A stretch of 64,000 bases of DNA, taken from contig CM037869.1 of the NCBI GenBank assembly GCA_021292105.1, forward strand, positions 31,125,508 to 31,189,507. The letters are read 5' to 3'. Under the pieces are notes generated by a model. It was not told where the DNA came from. It did not search any database and was given only the letters and a program-made list of their open reading frames with translations. Position numbers and translations under genes: made by a program. Source of the stretch: Anadara kagoshimensis (lineage: Eukaryota; Mollusca; Bivalvia; Arcoida; Arcidae). Below are positions 1-64,000 of this stretch, piece after piece (the first letter of the stretch is position 1; the number at the start of each line of letters is the position of its first letter).

Positions 1-966
1 TTAATACGTTGACTAAAGTTTCCAGATTTTAATCTGATTACTTTGCCATGGGGTTATATTTTGGACATGGGTTACAATGTTTGTGTTTCAAGTTTTTACA
101 TAAAGACATCATGATAGAAACTAGTCATTACAATGTAAATCATGACATAAATTGGTAATAAATATTGGTTTTAATATGCATGTGTGCAAATGTACAAATA
201 AAATGTTGTTCATCACAATTACAAATTGTTGCGGTATTCTTGTTACTGGAACACCAAAGATTCGAAAGCACAGAAACAGACGTAGCCAAAAGAGAGAAAA
301 TGAGAGTTCTAAAAATGGAGATTTTTTTCAAAATTATTTTTTTTTTTTTTTTGGCAATTTTTCATGAATATAAAGATGTCAACTAAATCATTTGCAACAA
401 TCAAAGGGGATCCAATAACCAAATTTTCTATACTGAGAGTTACTTCCCTTTTTAAGCACATCCAGTCTTCCGCTAGGTAGCAAATTCAGTAGTGTCGGTC
501 AAACAAACCCTATGATTGATGTCTATAATTAATTAAAGCAATTCTTAAACCGTATGTCATAGCTTAACACCTGGATATATCTCTTTAAATAAATACTTGT
601 TGTCCCGCATATTAAAAAAAAACATATTAAAATCAGCATTAGAAAGAACTTTGTAAACCGAAAGTCCAAAACCAACCCGATTAGGAAACCCCCCTAAGAC
701 TGTTTATGCGATAATAGTTTTGGTAATACCCATATAAAACAGGTATAGATTATAAGTTTAGGACTGTACATGAGATAGAACTGAAATACCTAGGCTATTT
801 TTGAGACACCGATGCCTGCAAGATTGAGGCCCTATTTCATTAAGGTGCTGGTAAACGTTTTGATATTTCATTTAATTAACTGCTTGTTTATGTAAATTTA
901 ATTGTCATGAAAAAAATCTAATTATTAATGGTTTTCATTTTATGTAATTCTCAGTAATTATAAAGA
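1..966. other. 5' flank, no gene seen
   Basis: AT-rich DNA with no exon-like open frame bounded by convincing splice sites. It holds a poly-T run at about 336-352 and nothing else I recognise. The short open frames here lack domain features. A 5' non-coding exon or promoter of gene A may lie in it or further upstream, because the first coding exon is preceded by a splice acceptor, but I cannot place either. Confidence 0.5.
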
Positions 967-967
967 A

Positions 968-1145
968 CAGTCCAACCTGTCTTAATGTCTTAACTCTATA
1001 TAAGGACCACCTGCTTATAAAGACCAACAGAATTGTATACCAATTTTTATTCATTCATATTATTGGAACCTGTATATAAAGGTCACCTGCATATAAAGGC
1101 CAATTTTACTCGTTCCCTTGGGTGGCTTTTATAGACAGGTTTGAC
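968..1145 (+). mobile_element. palindromic MITE, copy 1 (CAGTCCAACCTGTC family)
   Basis: About 178 bp, starting CAGTCCAACCTGTC and ending GACAGGTTTGAC, so the ends are inverted repeats. Internally it repeats units such as TATAAGGACCACCTGC and TATAAAGGCCA. Three more copies lie at 5357-5534, 53765-53942 and (inverted) 56505-56663. It has no coding capacity, as expected of a miniature inverted-repeat element mobilised in trans. This copy ends only about 30 bp before the first coding exon of gene A. Confidence 0.8.
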
Positions 1146-1182
1146 CATATACTATTTCAATATATCATTTATCCACAGATCT

Positions 1183-1264
1183 ATGATAATGGAATCCATT
1201 TTATTTCCATACATAGCATCAATGATACTACTATGTCATCAAGTACCACTTATAGAATCTGCGG
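1183..1264 (+). CDS. gene A exon 1: signal peptide
   Basis: ATG at 1183 opens 27 codons (MIMESILFPYIASMILLCHQ...) with a hydrophobic core ending in a small-residue ESA region, typical of a secretory signal. The donor GGTGAGT follows at 1265, in phase 1. A CCACAG acceptor ends at 1178, so an upstream non-coding exon is likely. The same exon recurs at 36141 (gene B) and 57559 (gene C), with the shared YIAS..LL....ESS/ESA pattern and the same donor. A second in-frame ATG lies two codons in. Confidence 0.8.
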
Positions 1265-3664
1265 GTGAGTATTTATGTTTTGTTAGAAAAGAAAAACATA
1301 TGCACTTGTCAACAGTCAATTCCAATGCACATTAAACTCGACAAAAACAAGTCGTTAGTAGAAACATTCAAACAAGACTTGACAACAAATTAATCACATA
1401 ATGAGACCAGAAATAATACAACTCTTGACGAGGACGGACACTGAATTATTAAATAAAATTTGTTTTAAATAGGCTATATCAACTACTTGATTCGAAAATC
1501 AAAGAAATCGTTTATAGCTCTGTGTATTTGGCTCCCTATTGTTAACATTATTTCTACAGGTTTAGATAAATCAGCTTGAATTTGAGTGAGATTAACCTAG
1601 CTATAGCTACAGCAAATGAAACTAGAAGCAAATGCTTACATTAAGGACAAAGGACAATATGAACAAGATGTATTGAGACTCCTCATTAACGATAAATTGT
1701 CTAGTGATATAGTGACAAAGGGATTTTCATACAAACCAACGTTTATAATACTTGTACAACAATTGGTGTTCATCACATGCTTTTTACAGGTAGAGCGTTA
1801 TTTGGACCGAGCCTCGTTATCATTGCCTGTCATATAACAAACAAGATATACCAGGTGTAAAATAACCTGATATATGCAAAGTTACAATATTTCGTGACTA
1901 TTTTCTTTAAAAAATGCCATTTGAAAATATGAAAATGTAAAAATATAGGGTCCATGTTTACTGTTTTAGCTGTTAAGCGTCAAAAAAATGTAACAAATCT
2001 TTGAATTTTAACATAGGCTAAATAGAATTCATGTTTTTTTCAGGCTCTGGACAATTTAAGAAAATGTAGAAAAATAGCGTTAGCTGTTAGCTTTTAAAAA
2101 CTAGAAAATGTAGTTAAAATTTAAATATTCTGAAAAAGTAAAAAGGAAATATGTCCACTTGATTGATTGTTAGGAATAAAATTTCAAAGAAATTCTCAAA
2201 TGACCAAAACTACCAATAACGTAGTGATTTCATCATATTGTAAAACGATAGAAATTCTTGGAAACTTTAACTTCACCGTATCGAAAACAAGGAGTGTTGT
2301 GCTTGTTATACACACTGTTATAGCAAAAATATTATTTTTATGATATTTTACTTTATAAATAACATCATTTAGTATTACTAATCACTTATTATAGAAATAA
2401 TGATATTAAAAAACATAATAACTTCGAATGTCGGAAGTACAAAGTCTTAGCATCGGAAATGATAGTTAAACACGATACTTCAAAAATGCAAGAAGACGGG
2501 CCAGTCAGAGTCAGGGAAATATTGTCAATGGCTACATTTGGAATATCAAAAAGATTATAAACGTTTGGGACGAAATATTAACTGAAGTGAAAAAAACATT
2601 GTAATTCAAACCATTTTACTTGGCAAGAGTAGGTGACTGAAAACTATTGAGCTCAAAAATGCGTCACTCACAAATTCTGTGCGTCATTAAAACGCCCTTA
2701 TTTCAGTGTAAATTTTCATGACGTTATTGCAAATATGTTTAAAAAAGTGATAGTGTTTCAAAAATCGAAACAACATAAAAAGATAATAATTTTGTCGAAA
2801 AACATCTTTAGCAATTCAAGATACCAAAGGCAATTCTTAAGTAAATCACTATTATCTGTTGAATTTATCCGTGTATCGTATTTATGACAGTTTTCATATA
2901 TATATCTTCCTCATTTATTCTTTTAATTAATAGATATTATGTATTTTATTCCTTATAAGTTATTTATCAACAAGTATTACAGTCACTTTAAGTTAGGACT
3001 TGAAATAATACCAACAAAACGCAAAGATTTGTTCACGCCGTGCATAACGTCAGTGTCCATTTGCATCACTTAACCTTAATATCAGTGATTTGACTAGGGC
3101 ATAAAACACTATGACTCTACTCTATTCATATTATTCATTACTTTATTTATAACACAAAAAATGCTTGTAATTGTCTGAACACTTCCTCTTCCCCGGATCA
3201 ACTCTATCTGAGGATAGTCACCTCAACAAAACCCAGTAATTAGTTTTCTGCAGCAAAGAATAGATTGTCACATATACATTTCATATACATTACCATATAA
3301 TCACATTATTGGGGAAATCTTTATGATGGTGGAAAAAGCTATTCATAGAAAAAACATCAAAATCAAACTATTTTAATATTAATCATTTTAAATTGCCAAG
3401 AAACAAGTGTTTAATATAGAAGTTCTATATCAAGGCATAGAAAATTGCTTCATATTATAATTAACCTTCAAAGTTTAGAGCCAATTTCTGGTATACACGT
3501 AGAATGCAGAAAAACTCCAACAACAATGTATAGTAACCATATGCAGCAGACTGAATTATGTTCTCAAATGAACAAACATTTTTTTATCTGATGTAGTAAA
3601 TGTTTCAGGTGATAGTACTAAGATTGTGCCATTAATAAATGTTAAATCCTTTATTTCGTTGCAG
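1265..3664 (+). other. gene A intron 1
   Basis: About 2.4 kb of AT-rich sequence between exon 1 and the first lectin exon. I see no coding exon, tRNA or recognisable transposon in it. Confidence 0.5.
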
Positions 3665-3868
3665 TTAACCTTGCCTATAACAAAAGCACGACCCAGAGTT
3701 CGAATTATGACCTTTTACACCCACCTTCAAATGCAGTTGATGAAAAAAACTACCATTGTGCTTTTTACGGGTATACGAATACACAAGACGGAACATATGA
3801 ATGGTGGCAAGTAGACTTAGGGGCAGTATCCGAAATTAAGGCAGTAAAAATATTCTACAGAAAAGACA
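3665..3868 (+). CDS. gene A exon 2: F-type lectin (FTP) domain, N-terminal half
   Basis: A 204-nt phase 1-1 exon between a TTGCAG acceptor and a GTAAAT donor, the same length as gene B exon 2. It encodes the N-terminal half of an F-type lectin / F5-8C-like jelly roll: NLAYNKSTTQSSNY, then SNAVDE, then EWWQVDLG, then a KIFYR strand. The family fucose motif is H-x26-R-x-D-x4-R/K. Here the His position reads Asn (NTQD) while R-K-D is kept, so canonical fucose binding is doubtful. Confidence 0.85.
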
Positions 3869-4532
3869 GTAAATAATATTCATTAATATATCTTCTACAA
3901 TTTTATTGGCCATATAACATGAAAATAAATTAATGTAACGTACAAATAACAAATTCTTAAACCTACAGACATGGCAATGAAATGCAAAGATCTTGCTTTT
4001 GTGTGTACATTATTGATATTTATTTATCATCAGTAAAACTTCATTAAACAAAACATTAGACCAGTAATTATCTGTGTTATATTTTAGCGACATTAAAAAT
4101 ATTCATATGGTGTATTAGTTTTTTTTTATCATGATCTATATTATTTGCAAATAATTATTATTCTATTATTCCATTTTATGTAACTGAACTGAAGAGAAAT
4201 CCCTATTTTCGTTCATATAAAATTTGCAAAAGCAAAATGTAAAATGATACGTTTGTTATAAAACTTTAAATGCAGCCTTTGTTAGTTGACATAATTGAGT
4301 TACAAGACCAAATATGACGTATAGCTTTTGTTGTCAGACGTATCGTTTATTTCAAGTATTTATATGTAACAGTCATTTATTTTTCATTCATGTTCAACGC
4401 TAATTGATAATTACACTTTTTATACGACACAGGAAGTAAAACACATGGATTTAAGGCGCATAAATGGTCTCTTTTGTGTTGACTTGCCTCAATACGAATA
4501 CTCGAATAAGTTCTTGTAATCAAATACCTACA

Positions 4533-4536
<4 letters not shown>

Positions 4537-4580
<44 letters not shown>
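4537..4580. repeat. (AC)22 microsatellite
   Basis: An uninterrupted AC dinucleotide run of 44 bp inside gene A intron 2. Confidence 0.97.
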
Positions 4581-4582
<2 letters not shown>

Positions 4583-5356
4583 TAATAAACCAAAACCCGG
4601 ACAAAACTGAAAAGGAATGTATACAAGTACAATCGAAAATGATAAAATAGTTAAAAGTTAGTAAATATTGAAAAACGATTTAATTATTTATATTGGAAAC
4701 AAGACTCTAATTTTCATTTACTTGGTTACTTGATAAAGGGAATAATCTAACTTGACTTTACTAAAACGTAACTCTTTTTAATTTCGAATATTTACTTGAA
4801 TAACAACCCCATCCCTTATCAAAAATGTGTCCTTCTATAAAATCAAATCTAGATTTACCCCTAGAATGATCAAATAATATACAATTGTATATATGTGTAT
4901 ATGTCATATGTATGAAAATACCCGGCGAGTGATTCCAGGTCTCATTCCTTGCACTTGACCATCTCACATTCAATGAGTGGACAATAGAAAACAAATTACA
5001 AAAAAATCAAATATCTACCTTACAATCCTCACCGTTCAGGTTCGCCCAAAATTGATAGCTTTTGTATATCGTTGTCAATATGCATTTCTCCTGTCGTGTG
5101 TATATTATATTATTTCATGGTTCACGCAATTATTTCGTTTCCTTTATTGTAATGGCTTTTGTAGTGATTTAACAACAGATTCAATAGCGTCATCGTTTTA
5201 AATGTCACTTTGAATAATTAGATGTTCTTGTGCACTCAATGATTTGACAAAAATAATTAAATGAATAAGACTAGAACAATATTGTGATGGTACGTCAATA
5301 ACAATAAATTTACAAAATCATAATAATGCAAATCTAATTGAAAACGCATTATAATA

Positions 5357-5534
5357 CAGCCCAACCTGCCTTAAAGGCCACCTCAATATATAAGGACCAC
5401 CTTCTTATAAAGACCAATGGAATTGTCCATATTGCGCTGTATTCATTTTATTTGCAATCTGTATATAAATGTCACTTGCAAAGAAATTTCACCTGTATTG
5501 GTTCCCTTGGATGCCTTTATAGACAGGTTTGAGT
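5357..5534 (+). mobile_element. palindromic MITE, copy 2
   Basis: Starts CAGCCCAACCTGCC and ends GACAGGTTTGAG, with the same internal TATAAGGACCACCTTC units as copy 1 and about the same length. It sits in the intron shortly before the second lectin exon. Confidence 0.8.
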
Positions 5535-5659
5535 GTAATTTTAATAACAATGTGATCTATGATCTAAACAATTGAACATAATAAATAAACATGTTTTTTT
5601 CTTATTTTGTTTTAAATTCCTTACGTGAATAAACTATTTATCTTTTAATTATTTTACAG

Positions 5660-5881
5660 ATCTAAATCGTATGGATGGTTACGCTATCAATTACAAAATC
5701 ACTCAATCCCTTAGAAACTCGGCAGTGCTACAAAGATACAGAAAATGGATGGCCTACAAGCTTAATACACTTACATTTTTGTCCGACCTTGGACGATATA
5801 TCACATTTTCCAGGGAAAGGTCAACCCCTGATTTAAACGGAGATAAAGCAATTATAAATCTTTGTGAAGTGGAAGTATACG
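5660..5881 (+). CDS. gene A exon 3: F-type lectin domain, C-terminal half (locally frame-shifted)
   Basis: A 222-nt phase 1-1 exon, TTACAG acceptor and GTAAGG donor, open throughout. The end is well conserved: LGRYITFSRER, NGDKAIINLCEVEVYG. Against the 225-nt gene B exon it has lost about 2 nt near 5695-5715 and 1 nt near 5785. The two changes cancel, but roughly 25-30 codons between them are read in another frame. Only the +1 frame of that stretch shows the family pattern (NPLET.QCYKD, then CP), so the normal frame loses the conserved CYKD cysteine. This could be decay, relaxed selection or two sequence errors. Confidence 0.75.
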
Positions 5882-6939
5882 GTAAGGTGTAGTGTAGAAA
5901 AATGTTAGAGACCAATATAAAATTTGAGATAACAACCCAAGAACTGAAAAATATATAATCTTTCTGTATTTTGTTCTTATTCTTTTCTTCTTTTAAATAA
6001 TGTAATAGATAAAAACAAATTGTGCATGAAATCATATTCATTGACAACATTACGAGAAGTGCGAAGATAAAATAATAAGATTAACTTTCTATAAAATTAA
6101 ATAATATTTTTGGTGTGGTCTTTAACTTTTTTGATGAGTATATTTTTGTAAATTACTCTTGGTATTTAGGTGATCAAATCCTTTTGTTAATAGCCACCGA
6201 GATTTTATTTGTATAACATTTCTGTTGTACATGCTTTGAATCTCATCATATGATAAAACCGTTATTCAATCAAATTGATATCTTCAGGTTTTAAGACAAA
6301 ATAATGCCTGAATCACTGAATATTAAACTTGGTATTGTTAGTGTTTACTTTTCATGTTAATTTACTCGCTATTGTTTACGCCAAAATAAATTTGAGGATA
6401 ACCTTGATTTCCACTGATAGAGAACTATTTACCACAGAAATCATTAACCGGCCTTGCTTCCCTGGTGGGAGTTCACGTGTCTAACCTAACTTGTCAGTTC
6501 TAAAGTTTTTACTTTGCTTCTGGATTGTGATTTGGATTTATTTTTGATTACGAGATTAGTTAAGCTTTCATCTATTGAAACAACAATATTAGTCAAATTG
6601 CAAAGACACAAAACAGGATTACACCTATAACGCATAGTTTAGGTTACACTATCTACACTTGGCAGGAGTAATTCCCTATGATAAAACAGACTAGAACACT
6701 TTATGCATAATAAAGGAAATGACTAATTTATTGATAAATGTGTATTAAATCGTTGTTGTAAGGATCCGGTCACATTCGATATGTAATTATACATTGATGC
6801 ACTACTACGATTTCACCGCTTAAGATTGTTATGGTTTTCTAAAACCATTCTTGCATATGTTCTTGTAGTAGTATGTTTGAAAATTATATTTGCAAAATCA
6901 ATGACGTTACCCAATGCTATTGATTTGTTTCATATCAAG
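5882..6939 (+). other. gene A intron 3
   Basis: Mostly anonymous AT-rich sequence. A short plus-strand fragment of the Penelope-like repeat lies at about 6450-6555. Confidence 0.5.
6450..6555 (+). mobile_element. Penelope-like element 3'-end fragment (copy o)
   Basis: Matches the common 3' tail of the family: CCTGGTGGGAGTTCACGTG, then CTAACCTAACTTGTCAG, then a TTACTTTGCTTCTGGATTG block. It is non-coding and truncated, and is one of about fifteen copies in the window. Confidence 0.65.
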
Positions 6940-7065
6940 GTTGCCCGCAGGGTCATTATGGATGGGGTCACTGTAACTCTAACTGCAGTGTTGGTTGTCT
7001 CGACAGAAGATGTGATCCAGAGTATGGGAGCTGTTCGCCATTGGACAGATCAAATGAGTTTCTAA
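6940..7065 (+). CDS. gene A exon 4: EGF-like module (cysteine-depleted)
   Basis: A 126-nt phase 1-1 exon homologous to gene B exon 4. It begins GCPQGHYGWGHC and continues NCSVGCLDRRCDPEYGSC. The last part reads SPLDRSNEFL, where gene B has NCSRYWRGDKCDEF, so two or more C-terminal cysteines are missing. The donor is shifted by a few bases (CTAAGTAAGC), keeping phase 1. With those disulphides gone the module probably folds incompletely, consistent with relaxed constraint. Confidence 0.7.
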   Translation, partial: VARRVIMDGVTVTLTAVLVVSTEDVIQSMGAVRHWTDQMSF

Positions 7066-7689
7066 GTAAGCCACTTCTCGCCGCATGTTAGCCAATGTTG
7101 GTGTATTATTTAACCATTGAACTGTCTAGAAATGGCGTTTATAGTGCCATAACTTCCATTGCCGTTCAAACTGCATAACGCACGCTAGAAACAGTTTAAT
7201 CGTTATATTTACATTTTGCTTTTTCTTAAACAGCAATCAATGACGCCATCGACATAGGCGTAAGCAAGAGATGAGTGGCGTCACATTACCAAATGTAATA
7301 ATACCTTAGCTTCATTTGGTCTCATAAAGAGTTTATAGAATCAAACATCATAAATGTACATTACAACGAGTAAATGTTGATCATTTCAATTGCAAATTGA
7401 CTCAAATGAAAAGGAATGAAAAGTCCGTCGCTTGATTCGATAAATAACGCCATCACGCTATTTGACGAAAATCATCAAATCAAGATGACAAAACTCTCAT
7501 ATTTTAAAAGGCCAGCACCTTGCTTATTTTATCAGATCTCATAATTATATAATTTACATACCGTTGGAATCAGAAATAAATGTAGATTTATAATAAATGA
7601 TAAGCCAATTTTCAAAAAAATGACGCGTCACATATCTCTTTGTTATTGATACTACCAAAAGTCTGTCGTAATGTGAATAAAACAACAGG

Positions 7690-7865
7690 TTTTATGGCCC
7701 AGGCGTCTTTCAGAAGAGACCTTAAAACGATGCCTCATATCAGGGCATTTTAAGAACGTAAAATAACCATCCTTGCACATTGTCCTGGGCGTAATATTCT
7801 TGACTGTGATGTTAAACCCAATTTATTCAATTAAGAACCAATCAATCAATCAATCCAAGACGAGT
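7690..7865 (+). mobile_element. SINE 3'-end fragment with (CAAT)n tail
   Basis: It carries the SINE tail CCTTGCACATTGTCCTGGGC, then GTGATGTTAAACCC, and ends in a CAATCAATCAATCAAT run. The SINE at 53251-53574 has the equivalent tail (CTGCACATTACCCTGAGC, then GGACGTAAAAACCCAATAAATC). The tRNA-like head is missing, so this is a 5'-truncated or diverged copy. Confidence 0.6.
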
Positions 7866-8089
7866 ACAACGTTGCCTACTAGAAACCAGGACTCGGTGAC
7901 ACAACGGCTTATTAACTAGGGTTAAACATCAATTAAACCATTTTTAGCAAATTATATATCATAGCACTAATTGTGATTTAATTTATAATAAGCAATAGAT
8001 ATGCTTTATGCAATTGAACCCAGGTATATGTGGATAGGTAACAAAGTCTTAGTGAAGTTTGCACACCATATTCTCTTTGATACAAATTG

Positions 8090-8352
8090 ATTTATTGATT
8101 GAATTGGGTTTAATGTCAAAGTCAGGAATGTTTCAGTTTTATCAAGACGTCACCAGCTATAGGCATAGTGGCAGAAATTTACACATTTGCAGGCGTTTAG
8201 GACAATTTACAGGCAATGTCCCTAATGCCGACTGCTTCGTAAATGTATAGTCACTACGTATTTTCAAGTTTTGGTCAGACTCGACAGGAGTTCTAACCCA
8301 CGACCTCCCACATATGCAGCAAGCATTCCTCCAACTGAGCTACCGTAGTGGT
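8090..8352 (-). mobile_element. tRNA-derived SINE (minus strand)
   Basis: Read on the minus strand, the head has a box A-like TAGCTCAGTTGG and a box B-like GGTTAGAACTCC, so it is a tRNA-related pol III promoter. The body ends GACATTAAACCCAATTCAATC. The head matches that of the SINE at 53251 (CCACTAC.GTAGCTCAGT). It is dependent on a LINE partner by family logic. It is not a functional tRNA gene: no cloverleaf or anticodon arm is evident. Confidence 0.75.
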
Positions 8353-9383
8353 GTCAAGTCAAAGATTCCCGGAATGACGTCGTTTTCGCGGAAAAAACGT
8401 CATCTTATGCTCTTCCATGTCCCTTGGAAATATGTGTACCGTATGAACAATAGAGGGTACCACGTGGTACAGCGGCGAACCCCATTATACTTTGTGCGAC
8501 ATATAAGTGACTAAATTACAATACATATCATATTGCCTTTGATACAAATGACAGCTACGTATGTTGCTTTTGGTGAGTAGATAAAACAAATTAGCACAGG
8601 CGATTTGAAGACTGTTGAAAGGGATTATCAAGGTCACTGGTATTATTTATTATCATATTTTCTTCAGCGTAGGGTCTCATTAGGAGGAGATATTTATTTA
8701 ACACCCATCCCACCATTATATACGGGACACGTCCAAGGTTCAATAATAAATGACGTTTTTGTCTTTATTCTTATCATTCAAGTGTAGCTAACAACTGTTA
8801 TCTAGGAATGATAACATTTACTTTATACAGAAATCAAAAACTAAATCACAGACAGTATTAATATTTTTAGGATACAATCCGTTATTATTGTAAAATTTAA
8901 TGTACATAATTCCATGTGATCAAATTTTCGCGATTTTCTTCCTCAGACCTTTTTCGGGGGATGTTATGTTCGCGGATTACTAAAATTGAGTATAAGAGAA
9001 AATAGATATTATTTTTTCGCGTGGTACAAAGTTTTGCAAAAGATTTGCGACTGCGATATCAGACCATTACATGCGTTTGTAGTCATTTGACATCAATGAC
9101 TTCCATTGTATTTTCATTTTAAGTCAAATTTTGGAGTTTTGTTTACTTTATAAAACAGATTATGACTATTTTTCTTAGTTTTTTAACCAAATAATCGTCA
9201 AATCAATGGAAAAGTTATGTGTCCGTGCGGCAGGCAGCCGGTAGAAGACACATATGTCCGTTTGGCAACAAATCCTTTCACACGATACTCACATGCATTT
9301 TTATAAGTAACATTTAACATGTTTAATGAATGTTATTGAAGTACATGGCGAAATACAAATTAACAACGACTTTTTAATTACAG

Positions 9384-9608
9384 TGAATATAGCCAAAGGA
9401 AAAAGTGCAACTCAAAGTTCTAATCAAAACTCAGACTGGGTAGCGGATAAAGCGGTAGACGGCTTTACTAATAGAAGTGGAATAGATAGAGAAATGACTT
9501 GTAATTGTTGTTCTCATACACTTCACCAACAGAGAACAGCATGGTGGCAGGTTGATCTAAAAGTACAAAGTAGGATACAGACAGTAAAGATATTCAACAG
9601 GACACCAG
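9384..9608 (+). CDS. gene A extra lectin module, N-terminal half
   Basis: A 225-nt phase 1-1 exon after a TTACAG acceptor. It encodes a second F-type lectin start: NIAKGKSATQSSNQ, DKAVDGF, then AWWQVDL and a KIFNR strand. It carries an unusual CNCC cluster before SHTLHQQ. The fucose-motif positions are not conserved (no His at the expected spacing; R-T-P instead of R-x-D). The donor GTAAAA is followed within about 10 bp by a long (CT)n run. Its partner exon at 10253 is frame-broken, so it may be skipped or be a relic. Confidence 0.65.
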
Positions 9609-9615
9609 GTAAAAT

Positions 9616-9618
<3 letters not shown>

Positions 9619-9680
<62 letters not shown>
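9619..9680. repeat. (CT)31 microsatellite next to a splice donor
   Basis: A 62-bp perfect CT run that starts 10 bp after the donor of the extra lectin exon. Open frames here that encode Ser-Leu or Arg-Glu runs are artefacts of the repeat. Confidence 0.97.
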
Positions 9681-9686
<6 letters not shown>

Positions 9687-10252
9687 TTTGGTAGATGTCG
9701 TTTTATCTAACAGAGCTAGTCTTTCTTTTGCCATTTTAGTTGCAATGAATGAAAACAAAAAGCATGATTCAGCTACAAGCGTCTTTGTCCAATGCAACAA
9801 TTTGTACTTAGTTTCCAAAAAATTTAAATGTGCAAATAACTGCTTTAATATATACAATGCTCATGCAATTTCTAGATTAAACACAGTATGAAACATCTGG
9901 TATCACCGCATATGAATACAATTTTAGGGGATTTCCCCAAACTTTTCTATTTTTAGCTACATGCATTAGAATCCATTTTGTCATATTAACAACGTAAAAA
10001 CGTTGATAATTTTCGGCTGATGATTAATATGAACATATGTTTAAAAACAAGATTTAAAAACAACAGTTTTGCCGAGTTCTAAAATTTGGTTCATACTTCA
10101 TCAACCACAAAAAAATTCAATTCAATTCTATTCTTAATTATATCTGATAGAGAAAATTATTTTTATTACTAATAAGTTTTTGATAGTTCTTGTTTCTGAA
10201 TAATTTGCGATCAAATATGCTGTTAGGTAGATTTTTATTTATTCTACTGTAG

Positions 10253-10484
10253 ATTAAGGTTAGCGGGTTTTAGTTTATACTTGAATGAGAATGAAGAAGC
10301 AGGACGTAATGGCAAGCTTTGTTACAAGGATATTGGTCTCAATATTCCGGACCCTATCCAAACCATCTACTGTCCCTCTACAGCTAGATATGTCTACATA
10401 TACAACGAACGACTTCCGGTCATCAATATCCAGCTGATTATTCCGACGACGCAGTATTAGAACTCTGCGAAGTAGAGGTATATG
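10253..10484 (+). pseudogene. gene A extra lectin module, C-terminal half (frame-broken)
   Basis: Clearly homologous to exon 3: LAGFSLYLNENEE, GKLCYKDIG, CPSTARYVYIYNERLP, and at the end, in another frame, DDAVLELCEVEVYG before a GTAAGC donor. The 232-nt length is two short of a multiple of three. One base seems missing at the exon start (the phase from the preceding exon gives AT TAA) and another near 10418. Without correction the frame stops at TAG 10458-10460. Sequencing or assembly indels could cause this. Otherwise it is a dead exon. Confidence 0.7.
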
Positions 10485-10830
10485 GTAAGCAGCTCATTGT
10501 TTGATTACACATACAACTAACAACATATTCCATCATAGCTTTTGATATTTTCCTAGTTGAAATGTATGTAGGAGCATCAAGCAACCTGCAAAGCAATGCA
10601 TTGATATGTATTAAACATTTCATAGTAACCAACCAGATGAACATTCCAATCAAGCCGATTGCCGATTGTGACTCGATTCATAGTAAAAGTTTTTGTTAGT
10701 ACTTTATTATCTAAACAGATTACAGTCATACTACTTCAATGGTAATACAGTAAGTTTTATTTGGTAAAATTATCTTGGTCAGTTATTTTTTGTCATATCA
10801 ACATGTTGGATTTCACACAATTTTGATCCA

Positions 10831-10875
10831 GGCGCTATTAATGAGGAATTTAATTCCGAAACGATCGTCTAGTAA
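10831..10875 (+). ncRNA. degenerate hammerhead-ribozyme-like motif (copy 2 of family)
   Basis: Same layout as the 16329 copy: core box (TTAATGA here instead of CTGATGA), perfect stem II GGAAT/ATTCC, GAAA, then the self-complementary ACGATCGT and the cleavage triplet GTC. Only a short stem I remains (GCTA/TAGT-like). The core changes C-to-T and G-to-A should abolish cleavage. Upstream and downstream bases resemble those flanking the 16329 copy, so it is a relative, not a chance match. Confidence 0.55.
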
Positions 10876-11279
10876 ACTTAAATCAGAATAAGTGATAACT
10901 ATAATTTCTCCCATAACAAGTAATCGATGCGTTCAAAATATTTTGCCTTAACCAATTAGAATTACCAAATTAATGATAGCAACTTACCATGGGAATAGAG
11001 TTCATATTTCCCCTATCAATTAATTAGCGCTTGATATAAACAATCTTATTAAAAGTTTTACATACTAGTCTATGTCCAAATCACAATTCCGTTTCCCCCG
11101 CCAAAAAAAAATCTTTGAAACTGGCAAACCATGTTAAACAAGTGAACATACTCCAGGGATGCGCTGTAAGGTTAATCGCCTCCTGTTTAGCTAGCTACAC
11201 CGCCATTTGTAATCAAAAATCAGAATGAAAGAAACATGGAACTATGGGACGGCAACTATATCCAGCGTAAGTTTTGATA

Positions 11280-12564
11280 CGAGGGGAGGTCAAAACGTTT
11301 ATAGAACGGGGTATATATTGCCGCAACAAACCATACATTTTATTATTCTTTTCAATATAGTCCCCATTTACCCCAATGCACTTAGCCCACTTTTCTTTCA
11401 GACTCTTATTTTTGAAATAGAATTCTTTGGTTTGGTCCTGAAACCATGCCTCTGGGGCAGCTTAAGTCATCATCATCAGAAAATCTGATTCCCCGTAAAT
11501 GGTTTCAAATTTCTAAATAGAAAAAAATCACTTGGTGCCAAATCGGGACTGTAGGGTGGGTGATTAAGTTGTTAGAACTTGCATTACGAATTGCTGCTTG
11601 TGCAATCCTTGACTTGTGCACAGGAGCATTGTCGTGAAGAAGAAATACCCCTCGGCTCAAATTTTCCCTCCTTTTAATGTAATAGCAGCTTTTTAGTTGC
11701 TTCATTGGATCAGCATAGTAATCCCCAGTGATAGAGATTCCAGCAGGTTTATAATTGATTAACAGAACACCCTTAGAATCCCAAAACATAGTGGCCATGA
11801 CTTTGACAGCTGATAGTTGGGTTTAATTTCTTTGGTGGGGGTGAGCCAGGATGCTTCCATTGCATGCACTCTTTTTTTTTTTTTGGTTTTCTGAGTCCCA
11901 ATGATGAATTCTTGTTTCATCACCAGTTACTAACATAAATGGAAGCACTCCGGGTTAGCATTGCCAAGAACCCCCAGACTTGACTGGAGTCTTTGGAAGC
12001 GATCCTGCACATTAAGGTTTCTGGGGACCCATCTCGCGGAAACTTTTGACATCCCAAGATGCTCGTGGATAACCGTGTATACACTTTTATGTGAAATGTC
12101 ACACTCCCTAGCTATTTCATCAATCCTAATTCGGCGATCATTCATGATGAGGGTCTCCACAGACGTGACATTTGCTTTATGATGGCATCAGCTGGCCGAC
12201 TTGACCATGGGTCATCCTTCAGTGAGTTGCACCCACGTGTAAATTCATATGACCATTTTGCAACTGTTGAATAGGCAGGACCACTGTTACCGTACACCGC
12301 GGCCATTCGCCGGTTAATTTCTTTGGCATTTGATCCCTCTACTGTGAGGAACTTTATCACTGATCTAAATTCAACATTTTGATTTTCCATCATTGTTTGA
12401 TGGTCACCAACTTTGTATGGTTTTGAGAATTACAAAAATATGTTGTGACAAATAAACTTGATATGTTTAAAATGGCGGAATGTTTTGTTGTCTAAATTAG
12501 TAAAGTAAATGTTTGTTACGCTTCGCTGAATACGCTGTTCTACGAACTTTCTGACTTCCCCTCG
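11280..12564 (-). mobile_element. mariner (Tc1/mariner, DDxD) transposon
   Basis: A 1285-bp element with terminal inverted repeats: left CGAGGGGAGGTCAAAACGTT, right (reverse complement) CGAGGGGAAGTCAGAAAGTT. Each end abuts a TA dinucleotide (11278-11279 and 12565-12566), the mariner target duplication. It encodes one broken minus-strand transposase. Size, ends and catalytic motifs all match mariner. It is inserted in a Penelope-like fragment within a gene A intron. Confidence 0.92.
11505..12393 (-). pseudogene. mariner transposase, frame-shifted
   Basis: The N-terminal part starts MMENQNVEFRSVIKFLTVEG at 12393 and carries the first helix-turn-helix, then shifts frame near 12150 into a stretch with a second helix-turn-helix (IARECDISHKSVYTVI). 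Catalytic blocks follow: VTGDETRIHHW near 11919 (first Asp), LLHDNAPVHKS near 11625 (second Asp), and NHPPYSPDLAPSDFF near 11522-11560 (third Asp), the last in yet another frame. All three Asp codons survive but at least two frameshifts separate them. The element should be inactive unless complemented. Confidence 0.88.
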
Positions 12565-12934
12565 TACATATACTTTTTAACAATATTGCGTTGACTACCA
12601 AAAAAATGCCTAGGGACTTGATAAGTCTGTGTTTGCAGTATCCTTACGTCAATGTTTTGTCTGTTAGCAGCTTGTTTCGTTGTATAAAGTTCTGGTAGTT
12701 GCGACAAATTCTGTCATCTGCAATGACCACTTATCAAAACACCTAGTTTAATATGACCGCCATTAAGCAAACAATATTGAAAAAATGTGTAAACTAATTG
12801 ATCTCATAGTAATGATACTGTTGAAACGTTCAATAATTAATTCAATGTTTCAAGTATTGAGTTTGGCATTAACTTCCACTATGTAAATGTTTTTTCAGCA
12901 TTTGGTCATTTTACTATCTTATTAAACATTCCAG

Positions 12935-13075
12935 GCTGTCCCTTATTAAAGTATGGTAAAACCTGTTCCGAGAATTGTTCCATTGGTTGTCAAAATACAT
13001 CGTACGTCTGCGAACCAGATACCGGTAACTGTACATTTGGCTGTAAGGAGGGCTTTACAGGGTTACTGTGTGATG
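12935..13075 (+). CDS. gene A EGF-like exon (module 2)
   Basis: A 141-nt phase 1-1 exon, CCAG acceptor and GTAAGT donor. It reads GCPLLKYGKTCSENCSIGC, then YVCEPDTGNC, then FGCKEGFTGLLCD, giving the full eight-cysteine multiple-EGF (laminin-EGF-like) pattern. It is intact and follows the broken extra lectin half, joining it or exon 4 in the same phase. Confidence 0.82.
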
Positions 13076-14766
13076 GTAAGTAATATCTTATGTCTACGAA
13101 CCAGATATTCTTATTTGTATTTATTGAATATCAGTATCAGCTTTGCATATACATTAAACGATGAATCCTGAGGTGTTAGCGTGCAATATGTATCGATATA
13201 TGCACGCAGACTTTGTTCCAGTCCGAGGTTTTCCGAATTTTTTGTTTTTTTTATATTGCACGTTTTGTTACGTGAATTATCATTTATTACGTCAACAATT
13301 GTTGTGACTAGACTGTAGACGTCATCGTTGTGTTGTGATCATACTGCAATAGTTGTTATATCCATTTACAAGAACTGGTGCAATATTTATTTATTGTGAG
13401 ACAAAATGATTTTATATGAAATACTAGTGGAACATAAATGAATTTTTATGTTCTTACACTAGTATAATAAAATGGTTCTTGATATTGGGAAATATTGTCT
13501 CTCGTCAACGAGCTTGCGAGTGCAAATGTACAGTCAACCCGGGACAAATAGTTGCACATCGTGTAGGTGACGTAATATGGTTTTATACAGGGTCAGTAAA
13601 TTCTATATCGGTCATGGGCGAAGCCAATATGAATGGACAAAACCAATATAAATTGACCCACACAACATCATATGACTGATGACTCGGATGGAAATAACGT
13701 CGTTGGACATTCCGTCCGACCAAATTATCTTATAAACAACTTCTGTCAAAGAAATAAATTGCACTTTCATCCCTGGAAATCAAATGTTTTGTCTCAATGT
13801 CACCAGATCTACACTACTGTGCGTATTTGCCGTTACAATTTGTGATAAATATAACTTGGTTGGTAACATTGACGTTAGTCAGGGAAAATAATTCTTATAT
13901 TGACTGGATAAATAATAGGCAGCCGTGTCCGATATGGATTATACTAGGTCACAACGTCACCAGCATTATACAATGAAAGTACAGAAACTAGTGAGGGGTA
14001 GCATATTGCCCAAGAACAGTCCGATAACCCTATATTATTGTATAATCACCCTAAAAATCAATACAATGAAGTCATGTAAAAGAATTCGTATCACACACAT
14101 GTATATATGTTTCCCTGGTTAATGACGTCATAAGATTGATGAAGCCTATAATGACGTCATATTTTAGACGGCCTGACATGTAGACATGAACAGATAATAA
14201 CGGTCTTTAACCATATATTTAAAGACAAATAATTTCGGGATGTGGATTGTGTATTTATTAAGTGCGAATTCTAACACTATTCATACATTGGGTTGGTCAT
14301 CGTATTTGAATATTCCTAAGGTTATGTTGACATGATTATTTTGTTTGAATACATATTTATGCCTTGTTGGGCTGTCTTTGCTGTAACCACCCTAATATTG
14401 AAATAGACTCCTTGAAAACATCGCCAATATCGGTGACTTTTCTTAACACTATTATTTAATAAACTGCAAGCAAAACGGAAAAACGTCAAGAAATACGCTG
14501 TCATTCATTGTGTAGGGATCAACAACAAACATATTAATCCATGTACGAATCACAATCCAGAAACATAGTAAAAACTTTGAAACTGACAAGTTTGGTTAAA
14601 CACATGAACTTCCACCAGGATATTGAAGCCGGAAGGGTAAGCACCTCCTGTTTAGCAAGCTACACCCCGTGATTATAATGTATAATTATGTATTTTGATT
14701 ATTGGTAAGTGCATTTATCTGAGTGTCAATTTTCTTACCATCTCTATCTATATGTATTTATTACAG
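13076..14766 (+). other. gene A intron
   Basis: It contains two palindromic TGACGTCA (CRE-type) octamers at 14123-14130 and 14152-14159, and a minus-strand Penelope-like 3'-end fragment at about 14515-14675. No exon seen. Confidence 0.5.
14515..14675 (-). mobile_element. Penelope-like element 3'-end fragment (copy b)
   Basis: On the minus strand it matches the shared family tail: CCATGTACGAATCACAATCC, AAAACTTTGAAACTGACAAG, GAACTTCCACCAGG, then AAGCACCTCCTGTTTAGC. Truncated, non-coding. Confidence 0.65.
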
Positions 14767-14901
14767 CTTGTAAAGTAGGACGTTATGGTGAGCAATGTGA
14801 AAAAAATTGTTCGGTTGGATGCGAAGGTTCCTCATGCAATCGTATCACTGGCAAATTCGACAATGGCTGCACAGTTAATTATGTTGGTATCCAAAGCAGA
14901 G
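14767..14901 (+). CDS. gene A EGF-like exon (module 3, two cysteines lost)
   Basis: A 135-nt phase 1-1 exon: CKVGRYGEQCEKNCSVGCEG, then SSCNRITGKFDNGC, then VNYVGIQSR. In sibling modules the GK-F position is Cys (G-N/K-C) and the module closes with a final Cys. Here they read Phe and Ser. The reading frame and splice sites are intact, so the exon could still be expressed with an incomplete disulphide set. Confidence 0.72.
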
Positions 14902-15295
14902 GTAAATTGTGACAGCTTTTTTGCTTTTATCTTAAAAGACGATTTTTTACAAAAGAAATATATTATAGAATATAAATATTTTATACATGTGTGATCAAAA
15001 ACAAACGTACTAATCCATGTCCAAATCACAATCCAGAACCAAAGTAAAAACTTTAGAAGTGACAAGTTAGGTTAGACACGTGAACTTCCACCAGGGAAGT
15101 ATTTACCGAATTACTATAAAAAAATGACGTAAATAAACATTTCAAAATATGCAAATAAATACACAAATTTAACTAATTGTTTTTGCCTACCTTATAATTA
15201 AGCGGAAAAGAATTGATGTACATTTTACATGTTTTACAGCATTTTGAAATACCGAAATCTATATTATTACATCATGTAATTATTTAATTTAACAG
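14902..15295 (+). other. gene A intron with Penelope-like fragment
   Basis: About 394 bp. A minus-strand Penelope-like 3'-end fragment (copy c) occupies about 14992-15105 (CCATGTCCAAATCACAATCC, GAACTTCCACCAGGGAAG). The rest shows nothing. Confidence 0.6.
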
Positions 15296-15430
15296 ATTGC
15301 AATGCTGGAAAATACGGAGAACAATGTAACTTGAATTGCTCGAAGAATTGTTTCAATAGCACATGCCAACAATATACGGGCAACTGTAATTTTGGTTGCA
15401 ATGCTAACTGGAATGGATCCAAATGTCAAG
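15296..15430 (+). CDS. gene A EGF-like exon (module 4)
   Basis: A 135-nt phase 1-1 exon, AACAG acceptor and GTATGT donor. It reads DCNAGKYGEQCNLNCSKNC, NSTCQQYTGNC, FGCNANWNGSKCQ, a complete eight-cysteine EGF/laminin-EGF-like module. The next homologous exon is more than 10 kb away, beyond the satellite array. Confidence 0.82.
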
Positions 15431-16569
15431 GTATGTTTACAAACAAACACTATAGCCGTTTGGTACATCACATGTTAATTTGTTGAATAATCATTAGATA
15501 ACTACATGAATACTTTTTCATGTAAAAATCATCTGTCCTTGACAACGCATATTAACGTTTAGTCCAAGCATCCAAGTATAGTCCCTCGGATGGCCCCGAG
15601 TTAAACCAAGTTATTTCCCTTTGTCCAGGTGGCGCAGTTTATTGTTGTCGTCGGATACAAATGGCATCCGACGACGCGCGTTTACGAATATTAACTCAGA
15701 TGATTTGTTAACAAGCAAAAACACAAAACAGGTCACAAAGTATTCCATAAATATTTTTAATAAAGTTTTAGAGCCAGGAAAATTCATGCTCTATGTAGAT
15801 CGACCATATCAACAATATTTTGTGTGATTTTTATACAAATTTCCCGGAACCAAGACGAATGAAATTTATTCCAAAAGTTCGATGATTGCCATCCGTCAGG
15901 GATTGAACTTTTTCATAATGTTGAATAAAGTAAATAATTCTTTTGAAAACTAAGTCTTACTTCAACTTTTAAAGCAAAGACATGTGATGTACTAAATCTA
16001 TTATATACCTCTCCAGAAAACACTATATGAGAACAGTTCCCTCTCGGGAGGGCCATAATACATTAATATTAAACAGCAGGTATAACTCTGCTGGTAGCTG
16101 GTGAACAGAGGATATCACAAACTCAGTAGGCAATAATTTCGTATTATTGTCAGAAATATACTAAAATTGTCTAAATTCCCTGCAAGTTAAAAATTGAAAT
16201 TCTCAAAAACTAAGGTATACTCCGTTATGCAAAGTATTTCCTTAGCTTAATTAGGTAATATATATTTTGGTCCTTTGCGTAGCTTTTCAACATCTTCAAA
16301 ATAATTTTGGTTTCATAATTTTCGTCCAAGCACTACTGATGAGGAATTGTATACCGAAACGGCCGTCTAGTGCTGTAAAATTAAAATTGGTATCCTATGT
16401 AATAAATATATTAACTGCATGCACGAACATTGTAAACTTACGTACGAATTAATGTCCAAAGAAATAACATCTTAAACAAAAGTTAAAATTTTCAAAACTT
16501 GAAAATTAATTTAAATACGAGAAATTTAACCGGGACAGCGAGGCATGTTCTCCAAAAGGGAAATGGTAA
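15431..16569 (+). other. gene A large intron, 5' part
   Basis: Anonymous sequence with an intact-core hammerhead ribozyme candidate at 16329-16374, about 200 bp before the satellite array starts. A GTCGTCGGATAC/CATCCGACGAC inverted pair lies near 15647-15675. Confidence 0.5.
16329..16374 (+). ncRNA. type I hammerhead ribozyme candidate, intact core
   Basis: All conserved pieces appear in order: stem I 5' arm AGCACTA (16329-16335), core CTGATGA (16336-16342), stem II GGAAT..ATACC (16343-16355, one A-A mismatch), core GAAA (16356-16359), a short stem III within the self-complementary ACGGCCGT (16359-16366), cleavage triplet GTC (16365-16367) and stem I 3' arm TAGTGCT (16368-16374), a perfect 7-bp partner of the 5' arm. 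Predicted cleavage follows C16367. Known: hammerheads with minimal stem III occur in Penelope-like elements and animal retrozymes and often act as dimers; the palindromic stem III fits that. Activity itself is inferred. Confidence 0.82.
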
Positions 16570-19500
16570 CAAGCAATTTATCATAAAATTAACAACGCGT
16601 AATCTTTCTAAATTAAGGAAAGAAAGCTAAAATTGCGCTTTGAGATTTCAGAACATTGGTCATATACACTTGATGTAACAAAGAATGTTTCATACAATTA
16701 ACAACGCGTAATTATTCTGAATTACGGAAAGAATGCTAAAATTGCTCTTCGCGATTTTAGTACATTGGCCATATACACTGGATGTATCAAACAATTCCTC
16801 ATACAATTAACAACGCGTATTTATTCCTAATTAAAGAAAGAATGCGATATTTGCGCTTCGCGTTTTTAGTACATTGGCCATATACACTAGATGTAACAAA
16901 CAATTTATCATACAATTAACAACGCGTAATATATTCTCAATTAAGTAAAGAATGCTAAAATTGCGCTGCGTGATTTTAGTGCATTGGCAATATACACTAG
17001 ATGTAACAACGAATTTATCATACAATTAACAACGCGTAAATATTCTCAATTAAAGAAAGAATGCTAAAATTGCGCTTAGCGATTTTTGTACATTGACCAT
17101 ATACACTGGATGTAACAAACAATTCCTCATACAATTAAGAACGCGTAATTATTCTCAATTAAAGAAAGAATGCTAAAATTGCGCTTCGCGATTCTAGTAC
17201 ATTGACCATATACACTGGATGTAACAAACAATTTATCATATAATTAACAAAGCGTAATTATTCCTAATTAAGGAAAGAATGCGACAATTGCGCTTTGCGA
17301 TTTTAGTACATTGGCCCTATCCACTAGATGTAAAAAAACAATTAATCATACAGTTAACAACGCGTAATTATTCCTAATTAAAAAAAGAATGCGACAATTG
17401 CGCTTCGTGATTTTAGTGCATTGGCCATATACACTAGTGAACAAACAATTTATCATACAATTAACAACGCGTAATTATTCCTAATTAAAGAAAAAATGCG
17501 ACAATTGCGCTTCGCGATTTTAGTACATTGGCCATATACACTGGATGTATCAAACAATTACTCATACAATTTACAACGCGTATTTATTCCTAATTAAAGA
17601 AAGAATGCGACATTTGCGCTTCGTGATTTTAGTGCATTGGCCATATACACTAGTCAACAAACAATTTATCATACAAGTAACAACGCGTAATTATTCCTAA
17701 TTAAAGAGAGAATGCGACAATTGCGCTTCGTGATTTAAGTGCATTGGCCATATGCACTAGTGAACAAACAATTTATCATACAATTAACAACGCGTAATTA
17801 TTCTTATTAAAGAAAGAATGCGACAATTGCGCTTCGCAATTTTAGTACATTGGCCATATACACTAGATGTAACAAACAATTCCTCATACAATTAACAACG
17901 CGTAATTATTCCTAATTAAAGAAAGAATGGTGAAATTGCTCTTCGCGATTTTAGTGCATTGGCCATATACACTGGATGTATCAAACAATTCCTCATAGAA
18001 TTAACAACGCGTATTATTCCTAATTAAAGAAAGAATGCGACATTTGCGCTTCGGAATTTTAGTACATTGGCCATATACACTAGATGTAACAAACAATTTA
18101 TCATACAATTAAGAACGCGTAATATATTTTCAATTAAGGAAAGGATGCTAAAATTGCGCTGCGTGATTTTAGTGCATTCGCCATATACACTAGTCAACAA
18201 ACAATTTATCATACAAGTAACAACGCGTAATTATTCTAATTAAAGAGAGAATGCGACAATTGCGATTCGTGATTTAAGTGCATTGGCCATATACACTAGT
18301 GAACAAACAATTTATCATACAATTAAGAACGCGTAATTATTCTATTAAAGAAAGAATGCGACAATTGCGCTTCGCAATTTTAGTACATTGGCCATATACG
18401 CTGGATGTAACAAACAATTCCTCATACAATTAACAACGCGTAATTATTCCTAATTAAAGAAAGAATGTTGAAATTGCTCTTCGCGATTTTAGTGCATTGG
18501 CCATATACACTAGATGTAACAACGAATTTATCATACAATTAAAAACGCGTAATTATTCTCAATTAAGGAAAGAATGATGAAATTGCTCTTTGCGATTTTA
18601 GTACATTGGCCATATACACTGGATGTATCAAACAATTCCTCATACAATTAACAACGCGTATTTTTCCTAATTAAAGAAAGAATGGGACATTTGCGCTTCG
18701 CGATTTAAGTACATTGGCCATATACACTAGATGTAACAAACAATTTATCATACAATTAACAACGCGTAATATATTTCAATTAAGGAAAGAATGCTAAAAT
18801 TCCGCTGCGTGATTTTAGTGCATTGGCCATATACACTAGATGTAACAACGAATTTATCATACAATTAACAACGCGTAATTATTCTAATTAAAGAAAGAAT
18901 GCTAAAATTGCGCTTCGCGATTTTAGTACATTGACCATATACACTGGATGTAACAAACAATTCCTCATACAATTAACAACGCGTAATTATTCTCAATTAA
19001 AGAAAGAATGCTAAAATTGCGTTTCGCGATTTTAGTACATTGACCATATACACTGGATGTAACAAACAATTTATCATACAATTAACAAAGCGTAATTATT
19101 CCTAATTAAGGAAAGAATGAGACAATTGCGCTTTGCGATTTTAGTACATTGGCCATATCCACTAGATGTAAAAAACAATTAATCATACAGTTAACAACGC
19201 GTAATTATTCCTAATTAAAAAGAATGCGACAATTGCGCTTCGTGATTTAGTGCATTGGCCATATACACTAGTGAACAAAGCAATTTATCATACAATTAAC
19301 AACGCGTAATTATTCCTAATTAAAGAAAAAATGCGACAATTGCGCTTCGCGATTTTAGTATATGGCCATATACACTGGATGTATCAAACAATTCCTCATA
19401 CAATTAACAACGCGTATTTATTCCTAATTAAAGACAGAATGCGACATTTGCGCTTCGTGATTTTAGTGCATTGCCATATACACTAGTCAACAAACAATTT

Positions 19501-22500
19501 ATCATACAAGTAACAACGCGTAATTATTCCTAATTAAAGAGAATGCGACAATTGCGATTCGTGATTTAAGTGCATTGGCCATATACACTAGTGAACAAAC
19601 AATTTATCATACAATTAACAACGCGTAATTATTCTTATTAAAGAAAGAATGCGACAATTGCGCTTCGCAATTTTAGTACATTGGCCATATACGCTGGATG
19701 TAACAAACAATTCCTCATACAATTAACAACGCGTAATTATTCCTAATTAAAGAAAGAATGTTGAAATTGCTCTTCGCGATTTTAGTACATTGCCATATAC
19801 ACTGGATGTATCAAACAATTCCTCATACAATTAACAACGCGTATTTATTCCTAATTAAAGAAAGAATGCGACATTTGCGCTTCGCGATTTTAGTACATTG
19901 GCCATATACACTAGATGTAACAAACAATTTATCATACTATTAACAACGCGTAATATATTCTCAATTAAGGAAAGAATGCTAAAATTGCGCTGCGTGATTT
20001 TAGTACATTGGCCATATACACTAGATGTAACAACGAATTTATCATACAATTAACAACGCGTAAATATTCTCAATTAAAGAAAGAATGCTAAAATTGCGCT
20101 TAGCGATTTTTGTACATTGACCATATACACTGGATGTAACAAACAATTCCTCATACAATTAAGAACGCGTAATTATTCTCAATTAAAGAAAGAATGCTAA
20201 AATTGCGCTTCGCGATTCTAGTACATTGACCATATACACTGGATGTAACAAACAATTATCATATAATTAACAAAGCGTAATTATTCCTAATTAAGAAAGA
20301 ATGCGACAATTGCGCTTTGCGATTTTAGTACATTGGCCTATCCACTAGATGTAAAAAACAATTAATCATACAGTTAACAACGCGTAATTATTCCTAATTA
20401 AAAAAGAATGCGACAATTGCGCTTCGTGATTTTAGTGCATTGGCCATATACACTAGTGAACAAACAATTTATCATACAATTAACAACGCGTAATTATTCC
20501 TAATTAAAGAAAAAATGCGACAATTGCGCTTCGCGATTTTAACATTGGCCATATACACTGGATGTATCAAACAATTACTCATACAATTTACAACGCGTAT
20601 TTATTCCTAATTAAAGAAAGAATGCGACATTTGCGCTTCGTGATTTTAGTGCATTGGCCATATACACTAGTCAACAAACAATTTATCATACAAGTAACAA
20701 CGCGTAATTATTCCTAATTAAAGAGAGAATGCGACAATTGCGCTTCGTGATTTAAGTGCATTGGCCATATGCACTAGTGAACAAACAATTTATCATACAA
20801 TTAACAACGCGTAATTATTCTTATTAAAGAAAGAATGCGACAATTGCGCTTCGCAATTTTAGTACATTGGCCATATACACTAGATGTAACAAACAATTCC
20901 TCATACAATTAACAACGCGTAATTATTCCTAATTAAAGAAAGAATGGTGAAATTGCTCTTCGCGATTTTAGTGCATTGGCCATATACACTGGATGTATCA
21001 AACAATTCCTCATAGAATTAACAACGCGTATTTATTCCTAATTAAAGAAAGAATGCGACATTTGCGCTTCGGAATTTTAGTACATTGGCCATATACACTA
21101 GATGTAACAAACAATTTATCATACAATTAAGAACGCGTAATATATTTTCAATTAAGGAAAGGATGCTAAAATTGCGCTGCGTGATTTTAGTGCATTCGCC
21201 ATATACACTAGTCAACAAACAATTTATCATACAAGTAACAACGCGTAATTATTCCTAATTAAAGAGAGAATGCGACAATTGCGATTCGTGATTTAAGTGC
21301 ATTGGCCATATACACTAGTGAACAAACAATTTATCATACAATTAAGAACGCGTAATTATTCTTATTAAAGAAAGAATGCGACAATTGCGCTTCGCAATTT
21401 TAGTACATTGGCCATATACGCTGGATGTAACAAACAATTCCTCATACAATTAACAACGCGTAATTATTCCTAATTAAAGAAAGAATGTTGAAATTGCTCT
21501 TCGCGATTTTAGTGCATTGGCCATATACACTAGATGTAACAACGAATTTATCATACAATTAAAAACGCGTAATTATTCTCAATTAAGGAAAGAATGATGA
21601 AATTGCTCTTTGCGATTTTAGTACATTGGCCATATACACTGGATGTATCAAACAATTCCTCATACAATTAACAACGCGTATTTTTCCTAATTAAAGAAAG
21701 AATGGGACATTTGCGCTTCGCGATTTAAGTACATTGGCCATATACACTAGATGTAACAAACAATTTATCATACAATTAACAACGCGTAATATATTTTCAA
21801 TTAAGGAAAGAATGCTAAAATTCCGCTGCGTGATTTTAGTGCATTGGCCATATACACTAGATGTAACAACGAATTTATCATACAATTAACAACGCGTAAT
21901 TATTCTCAATTAAAGAAAGAATGCTAAAATTGCGCTTCGCGATTTTAGTACATTGACCATATACACTGGATGTAACAAACAATTCCTCATACAATTAACA
22001 ACGCGTAATTATTCTCAATTAAAGAAAGAATGCTAAAATTGCGTTTCGCGATTTTAGTACATTGACCATATACACTGGATGTAACAAACAATTTATCATA
22101 CAATTAACAAAGCGTAATTATTCCTAATTAAGGAAAGAATGAGACAATTGCGCTTTGCGATTTTAGTACATTGGCCATATCCACTAGATGTAAAAAAACA
22201 ATTAATCATACAGTTAACAACGCGTAATTATTCCTAATTAAAAAAAGAATGCGACAATTGCGCTTCGTGATTTTAGTGCATTGGCCATATACACTAGTGA
22301 ACAAGCAATTTATCATACAATTAACAACGCGTAATTATTCCTAATTAAAGAAAAAATGCGACAATTGCGCTTCGCGATTTTAGTATATTGGCCATATACA
22401 CTGGATGTATCAAACAATTCCTCATACAATTAACAACGCGTATTTATTCCTAATTAAAGACAGAATGCGACATTTGCGCTTCGTGATTTTAGTGCATTGC

Positions 22501-25000
22501 CCATATACACTAGTCAACAAACAATTTATCATACAAGTAACAACGCGTAATTATTCCTAATTAAAGAGAGAATGCGACAATTGCGATTCGTGATTTAAGT
22601 GCATTGGCCATATACACTAGTGAACAAACAATTTATCATACAATTAACAACGCGTAATTATTCTTATTAAAGAAAGAATGCGACAATTGCGCTTCGCAAT
22701 TTTAGTACATTGGCCATATACGCTGGATGTAACAAACAATTCCTCATACAATTAACAACGCGTAATTATTCCTAATTAAAGAAAGAATGTTGAAATTGCT
22801 CTTCGCGATTTTAGTACATTTGCCATATACACTGGATGTATCAAACAATTCCTCATACAATTAACAACGCGTATTATTCCTAATTAAAGAAAGAATGCGA
22901 CATTTGCGCTTCGCGATTTTAGTACATTGGCCATATACACTAGATGTAACAAACAATTTATCATACTATTAACAACGCGTAATATATTCTCAATTAAGGA
23001 AAGAATGCTAAAATTGCGCTGCGTGATTTTAGTACATTGGCCATATACACTAGATGTAACAACGAATTTATCATACAATTAACAACGCGTAATTATTCTC
23101 AATTAAAGAAAGAATGCTAAAATTGCGCTTCGTGATTTTAGTGCATTGGCCATATACACTAGATGTAACAACGAATTTATCATACAATTAAAAACGCGTA
23201 ATTATTCTCAATTAAGGAAAGAATGTGAAATTGCTCTTCGCGATTTTAGTACATTGGCCATATACACTGTGTATCAAACATTCCTCATACAATTAACAAC
23301 GCGTATTTATTCTAATTAAAGAAGAATGCGACATTTGCGCTTCGCGATTTTATACATTGGCCATATACACAGATGTAACAAACAATTTTCATACAATTAA
23401 CAACGCGATATATTTCAATTAAGAAAGAATGCTAAAATTGCGCTTCGTGATTTTAGTGCATTGGCCATATACACTATGTAACAACAATTTATCATACAAT
23501 TAACAACGCGTAATTATTCCGAATTAAGAAAAGTGCTAAAATTGCGCTTCGCGATTTTAGTACATTGACCATATACACTGGATGTAACAACAATTCCTCA
23601 TACAATTAACAACGCGTAATTATTCTCAATTAAGAAAGAATGCTAAAATTGCGCTTCGGCGATTTTAGTACATTGGCCATATACACTGGATGTAACAACA
23701 CATTCCTCATACAATTAACAACGCGTAATTATTCTAATTAAAGGAAAGATGCGACAATTGCGCTTTGCGATTTTAGTACATTGGCCCTACCTAGATGTAA
23801 AAAATATTATCATACAGTTAACAACGGTATTTCTTCCTAATTAAAGAAGAATGCGACAATTGCGCTTCGTGATTTTAGTGCATTGGCCATATACACTAGT
23901 CAACAAACAATTTATCATACAATTAACAACGCGTAATTATTCCTAATTAAGAAGAATGCGACAATTGCGCTTCGTGATTTAGTGCATTGGCCATATACAC
24001 TAGTGAACAAACAATTTATCATACAATTAACAACGCGTAATTATTCCTATTAAAGAAAGAATGCGACAATTGCGCTTCGCGATTTTAGTACATTGGCCAT
24101 ATACACTGGATGTAACAAACAATTCCTCATACAATTAACAACGCGTAATTAAAGAAAGAATGGTGAAATTGCGCTTCGCGATTTTAGTACATTGCCATAT
24201 ACACTGGATGTAACAAACAATTTATCATACAATTAACACGCGTATTTATTCCTAATTAAAGAAAGAATGCGACATTGCGCTTCGCGATTTTAGTGCATTG
24301 GCCATATACACTAGATGTAACAACAATTTATCATACAATTAACAACGCGTAATTATTCTAATTAAAGAAAGAATGCTAAATTGCGCTGCGTGATTTTAGT
24401 GCATTGGCCATATACACTAGATGTAACAAACAATTTATCATACAATTAACAACGCGTAATTATTCCTAATTAAAGAAAGAATGCGAAAATTGCGCTTCGC
24501 GATTTTAGTATTGGCCATATACACTGATGTAACAAACAATTTATCATACAATTAACAACGCGTAATTATTCTAATTAAGAATAATGCAAAATTGCGCTTT
24601 AGCATTTCAGTGCATTGACCATATACACTAGATGTAAAAACAATTTATCATACAATTAACAACGCGTAATTTTTCTAATTAAGAAAGATGCGAAAATGCG
24701 CTTTGTGATTAGTGCATTAACCATATACACTAATGTATCAAACAATTTTCATGCAATTAACAATGCGTAATATTCTTAATTAAGACAGCATGCAAAAAAT
24801 GCGCTTCTTGATTTTAGTGTATTTGCCATACACTAAATGGAACCAACAATTTTTCATACAATTAACAACGCGTAATTATTCTTAATTTGGGAAAAATGCA
24901 AAAAATGCGCTTCTTGATTTTAGTACATTGACCATATTCACTAGATGTAACAAACATTTCTTATATAATTATTCTCAATTAAGGAAAAAAATGCAAAAAT
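16570..25000. repeat. 109-bp satellite array with 3.02-kb higher-order repeat
   Basis: About 78 tandem monomers. ACGCGT recurs exactly 109 bp apart (for example 16704, 16813, 16922). Monomers contain CAATTAACAACGCGTAATT, GAATGCGACAATTGCGCTTC and GCATTGGCCATATACACTAG. Variant blocks recur with a period of about 3020-3030 bp (16831, 19855, 22884; also 18024 and 21042), giving roughly 2.1 higher-order units of about 28 monomers. From about 23.1 kb the pattern loses register, with many single-base deletions and diverged monomers toward 24.6-25.0 kb. It lies in the gene A intron between the EGF exons at 15296 and 25636. Open frames in it are repeat artefacts. Confidence 0.95.
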
Positions 25001-25106
25001 TAAGTATAACTTTTATACAGTTTTAAAAGTTTACTTTGTTTTGGAATTGTTGTTTTTGCCTGAATTGGTATGCTTGTTTTGAAGGATAAATACTATCATA
25101 AACACA

Positions 25107-25242
25107 GTGTGTAGGTACAACCCTCAGTATCAGGTCGAGTCCTTTTTTCGTAGCCGTATCACTACGAGTCGCGCTTGTGCGACGAGTACTGATACAGCTA
25201 CGAAAAAAGACGAGACCTGATACAAGGGTTTTACCTACACAC
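25107..25242. repeat. foldback element (about 65-bp inverted arms)
   Basis: The left arm (GTGTGTAGGTAC..., CGTAGCCGTATCACTACGAG) and the right arm (ATACAGCTACGAAAAAAGAC ... TTACCTACACAC) are near-perfect reverse complements over about 65 bp with a tiny centre (GTCGCgcttgtGCGAC). It has the form of a MITE or foldback transposon. No coding potential. It directly follows the satellite array. Confidence 0.85.
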
Positions 25243-25421
25243 TTTTTTATAATATTTTTATCTAACATTTCCAATTAGGTTATTTAAAATAATTAAAAAC
25301 AATACTTTTTGTTAAAAATACATTTTACCACAAAAACACTGAACTATGTTGTGACATTTGTTCTACATTCTCCCTAATGAGGTCACAATGAGAACGTAGC
25401 ACGTGCACTTTACCGCCAATG

Positions 25422-25448
25422 TTGTATCACCACAGTGTGGTGATACAA
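25422..25448. repeat. perfect 13-bp inverted repeat
   Basis: TTGTATCACCACA, one G, then TGTGGTGATACAA: an exact 13+1+13 palindrome about 180 bp after the foldback. It shares the TGATAC/GTATCA motif with it. Possibly a terminal-repeat remnant or a cruciform-forming site. Confidence 0.8.
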
Positions 25449-25635
25449 GATTCTGTATCATGCGTGTTTGATAAAATTGTATTTCGTAGAAAAAAGTCTA
25501 ATGTTAGTTAAAAGTAATTATCTCTACATTCTGTGGTGGGTAAACATTCTTAGTCACTTATTTGACTTATGTTTAATTTAAAAGTCAAACATATCTGCAT
25601 TTTAAGACATATTTGTGCAATTAATTGTATTTTAG

Positions 25636-25869
25636 AATGTGTTGATGGATATTATGGTGATACGTGTACCCCTTGTCCTAGAGGATGTAGTAATGATCTC
25701 TGTAGAAAAGATGACGGGTATTGCACTGAAGGCTGTAAGAATGCTTTATTTGGTGATTTTTGTAATCAGTCATGTCCAGAAAATTGTCAACAGAACAGGT
25801 GTGACGACAGAACGGGTGACTGCTCAGATGGTTGTAGGACTGGTAATTTCTCAGGCAGCAGATGCAACG
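25636..25869 (+). CDS. gene A exon with two EGF-like modules
   Basis: A 234-nt phase 1-1 exon with the same length and order as gene B exon 6. The first module starts ECVDGYYGDTCTPCPRGC and the second CNQSCPENCQQNRCDDRTG; it ends SDGCRTGNF. All module cysteines are present and it is highly similar to gene B, so this part of gene A looks well conserved. Only about 19 bp separate the donor from a Penelope-like fragment. Confidence 0.88.
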
Positions 25870-26256
25870 GTATATGCTCTTTTTCTTTTTTCCTGGTGGA
25901 AGTTAACGTGTTTAATCTGTCAGTTCCAAAGTTTTACTATGCTTTTGGATTGTGATTCGGACATGGATTAGTATGTTTGTTTTTTATTACATTCAATTTT
26001 AAAGTACAAGGTCGAGATATTTATATTTATGTACATGTATTTAAATCTTTTGTTTTAGAAATGTTATAAAAAGGAAAAAAAAAGAATTAAATAAACAAAG
26101 GATAGGTTCTAAATGTAAAACCTTTGGTGAACTTTCAAGTACTTTGTGCACGTAAAGCACTCAGTGTCTATACGTTGACCTGAGTGTTTTGTTCATATTT
26201 AATTGTATACAATATGTATTGATATTAACAAATGCAATTGTTTTTCTATACCACAG
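25870..26256 (+). other. gene A intron with Penelope-like fragment
   Basis: A plus-strand Penelope-like 3'-end fragment (copy d) lies at about 25888-25985 (TTCCTGGTGGAAGTTAACGTG-like start, ending GATTCGGACATGGATTAGTA), within 20 bp of the donor. The rest is featureless. Confidence 0.6.
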
Positions 26257-26394
26257 TATGTGTTGTTGGTTTTTACGGTAAAGAGTGTGACACGGCGTGT
26301 CCAGAAAACTGTAAACATACAATGTGTGATGAAATAGACGGAACATGTATGTTTGGATGCAAACATGCAAACATGACTGGAAATCTGTGTAAAG
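26257..26394 (+). CDS. gene A last EGF-like exon
   Basis: A 138-nt phase 1-1 exon, CCACAG acceptor and GTAATA donor: VCVVGFYGKECDTACPENC, KHTMCDEIDGTC, FGCKHANMTGNLCK. Same length as gene B exon 7, with strong similarity including the NMTGN sequon before the final Cys. This is the membrane-proximal module; the next exon encodes the juxtamembrane and transmembrane segment. Confidence 0.88.
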
Positions 26395-27112
26395 GTAATA
26401 ATGCTATCAAAATTACAGAATAAATAGTAATAATAACTAATCATACCGTCCGTTTAATCGTAAGTTTAATTACTGTTTAATTGAAATAAAGTGCAAGTAT
26501 CTACGAAATCGTCTATACGAAAACGGTGACACAAACATAATTTAAATATGTGCCCTTAGTTTTACTGCCAATTGACAAACTTTAGCGGTATTTTATGCTA
26601 ATACAGATAATAAGTTCTACCACATTTAAAACATAGATATAATTAACGTACGTAGATCTTCGAGATTTTTAGTGCATTGGCCATATACACCAGATGTAAC
26701 AAACAACGCATATTTATTCATGTCCGCTTAGTAATTTCACGTGTATATATACATCTGTACGTAGAAATATATTTTGTGACAATTTACAACTGATATTACA
26801 GCAAGCTTTTACAATAGCATCGTCTCTAATGTATTTAAAATTATCCTTAATATATCTGACATCCCATGTTTCTTTCGTACCCAATTTTTATTTCATACGT
26901 GGCTAGTGTAGATAGCTAAACAGAAGGTGTTTACCCTTGTTTAACACCAGGCGTTACTTCCATGGTGGAGTTTGACGTAATTAACCTAACCTCCAAACTT
27001 CAAAGTTCTTACTTTGCTTTGTCATGTAATTTAGACATGGATCGTTTTGTTCGTTTTTGATTTAGTCTATTCAGGGAAAACTTTTTAATACATGTATTTT
27101 TTCTTAATTCAG
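26395..27112 (+). other. gene A intron with stray satellite piece
   Basis: A single diverged satellite fragment lies at about 26655-26722. A plus-strand Penelope-like fragment (copy e) lies at about 26945-27065 (CATGGTGGAGTTTGACG, TTCTTACTTTGCTTTG, TAGACATGGATCG). Confidence 0.55.
26655..26722 (+). repeat. isolated satellite-monomer fragment
   Basis: Contains TAGTGCATTGGCCATATACA and GATGTAACAAACAACGCATA, clearly part of the 109-bp monomer, about 1.65 kb past the array end and on the other side of the double-EGF exon. It could be a dispersed seed copy or a piece carried by transposition or gene conversion. Confidence 0.8.
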
Positions 27113-27239
27113 GTTTCCAAACTACAGCGAAAATATCGGATACAGCGACTAAGGTTTACATTGGATTGAGTATTGTAGGAGTAATATCTTTGATCATCAC
27201 TGTTGTAATTGTTATCACATTGATCTTGTATTACAAGAG
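27113..27239 (+). CDS. gene A transmembrane exon
   Basis: A 127-nt exon, phase 1 in and phase 2 out, same length as gene B exon 8. After a short linker (GFQTTAKISDTATK) it encodes about 24 hydrophobic residues (VYIGLSIVGVISLIITVVIV..LIL), ended by YYKR, a stop-transfer signal. This makes the protein type I membrane-bound with the lectin and EGF parts outside. Confidence 0.88.
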
Positions 27240-28949
27240 GTACGTGTTCAAAACATTTATTCAATTTGCAATTGGATTTGTTGAATTCATTCATACCTAT
27301 GCATGTTCCTCTTATGATATGAATTTTTATACTTTGAAATGTTGCATTTATTTTTTAAAGCAAACGTTGGCGGCTAAGTTTGATTATATTGATGATCTTA
27401 ACTTCACAGTCGTACGTTGTATTTTAAAAAAAAGTTCAATATAGCTATCTCGTATATATTAAAGCATTGCCATGACGTCCTGCTTGCTCTTTGTATATGT
27501 ATTAACTAGCCTAATCTTCAGTTTACAACTGTACGTGTCCAATAAGTTGCTACAATGTACATTAACTAACGAATGGACAGTTAGAATGAACAGCTAGATT
27601 ACTTAGCTACAGGTAGACTGACTATTCATATGAAACAGATAGTGTCAAATAGCAACAGAAAAACAGTACAAAAAATAAAAAGGGAAAATTGTTATTTTTA
27701 CATTACTAGCTGATTTCAATGTTTTCACATCATATAAAAAAGTTTGATTTAATTCCAGAATAAATAATTAGACGCCCTTCACAGACTTATTTTACTTTTG
27801 GATTTAGAAATTCCACAGGCTCTTCACTTGAACTTTCCACTATTTCAGAAATATTCACTATTTCATGTGTACTACATGTAGCTTTTTACTCCCATATTAG
27901 AACATTTACATTGAAAAATACTCCTTAAATTACAACGAATAAAGCACATTTATACTACGGTCGTTCGGCATCAGACCGATGCTCTTTTTGGCAACCATTT
28001 GTTCATTTAAATTTGTATTAAAAATCTAGATGCTACTGTTGCACACAGTAATTAGTATAAAATCCTTAAATCCAACATTTTCACAAAAAATAGAAATAGT
28101 GCATCTTACTAATGATTATTATTTGTATAGGCATGTTACTCAGATTCAGTAAAATGTGCCTTTACTATTTCATGACATTTTAAAAATGATCTCAGCAGAT
28201 GGAAATTTATTCACCTGTAATAACTCACAAAAATCATGATTTTTACCTCACTATGTATGACGAATACTCTTAATTAAACACAGTGTGAAGTTACCTACTA
28301 TTCACTGAATTTTTAATTGTGATCCCAAATTACCTGTTAATCAAAATCATTTTCACCTACAACTGTTTAACTATTTAATGAATATAGATTTGAAGTTTAC
28401 ACAAGGATGTGCAATGTTTTATGTTTAAGAGAAGCCTTAAACTGTTCATTCTGTGAAAGAAAGAATTAATATCGGCGCTCGCGCATCATGAATTCTTTCT
28501 CTCACAGAATAAACAGTTTACGGTTTTTCTCTATAACTGAATATAGTTTATTTAAATAAATAAGCTGAAAAAAGGTTCGTATCCTTTATATTTTGTTCCT
28601 AACAATTTGTTTATTTGTAATTTAATGTTATAAAAGTATTACTGTGACCAATGTCTGTTAAATACTTATAAAGATTTAACATAACATCGTAAACATTAAC
28701 ATTCTAAGACGATTATGTAAGAGTTTGTTTAACATGTATTAATTATTCATGTTATACGTTGTAATATTCTTTAAACTACATTGATTATTATTGTATTTTA
28801 GTCAGATCGGGATAATGACAGTCTGTGACATATTGTATACAGAATCATGACTGTCTAAATAAATATTTCTTATAATGCAAGAAATAATAAAGATTTGTGT
28901 AAATTTTTTCCTGTTTTGTTTCACTAATCATTTTTTCTTTTTATTTTAG
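27240..28949 (+). other. gene A intron before the tail exon
   Basis: About 1.7 kb, mostly anonymous. It contains a foldback repeat at 28438-28520. A phase-compatible acceptor TTTTAG near 28801 would give a short tail (SQIGIMTVCDILYTES then stop), but nothing in gene B supports it. Confidence 0.45.
28438..28520. repeat. foldback repeat
   Basis: Arms TAAACTGTTcATTCTGTGA.. and ..TCACAGAATaAACAGTTTA are nearly perfect reverse complements (about 32 bp each) around a CG-rich centre (ATCGGCGCTCGCGC). It is MITE-like and non-coding. Confidence 0.85.
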
Positions 28950-29041
28950 AAGGCAACCTAGATAAACTGAATGTGAAATCCAGGAGGTCATGGGCTTACA
29001 AGGCTTACCACAGACTGCAACGAATAAATCAGGCATTATAA
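28950..29041 (+). CDS. gene A terminal exon: short cytoplasmic tail (start ambiguous)
   Basis: Two phase-2 acceptors are possible. The strong one (pyrimidine-rich TTTTATTTTAG, exon at 28950) gives RRQPR and stop TAA 28963-28965. This segment aligns without gaps to gene B exon 9, where the stop codon is GAG and the downstream Cys codon is the Tyr of YENQ, so gene A has a premature stop and has lost the tyrosine. The weaker acceptor (ATCCAG, exon at 28984) gives RRSWAYKAYHRLQRINQAL and stop TAA 29039-29041. The AYHRLQRINQ part resembles the candidate alternative last exon of gene B. Either way the protein ends with a very short basic tail. Confidence 0.55.
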
Positions 29042-29079
29042 ATTAATAATACTCACACAGCGTGTGTAGCTTCACTGAT

Positions 29080-29185
29080 GGAAGTTCACGTGTCAAACCT
29101 ATTTTGCAAGCTTCAGTTTCTCTTTACTTTAAAATTATGATTTGGACATGAACATGATGGAAAATGCAAGTTTGTTTTTGATATA
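29080..29185 (+). mobile_element. Penelope-like element 3'-end fragment (copy f)
   Basis: The family tail again (TGATGGAAGTTCACGTGTC, TTTACTTTAAAATTATGATT, GGACATGAACATGATGG), immediately downstream of the gene A tail exon. It may lie in the 3' untranslated region. Confidence 0.55.
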
Positions 29186-29520
29186 CATGTATATAAAAGT
29201 CCATAAATGAAACAGTTATATATTTACTTCACAATTATTTATTAATTTTTACTTGGTATATGTGTTTATCATGGGAGTGCTTACTGTTTATATAGCCTTT
29301 ATGTCCTTAATGTTTGACTCTTTTTTTATGTACATACATTATTAATGCTATACAAGTTTTAATTACAATTTTGCATTTTAACTATACATCGTATTTTAAT
29401 CTTTTTTAAATCTACTCCAATATTATTACATGATGAATATTTTCAGAACTTGAAATTGCAACATCTGGAATTATTTGATTCTTAACAATATTCAACTGAA
29501 TCGTTTTCTTTATTTCATAG

Positions 29521-29655
29521 CCCGTAATAACAACAGATCTACATGATGAAACATTAGTCTTAGGTGATCGCGGACGTATCAAAACTAATTCTGCTGAGGC
29601 ATATACAGAACTTAACATAATTGAAGTACGCCTCCCCAAAAATGGAAGTAGTTAA
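29521..29655 (+). pseudogene. gene A relic of the tyrosine-motif tail exon
   Basis: Homologous to gene B exon 10: an open stretch with ETLVLGDRGRIKTNSAEAYT then ELN, ending TAA 29653-29655. The HYETL tyrosine is Asp here (HDETL); AYTEL keeps the second. The acceptor region is eroded: about 9 nt of the gene B exon start are absent and the frame that encodes the motif is phase 0, while the upstream exon delivers phase 1 or 2, which would hit a stop at once. The stop in the preceding exon also prevents its use. The motif frame itself is still open. Confidence 0.7.
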
Positions 29656-29814
29656 TAAATTCCAGAAACACATAAGTGATTTCTTATAGAACTGTAACTG
29701 ATTACGTTACGTTTATCTACGCACCAAACACTTTATCTTTTATCGAATTGTGTCTATCATTCAGTTCTCTTGATGAAGAATCGAAGTTCCTATATTGAAA
29801 TATGTGTGTTATCA

Positions 29815-30100
29815 GGTTACTCAAAATGTTTATGACCGTCATCACAGCATCATTGTTAAGTTTGATGTCTCCGTTTCAAGGATTGTCCTGAATATTTTAA
29901 TGTCAATAGTTCCATATTTTTACTAGATTTTATTAAACACGTGGCGGATGTGTCTTGCTTACAGGAGGTGCTTTTTCTTCCGGAGCACCCGACTCACTTC
30001 CCTTGCAAGTTCACATGTTTAATCTAACTCGAGTTTTTAGATTTTACTTTGCTTCTGGATTGTGTTCGGACATTGATTAGTATGTTTGTTTTTATGCTGA
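29815..30100 (+). mobile_element. Penelope-like element 3'-end fragment (copy g)
   Basis: It includes the region that encodes DKFDVSVSRI-type residues in the 32438 copy (here GTTAAGTTTGATGTCTCCG), then CAGGAGGTGCTTTTTCTTCC, then the common tail ending TTGTGTTCGGACATTGATTA. Truncated at its 5' side. Confidence 0.7.
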
Positions 30101-31490
30101 TTGCAATTGTCAAAGCAGAGTCATCAGTAAAGATTTACGAAAATCAGATATTGTTAATCATAATTCTTTGTGTTGATTAAAGCTCCAAATGTCTTAGATA
30201 TTAGCTGTTGTGTGCTTTTTTATTTCTGGCAACAAAACTATGTTCTGTTTGCAAAGTTTTTGTAACTCGTATAAATATGAAAACTCTAACGAATTCTCGT
30301 TTATTTGTTCATTGGTATAAATACGTAGTATAGTCAATTGCATTTAACTGTATTTTAAACCCCAATAAATTAAAACTTTCTCATACAGAGATGTTCATAT
30401 GGAATGCTTTTTTTTTTTTTTTTTTTGAAATATCTGTTTTATAGATGATCAAACCTTAACTAGATGTTTAATAATTCGTTTAAACAATTAATAATTCGTC
30501 AGTCAATAACAATTTAGCTGATACGATCAGCTTTTCAGTCTTTTACATTACTATACCGTATTAATAGTTATAATGTGAAATTACACAAGCAGATATCAGC
30601 CCGTGTGATCTCACTCCCGTACAAGCGATATCACACTCTCTCTCAAATGCCTGGATAATTGCTGGTATTTATTTGCTTCTTCAACTTATTCCTGCCTGCT
30701 TAAAGTATAATAAACAAATAAATGGTATTTAATGGTATATAAATAACCCTCTTGTTTCCCATGAATTTAAACAGTGTTGATGATGCCGACTTAAATTCCA
30801 GCGCAACGTTGGCAGTGGAAAATTCATGTTCTCAATATAATATGAGAAACGCAAATATTTTGTAGATTTTAATCGGACATGTATAAATCTATAATTCATG
30901 TATTTGCATGAGCCGAATACAAATCATTGTTTCAAATGAATGCATGCATTATATTTCTTTTAATGCACCAAAATCTATTTTGGGTTGGTGTTAACAGTGA
31001 TAAAAACATTGAACATTGCGGTACCTGTCGAGTGATGAAATGATGACGAAAGAATTTACTATTTACGTAGAACTTTTGTAAGGAGTAAAATGAAATGTAG
31101 CTCAAAGCTAAGGTTGTATTTGAAACTTTTAATATACATGTACGTATTTTTTTTAAAGAATTTGGTAATGCCGAACTTGATTTTAAATCAATTTAGACCA
31201 TCCGATATAAAAAAAAATCAATCCATTCTTGAACTGCATTCGGGAAAACATGATGAAAAGTTTATAATATGACAATTTTGATAATTCACCTCTAATCAGC
31301 CCTCGAGTCTCGTTATCAGTCCTCGGGCCTCCAGCCCTCGGGCTGCTACGAGGTGTGATATAAAAAGAGTCATATGATAATCTCTGAATATGTATATTAT
31401 TGATGGATTAATAGGATTAAAGTGCTAGTCAAGGATATATCACTTATATCCAGACTTAACCAGGAAAAAGACAGAGATGATTCTCATGGT

Positions 31491-31533
31491 ATTAAACTAT
31501 GAGGAATTGTATTCCGAAACGGCCGTCTAGTGT
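31491..31533 (+). ncRNA. degenerate hammerhead-ribozyme-like motif (copy 3)
   Basis: Core box CTATGA (one G lost from CTGATGA), perfect stem II GGAAT.TGT.ATTCC, GAAA, palindromic ACGGCCGT, GTC, then TAGTGTTG. The 5' arm of stem I has been replaced (ATTAAA), so it cannot cleave. The 3' flank TGTAAAATTAAAACTGGTAT matches that of the 16329 copy. Confidence 0.6.
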
Positions 31534-32429
31534 TGTAAAATTAAAACTGGTATAACATGTAAAGTAATTGCACATTTATCTTTTAAGTGCTACACAAGTT
31601 TGGGCCTTTGTTTATGTTGTTTCATTATTAGTCCATCGTACTGGAACCTAGTTAATCAGATAAAAAATCCGCAAAACCCCATTGCATATAAAATATACCC
31701 CAGGCCAATTCAATTGTCTTGAGATGCTATTTTGTAGTCCTTAACATGTTTTTCAGCATTAACACGGTGTTATCATTTTGAGAATCCTCATAGCTATAAT
31801 AATTACCAATTTCCCTTTATTATTTTAAATAAATGTCATACACAAGATTTTTATTTTTATAAACTTCTTCCCCACCTGGCGGTCGGTATTAGGAGGACAG
31901 AGTCTTAACTGCTTCAATCGATGTCATGATAATCTTACTGCAGAACAGTATGCTTGTCTTTTGTGCCCTGACGCCGTGACGGACCACCTAAAAGTCTCCC
32001 GAGTCCACGCCAGTGCATGAAATACTTACACATTTCACGTACACACAAATCCGCTCTTCATACGTTCATAAATTTTCATCGCGACACAACATAACAATGA
32101 AGCTTTATTACATTATTGAAAAGTCAACGCTGAGACAAGCTACAATACAATCTTATGATGAAGACAGCTAATCAATAAATCATAATCCACTAAAACATAG
32201 TAAAACATTTAAAAACTGGAAAGGTAAGTCGAATATTTGTACTTCCAACAAAAAGGTTAGGCCAGGTGATCTGAAGTCAAAGACGAGACAAAATCAGACA
32301 AAACAAGGAGAACATATTGTAATCAGATATTAAAAATTGCTGACTTTGGATGCGCTCCGAATTTAATACCTAGTGGTTTATTTAAATAATAGAGTCCTCA
32401 ACTATCTCATTTATTTTATAATCAATTTA

Positions 32430-32780
32430 CTATAAGTTTGCTACTTGCAAATAAATTCTTGACTCAGGGATATTGCAAGCCTAGGCTTATCAAGGCCCTA
32501 AAAAGTCTTTTTTGCTGTGAACACATTATTGTTGATAAGTTCGATGTCTCTGTGTCAAGGATTGCCCTGGATATATATTTGACGTCACCTAGCTCGATGT
32601 TCCTTTTACAAAATTTTGATTACACACGTGGAGGGTGTATCTATCAGGAGGTGCTTTTCCTTCTGGAGCACCCTACCTCATTTTCCTGGTGGAAGTTAAC
32701 GTGTCTAACCTGACTAGTCAGTTCAGAGGTTTTTACTTTGCTTCTTGGTTGTGGTTCGGACATAGATAGACATGTTTTTT
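32430..32780 (+). mobile_element. Penelope-like element 3' end with coding remnant (copy h)
   Basis: An open frame (32438-32713) keeps the C-terminal part of the element's protein: LLANKFLTQGYCKPRLIKAL, then HIIVDKFDVSVSRIALDIY. It continues into the non-coding family tail (CCTGGTGGAAGTTAACGTG, TTTTTACTTTGCTTCTTGG). This links the many tail fragments in the window to a reverse-transcriptase-bearing element (see 43230-44990). Assignment to Penelope-like elements rests on general resemblance, not on a search. Confidence 0.7.
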
Positions 32781-35096
32781 TTAACTATAAATATATGCAT
32801 TTCAAGACAACAAATCATTCAAAAGGGAAGAAAGAAAGTTTTAACTTTTAAAGCTACAAATAGTGGGATGCTTCATGAATTTCGTTCCGATAAACACCGG
32901 TACCGATTTAACTATTGTCAATAAAATTATACCGCTTGGTTAAACTAACAAAGTAATCTGTCAAAATATTTTGTATGAGTTCAAATCAGAGTAATAAAAT
33001 CAAAATGTTAAATACAAAATATTATTTAATTGTGAATATTGTATTGCGGTACTTTATAAGTTCATAAAAATTGAAAAGAAGAGTTTTAATTGAAAACAAG
33101 GTAGAAAGACACAAATGATTTTGACAGCGGTTTGTATTACAAAACATTTTTCATGGTATACGAAATACTAATATTATAAATGGATTGTTTCCGTTGTGCT
33201 TGAAAACATAAAATTTACATTTTTTATAATAAAATAGCAAATTTTCGCAAATTAAAACCTTGTTCTAGTTTTTTTTAACAATCAGAATGATTATGATCAA
33301 ACTCCAATACATATGTTAACGTGCCTCGAAATAAAATTATAAACATCACTTCAATCACTTTAAAATATAATTATAATATCATTTACAATGTCTCGTAATA
33401 ATTAAACACTAAGTGACCTACGAAGCCATTTTATATAAATATACCAAGTCGTCGAATTATTTTGACCTAGGATATTTCGACAACCTTTTATTTAAACTTA
33501 CATTTTTTTTAATTTCTGTACAGTAAACAAATACGAGAACGTCAATAAATTAGAAAAATAAAACATTTCATTGATAATCATCAAATTGTTTTAAAATGCA
33601 CGACGATCAGTGCTTGTTTAGAGTGCATTTAAATCGGAAGGCGTTATCTAAGACGTATGTATATAATCAATAAACTGTGAACTGAAACAGTTTATTTACC
33701 ATTATCTATACTGATACTGTACACATAATTAATCATTCATGCATACAGTTATGACAATAAACATTTAAAGTCATAAATTTTATAAAACATTGTCAGACCT
33801 AAAGCCTGCGATAGGGTTTTAACATATTAAATATGACATTAACTTGACTACGGTGTAATGATAAGTAGGTTCTTTCTAGGTCAGGTGGGTGTAGAATATA
33901 TTGGGCAATAACAAAAAACACTAAATCATATCGGGTATTATAATAACTTGTAAAGCATATAGAAAATGCTATAAATATCCCATTATCCCCGGATTTATGC
34001 CTCACAATGTATATGGGGACAATCAAGCCTGCATAAAGTGTATACCAAAACGACTAATCTTGTTTGCTTATGTAGATCGTTCATATATCCATAACTTTGT
34101 ATTTTCTAATTAAATGTTACTTTTTTACTAATTGTTCCCACGAAAATAAGTTCAAATGCAAAGCTTAATTTTCGCGACAAAGTAGAATATTATAATATAT
34201 TAACATACTAAAAGGTCTGCTTGATATAAATATAAGGTCTTTTTAGCACTTTAAAACACTGATCGCATATAATACTGCGTACAATACACACAGGTATAAT
34301 GTTAAATAAAATTTTGATAAAAACAAAATAGAGAAATTTAAATCAATATATCATATGAACTTACGTAATGCGTTTACGAAGCAGAAAAAGACACTTTTAT
34401 ATTCACATCGAGAAATGACCTTTAAACGAACTCATCCATATCATCCTTTAAAATTAGTTTTTTTTGTGTAAAATATTCACTTCCTTGTTGTAGCTATATT
34501 GTTGCATGTCAAAATAGTTTTATCGTTTTCTCGAGAGTGTAACTTTAAGGTATGTATATATTGGCTTAAATCTTATTTGCAGTTTAGTTTTTCAAAAGCA
34601 TGTTTCTTTCGTAATCTCTCAATGAGATCGATTTTAAAACGTTCTGCTTTTACAAAATGTCTTGTTTTATATTTATGATAAAACCTTTAGTTCATTTAAT
34701 ATCTATATCGAGAGCAGATGGCCCTAAAAATTGAGTTTATAATGACTTTGAAAGAAAACATATTTGTTAGTTCACTAACAGTTAAACCAGAAGGCGACAT
34801 TTGGTTTTCCTTCTGTCAAGTTCAATATTGTCTCATTTCTATCAGTTTTGTCAGGGGTGTTAATGTTAAATTTTGTTTCGGTTTTCCGATTTTTTTCAAT
34901 TTGAGATGCTTTATATAAATGTATATCTGGTGTATAGTTTAATATAATTAATCTACAAGAAAAGTTCGACATTGTCTCATTTTTTATCTGGGTTATAGCC
35001 TTTGGAAATTTTAACTTCTATGGCAATTTCCCGAATTCATTTGTAGCATGTACATTTATATCGTTGACCTACAGGTAAAGTTCGACTATGTCCCAA

Positions 35097-35130
35097 GTGC
35101 TGTAAATTAAAACTGGTATAATATGTAATT
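35097..35130 (+). repeat. truncated member of the hammerhead-associated repeat
   Basis: AGTGCTGTAAATTAAAACTG then GTATAATATGTAA matches the 3' flank of the 16329 and 31491 hammerhead motifs. It begins one or two bases past the predicted cleavage site and lacks all the ribozyme core. Confidence 0.55.
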
Positions 35131-35589
35131 TAGAAAAGTTTTGACATTTATGATTCTTTGAATTTCAAGCTTTTAGAGCAGTTTTCTGGACTTTTTTATT
35201 TGTTGAGATATTCCATTCATATCGAGAAAGAAAATTTATTTAATTTATCTACAAATTAGGTTTGACATACCTCAATTTCGAATACATTTGCTAAAGTTAA
35301 TTTTCACCGAAGTCTTTATCCGTTCTCGCAGCAACTTAATTAACCAGCCGATATGACGAGCGGTAGAGGAAGAAGTATCATCTCATTTTTTGGTATTTAT
35401 TGAACTAACTAAGAAGTAAACCGATGATCCGTCAGATTGTGTAATCACTGAACCTTCAAGGTAGTAACCCGAGAGTGGACATGATTTTGCGTTATCAAAC
35501 TGTCCACAAGTGCTTGCTAATTTATTTCTATATCCGTATGAAGCAGAATTAATGCAAAACCTTGTTTAAGGAGAAGACTCAGGCTTAAT

Positions 35590-36035
35590 CATTTACCTAA
35601 AAAAACAGGTTTACTTTGCTTTGGAATTGAAGTTTCGTGTTGGCTGGTGTGTTTCTTTTATATAAGGGGTATTAAAAGCAAAGGCTTGTCAATGCCCTCA
35701 AAACATTCTATGGCCATCATCACAATATTGTTTTATGATATCTTTGTATCTAAATTGTAGATATATTTGAAATTCTATATTCCTTCTCTTCTCAATTTTG
35801 ACTCAAGACGAATGTAGCTAATTGAACAGGATCTTACCTTTCCAGAACAGCCGGCCTCCCTCCCTGATTGAATTCTGTATTCCTTCTCTTCTCAATTTTG
35901 ACTCAAGACGAATGTAGCTAATTGAACAGGATCTTACCTTTTCAGAACAGCCGGCCTCCCCACCCTGATTGAATTACATATGTTTAACTTACTATGCCAG
36001 TTTTAAGGTTTTTACTTTTTTGGATATCGGTTTGT
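35590..36035 (+). mobile_element. Penelope-like fragments (copies i) with 100-bp tandem duplication
   Basis: A short tail piece (about 35595-35645) is followed by a longer fragment from about 35660. Within it, 35772-35871 is duplicated in tandem at 35872-35969 (ATTCCTTCTCTTCTCAATTT, CAGAACAGCCGGCCTCCC) with few differences, so a recent local duplication. Confidence 0.7.
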
Positions 36036-36140
36036 ATGTGTAAATGTAATTGAATAAAACGCGTTTCTATTGTGTGAGAGATATTTTACGCTATTGAACC
36101 ACATATTTTGTTATTTATCAACAGATATATCATTATAACA

Positions 36141-36216
36141 ATGGGATGCAGTATATATTACTACATAGCATCAATAATACTCCTCTTGAACCAACTGGAA
36201 TTTACAGAATCTTCTG
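36141..36216 (+). CDS. gene B exon 1: signal peptide
   Basis: ATG at 36141, after a TCAACAG acceptor ending at 36124. It encodes MGCSIYYYIASIILLLNQ then LEFTESS and splits in phase 1 at GTGAGT. A hydrophobic core with a small-residue end is typical of a cleavable signal. The intron before it implies an upstream non-coding exon that I cannot identify. Confidence 0.85.
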
Positions 36217-36987
36217 GTGAGTAATTAATTAGGCTTTGCGTTTATTCACTTTGGAACAAACAACACATCGCCAAAATAATAAAAACAGAATAAAATAGAA
36301 GTTAGTGATAGAGGAAGCGATAAAATATAACATCAATACACATATTTGTATCACAGATAATAAAACTTTCGACTATGGGTTAGAGATACTATATACAAGA
36401 TTGGTTACAAGACAATATTTAAGTTCGGTATATGGGGCTATTTATATATTATCATGAATATATGTTGCTAGAATCGATCCGTAATTCGTCTGAATTTGCG
36501 GTATTGGCACAATCATACAGCTAATAGTTATACGTCGACTCGTCTGAAACTAACATGGACATGTTTATGTATGTATGATGAATATCGCCTCTGCTTTCGA
36601 TCGAACTAATCTCTTATTTTAGCATTAATTACTTGCTTAGAGCTTTCATATGTTATTTATGCTGTGTTGTTCAGAACCTTAGTAAACCAAACAACTAGTT
36701 AAACGGCTTAACGTTGTTTTCGAAAGATGAATGAATTAATACATGTTTTGGTCGACACTATTTAAAGACATAAATGAACCGATCTTCACTAAAATGTACC
36801 TAAGAGAACTAACCCTAAGTATAGCAATTAATATATACCTATTTTCAATTTTCATACACCGTTGTGGATCTTTTTACACTCACACAGTTTTTCGAACTAC
36901 AGCCGAAGAAAACAAATATAATGAATGTTAACATGTTTGTATAGACTCATTAATAATTTTTAATATTAAATCATTTGTTTCGTACAG
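36217..36987 (+). other. gene B intron 1
   Basis: About 770 bp of AT-rich sequence. Nothing recognised in it. Confidence 0.5.
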
Positions 36988-37191
36988 TGAACCTTGCCTT
37001 CCAGAAAAATACAAGCCAGAGCTCAAATTATAGGAACGATTACATATCCTCAAATGCAGTAGATGGACTAAACAAATATTGTGTTACGACCGGGCTAGCT
37101 CATACACAAGACAGAACAAAGGAATGGTGGCAAGTCGACTTGGGAGAAATGTGCAAAATAAAGACAATAGTGATATTCCACAGAACTAACC
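36988..37191 (+). CDS. gene B exon 2: F-type lectin domain, N-terminal half
   Basis: A 204-nt phase 1-1 exon, TACAG acceptor and GTAAAT donor. Blocks: NLAFQKNTSQSSNY, SSNAVDGL, KEWWQVDLGE, then IVIFHRTN. In the fucose-binding pattern H-x26-R-x-D-x4-R/K, the His (AHTQD) and Arg are present at the correct 26-residue spacing, but Asp reads Asn and the final basic position reads Leu. Ligand specificity may differ from the classic fucose site. Confidence 0.88.
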
Positions 37192-37299
37192 GTAAATGGT
37201 TTTGCAAACAATTTATTTATATAGTTTATTTTATCTTTTACGATGCTATTTACCATATGTGTATGTTACCGGAATTGTGCAAGTAACTATCACTAAACT

Positions 37300-37460
37300 G
37301 GTAATCAAAAACAAACACACTAATCCATGTCCAAATCACAACCCAGGAGCAAAGTCAAAACTTTGGAACTGACAAGTTAGGTTAGACACGTGAACTTCCA
37401 CTAAGGAAGTGAGGCCGGGTGCTCCGGAAGGGTAAGCACCTCCTGTTTAGCTAGCTACAT
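37300..37460 (-). mobile_element. Penelope-like element 3'-end fragment (copy j)
   Basis: On the minus strand, the family tail: CCATGTCCAAATCACAACCC, GAACTGACAAGTTAGGTTAG, AAGCACCTCCTGTTTAGCTA. Well preserved, hence probably a young copy. Confidence 0.7.
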
Positions 37461-37966
37461 TTTTAAATTATGAAACAGCTTTGAAATGCAATGTAATCAT
37501 TTAGTTTCCGTTTTTGCATTACTGTTTATTACATTTTATTATATAATCTACTCAATAAGCTATGTAATACGGCCATACAATAAAAATCGTATTGAATAAG
37601 TATGACGTCATAAAAGCATAAAAGTCAATCCAGAGTGACGTCACACAATTGACCTAGTTCACAATTGTTTGTTTCATTTGACACTGTTTGTTGATTCTAA
37701 TTTAAGCTGATACGTTTGTACTTTTCTTCTAAAATGAAGATACATTGTATTTAAATTTAAAATGTTTGTTTTGTTTTTGTATCCTGCGGACAGACTATTA
37801 TTTACTTTTAATATTTCAGCAGGATCACTTTTGGCGCATGTAGACAGTTACGTGAATTTGTTGTGTTTCGGTCAATCAGCTGTTTTCTTACAATGAGAAG
37901 ACAGTTTTCAAATCTACGAAAAACTCGTTTTTTATGGGATTATATAATAAATAGAATCTTGTATTT

Positions 37967-38060
37967 GTGTTTATGCAATATTGAATTTATTAAACTCGTT
38001 GAATAATGTTTTATAAAAAATTATTCAACTCGTTTAATAAATTCAATATTACATAAACAC
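37967..38060. repeat. foldback repeat
   Basis: The arm GTGTTTATGcAATATTGAAT.. is repeated inverted as ..ATTCAATATTaCATAAACAC. About 40 bp per arm around GTTTTATAAAAA. It is MITE-like, in gene B intron 2. Confidence 0.85.
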
Positions 38061-38379
38061 TCATGCAGGATCCTCTATTTAAAACATGGCTTTTAGAAGC
38101 CTCTAGTCTAAAATAGTTTTGCCTTACGCAATATAAACTCAAGATAAATATTTTTAAATATATTAAATGACTTATTTTGCTAACTGCAATGATATAATAA
38201 TAAACAAACATACTAATCCTGGTCCATATCGCAATAATTAAGATTATATTGCGAATAATGACGATACAAATTCATCAAATCTAAGTGCGGCAGTGTACCA
38301 CTTCGTTTCATGAATATATGAAAATGTATGAATTTTCATGCTTGTATATGTTTTCATTTATATTTCGTTTTTTTTACAG

Positions 38380-38604
38380 ATCGAAATCGTTTAGCTGGCT
38401 ATGCTCTCAATATAACAACATCAATCAATCCGTTAGAGACTTGGCAATGCTACAAAGATAAAGATATGGGATTACCTTACAACTCGACACAATCACATAT
38501 ATGTCCAAGTCTTGGGAGATACGTAACATTTTCCAGGGAAAGGGCAACTCCAGATTCAGAAGGAGATAAAGCGGTTATTAATCTCTGTGAAGTGGAAGTA
38601 TACG
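38380..38604 (+). CDS. gene B exon 3: F-type lectin domain, C-terminal half
   Basis: A 225-nt phase 1-1 exon. It encodes RNRLAGYALNITTS, ETWQCYKDKD, ICPSLGRYVTFSRER and EGDKAVINLCEVEVYG, a complete C-terminal half with the conserved cysteine pair (CYKD and CP) and the closing LCEVEVYG strand. Used here as the intact reference for the damaged gene A copies at 5660 and 10253. Confidence 0.9.
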
Positions 38605-38744
38605 GTAATTGTAAATCATCAATTTATTGTATAATTGCATTTCGAATAATCATTTACAACTCGATATTTATTCGGTTTTACAAAAATGATTTCTTTAATG
38701 AGTTAGTATTGATTGTTTTATGAATAGTTTGTAAAACATTAATC

Positions 38745-39115
38745 AAAATTAAACACGTCAATCAATGCCCAAAAGAAAATCCAAAAGGAAAGTAAAAAAT
38801 GTTCAAACTGACAAATTATCCTTAACATATAAACATTCACCAGAGAAGTAAGACTCGGTCCTCCAGAAGGGTAAACAACTCCTGCTGAGAAAGATACACC
38901 TGCCACGTGTGTAATAAAATTTTGAGTGTAAATAATACATGGAACTATTGGACGTGAAATAAACCCTGGGTAATTTTTGATACACTGATCTTTCTTACCC
39001 AAAAAATTTTACAAAAGCCTTGAAACCTTTCAAGGGTTTTATAAACCTATGCCTGCAATATCCGTATACAGCTTGCTTGCTTCGTTGTATAAAATTGTAT
39101 AGTAATTTTTTTCTT
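38745..39115 (-). mobile_element. Penelope-like element fragment (copy k)
   Basis: On the minus strand it matches the family tail and continues into the former coding end (CTGCCACGTGTGTAATAAAA, ACATGGAACTATTGGACGTG, TGCCTGCAATATCCGTATAC). It is older than copy j by its divergence. Confidence 0.65.
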
Positions 39116-39190
39116 ATATATCTTGTTTTGACGTACAAACAAAAACAATGTCATATTCATTATCACTAAATCACTGTTTTTATTTCCCAT

Positions 39191-39232
39191 CATTAGACAT
39201 CCGTTTTGGAATATATCTCCTCATCAGTAATG
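39191..39232 (-). ncRNA. hammerhead-ribozyme-like motif, near-intact (copy 4)
   Basis: Read on the minus strand: stem I CATTA, core CTGATGA, stem II GGAGATATATTCC, then AAAAC where GAAAC is required, ACGGATGT, GTC and stem I partner TAATG (perfect 5 bp). The single change of the invariant G in GAAA to A should kill activity, and stem III is no longer palindromic. The upstream bases (ATTGTCATTGCA) resemble the family's ATTTT.GTCCA.GC flank. Confidence 0.6.
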
Positions 39233-39866
39233 CAATGACAATTTTTTAATAGTAAAATAAATTTTACCTGCAGTTTACTTTTTTACAACGAGAGTTTAGT
39301 GTTATATACGAATAACCTTTTCAATAAATCTGTGACACAGTCTGACCATCTGGTCGTCATTGACAAAATTTCGTGATCATTTCCTACAATAACTATTTAA
39401 TTACCAATCTTGCAATCAAGAACGTTTAAGGGCATTCATTTTTTTAAGGTTTTCTGTTGATTTCAGATAAATCTTTTCACCCGCAAACTATTTACCAAAA
39501 TATTTACTATCAATATTTTTTAACAGTTGAAAGATATATTTAACTGTATACAAACCTCGTTACAAGCATGCATTTGATACATTTTCAACCATAGTGTGGG
39601 GTAGATGGTATTATGCTAAGATTATATAAAGAGGACTTTGATGGTTTGAAGCGCACTTACTGAGTAAGACACTGACGACCTAGATAGAAGTGTGAGAATA
39701 TTTGACTGGTACATAAACTAATATTAACCAACTCCACAATATTAAAAAATTCCGGACCGGTTTCATCTCACTGTAGTTACAGTGTTTCAAACTAAACATC
39801 AATATACAAAAACAAAGATCACGATATCACATGACCTAACCAGTTGTATTTCTCATTGGCTACAAG

Positions 39867-40004
39867 GATGTCCACAGAGTCGTTATGGAAATGGTGACTG
39901 TAATTCTTACTGCAGTGTTGGTTGTCTTAAGTCTCGGTGTGATCCAGATAATGGACACTGTAACTGTAGCAGATATTGGAGAGGGGACAAATGTGACGAG
40001 TTTT
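39867..40004 (+). CDS. gene B exon 4: EGF-like module
   Basis: A 138-nt phase 1-1 exon: GCPQSRYGNGDCNSYCSVGC, SRCDPDNGHCNC, WRGDKCDEF. Full cysteine set, directly after the lectin domain. The gene A counterpart (6940) is 12 nt shorter and has lost C-terminal cysteines. Confidence 0.87.
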
Positions 40005-40743
40005 GTAAGTTTTTATTTAATAATTTTCTGATACTGGGATTTTTACAAAATGGTGCAGAATAATTACAATTCTGTCTAGTTTTTTAAATAGACAAAGCAG
40101 TTGAAATGATTACTTATAATCAAATTGAATAATTAGAAAAAAACCAATTTTTATTGAACATTAAAAAGAACAAGTGATTTATGAATACGCTAAGACTTGT
40201 TTAGTTACCATCATAATAACACCCGCCAAAGACCTAGATCTGACCGCAATGTTTGCACTTAGGACAGTCCCTCACGTGTTTAAGCATTAAACTCTGTAAT
40301 CAAAAAATTAGCGCGAGAGCCATTCAATCTAAACCATCATAGATCAATTACAAACAAATTTTAATGCTTATATTTACAATCCGTTGCTTACAACTTACAA
40401 GTTTTTAAAATGTGATTATTTCATTCACGTTTGTCATGGAAAATCCTTGTGAATACCGAACAGGTTTTAATTTGATCAAACTTGGTTAGCTTTGCCCACC
40501 TATATTAAAAAAACGACAACATCAGATAAACCTGTTAATGTTTATTTTAAATATCTGTGTTTTTACAATTCATATAAATATTTACACTTCAATTTTTAGT
40601 GTAATTAAAAAATGTAATGTATTATTTACATGTACGTTTCTCGCTAATGTTTTTTTTTTACATTTCACTTCTTGGCACGATGGTTTGTTTACAATCCGCG
40701 ACTGGACACGTGTATTTCTGTTATTGTCGGCGATATAAAACCA

Positions 40744-40780
40744 TGACGTCAGAACACGAAAGGTCAAAACCATGACGTCA
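40744..40780. promoter_or_regulatory. paired CRE-type palindromes
   Basis: Two perfect TGACGTCA octamers 29 bp apart, with GCACGTGAAG starting about 15 bp downstream and a GATATAAAAC upstream. TGACGTCA is the CREB/ATF consensus. Similar pairs lie at 14123/14152 and 37603/37636. Function as an enhancer or intronic promoter is inferred only from the motif. Confidence 0.4.
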
Positions 40781-41272
40781 AAAAAGAAAGGTTGCACGTG
40801 AAGCTTTCGGTCTCTCCTGTGATAAACCGAATTACTGCTCAAATAGTGTATTATAAAGAATTTGATTTGGATTGTAAATTGTTTTTATATAGGAAGGGGA
40901 TGCTGTTTAATTTGCAGTTGAACATATACCCTGAGGAAAGAAACTTACTGGTATTTAAAAAGAGCGAATTTTCTAAATGCTGAAGAATTTTTTTTGTTTT
41001 GTTCGTATGTTTACATTCGCGGTTGAAACGTTAACATCCGGAATACAAAAAAGTTAGATCGTTCAATTCTGTCTTTTGGAAATTGAATGAAAACGTAAAA
41101 CAATTGCAAAACATCAAGGGAATTTATTCATGAAAAATATAACTAGTGGTATTAATATTTATTATATAGATTAACGTTACATCAAAATGTCCCTTATAAA
41201 TTGCACCCAAAAGGACCAAAATTCTAACAAGATTCATTTGACGCTGATTGCGTCAAGGATAATTTTATTAAG

Positions 41273-41427
41273 AAGTGACATTCTGAGCATGGTATTTCAA
41301 GGGGTAATGAAAGATAGTGTGGCGCGTGCCAAATTCGATGAAAAGCGAAGCCCTTAATTTTGAATTTGGCACGCGCCACACTATATTTCATCACCCCTTG
41401 AAATACCACGATCAGAAATGTCATTTC
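41273..41427. repeat. long foldback element
   Basis: Arms of about 65 bp (GGTATTTCAAGGGGTaATGA, AGTGTGGCGCGTGCCAAATTC and their complements GAATTTGGCACGCGCCACACT, TCATcACCCCTTGAAATACC) around a 25-bp centre. It is MITE-like. The open frame reading through it is an artefact. Confidence 0.88.
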
Positions 41428-41441
41428 TTATATTTACAATT

Positions 41442-41479
<38 letters not shown>

Positions 41480-42096
41480 TTTAAATAAGTATTTTGTTCC
41501 AATATTTGTTGATCCTATGCTCAAAACTGTTGCTGATTGACAGTTTGACTCCGCCTCCGACTTCCGACAGCTGTCAAAGAAAAATATAATCCGAAGTATT
41601 TCATGCTATATTTTTATTTATAGTCATATAATTTTACAACAAATATTATATCTTCATGTTAAGATTTAAATTGCAATTATAAAAAGTAGAATAATACTGC
41701 AAGTAATATACTGTTTGTAAACAAATCCACGTGGTATGACATGTGCTTTCTGGAACTACTACGCATCAAAGGTCATGGCCGCTATTGTTTTTCAACGGGA
41801 ATTGAAACACAATTGCTTCTAAATGTTTCATCGAAGACAGGTACAGTAATATTGTAAATAGAACATATTGTTTATATGCCTTATTACTGTGGGATACGAT
41901 TTATTTACAAAATCGTCAATATGCAGATCTATATCTTTATACGCAACTCACAATAAAACACAAATTGAAATTAACAAAGGAATGCCACGTCAGCAAGATG
42001 ATTATACATTATATTTATTTATTAAATTTTTAATGAATGCAATATATTTTACACTTTTATTTTCATAACGGATTTATTATTATATTTTATTTGTAG

Positions 42097-42426
42097 ATTG
42101 CAGTAATGGTTATTATCTAAATACTGGAAAATGTATACCTTGTTCAACGGGGTGCTTCAATAACAAATGTCATTCCGAGACAAGTGAATGTCTTGTCGGA
42201 TGTAAACCGTCAATTTATGGGACGTTTTGTAACTTGACTTGTCCCACTAACTGTTATAACACATCATGTACAAGCATCAGTGGCCAATGTATTGGTTGTA
42301 AAGCAAATCTTTATGGTGACAAATGCGATAAAATGTGTAAATGGAATTGCAAAGATAAAGTTTGTAAACAAGATGACGGATATTGTTCAAGTTGTCACCA
42401 CCCATACAAAGGAAATAAATGTACAG
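42097..42426 (+). CDS. gene B exon 5: three EGF-like modules
   Basis: A 330-nt phase 1-1 exon of 110 residues: CSNGYYLNTGKCIPCSTGC, then KPSIYGTFCNLTCPTNC, then KANLYGDKCDKMCKWNC, ending HHPYKGNKCT. Three laminin-EGF-like repeats without internal introns. Gene A has no exon of this size; its modules at 12935, 14767 and 15296 are separate exons, so the two genes differ in EGF content and exon structure. Confidence 0.87.
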
Positions 42427-42873
42427 GTAACGTTTTACCTTAGTTAATGAATCTATCTATTAATTGTCTCATTTCCAAATATCGGTTACTTATCACTTTT
42501 ACTTTATTTCAATTTACGCTATTAATATATCATTTCATATTTTTTCCATAGCTGTGTCGTATGAGCTATTTATGTAATTCAGAAACGATAAATTTCGATA
42601 AACCAGCATAATGATTTAAATTTGTAGTTACACAGAATAGTAATAATTTTTACATTAATGAAAAACATTCCTATCTATAATAAGCTTCAAATATTATTCT
42701 AGTAAAATGTATTAACGCAAACAATTTCTGGTTAGTGTCAGTCAGGTCACACTTGAACAAGACTGGCGAAAAGTTATGTATCGTTCTATCTTGTACAACC
42801 ACGCATTAAAACTAGAGGGCAACAAACAAATTTACATTTTTTTATATAAAATACAATCATATTTTCATTGTAG
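42427..42873 (+). other. gene B intron 5
   Basis: About 450 bp, AT-rich, nothing recognised. Confidence 0.5.
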
Positions 42874-43107
42874 AATGTGTTGATGGATATTTTGGCAAAT
42901 CGTGTACTCCTTGTTCTACGGGATGTGTTAATATTCTTTGCCAAAAAGACTATGGGTATTGCACTGACGGTTGTAAAAATGCTTTCTTTGGTGATTTTTG
43001 TAACCAGTCATGCCCAGGGAATTGTAAACAGAACAAATGTGACCGTCAAACAGGTGACTGTTCAGATGGCTGTAGGACTGGGAATTTTTTAGGCAACAGA
43101 TGCAATG
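42874..43107 (+). CDS. gene B exon 6: two EGF-like modules
   Basis: A 234-nt phase 1-1 exon with the same length as the gene A exon at 25636 and about three quarters identical residues: ECVDGYFGKSCTPCSTGC, FFGDFCNQSCPGNC, DRQTGDCSDGCRTGNF. One of the best-conserved pieces of the family here. Confidence 0.9.
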
Positions 43108-43229
43108 GTAATTTGCCCCTTTTCAACTATTAAAGTTTGTTTTACTTTCAAGTCTTGAATGAACGATTGAAGTAATTATAAGAAATATACTTCTGATTTG
43201 TATATTTTAGACAAAAACTAAAACAACTT

Positions 43230-44990
43230 ATCAAAAACAAACATACTAATCCATGTCCGAATCACAATCCAGAAGGAAAGTAAAAACTTTGGAACTGACA
43301 AGTTAGGTTAGACACGTGAACTTTCACCAGAGAAGTGAGGCAGGGTGCTTCGGAAGGGTAAGCACCTCCTGTTTAGCTAGCTACACCCGCCACGTGTGTA
43401 ATCAAAATTGTGTGAAAGGAACATGGAACTATGAGAAGTCAAATATATCCAGGGCAATCCTGGACACAGAGACATCAAACTTATCAACAATACTATGATG
43501 ACGACCATAAAAGTTTTTGAGGGTCTTAATAAGGCGAGGCTTGCAATATCCCTGAGTCAACAATTTATTCGCAAGCAGCCTACTTCCTTGTGCAAAGTCT
43601 CCGTAGTGGGAACAAGCTCTACCATAGCGTATTAATTGGGAAACAAATACACCGTAAGCAGGAGAAGCAGCTATATTGCATCACAAAAAAGGAAAGTTAA
43701 AAATAAAAAAATTGAAGTCAGCACGTTTGTCATAAAGTTTTAAATGTAGCTGTTCGTGTGCTTCATAATTCAGGTATAAGTTCAATATGAAGCAGAACTT
43801 GAGAAATCAGTCGTGTTTTTTATTTCAAGCTCACTAGGATAGGTGATATTTACATAGTCTCCAAATTTAGGATTGTTAAGAGACAAAACGTCATCTAGAT
43901 ATCTGTATGTTAAGTTGAATGATTTGGCGACAGTCTTCTTTTCAGATTTAACAAGGTTCTGCATGAATTCTGCTTCGTAAGAATAAAGAAACAAATCAGC
44001 AAGCAATGATGCACAGTTTGTACCCATTGGTATACAGATTGTTTGCTAAAAAAAACTATATTACCAAACACAACCAATATGTGATCTATCAAAAACTTTG
44101 TTGATGGTATCTTCGGTACATTTTTACTTGCAATCCGTATGGTGCTTGACAAAATAACCAGAATCCCTGTTCAGCACCAGATATTTATATCTTGGCTTAC
44201 CGGTTTTTGTAAAAAAAGACTAGTGAATAATTTCTTTAAGACGTTCTTTCAATTTAGAATGAAGGATATTGGTGTAGAGTGTAGAAAAATCAAACGTTTT
44301 TATACTTTTTACATGAGATAAAGTATTATTGGAAGCAAGCATTTCTTTAGAATTTTTGAGTATCCACATTTGGTTGATTCCAGATGTAGAATATACTTTT
44401 TTTTAATGAGACTGAAGACCATCTTTGGCGACTGTCAAAATTTGTGTTAGAGTTTCCGATAATTATTTAGTAGTACATGTTGATGAACCTGCTATATATC
44501 TTTCCTTGTATGGATTTTTTATGGAGTTTAGGAATCCAATACAAGTAAGGAAGATCAAGATATTTCTCCTCAAGATTGATACCGAAAGACTCGAGAACTT
44601 TCCTGTGGTTTGAAAGAACTTCATCTTTGGTCAAATTAGTTGTAGTATATGCAGGGTAATTTGATATACTATTTAAACCAAGCTACTTAATAAGACATTC
44701 AAAGTAGACCGTAGAATCTCTTACAAACGAACAAAATATTGTTGGAAGCCTTATCAGCTGGGACAACAACATATTTGTTGTGTATGTCTGATAGAATTGC
44801 CTTGATTTCTGGATCCTTGAGTACTGAAGACGGTTTATTACTAATAGACCCTTTTAGTTTGTCAATCCTAGTTTTAACGAAAGATCTTACAACTTTTATC
44901 CAGTCGGATTAAGGGATCAAGCTCAAAATCTTCTTATTTAGCCCAACGTCTGGCGTACTCTTCAACGGTTCATGACAAGTCTGAAATTCT
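43230..44990 (-). mobile_element. Penelope-like retroelement, longest copy (copy l)
   Basis: Minus strand, antisense to gene B, inside its intron. It runs from the family tail (43230: CCATGTCCGAATCACAATCC) through the coding end to an RT segment (43782-44027) and further upstream protein-like pieces to about 44990. This copy defines the family whose 3' fragments occur elsewhere in the window. The element is frame-broken in many places, so inactive. Assignment to Penelope-like elements is by general resemblance of the RT. Confidence 0.7.
43782..44027 (-). pseudogene. reverse transcriptase fragment of the Penelope-like element
   Basis: An open frame of 81 codons: MGTNCASLLADLFLYSYEAE, then SFNLTYRYLDDVLSLNNPKF, then YPSELEIKNTTD. 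The YLDD box is the catalytic RT motif (usual form YIDD/YVDD), preceded by the MGTNCA.L.ADLFL motif. Sequence on both sides shows more of the RT in other frames. It is a remnant, not a gene. Confidence 0.75.
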
Positions 44991-45244
44991 GTCCCCAAGT
45001 AAAAGGTTGAGCTACTCTATATATAGGACATTTTAAAAATAAAAATCTTAATTTAGTGTAAAGCAAAGGGGTATGTTCTTAAAAATACAATGGGCAGTAG
45101 TAAACATGATTATTATAAACTTTCAAAGAACTTTGTATACATATAATGTTAAGTATGTATATTTTGACCTGAAAATTCCGTTTATTTCTATACAATATGT
45201 ATAACTATTTCTATGATAATAGATTTGTTTTCCTCCATTTACAG

Positions 45245-45382
45245 TATGTGTAAATGGGATGTATGGTAAAGAGTGCGACATGACGTGTCCAGTCAACTGT
45301 AAACACAATTTATGTGATGGAAAAGACGGAATATGTATGTTTGGATGTAAACATGCAAACATGACTGGAAATCAGTGCGATG
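45245..45382 (+). CDS. gene B exon 7: membrane-proximal EGF-like module
   Basis: A 138-nt phase 1-1 exon: VCVNGMYGKECDMTCPVNC, CDGKDGICMFGC, KHANMTGNQCD. Same length as the gene A exon at 26257, with the same NMTGN glycosylation sequon near the end. Confidence 0.9.
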
Positions 45383-45724
45383 GTAAGAATGATACCTTAA
45401 CCGAATAATTAATGTTAGGAGAAAATGATATCAAAATTTAAATAATTAATTTAAGATTAAATTCAAATTTAACAAAAATAGCATAATAAACAAAATGGCG
45501 TAATGTATATCTGTATCCGTTACCTGTAAGTCAATTTTTGTAGTTTCCTCTGAAAAAAGAACCAATATTGATCACACATCAGATCAGAACGGGTATTAGG
45601 TGAGCTCTTTTTATAAATTTGTTGCCATAATCATAAACTAGGTCACTGTGCCCTACATGTAAAAACTAAACAGTTAATCCTTTCCGAAACAGACGTTGTA
45701 GTCAAATCGTCTCTTCGATGGAGT

Positions 45725-46385
45725 AAGTATAACAAATACACTTATCTATGTTCCAATTAAAAGCAAAGTGACAAATTAGGTAAATACGTGGCTCTCCACA
45801 AAGGAAGTGCTTTGAAAGGACACGTACCTCCTGTTTACTTAGCTTAACCAACTATGGATGTAATAATATGAGAATGAGGGGAAAGTGAAATTAGGAGACG
45901 TGAAATCTATCCAAGGCAATCCTAGAAACAAAGACATCATACTTATCAACAATACTGTAATGACGGCCATTAAACCTTTTGAGGGACGTCATAATCCTAG
46001 GCTTACAACATTTCTATGTCAGCAATTTTTTGTAAGCATCTTGGTGTGTTGTTTAAAGTCCCTGTAGTGGGAATAATTGACAATAAAAGTGAATTTATCA
46101 CGATTGTCATACAGTTTCAAAAGTAGCTTTTCCTGGACGTCATAATATGAAGCATAACTTAAGGAATTAGTCATGTCATTTATTTAAAGCTTACCGGTAA
46201 AGAGGTACTCACATAGTCTCAAAATGTAGGATTGTTAAAAGACAGAACGTAATCTATTTACATTTTGCGTTATAAGAATAAAGGACCAAATTAGCAGTGG
46301 TGTATAGTTTGTGCCTATCGGTATACCGATTGTTGTAAGAACAATTTTATCGTCAAACACAACAAACAAACATGATGTCTATTAA

Positions 46386-46456
<71 letters not shown>

Positions 46457-46620
46457 TTTTTGAATTCGTACGATGCATGACAATATAGCCTGAATCCTTT
46501 TTCAGCACTAGACATATATGTATCATAGCTTACCGTTTTTTTATAACAATGACAAGTGAATAATTTGTTTAAGACGTTCTTTTAATTTAGAATAAAGAAT
46601 CGCGGTCCTTTTCAACCAAT
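45725..46620 (-). mobile_element. Penelope-like element fragment (copy m) with (AT)n insertion
   Basis: Parallel to copy l but more diverged: family tail (CGTACCTCCTGTTTACTTAG), coding end (CAAGGCAATCCTAGAAACAA), RT region (CTCAAAATGTAGGATTGTTA). A 63-bp (AT)n run at 46388-46450 interrupts the RT part. Confidence 0.65.
46388..46450. repeat. (AT)n microsatellite
   Basis: An uninterrupted AT dinucleotide run of about 62 bp inside the Penelope-like copy m. Confidence 0.95.
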
Positions 46621-47288
46621 GCATATTTTGATTCATAGATACAACAACTATAATCTGATTATATTAATTAGTTTAGAAGTCATGCACTAAGCAAAAAAGT
46701 AAATTATATTGGTAGTATTTTGTCCGATACTTTAAAATCAGAATCCTGTATAAGACTTGAATAAATTCTCATGTATTTGTTAACATTTAATTAAAAAATA
46801 AATTGACAGCAAATTACAATTTTGCAATGTAATTTGTGTGTATTGATATACTTATACCAAAAAAATCACAAATTTATGAACTAAATTTTGAGTAAAAACA
46901 GAAGTGCCACAAAACTTTTGACTTTATGACTAAATGTTTTAAACATCATTCATATGCATGTGGGTTTTAGAAATCCTGAAAATTTTATATTTTTTCGTAA
47001 TTAATACATTATAATAATACTTTACTCTTTGTTTGGACTGGTTACACAATTTGCACACGCGACCTCGTATTTCATTATATTGCTATCTGGACCACGATAA
47101 AACTTCATATCGCACTAAACCAATTAAATCTCTCGTTGGAAACTACACACGACACAAGTCAGCTGAACAAACTATAAACATAACATGTCAGCAAGATTTG
47201 CCGTAGGCAGACGAGCGAGATGTCTGCCATAAAACAATGATATTTTATTAAAAAACAGTTTACATATAATCAAAAAATACATTATACT

Positions 47289-47453
47289 AGTGAGTGCGAT
47301 ATGATGGTTTATCGACAAAGAAAATTATGTTATACTAAACAAAATTACAAAATTCTTTGCCGATAATATACAATGATGTTTTATCGGCAAAGCAAAGCAA
47401 TATTGGCCGAGGAAGTAGGCCGTTTGCCGATAAAACATCATATCGCACTCACT
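47289..47453. mobile_element. 165-bp MITE with 26-bp terminal inverted repeats
   Basis: Ends AGTGAGTGCGATATGATG..TTTATCG and its reverse complement CGATAAAACATCATATCGCA.. (26 bp, one mismatch). Related ends appear at about 47095 (ATAAAACTTCATATCGCACT) and 47805-47823 (AAAACATCATATCGCACTCA), so this intron holds a nested or tandem cluster of the same family. The open frame at 47494-47799 belongs to it and is not a gene. Confidence 0.8.
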
Positions 47454-47972
47454 GAAATGCTATAATTGTCTATTACATGTAAAGTATGTTAAAATGAGAA
47501 GACAGGTATTTTATTTTACTAATAAATATCTGTTGCCTTTTATTTTCCTACACTGGCCGCCGTCACAGTACCAAAGCAGCGTCACGGCATCTAATGACGT
47601 ACTAGTGTCTGTGACGTCATTAAATTGTGCAATTCATTCCTTTTGCGTTCAAGTTAAGTTTCCAACGGTGGATTTGATTGACTTAGTGCAATATGGTGTT
47701 TTATCATGTTCCAGAGTGCAATATGATGAAAAACGGCTTTGCAAGTGCAAGAAGTTTAACCAATCAAAACAAAGGTCTCAGCGTAAAATCATATCATAAT
47801 GTAATAAAACATCATATCGCACTCAATGGAATGCTATAGTTCTATATTACTGCTGACAACAAAGGAACAAAGGACACATTTACAATATCCATTTCAAGTT
47901 CATTCGCCTCTCATATAAACATAGGACACATTTACTTGGGGTACTAATAAATATGTTTTAATGTCATTTTAG

Positions 47973-48099
47973 GTATTCAAACGATAAAGGAAGGACTGGC
48001 GTTTCAAATAAATTCATATATTGGAACCATAATTGCAGGAGTTGTATCTCTGATCAACATTGTTCTCATTGTAGTCATACTGACGTTGTATTGCAAGAG
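47973..48099 (+). CDS. gene B exon 8: transmembrane segment
   Basis: A 127-nt exon, phase 1 in and phase 2 out. Linker GIQTIKEGLAFQINS, then about 24 hydrophobic residues (YIGTIIAGVVSLINIVLIVV ILTL) and a CKR stop-transfer end. It aligns with gene A exon at 27113 and gives a single-pass type I topology. Confidence 0.9.
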
Positions 48100-48212
48100 G
48101 TATGTGTTCTAAAAACAATCATCATGTACTATATTGTATACTAACTTTTTTAAGTTCATTCACATTCCAGTTTGTGTTACATGTACATTTTGTTTTGTGC
48201 TTTTGTCTGTAG

Positions 48213-48276
48213 TTATTTTACAAAGAAGCATCAGAGTCAACGACTAAATAAAGGGAGCCAGTCAAACAGAACATAG
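48213..48276 (+). CDS. gene B candidate alternative last exon (short tail)
   Basis: After the transmembrane exon a TTTTGTCTGTAG acceptor would splice in phase 2 to SYFTKKHQSQRLNKGSQ then SNRT and stop TAG 48274-48276. An AATAAA signal follows at 48320-48325, a sensible distance for poly-A. The isoform would be 511 residues with a basic tail and no tyrosine motifs. A homologous stretch (KAYHRLQRINQ) is part of the gene A terminal exon. It is supported by splice phase, poly-A signal and homology, not by transcripts. Confidence 0.5.
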
Positions 48277-48319
48277 AAAACTATTGGCCTAACATTCTTA
48301 GCTATGGTTCTTGTCTTGG

Positions 48320-48325
48320 AATAAA
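48320..48325 (+). promoter_or_regulatory. candidate poly(A) signal for the short-tail isoform
   Basis: AATAAA 44 nt after the stop of the candidate alternative exon. Confidence 0.4.
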
Positions 48326-48665
48326 ATTCTAGGAGAATAGTCAGTATTGAAAAGTACGAGCGAGACATGAAGATATATGTATAAAATAGCAAAGATATTT
48401 CGATACATCTTTAATGAGCAAACTGCAGAAAAAAAATTAATCTAAAATTGTCCATTTTATCCGAACTTTAAGCGGTGGGTTGCTAAGTTGGAAAAGCACA
48501 CATCCAATTCTACGGAAGATCCGAGATCTATCCCTGGTGAGACCATCGGAAGTGGTTGACTGTCAAACTTAGTTCATTGGAGGAGATTTAGGTGAGATGG
48601 ATTAGCTTTTGTTCGATTTGTGACTCATTGTCCTAACCTCATTTATCCAGAATTCTTTATTTCAG

Positions 48666-48739
48666 GAGGCGACGTAAAGAGACCGTTTATGAAAACCAAA
48701 AACCCTCAGACTCGACACAGGAAGGAAGAAATCAACAAG
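48666..48739 (+). CDS. gene B exon 9: cytoplasmic tail with YENQ motif
   Basis: A 74-nt exon, phase 2 in and phase 1 out, TTTCAG acceptor and GTATCA donor. It encodes RRRKETVYENQKPSDSTQEG then RNQQ. The basic start fits the inner membrane face. YENQ matches the pY-x-N-x consensus for Grb2-type SH2 domains; use in signalling is inferred. The homologous gene A exon has a stop after four codons and Cys in place of this Tyr. Confidence 0.82.
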
Positions 48740-49209
48740 GTATCATCACTTCATTAACAATGGTACAGAAAATACAGTAAATCAGACATTTACGTCAGAA
48801 ATATCCATATATTTACTTGATGCTCGAGTGATCAAGGACGTGGTCAAACAGCATAAAAGTGTCGACAGAAAGATTCGAACCTGGACACCACATTATCCTG
48901 GAACTTTGTCGGGCATAAAACATCAATAAATTGCAACCCCGCTACCACATTTGACTAAGAGCAAATTGAAGCATCAATTATATTTTTCTTAATATTCATC
49001 GGTCATGCCTTTATAGCTTTTGATGAAAAACAACATTTTTTAAAATATAACTTAAGTAAATCTAACTTCTCCATGTTAGGCGTATATGTATCCTATCTGT
49101 ATGAATCTTACAGACAAAATGTTTTATATGATGCATAACTTAAAAAATGGTCATTCTATCAACCTTTTTTACTACTTTCTTCAAATTATAGAGAATCATA
49201 TATTTTCAG
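48740..49209 (+). other. gene B last intron
   Basis: About 470 bp, no recognised element. Confidence 0.5.
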
Positions 49210-49340
49210 ACAATTATAACCCGGAACAACACCAGACTGTACACTATGAGACATTAGGCTTAGACGATCGTGGCAGTGTCAACACTAATTCTGCTGAGGC
49301 GTATACAGGACTTAATGTGAATACTGAAGGTCGTTATTAG
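49210..49340 (+). CDS. gene B exon 10: tail end with YETL and YTGL motifs
   Basis: Phase 1 in: DNYNPEQHQTVHYETLGLDD, then RGSVNTNSAEAYTGL, then NVNTEGRY and stop TAG 49338-49340. Two YxxL motifs are separated by 15 residues (from the Leu of the first to the Tyr of the second), longer than the 6-12 of a canonical ITAM but similar in kind to tail motifs of Draper-type receptors. The NTNSAEAYT block is preserved in the gene A relic, evidence of past constraint. Confidence 0.85.
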
Positions 49341-52300
49341 AAATATTTAGGAAACGCATAGCTTAATTCTTTACGGCACATAAACGTATTATGAAACACT
49401 TTTTCTAGAATGAAATGACTACAAATGACTACAATTGTCCACTTGAGTTGTGCATATTCACTCGATTCATTTCAATGGCAAAGCGCAAAGCCCTGCGTTC
49501 ATCTGTTATATATATGTAATAGTGTATTTGTTTTACAATTTGGTATACGTTATGGTAGAGATTGTTTTATTCCAACTATAAGAACACCATATTTTAGTTT
49601 TGACTTTGGTTTATAGCAGATTGGTAGGTTAAGATATTTAGCATCGTTATTAGATTCCCCGTAGCATTACACGATCACTCTATACTAGGTTATCCTAACT
49701 AACTGTACAATGAATATACTGATAGTATGCATTCTTTCTAATAAAGGTTTATTCAAGTGAATGAACATTTCTGATATAAAGATACATGTATATATGGAAT
49801 AATTGTGTCGGGATCTCTATAAACTTCATTAAACACTAGTTCATAAACTGTTATATAGTTCAAGTTATTTCATCATATTGCAATTATACATGGTTATTTG
49901 TTAATTATTTTAGTTTGTTATAATCATGTATGTTTAATATGTTCCAAGTTAAATCTTTTGACACAAGCATGTTTATTTAATATATCGTATCACAAAAATA
50001 CAGTACAATAATATTCTGAACAAAAACTGGGTGTTTTTATACTTAATCTTATAAATCTTTTAAAAGCTTGTCGACAAAATTGAATCTGCGACAACATCGT
50101 CAGTCACGTCGTGTGCTTTATTTTTTAAAACTGTGACATTGAGTATGGAGGTGTAAATAGAATTCGATCACTTAGAGGACTTGGATAACCAAATAGTAGT
50201 GAGTTAAATTTGCATCAACAAACATACTACTAATAAATATGTGTGTGTTTTTATACAGTTAAAATCTGATTTAAAGTGTTAAAATAACATATTCTATCTT
50301 TAATTACTCTCGGTCCAATTGATCAAACATGTCCGAGGCACGTTTTGCCGACTTGGAAAGTAGTGTACTTGGAATGTTGTTCATGCATAGAGACGACTAT
50401 GTGTGAAATATCCCTCTGTTAAAAGTGTTAAAGAGATGGAAACATAAAATTGAACTGGCTTTTGAAGAGTTAATCTAAGCAATCAAAACACATTTAATTT
50501 TGGTCTTGTTTTAGATCGCATCGGCAATATTTTATCTCTTTACTACAAGTTTTTCTTGTTAAGTAACGTCTTAAGTACTAATGCATCATTTGTGCTGATG
50601 ATCTAAACACTAGTTTGTGTGGTGTGTGAGTATTGTGTTGTGTTAGTGTTCTTATCTCCTTTTAATACCGCAACTTTTGGCGATCTAACGAGCTAATGGT
50701 ACACTTGACCAAAGTGCGGCAACTAAAATTGCAGACCACTCCGGTATTGAAGCGACAAGTACATACCTATGACAAAAACACTCCCTTTCTCAATTGCATT
50801 AAATGAAATAAAAAAGTGTAGCTTCAATGGGACTACTAGCTTAGTATTATTCATGCATCGTATGTGGTGGTAAATGATAATTAATCGAACATTGAAACAA
50901 TATGATCCTCCCAGGACGGAACGCGTACGTGTTACTTCGTGACGAGAGAACAATAAGGGTACATGTCTCTTGCAATTCTGTAACCGGTTTGATTTGACAC
51001 ATTATAGATACGCGTGTTGCTCACTGACGAGTCTCCATTCGGGCTTTTAACGTCACATATGCGACAACGTGTCTTTTGATGTCTTGGTGAGCGATATTAA
51101 TGACCGAATATGGGTGGACGGAGATATACCAAGGCATGAAATCAATCTTCCAACAATAAGATATCGGGATCTGGCCTTAGAACCACAGCTTGGTACACAT
51201 TTTTCTCTTATCAGTCAACGTAACCTTGCAGGACAACGCGTGACCCCATTTTTGCTAGGGTTACCGCGAAGTTCTGACTAAAAAAACACACCAGTTCTTG
51301 ATTGACCAAAATATAGTAAAGTCGGTATTTGTCCCAGACAAAGCATTGATGCGGCGAGCGAAACAGAAGGGTTGGGAAGCGTGTAAATTTACCATAGAAC
51401 GTCGCTCAACTCCCATTGGCCCTTATTAAGGAATGAACAATATTACCAAAAGGACAATAATTGCGTGAAAAAGAGCAGCGACTGAAAAAAAACAGGACAC
51501 ACGCTACTGATTTATATTTTGATCGGGAAACGGCGTCCAGTGCTTTTGTTTTCACGCTTATTACGCAAATACAGACTGTGATTTGACAACAGAAATATCA
51601 ATTTTTTTCAGTAATGATGAAATAATGGAGTAACCTAGACAGACAAATCAGCACTATGTCAATTGGTATCTTTAAGTTAATGTATTTTACTATACCCTGT
51701 CCTGACGCTATATTAACAAAGCAAAACAAGCAAAGTATGTTTATAGATATTTTAATTATAAGAAATATTAAGTAGATTAAAAATTAAAAAAAAAACACTT
51801 AAAAAGGTTAACTAATTCTCGTTATACTCGTATCTTAATATATAAGGCACACCAATTATAAACATTAAACTTGTTTATCGTTTTAATATCCCGAATGTTA
51901 AAATATAATATTCAATTACTTTACATTAAAATTTAGTTGCACATTCAAGGTAACATGTAGTTACTTAAACAGGTAATGGATACATATATGATCGTTTGTC
52001 TTGGTGTTTGCTTTATGTCAATGGTGATCTCTAATTAATTCAAGATAAAGTATAACATTTAAACTTCCTTCTTTGTTTTGTGTTTTATATTCCTACTGCT
52101 ACTATTACTATACAGGATTTAGTTTCATTGCAAACGGGGAAGTACATTTGTTCTAAGGTAGGTTTAACACAATATACATCTCAAAATAAAAACAGTGTAA
52201 ACAACAATTTTTCTCGTGTAAGTATTGCAGAAGAAGACGCAATTGTCAATGCTGAAAGCTTTCCAGAATTTATTGATATTTCTATTTAATTGAAATTATT

Positions 52301-53250
52301 AGTATAGACAAACGACACTAACCTGTCCACTTGACCTTTCATTACTAATATTTATATACGGTGGTCCACTCAATAGATGGGTTGTGCTAGCATTCGCATT
52401 TAATATATAAATAATGCATGTTTTTTCTTAATGTAGACAAAATGAACAAATGTGTTCCCTATATAATGTATATAAATGAACTGATTCATCTTAGATATTT
52501 AAATAAAAGGTCATACGTACATGTTCATGTTGTTTTCCTATAGCAGCTATATGTATGTATGGTGTAAACATTTACTATCACTGATTACAGATTTTCCGAT
52601 TTATGACGGACAGCGTAACTGGATATGGACATCACCAACCCTTACATACAACCAGTATAATATTAGACTGTTCATTGATCGGGAAATTTATGGTTTTTAT
52701 TACTGAATTGTTGTGTCAGAAAAAATTCCGAAACATATTTTATCTTCTCAACAGGTTTGAATATCTGCTCTAAAATCAAAGACGGATAGGTTTACACTGC
52801 GTGTAAAATACTTCACATATATACGCCAAATCACTTTTTTCATTGTCGTTAGCGTCCAGGCGGGGTTAAAAGGTCAATCGGACAACTCCCGCTGTCGTTC
52901 CGCGGGTAAACAACATGGCGAATGCGGAAGAGATTGCTGAATCGTCATAATAACACCTAAATTGTAGTTCATAATATTTCATTTGTAAGACACTGCCCTG
53001 TCAATGGAACACTCCATGAAAAGTAAGTTGACAGAGGAAAAAAATTACAAAAATATTTGCATAAATATTTTGGTAATTAATTGTTGCAATAAAGATGTTG
53101 TCATGGACAAAATAAAGGTATTGCAATATCATAGGAAAATGATGATTTTTCGATGTTACCACAATTTTTTCACATGTATCGTCAGAAAATGAAACTGTGT
53201 CTAATTTGTTTCAAAGAAATACAACAGGCAGCAGTAGTCAAATACAAACT

Positions 53251-53574
53251 TCCACTACAGTAGCTCAGTGTTAGAGTGCTCGCTCCGTATGTGGGAGAGG
53301 TCTGACCAAGACTTAAAAATAGGCATGCAGTGACTGTCCTGTTGCCAAGCACTTAGCGATTAGAAATGAAAGTCGTGGAGTTTTTCCAAAGATACCTTAA
53401 AAACTGGGGTCCCGTGTCACGGCTGGCGTGGCAGTGGCACATTAAAGAAACCCTCCCTGCACATTACCCTGAGCAAAGGTCAACATTTCTGTCACATCAC
53501 CTAAAGATGGTGATGTCTTGATATAAGTAAAATATTTTTTAATGGGACGTAAAAACCCAATAAATCAATTAAAG
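53251..53574 (+). mobile_element. tRNA-derived SINE with target-site duplication
   Basis: Begins TCCACTACAGTAGCTCAGTG (box A-like) and has a body with CACATCACCTAAAGATGGTG and an end GGACGTAAAAACCCAATAAA. It is flanked by the direct repeat AAATACAAACT at 53240-53250 and 53575-53585, a target-site duplication typical of LINE-mediated retrotransposition. The intact duplication suggests a fairly recent insertion. Confidence 0.9.
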
Positions 53575-53764
53575 AAATACAAACTTTATTCCAAATGTCA
53601 CAAGGTACAAGAAGTTTTAACTACAAGGATGAAACTTATAGAAACTTTTTAGTAATGAAATGATATATTTTTACTCTATATTTTCTTTTGATATTCCCAG
53701 TAAGTAAGCTTATATTCCTGAAATGGTGATTACTGGTATTCTATGTATACTCGACTTTCATATA

Positions 53765-53942
53765 CAGTAAACCTGCCTTAAAGGACACCTCCATAATAAG
53801 GAGCACCTGCTTTTAAAGACCATTAAAATTTTATCCCAATTGCTCTTTGTTCATGTTATCTTAACCTGTGTATAAGGGCTACCTGTCCAGAAAGACCACT
53901 TTAAGTGGTTCCCTGGGTGACTTTATTAGACAGGTTTGACTG
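53765..53942 (+). mobile_element. palindromic MITE, copy 3
   Basis: CAGTAAACCTGCC start and GACAGGTTTGACTG end, with internal AAGGAGCACCTGC and GGTTCCCTGGGTGAC units matching copies 1 and 2. Confidence 0.8.
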
Positions 53943-54443
53943 CAGTTAGTTTACTATAATTCAATTTCATTGCCCTAAGACATTGGTTTCACGTTCTATT
54001 GCAAGTTTTTCCATTGGAAATGAGTTCATTTCCAGTAAAAATGATGTCATTTTGGAAATTTGGGATGTAAGACTTTTTTTCAAAATTTATGTATTCTTAA
54101 AACAAACATTATTATGAGTATTGATTAAGTTTTAGATGTACAATAGTGAAGCTCATTGATTTATACCATTGTCAGAAACTGGCATAAACAAATAAAAAAA
54201 ATCATATTGTCTTTAATTCTTTTTTCTTTTCTTTTTTTGAGTTTGGAGCTTTACTTCCGAGTCAAGATTTTTTCGCTCTTTTCGAGGTGGTTGGTTGAGA
54301 ATTGGTGGAGGAAACAAGAGTGTCCAGAGAAACCACTGAACACCTTCAGGTGACCTGATAAATTCTCTTGCATTAGGATCTGTCTCAAGAAGGATTTAAA
54401 CATAAGCGATGAGAAGCGCTGTGATTCATAAACATACATTTTA

Positions 54444-54770
54444 GACTACCTTGCCATTGAGGTCTCTAATTTTAATCTATTAAATCTATACATGAAAAGT
54501 AACCAAGGGTATGTTATACTATATATATAATTAAAGTTTAGTTTCAACATAATCATTTTACATTGCACGAACACATTTATTGTGTGGTGTGCGAGATAAT
54601 GACATTTTATGACTACCTTGCCATTGAGGTCTCTAATTTTAATCTATTAAATCTATACATGAAAATTAACCAAGGGTATGTAATACTATATATATAATTA
54701 AAGTTTAGTTTCAACATAATCATTTTACATTGCACGAACACTTTTATTGTGTGGTGTGCGAGATAAAGAT
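54444..54770. repeat. 167-bp tandem duplication
   Basis: GACTACCTTGCCATTGAGGT at 54444 recurs at 54611, and the following about 157 bp match with only a few substitutions (ACATTTATTG/ACTTTTATTG). No coding content. Confidence 0.9.
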
Positions 54771-56069
54771 AGGTGAAAGTCTTTGCTATCTTCATTACAC
54801 AATGTTTGTGAGGCATGTAATGTGTCTCTTAATATCCATGCAATTATGTTAAATTTTTTTGTCAGAATTGAGAACCTTATTACTGTTAAATGTTTTTGTA
54901 GTGCTATTTCCTGTATTAACATTTTCTGTTTTAAATCTTTGTAATTTGTGTTCATATTTTTCAATTTTTGTTTGCAAATCATCTATTTTTTATCCTTTGG
55001 AAGACACGAATACAGTAAATATCAAATGTACAATAGACATGGTCATTGTTTGAAATGTAAGAGCATTTAGGGAATGTTCACATGCATAGTTATAGTACAA
55101 TTAGACACTGAGAGTGCCAACCATAGTAACTAAAATATAGCACTAGCATTCAAGCCTGCCAACAAACATAAAAAAATACTAAAAACTAGTCATATGTATA
55201 GACATGATTAGCTTGTTACAGAGAAAAAAAATGATGATGCGACCTTAAACTGCATTACAACTGTATATGGAGCCTAGTCTAAATTATTGGTCTATACACG
55301 GTAAAATGTAGTCTAATAGAAGTGATGAGGGGTAAAATGTAAAACATTACTCGTTTCACTCAATAATATGATTTATAATTTGTCTATATACTACACTATA
55401 TTATTGTAGTAAATACATCATTTTTTAATCCTATCCACTATTATTGAGTAAAACTAAACAGTAGTAACTTAGTTAGCTGTATAAAACAATAATACATGGA
55501 TCAATTTTTACAAGAAATGTACACTACATTAGATACCTCTTCCAGGGGTTTATCATAGAAATTACTTTGTAATGAATTGAAGTATCAAATTTATTTTCTA
55601 GTTAATATCCCTTTTAATTATATTATAACATTTTGTAAGTTTAGAACTTCAAATCATACACTCCCAATAGAAACAGGTAGATCATAAGATGGTCTGGTAT
55701 TCATAGAGAAAATAGAAAATGCATACTTTGTAAACTAGATAATGGGGATGAATTTCATTATATTTTAGTAGGTAAAACTTTGAATTATTATAGCACTTTA
55801 TATATAAACAGTAATTTTTACAACGGCGCAAATGTATTGGAATTTAATACATGTAGTTTATTTTCTACTAGTGATATATTGGCACTCAATTATGTAATGT
55901 TCTTCGTAGTGTTAATAAGTTTTTGTCAGTCCTTCTGAAAAGCTCATTATATATAATTTGTATCCACGCATGCATAAATTTGCATTTGTTTATATGTAAA
56001 TGTTCTCTAAACTGTAAAACGTATTATGGGCCTAAAGTTATTAATTATGTTATTAAGTAACAGCGCACA

Positions 56070-56211
56070 GGCGCTTGATACGTTAAACAAAATTCGTCCT
56101 ATGTCTCTACATTGAAATGATAGAGACACATACAATGATTTATTATTATTACATTTACTGGATTCTGTGAAGGGCTTATCGGCATCAACTCACAGGACCG
56201 TATCAAGCGCC
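56070..56211. repeat. possible small MITE
   Basis: GGCGCTTGATACG at 56070-56082 and its exact complement CGTATCAAGCGCC at 56199-56211, 142 bp end to end, with no open frame. Confidence 0.5.
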
Positions 56212-56504
56212 GGTGTACCCGCTAAATAATCTACAATTTACATAAAAATGAATGAAAGTGTCTTCTATTTTATAACAAAAATTTAGATCTTACATTGCTT
56301 AAATAATCTGTAAGGCAACTAAATATAAATTCATCTATTATTGGGACCCATAACCACATTAAACATACAAGGTGAATAAACGTAAACAAAACCGCTGTCT
56401 TCCATTTTTAATTTTTTTTTGTCCGATTGACCTTTGACCGGGGCCGCTTACGTATAGCAAAGTCGAAATGTTGATTTGATGTGTATCATTTCAATAAAAG
56501 AGTA

Positions 56505-56663
56505 CAGTCAAACCTGTATACATAGGCCACCTAAATGAATCATTATAAGTGGCCTTTATATACAAGCTCAAATAACGTGAATAAAGACCAATTGGATAAG
56601 TAAACTGGCCTTTATAAGCATGTGCCCAGTATTTAGAAGTGACCTTTAATGTGGGTTGGACTG
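56505..56663 (-). mobile_element. palindromic MITE, copy 4
   Basis: Starts CAGTCAAACCTGTATA and ends GGTTGGACTG, inverted relative to copies 1-3, each end next to TA (AGTACAGTC / GACTGTATT), consistent with a TA target site. Confidence 0.8.
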
Positions 56664-57541
56664 TATTGTCAATTTATTACGTATTTTGTGAATGATACTG
56701 ATTTAAAATTATATGTAGTCAAAACCAAAACAACTTACATAAGTGCTTGCGGAGACAAGGAAGTAGTTATTTATGTTGATATAATTAACAAAACAACCTT
56801 TAAACTATGTATAAGTTACCTGTGTCATTGTTAAGAACCGGTTTGTTGGGTAATATATTCACTTCCTAGTTGTTTTCTATATTGTTGATATACAAATTAT
56901 ATTATTTTTCATTTTCATTGGAATCCATTTTACAGGTACGTTTGCATTATTACGATAAATAATGACCTCATAATTTTTTGTGTCCTTTTTTCCGCATTGT
57001 TTAAGTGAATTTATGAATGGATTTTAAATTCATAATACCATTTTTGCCCGATCTACATTTTTGTGGCAAAGCATTTCAATAATAAATAACTTTTCACTGA
57101 ATTTCGCCCACTTCAAACGTTATTTAAAAATTATGGAAATATGTGGCTAAACAGCTCCGGACCTCCCTTAGCTAGCTACACTCGCCGCGTTTAAAATCAA
57201 AATCGATAAGGAAGGAACATGGTATTTTGCGACATCAAATATATCTAGGATACAAGTAATCATATCAATTAAGACACCCTTTAATTCTTTATCGTCAACT
57301 TTGTATCTTTCTGGTAATATGCCTTTTTAATTTACAGTAAATACTGCTTTTTCCCGTTAACTGCATTGATCAGTTCTCAAAGCCTATACTTTGCTGTTTG
57401 GATTGTGATTTGAACATGGACTTGCATGTTTGCGTTTGATTATAAAGTAATTCACATTACGCGATAAGATTTAACTAATGTAAACGGCCACATAAAATTT
57501 TGTCTAAATTATGATGTATATTTTTATTATTCTTTTTACAG

Positions 57542-57634
57542 ATTATTATAATGGCATAATGAATTCCAGCAAATATACTTACTTTACGGTTTTTGTACTG
57601 CTCTGGCATCACACTTGCATTACAGAATCATCTG
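57542..57634 (+). CDS. gene C exon 1: signal peptide of a third family member
   Basis: After a TTTTACAG acceptor, ATG at 57559 encodes MNSSKYTYFTVFVLLWHHTC then ITESS and splits in phase 1 at GTGAGT, the same 76 coding nt as gene B exon 1. An earlier ATG at 57551 reads only M-A-stop (ATGGCATAATG) and overlaps the real start by one base, so it forms a minimal upstream ORF. The lectin and later exons would lie beyond the LINE and outside the window. Confidence 0.78.
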
Positions 57635-58400
57635 GTGAGTCTTTGTTTTCGATTATCTAAAATTTATTATAATAAATCTTATCCCACTGAATTTGTATCA
57701 TTTTAGCCCAACTGTATTTAACCAGCTTAGCAAATTGTATTGCAAAGAAAACATGCCCATGTCTTCATGTCGGGGTCCGATCAGTCTTGCGTAAATTTTA
57801 AACTCTTAAAATCAGAAGAACCAAACTATGTGTGGAAGGCCACTGAATTCCAAGTATTTAGCGAATACTTCCGATGTCCAAGCTTGTCTGCGTTACGTAA
57901 TAGCTACTGTGGATGCATTTTTAACCAGTTTTGTATAAAGTTGAAATCTAGACAGGGAATAGCACCCCCATTTTCAAAATCCTTCTCAACGATTTTCCTT
58001 CATTTGAATCTGGCAAATTTAAAATTTTAATAATTTCGTTAATAATAAACATGGTTTGATTTTTAAGGAGTCAGTTTGATTATCGCTTTAATTTAACAGT
58101 ATACGTAAAATTATTTTGTTTATTTGCAAATTTTAAAAAAATCATCTAAATAAAAGTAAGAAAAATCACGGTTCCGAGAGGGTTGTGAAACAGGCCAGAA
58201 CATGAAGCATATGCAACACTGTGTTTTAAAAGAAATAATTCCTTTCATTTTCACATCACGAATTATGCAAAAAGGGTTGTGAAACAGGCCAGGGTTATAT
58301 TATTTATTTAATTTTTTACACGCTTTATTTTTTTTTCAAGAATGATTTTTCAAATGTCTATAACTTATGCGAATAAGATGAACATCTTCTCAGAAAGAGA
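57635..58400 (+). other. gene C intron 1, 5' part
   Basis: AT-rich, with the phrase GGTTGTGAAACAGGCCAG occurring twice (near 58180 and 58265). No exon seen. Confidence 0.5.
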
Positions 58401-58823
58401 ATGATTATGATATACATTGGCTCAGACCATATGTGTGAATGTGAATTGTCCTTGCCAGTGGCCTTTGCTGGTTCACCCGGAGTCAGTTTAATGAATTGGG
58501 GAGTGGTACGGTTGTCTGAGACGTAATTACTTGGTGAGATAGCACACTAAAATCGCCCTGAGTGCACACAGATACAAGGCAGTCCATATAACACACTCGC
58601 ACTTCACAAGCATACACGTACTTGTTCTTAAGATTAATCCATAGAGATTAATAAAAATGTGGGTGGTGAGCGAATGTCAGCAGTGTAGACGGTGTTTTTG
58701 GTCTCTGTAAAAAGTCAAGCTTTGGTCTAAAAAAGGCGAAAATGAAGTCAATTTTGGCATCAGGATTTAACATATTACTTCAGGAATCTGCTATTTCAGA
58801 TTTTTAGTGAAATTTCACAAAAT

Positions 58824-59937
58824 ATGTGCTTTGAAGGACATAAACAATCTACAAAACCAAATCGTGAAAAGTACTCATCATCAGTACAAGATAATATGTT
58901 ACCGGTAGAAGTAAGTAACGCTTTAAGTACTTTACCTGGTATACAGGACAGTTTACGCGAAATTAACACACGATTAGTCCAATATGACCAGCATAAATAT
59001 ACAGTGGAGTAATTGAAGGCAGATGTTTGGGCAAAAGATGACCTTGATTGTAAAGTACATTATATTGCACAGCAGTCTGAAGATAATGCTTCAGAAATTG
59101 TCTCTCTAAAACGTACAAATTCCGAACTTGTAAGAGAAATAGAACTCCTAAAATCAGTTGTTATCAATTTGGATCGCAAGGTAACGGAACAAGCTTCCGA
59201 AATACTCGACTTGAAAGGTCGTTCAATTCGAGACAACATTTTAATATACAACTTGACGGAAAATCGGGGGAGGGGGGAACCTGAAAGTTGACATCCCAAC
59301 AGTCCTTACAATAAAACTGAAGGAAAACCATCACCGGTCGACTTGTTAATCGTATGCAGAAAGACGATATTCTGGCAGCCCAAAAGCAAAAGAAAGAACA
59401 GGAAATTGAACTGCCCTTCTATATTACACCACAATCCCCAGTCCCAGTTGTTGAGCAAAGGAATAAACTTATCAAAGTTCGCAGCAAAATATGCAAACAC
59501 GAATTGTCAAAGGCAAAATTATTTTTAACAACGGTAGTGTTTACCGGTAAAAAAACCCAATGATCCGAGCTGAAGATATTTTGTCAGTCGGACAAGAAGA
59601 ACAAACGGTTTTAGATAACATTACAGTTCAAACAGCAGCCATAACGGAAGCGGGAAACCAATTTGCAGGTTATGCATCGCGATGTAATACAGTCAACAGT
59701 GTCCGCAATATGTATCGCAAACTCGTCTATAGATTCAGAGACAGAGACGGTAAACTACACGAGGGATATCACGATGACGGGGAACACGGTGCCGGAAGAA
59801 AACTCCTACAATGTATGACACAAAACAACATTATTGACATTACTTATGTTATTACGCGCAAGTTCACCAAACACATTGATCCGAAACGTTTTAACATTAT
59901 GGAGGATCTAGTGCACGATTTAGCAACAAAACTGTAA
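58824..59937 (+). pseudogene. LINE ORF1 (coiled-coil RNA-binding protein), broken
   Basis: Fragments in several frames: an N-terminal part (58824-59012), a heptad-rich coiled-coil (59013-59291: EIVSLKRTNSELVREIELLK, then TEQASEILDLKGRSIRDNIL) ending in the RxxN.L.I.N motif at the start of an L1 ORF1p RRM-like domain, a basic segment (59354-59563) and a C-terminal part (59560-59937). Together they resemble a trimeric L1 ORF1p that coats LINE RNA. At least three frame breaks. Confidence 0.65.
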
Positions 59938-61137
59938 TATTTCCGATCATGAAGTATTTTTTTCCCACGAACTTAATAACAAATTTACTGTTAAACATTT
60001 TCCGATTATTTATGTATTGAGTGTGGATACTAAAATACTAGATATATTATATAGTCGACCTCTATACATTGCAGACCTGTCGAAAGGTTAATACAAATAA
60101 GTATCGAAACGGTTAGTTCAGCTAATCCCCCGATCAGCTTTATCCCGAAAGCTTTTAAACAGTTTTTTCTACCTCTCAAAAGCTTTTCTAAAACTAGCTA
60201 CCCATGTTTCACCTATTGACAGCCAGTTTTGATATTCTTTTCGTTATCTCAATTTTAGACTTTTCGACAGATCTGTAATGTAAAATGATGTTAATATATG
60301 TATATAGATAAAACTTTGATATTTAAGAATACTATCATCCGTATACCCAAGTTTATAGTTAAGTATTTGTGGTATAACAATGCTGTATTTCCCATGGTAT
60401 ATATTTCGACAAATTCTGATCATGTACATTAATGTACATTCACGACTTTTTTTTTATTAAAAAAATAATTCATTTGTTATACAGTCATACTGCAGTTCCC
60501 AAACATATCGTGTTATTTCTGTACTCCGATGTGATATGTTTGACGGAGTGTTTATAAACACGGTCGAGTCTATTTATATACTATTTTCAGGTCAAATACA
60601 GAAAGCGGGGTAGTCTGGTATAGTAATACTTTGTTGTGGTATGCGCGTGTTCACGCCAACGCGTTCATTTGTTAAAATCGCCTTTATATACGGTCCCTTT
60701 TAAATATTATATAGACTCTTCCGTGTCGATATGCACTCTGTCGGAATATTTTAGCCATACTTTTCAAAATACTGCAACCGAACTTGGAGAGAAATTTCCG
60801 GTCCTATTCCAGTCCTTTTCTTGTAAAGTATTATTTAATTAACGTGTCTTCCGTTTGACTTTTTTCGCCAGATCACATTGAATATGAACCTATATTTTAG
60901 ATGCCCTTGACTTTCCAGAGACCATAACCCAACAATACCTATCATACCTAAGTTTCATTCGCCATGTCCGTTTTATGTTTGTCCTGTCCTTCTTTGTATT
61001 TGTCCTTTTCCCTTGTCCGTCAGTGTTTTATATACACAATTGACACAATTGACACAAACATGTTATGTCATCAACTTTATTACTTGCATTTCTGTAAATT
61101 GGAAAACAGAATATGTGTGATATAAAATGTTACCATA
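59938..61137 (+). other. LINE inter-ORF spacer
   Basis: About 1.2 kb between the ORF1 remnant and the start of ORF2. No coding block recognised; it may include the start of ORF2 lost to decay. Confidence 0.45.
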
Positions 61138-62127
61138 AACTGTCAGGGTCTGGGTGATAACAAGAAAAGAAGAGATGTTTTTAGTTTTTTACATAGCAAA
61201 CAATATAACATATGTTGTCTAAATAATACACATTTTGTTCCAGAAATAGAAAACTATGTAAGGACTCAATAGGACTCTAATTGTTACTTTAGCTCTTACG
61301 AATCAAACTCTAGAGGTGTAGCCATTCTCTTCAGGAACAACTTTGACTATAAAGTTCATGACATTAAGAAATGCCCAAGAGGTAATTATTTGGGTTTAAA
61401 TCTCTCATTTAACGATAAAAATGTAACTTTATTAACACTTTATGGTCCAAACGAAGATAATCCCTGCTTCTATGATGAAGTATTTTATGTATTTGAAACT
61501 TTTAATAATGAAACCCTTGTTGTTTGTGGTGATTTTAATATAGTACTAGATCAAAAACTAGACACTTACAACTATAAACATCATAACAACCCAAATGCCA
61601 CCAATAAAATAAAAGGAATTACAGAAGAGCGCTCATTAATAGATCCCTTTAGACAATTCCACCCCTATTTAAAACGTTATACTTGGAGAAAGAAAACTCC
61701 TGTCAAACAACCTCATCTTGATTTTTTCTTAGTATCTTCCAATTTTATGCCAAGTTTCGAACAATGCAATGTCGAATCTGGTTACAGAACTGATCATTCT
61801 GCTGTTGTTCTATCTGTTAAAATAAATGAATTCAAACGTGGAACGGGTCTTTGGAAATTTAATAATTCATTATTAAAGGATAAGGTGTATGTGAATAACA
61901 TAACAAACCTTATTAATGAAGTTAAAAAACAGTACTCCCTTCATATTTACAATCTAGAAAATATTGACAAAATTCCTAACTCAGAAATAAAATTTACAAT
62001 TAATGATCAACTTTTCTTGGAAACCTTGCTCATGAAGATAAGAGGTAAAACCATCTCATATTCGTCTTTTATTAAGAAAAGTAGAAATAAAACTATTGAT
62101 AAGCTAGTGAAAGAAATAGCTCCTTAG
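61138..62127 (+). pseudogene. LINE ORF2 endonuclease domain
   Basis: An APE-type endonuclease in one frame with a single internal TAG (61269-61271, probably a former Trp TGG). It starts NCQGLGDNKKRRDVFSFL, then LLTLYGPNEDN, VVCGDFN, HLDFFLVSS and RTDHSAVVLS, the N-x-G-L, GDFN and SDH-type motifs of LINE endonucleases. It nicks target DNA for target-primed reverse transcription. After 62127 the frame shifts. Confidence 0.85.
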
Positions 62128-62204
62128 AAAACAATAATGCCCGACCAAATCAAGACATACTACAATCTAAAAAAACTGAACTTATAAAAAATAGAGAAGA
62201 AAAA

Positions 62205-63266
62205 ATGAGAGGAAATGTCCTACGTTCAAAAGCTAAATGGATTGATGAAGGAGAGAAACTATCTCAATATTTTTGTAACCTTGAAAATAAAAATTTTATA
62301 AATAAAATAATACCCAAAATTGACAGAGGAGATAGAAAGTTCTTTGTTATCAATCAAGCTGAAATATTATCAGAAGTAGAAAAATTCTATAGTAACTTGT
62401 ACTCTAGCCATTCAGAAAATATCAGTAAAAATTGGTCTGAAAACTTAAAAAACTACATTATTCCAAAATTTAGTAAAGAACAGTCGAATAGTCTAAATGG
62501 AGAACTAACATATCAAGAAACATTATCCTATCTTAAGAAAATGAAAAATAACAACAGTCCTGGCACAGATGGCTACACCGCTGAATTTTATAAGTTTTTT
62601 GGATAGATTTGGGGCACTTTGTAATACGTTCTTTAAATTATGGCTATGCATGTGGAGAACTCTCAATTACACAAAAGAGAGAGGTGATAAATTGTATATC
62701 TAAGGGAGACAAGCCCAAGCAATATTTAAAAAAACTGGCGCCCTATTAGTCTTTTGAACACTTCTTATAAATTTGCATCTGGTTGTATCGCAGAAAGAAT
62801 GAAAACAGTGTTAGACAAATTGATCCACCCAGATCAAACAGGTTTTATAAAAAGTAGATACATATGAGAAAATGTACGTTTAATATACGATATCATGAAA
62901 TATGTTGAAGATAAAAATATACCTGGTATGTTACTTCTAATAGATTTTGAGAAAGCGTTTGATTCTATATCATGTAATTTGATTTCACAAGTATTAAATT
63001 TCTTTAATTTTAGTCACTCTATAAAACACTGGGTAAATACTTTCTACAATAATATATCATCATCAGTAACCTAAAGTGGTTTTTTATCCAACTTCTTTGC
63101 AATAGGCAGGGGGTGTAGACAAGGTGACCCATTGAGTCCATATATTTTTTTCTATGTGCAGAAATATTAGTTATCTATATTAGAAACAACAAAGATATAA
63201 AAGATATTTGTATTGACAAAGAAATTTACAAAACATCGCAATATGCTGACGATACTTCTCTTTTTA
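62205..63266 (+). pseudogene. LINE ORF2 reverse transcriptase, broken
   Basis: From 62205: RGNVLRSKAKWIDEGEK, then NNNSPGTDGYTAEFYKFFG and a stop. In shifted frames: RPISLLNTSYKF, HPDQTGFIKSRYI, LLIDFEKAFDSIS, GCRQGDPLSPYIFF and QYADDTSLF, the catalytic box. All major RT blocks are recognisable but multiple stops and shifts intervene. The sequence ends abruptly in an unrelated repeat right after ADDTSLF. Confidence 0.85.
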
Positions 63267-64000
63267 GCTCACCTGAGCAAAAAGCTCAGATGAGCTATTG
63301 CAATCTATCACCGTCCGTCGTCCGTCGTCCGTCGTGCGTCGTGCGTCGTGCGTCGTGCGTCGTGTGTCGTGTGTAAACTTTACATTTTAATCTTCTCCTC
63401 CAAAACTACTGGGCCATATTTGATGAAACTTGGTGGTTATCATGCCTAGGTAACAGCCTTTCAAAATTGTGTTCGGGGTTTGGCCACGCCCAACAAGATG
63501 GCAGCTGTCACTAAAAATAGCAAAAAGACAAAAAAATCTTCTTCTCTGAAACCAAAAGGTGCAGGCAAATTTTGATTGGATATTTGGATTCAGCATACCT
63601 GGGAACATTAAAATTGTGTTTTTCATGAAAATTAGACGAAAAATGTGTTACGCGTTTTTTGCGTAAAATTATGTAATTTTTAAAATGAGACATTTATTGT
63701 TATAACTTCATAACGGCTGAAGATAATTGTATGGAGTTTTCACTGTTGATCTTGTCTTGCAATTTTCTTCCAATTGATGTCAAGGTCGAAGGTCAAGGTC
63801 ATGTCCCAGTTTTTGACCTTTGATAAAAAATGCTTATTTTTTTAACATTTCTTGTGATAATGGCATAGGATTTTCAGTTGCTTGTAGGTATTGACATGAC
63901 GATCATTTTGATACATAGATCAGGGTCATGGGTTCAAAGGTCAAGGTCACAGATGTCCAAGAATACCAAAATAGTTAATTATCTGCAAAACTATGAATTT
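63267..64000 (+). mobile_element. AGCTCACCTGAGC-type repeat element, partial
   Basis: Begins AGCTCACCTGAGCAAAAAGC then TCAGATGAGCTATTGCAAT, followed by a CGTCGT(C/G)CGTCGTG minisatellite (about 63310-63375) and long non-coding sequence with repeated GGTCAAGGTCA motifs. The palindromic start and the CGTCGTG run are familiar from dispersed repeats in bivalve and other invertebrate genomes. It runs off the window. No protein recognised. Confidence 0.7.
63310..63375 (+). repeat. CGTCGTG-type minisatellite
   Basis: Seven-base units CGTCCGT / CGTCGTG / CGTCGTGTG repeated about nine times at the head of the inserted element. Confidence 0.85.

Follow-up and report, generated by a model that had tools for sequence, protein, structure and literature searches.

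A hammerhead ribozyme in the Anadara kagoshimensis genome belongs to a non-LTR retrozyme whose insertions end at a fixed distance past the ribozyme cut

Introduction

Is a hammerhead motif found in the non-coding DNA of a bivalve an element in its own right, or one copy of something larger, and if the latter, how did it come to be inserted there? The question is raised by a stretch of 64,000 nucleotides of Anadara kagoshimensis DNA (hereafter the window; GCA_021292105.1, contig CM037869.1, positions 31,125,508 to 31,189,507), in which a first reading of the sequence alone picked out a candidate self-cleaving RNA at 16329-16374. All positions below are those of the window unless they are given as positions of the repeat unit.

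Passages of Cervera and de la Pena 2020 (PMC7229834) define the metazoan non-LTR retrozymes, describe in mussel repeats of 350-390 bp with about 5000 type I hammerheads and circles in RNA, and name Penelope-like elements as a strong candidate for retrozyme mobilisation. Passages of PMC7761336 likewise present the retrozyme repeats as having no motif that reveals the mobilising element, give Penelope-like elements and Terminons as the likely candidates, and predict longer-than-unit cDNA from circles. Biochemical work on the purified Penelope-like protein of the anole (PMC11167929) shows that it begins reverse transcription internally rather than from the RNA 3′ end, at two adjacent start sites that match genomic insertion ends, with an optional tail of 30-40 bp, and that hammerhead cleavage is not required for insertion in vitro. 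Within the open-licence literature we found no paper that maps a retrozyme 3′ end relative to the cut or asks whether the units of an array come from a single template, which is not proof that no such paper exists.

Results and discussion

The motif at 16329-16374 is confirmed as a genuine type I hammerhead ribozyme, with the CUGANGA ... GAAA ... NUH core, three stems and a fold open through stem I (Table 1). The sequence-only reading had reported a perfect 7-bp stem I and every core base, and all the bases that it listed are present on the + strand, including the GTC triplet at 16365-16367; self-cleavage would be expected after this NUH triplet, i.e. after C16367. It was also right that stem III is self-complementary, the octamer ACGGCCGT (16359-16366) being identical to its own reverse complement. 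Absent from that reading is an A.A mismatch in stem II (A16345/A16353), which here is GGAAT/ATACC where the family norm is GGAAT/ATTCC. In silico folding of the monomer favours a non-hammerhead fold, for the window copy and for an intact one alike. A loose hammerhead pattern has two matches in the window against 0.39 expected, a number reached by 7 of 100 shuffles, and such a match by itself is weak evidence for a hammerhead.

The covariance search with Rfam models that had been proposed as a check gave a divided answer. The whole window has no match to Rfam at the gathering threshold, and permissive scans of the whole window and of a 301-base stretch return no hammerhead. Presented alone, the 54 bases at 16325-16378 align end to end with RF00163 (Hammerhead_1) at 22.6 bits (E 5.3e-4), below the gathering score of 34, and we take it that the wider permissive scans lost the motif to search filters. 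The same holds for L018:693-746, a young copy that is intact: its 28.1 bits (E 8.2e-6) do not reach 34 either, so the Rfam cut-off misses this family even when it is intact. At the gathering threshold there is no match in any of nine loci tested, four with intact cores (L018, L026, L078 and L089), three Penelope-like (L118, L129 and L133) and two older relatives without an intact core (L056 and L065).

Table 1. Positions of the ribozyme, its retrozyme copy and related hammerheads in the window
Feature	Positions	Strand	Basis or remark
Retrozyme copy, a monomer spanning 17-339 of the 339 unit positions and lacking 16 nt at its 5′ end	16082-16403	+	likeness to dispersed copies
Hammerhead stem I, 5′ strand AGCACTA	16329-16335	+	pairs with 16368-16374, perfect 7 bp
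Core CTGATGA	16336-16342	+	read directly
Stem II GGAAT-TGT-ATACC, A.A mismatch (16345/16353)	16343-16355	+	family norm ATTCC
Core GAAA	16356-16359	+	read directly
Stem III, two pairs (A-U, C-G) around GGCC loop; self-complementary octamer	16359-16366	+	
C with predicted cleavage on its 3′ side, unit position 303	16367	+	hammerhead fold and RF00163 alignment
Stem I, 3′ strand TAGTGCT	16368-16374	+	pairs with 16329-16335
36-nt tail, cleavage site to fixed 3′ insertion end	16368-16403	+	locus alignments
Second copy, same family, 5′-truncated, cut inside its decayed ribozyme	31493-31562	+	R1 match 31493-31537, 50.7 bits; stop at the family's 3′ end judged by eye
Decayed hammerhead, older subfamily, CTGATGA changed	10829-10874	+	R1 36.1 bits
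Decayed hammerhead, older relative, GAAA changed	39191-39232	-	R1 33.9 bits

The window motif is part of a metazoan non-LTR retrozyme, a short non-coding element of 339 bp. In the 1.115-Gb assembly of the same animal (36 contigs), a search with 101 bp from around the motif yielded 819 first-look candidates, the 40 of these that were scored being 94-100% identical to it, and the whole natural unit of 339 bp gave 2881 first-look candidates, with whole-unit matches of 95-100% among the 40 regions scored. The core CTGATGAGGAATTGTATWCCGAAACGGCCGTC (32 bases, W at one stem II base) has 1601 + 1472 = 3073 exact matches in the genome and its reversed control none, a family that the Rfam gathering cut-off overlooks. 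Each unit has one type I hammerhead, tandem loci have a unit spacing of 332-340 bp (mostly 339) in arrays of up to 11.07 units, and the copies are dispersed over many contigs. With a GC content of 33% (0.333) and a longest stop-free run of 49 aa (unit taken as round, both strands), the unit lies within the range of metazoan non-LTR retrozymes (about 170-400 bp, GC below 45-50%), and no flanking LTR was seen in the loci read. In 30 dispersed loci the likeness is confined to window positions 16082-16403, give or take a few bases. Of the two origins first put forward, a Penelope-like element or a retrozyme, it is thus the second that stands: the hammerheads in the genome's own Penelope-like elements are different ones, and the reading frame with reverse transcriptase and GIY-YIG domains is found in other loci, the 339-bp unit having no frame longer than 49 aa.

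Most young members of the family retain the ribozyme. Of the 75 young units, drawn from 37 loci, 64 are complete in the core and perfect in stems I and II, while seven have a broken core, three a broken stem I and one both stems broken. With one unit taken per locus, changes per site are 0.0071 in the ribozyme and 0.0037 in the last 29 nt, on small counts of 12 and 4 changes respectively, and 0.0095, 0.0095 and 0.0194 in the remaining three parts of the unit. A covariance model built from 16 copies (R1) also finds hammerheads in older relatives, a set fetched with the older copy in L033 as query, with 76-83% identity to it in 38 of the 40 matches scored. In an alignment of 32 matches (31 distinct), which includes some of the sequences that built R1, 92.0% of cells pair; four pairs are changed on both sides, a number reached by 48 of 500 shuffles, and the covariation score is reached by 6 of 500. 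The structural support from covariation is therefore real but modest. The self-complementary stem III is present in 74 of 75 young units and in 4 of 23 older relatives (a further older hammerhead, L062, has stem III deleted and was left out of this count). The sequence-only reading took this palindrome to make dimers possible. It does permit them, but it is no special sign of them, as the Rfam type I consensus is itself ACGcgCGU, and dimer action as a requirement was rejected, the palindrome being retained in just those 4 of 23.

The ends of the insertions are informative. All 40 young loci (37 after exclusion of the duplicated loci L085, L112 and L113) have their alignment to the unit end at position 339 or no more than 8 bases past it, and in a second set all 28 loci (27 independent) end between unit 338 and +6. 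This second set was taken without L026, L035 and the duplicated window segment (L009-L014), and retains both L021 and L034, which have common flanks. In the 37 young arrays the fixed 3′ end is accordingly placed 36 nt (+0 to 8) past the ribozyme cut. Array extension past unit 339 played no part in the selection of loci; the query for the second set reached to 3 nt before the 3′ end, and the young loci were picked by near-complete units, so that copies stopping short of the 3′ end or shorter than one unit are under-represented. Immediately past the 3′ end the flank begins with T in 31 of 37 young and 19 of 28 second-set loci, which may mean that the start lies one base further on, or that the T is carried by the target. 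The 5′ ends, by contrast with this single 3′ end, are scattered over the unit, and array length runs from 0.98 to 11.07 units in the 37 young arrays and from 0.37 to 2.03 in the earlier set. An apparent clustering of array starts at unit 290 was rejected, as the match pieces proved to be cut alignments and the real starts are scattered. Since the insertions run across the cut at unit 303/304, a linear monomer with ribozyme-cut ends cannot be their template.

Target-site duplications were sought in the 50-nt flanks of 37 loci and rejected, own flank pairs being no more alike than mismatched pairs (mean 5.51 versus 5.68), with a match of at least 9 bases in 1 of 37 own pairs and 2.0% of mismatched pairs. 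A test at the very edges put own pairs slightly higher, 3.32 versus 2.90. The older locus L041 has a flank match of 32 of 35 bases, possibly, to judge by eye, because the target is itself repeated.

Multi-unit arrays reveal how their units are related. In nine arrays of at least three units (41 units) there are 21 variants present in all units of their array, 3 present in some and 31 present in one, whereas, when units are reassigned to arrays by shuffling, the means are 0.2, 13.9 and 114.8. A variant fixed in an array was found again in the partial first unit of that array in 33 of 42 cases, against 66 of 1261 when the partial units were those of other loci (32 loci). Identity within arrays is above the between-array mean of 0.980 in 13 of 15 independent multi-unit arrays; in the two exceptions, L092 (0.969) and L104 (0.947), the changes are mostly private to a single unit. 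Variants common to all units and to the array's own partial first unit are what repeated copying of a single circular template predicts, and the units of an array look as if they had been copied from one circle.

The best explanation, in which we place considerable confidence, is that this is a non-LTR retrozyme whose circular RNA is reverse-transcribed from a fixed internal start, probably by a Penelope-like enzyme. Transcription, cleavage and circle formation are, for the A. kagoshimensis element, predicted from its DNA sequence: as published for other animal retrozymes, tandem copies would be transcribed, each ribozyme would cut the RNA between unit positions 303 and 304, and a host ligase would close the freed monomers into circles. 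Reverse transcriptase, primed at the genomic target, would then begin copying the circle at one constant site within it, 36 nt (+0 to 8) past the cut, and would go part way, once or several times round before stopping. The outcome would be a single fixed 3′ end, scattered 5′ ends, lengths of 0.37-11.07 units and array-specific variants common to the units, and these four features are all observed in the insertions. A LINE enzyme may alternatively be the mover, which counts against this explanation.

The same ends could in principle arise with no circle at all, from linear multimeric transcripts used in ordinary target-primed reverse transcription, a scheme that we think unlikely. Its appeal is that the hallmarks of LINEs and SINEs likewise include a fixed 3′ end and 5′ truncation, that the Penelope-like enzyme of PMC11167929 takes unprocessed RNA in vitro, and that some starts would fit cleaved linear templates: the 5′ end of L114 and of its duplicate L113 is exactly at unit 304, the cleavage site, and 5 of 15 arrays of at least two units (L077, L092, L093, L097 and L104) start near the cut at unit 295-317, a range picked post hoc. 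However, the linear transcript of an older array would carry the differences between its units along, where the variants seen are specific to the array and common to its units, with few confined to some of them, and such a scheme needs an RNA 3′ end 36 nt past the cut, where no cleavage is expected. Much less probable still is that an ordinary repeat, with the ribozyme as its passenger, was inserted first and then multiplied into arrays by unequal crossing-over or DNA amplification. Such processes are able to homogenise tandem arrays in general, but exchange predicts variants in some units, the very class with only 3 members here, and the ribozyme is intact in most young units.

The same genome contains Penelope-like elements. 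At least 50 GIY-YIG matches are present among the 150 scored of 248 candidates, and 30 loci (L115-L144, some of them duplicates of each other) were fetched. Their stop-to-stop frames reach 576 and 553 aa, and of three frames tested all have GIY-YIG and two have RVT_1. Three families, A, B and C, carry hammerheads, with 19 motif copies in 18 of the 30 fetched loci, about 90-112 nt past the stop codon in the three loci measured and with a GCGC loop in most copies. Within a family likeness lasts for about 33-49 nt past the cut and then diverges or enters (TA)n, or it continues as a longer tail to about 72-101 nt, so that the copies have two alternative 3′ ends; in L137 the likeness to the other family B copies lasts 5 nt. 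A TRYAARWT-like stretch at 16374-16381 (unit 310-317), after or overlapping the end of stem I, occurs in the retrozymes and in families A, B and C; the pattern was made post hoc and could be a common recognition sequence or AT-rich chance.

The enzyme that moves the retrozyme is most likely that of a Penelope-like element. This choice is favoured because such an enzyme starts internally in vitro and because in this genome the 3′ ends of Penelope-like copies lie at a similar distance from their own hammerhead cut, and an enzyme with no need of an RNA 3′ end could use a circle as its template. The surroundings of the insertions count against this step: (TA)4 or (AT)4 follows 15 of the 19 Penelope-like copies, 33-100 nt past the cut, but lies within 60 nt of the retrozyme 3′ end in only 1 of 37 and 0 of 28 loci (1 of 65), which suggests that the endonuclease may differ. 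The anole element counts against it too, as its start site is farther than 36 nt from the cut and its hammerhead was dispensable for insertion in vitro. The broader proposition, that animal retrozymes are circular-RNA parasites of Penelope-like elements, is a tentative one against which we would still lean slightly. Were it true, the hammerhead would make the circle and would also sit just before the start point, 36 nt past the cut, and multi-unit arrays would be a direct record of an enzyme circling one RNA up to eleven times. Three clues can be checked, namely a 3′ end fixed 36 nt past the cut, arrays that look as if made from a single template, and Penelope-like copies with a similar end distance, and the in vitro system of PMC11167929 makes the idea of a Penelope-like enzyme on a circular template directly testable.

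The window copy itself is probably an older, isolated monomer that merely sits in non-coding DNA. It is 93.5% identical to the reference young unit, where the units of different young arrays average 98.0%. Six paralogous segments on the window's contig (L009-L014, of which L010 is the window itself) have flanks in common; among them stem II is the intact ATTCC in L013 and L014 and ATACC in the other four, two of which (L011 and L012) have an additional changed base in stem I, and ATACC is likewise present in three unrelated loci (L028, L030 and L036). Pairs of these six segments diverge on average by 0.023 over the 46 sites of the ribozyme, by 0.010 over the retrozyme and by 0.019 in the flanks, so that no ribozyme-specific constraint is visible after insertion. 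The description of the motif as functional or recently functional appears to hold for the family, with 64 of its 75 young units intact. The activity of the window copy is doubtful, given its greater age, the loss of about 16 nt of the unit and the stem II mismatch. That it is an isolated intronic ribozyme regulating a receptor transcript is scarcely credible, for although it lies on the strand of the upstream exon and keeps its core and stem I, it is one of thousands of dispersed copies, is mismatched in stem II and belongs to a segment whose paralogues show no extra constraint on the ribozyme.

The placing of the motif in a receptor-gene intron is borne out in part: an F5/8C exon lies upstream on the same strand (Pfam E 2.6e-7), which fits, but the EGF-like exon downstream has no Pfam match and a single gene spanning both exons is unproven. 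The nearby satellite, placed about 200 bp away in the sequence-only reading, is incidental. This 109-bp array (16566-24971, 8.4 kb, 78 copies at 87% match) adjoins the motif in the six paralogous segments, is not found in the fetched flanks (about 0.6 kb each side) of 30 loci outside the duplicated segment, and has no match to R1 within it; a link between retrozyme and satellite was rejected, their adjacency being confined to the duplicated segment. Other repeats and structures were seen in the window. Nested inverted repeats at 25101-25248, with arms of 31, 24 and 21 nt at 86-88%, form a long hairpin and are probably a small inverted-repeat transposon, and long hairpins at 41307-41391 and 28423-28537 are microRNA-precursor-like in Rfam below gathering (37.5 and 34.8 of 80 bits). 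The - strand at 11505-12429 preserves parts of a mariner-like transposase (Pfam Transposase_1, HTH_48), the + strand at 61273-62124 has an open frame with a LINE-type endonuclease domain (Exo_endo_phos), and there are two direct duplications (100 and 167 bp, 96-97%) at 35771-35975 and 54436-54766.

Comparison with known hammerhead systems

The hammerhead described here has the core positions of RF00163 (Hammerhead_1) and the same form of stem III, ACG..CGU, and the two align end to end. Its helix III of two pairs and a tetraloop is a form that passages of PMC7229834 call similar to the invertebrate ones, most of which, according to the same passages, self-cleave efficiently, whereas amphibian ones need dimers. 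The amphibian satellite and axolotl retrozymes resemble the present family in a self-complementary stem III loop and in tandem repeats of about 330-350 bp; they differ in that the amphibian motifs are described in those passages as cleaving weakly as monomers and that helix III of Amex1 has one pair, against two here.

The minimal type I hammerheads of Penelope-like elements and Terminons share with the retrozyme the type I order and an insertion end shortly past the cut. Self-complementarity is common to both, residing in the GCGC loop in most Penelope-like copies here and in the octamer in the retrozyme. Stem II of the retrozyme is 5 bp long, its stem III consists of two pairs and the unit contains no open reading frame, whereas the Penelope-like elements of this genome have a single-pair stem III and a GIY-YIG frame, with stem II almost absent in family A. 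Initiation in the anole element takes place about 85-92 nt past the hammerhead cut (26 versus 111-118 from the start codon; PMC11167929), compared with 36 nt in the retrozyme.

The closest known system is probably the mussel retrozyme of about 350-390 bp described in passages of PMC7229834, against a unit of 339 bp here. Relative to the retrozymes in those passages, the present family, read from genomic DNA, adds a 3′ insertion point mapped to the cut, insertions with no detectable target-site duplication and arrays that look single-templated. These features are new evidence on how such elements are mobilised.
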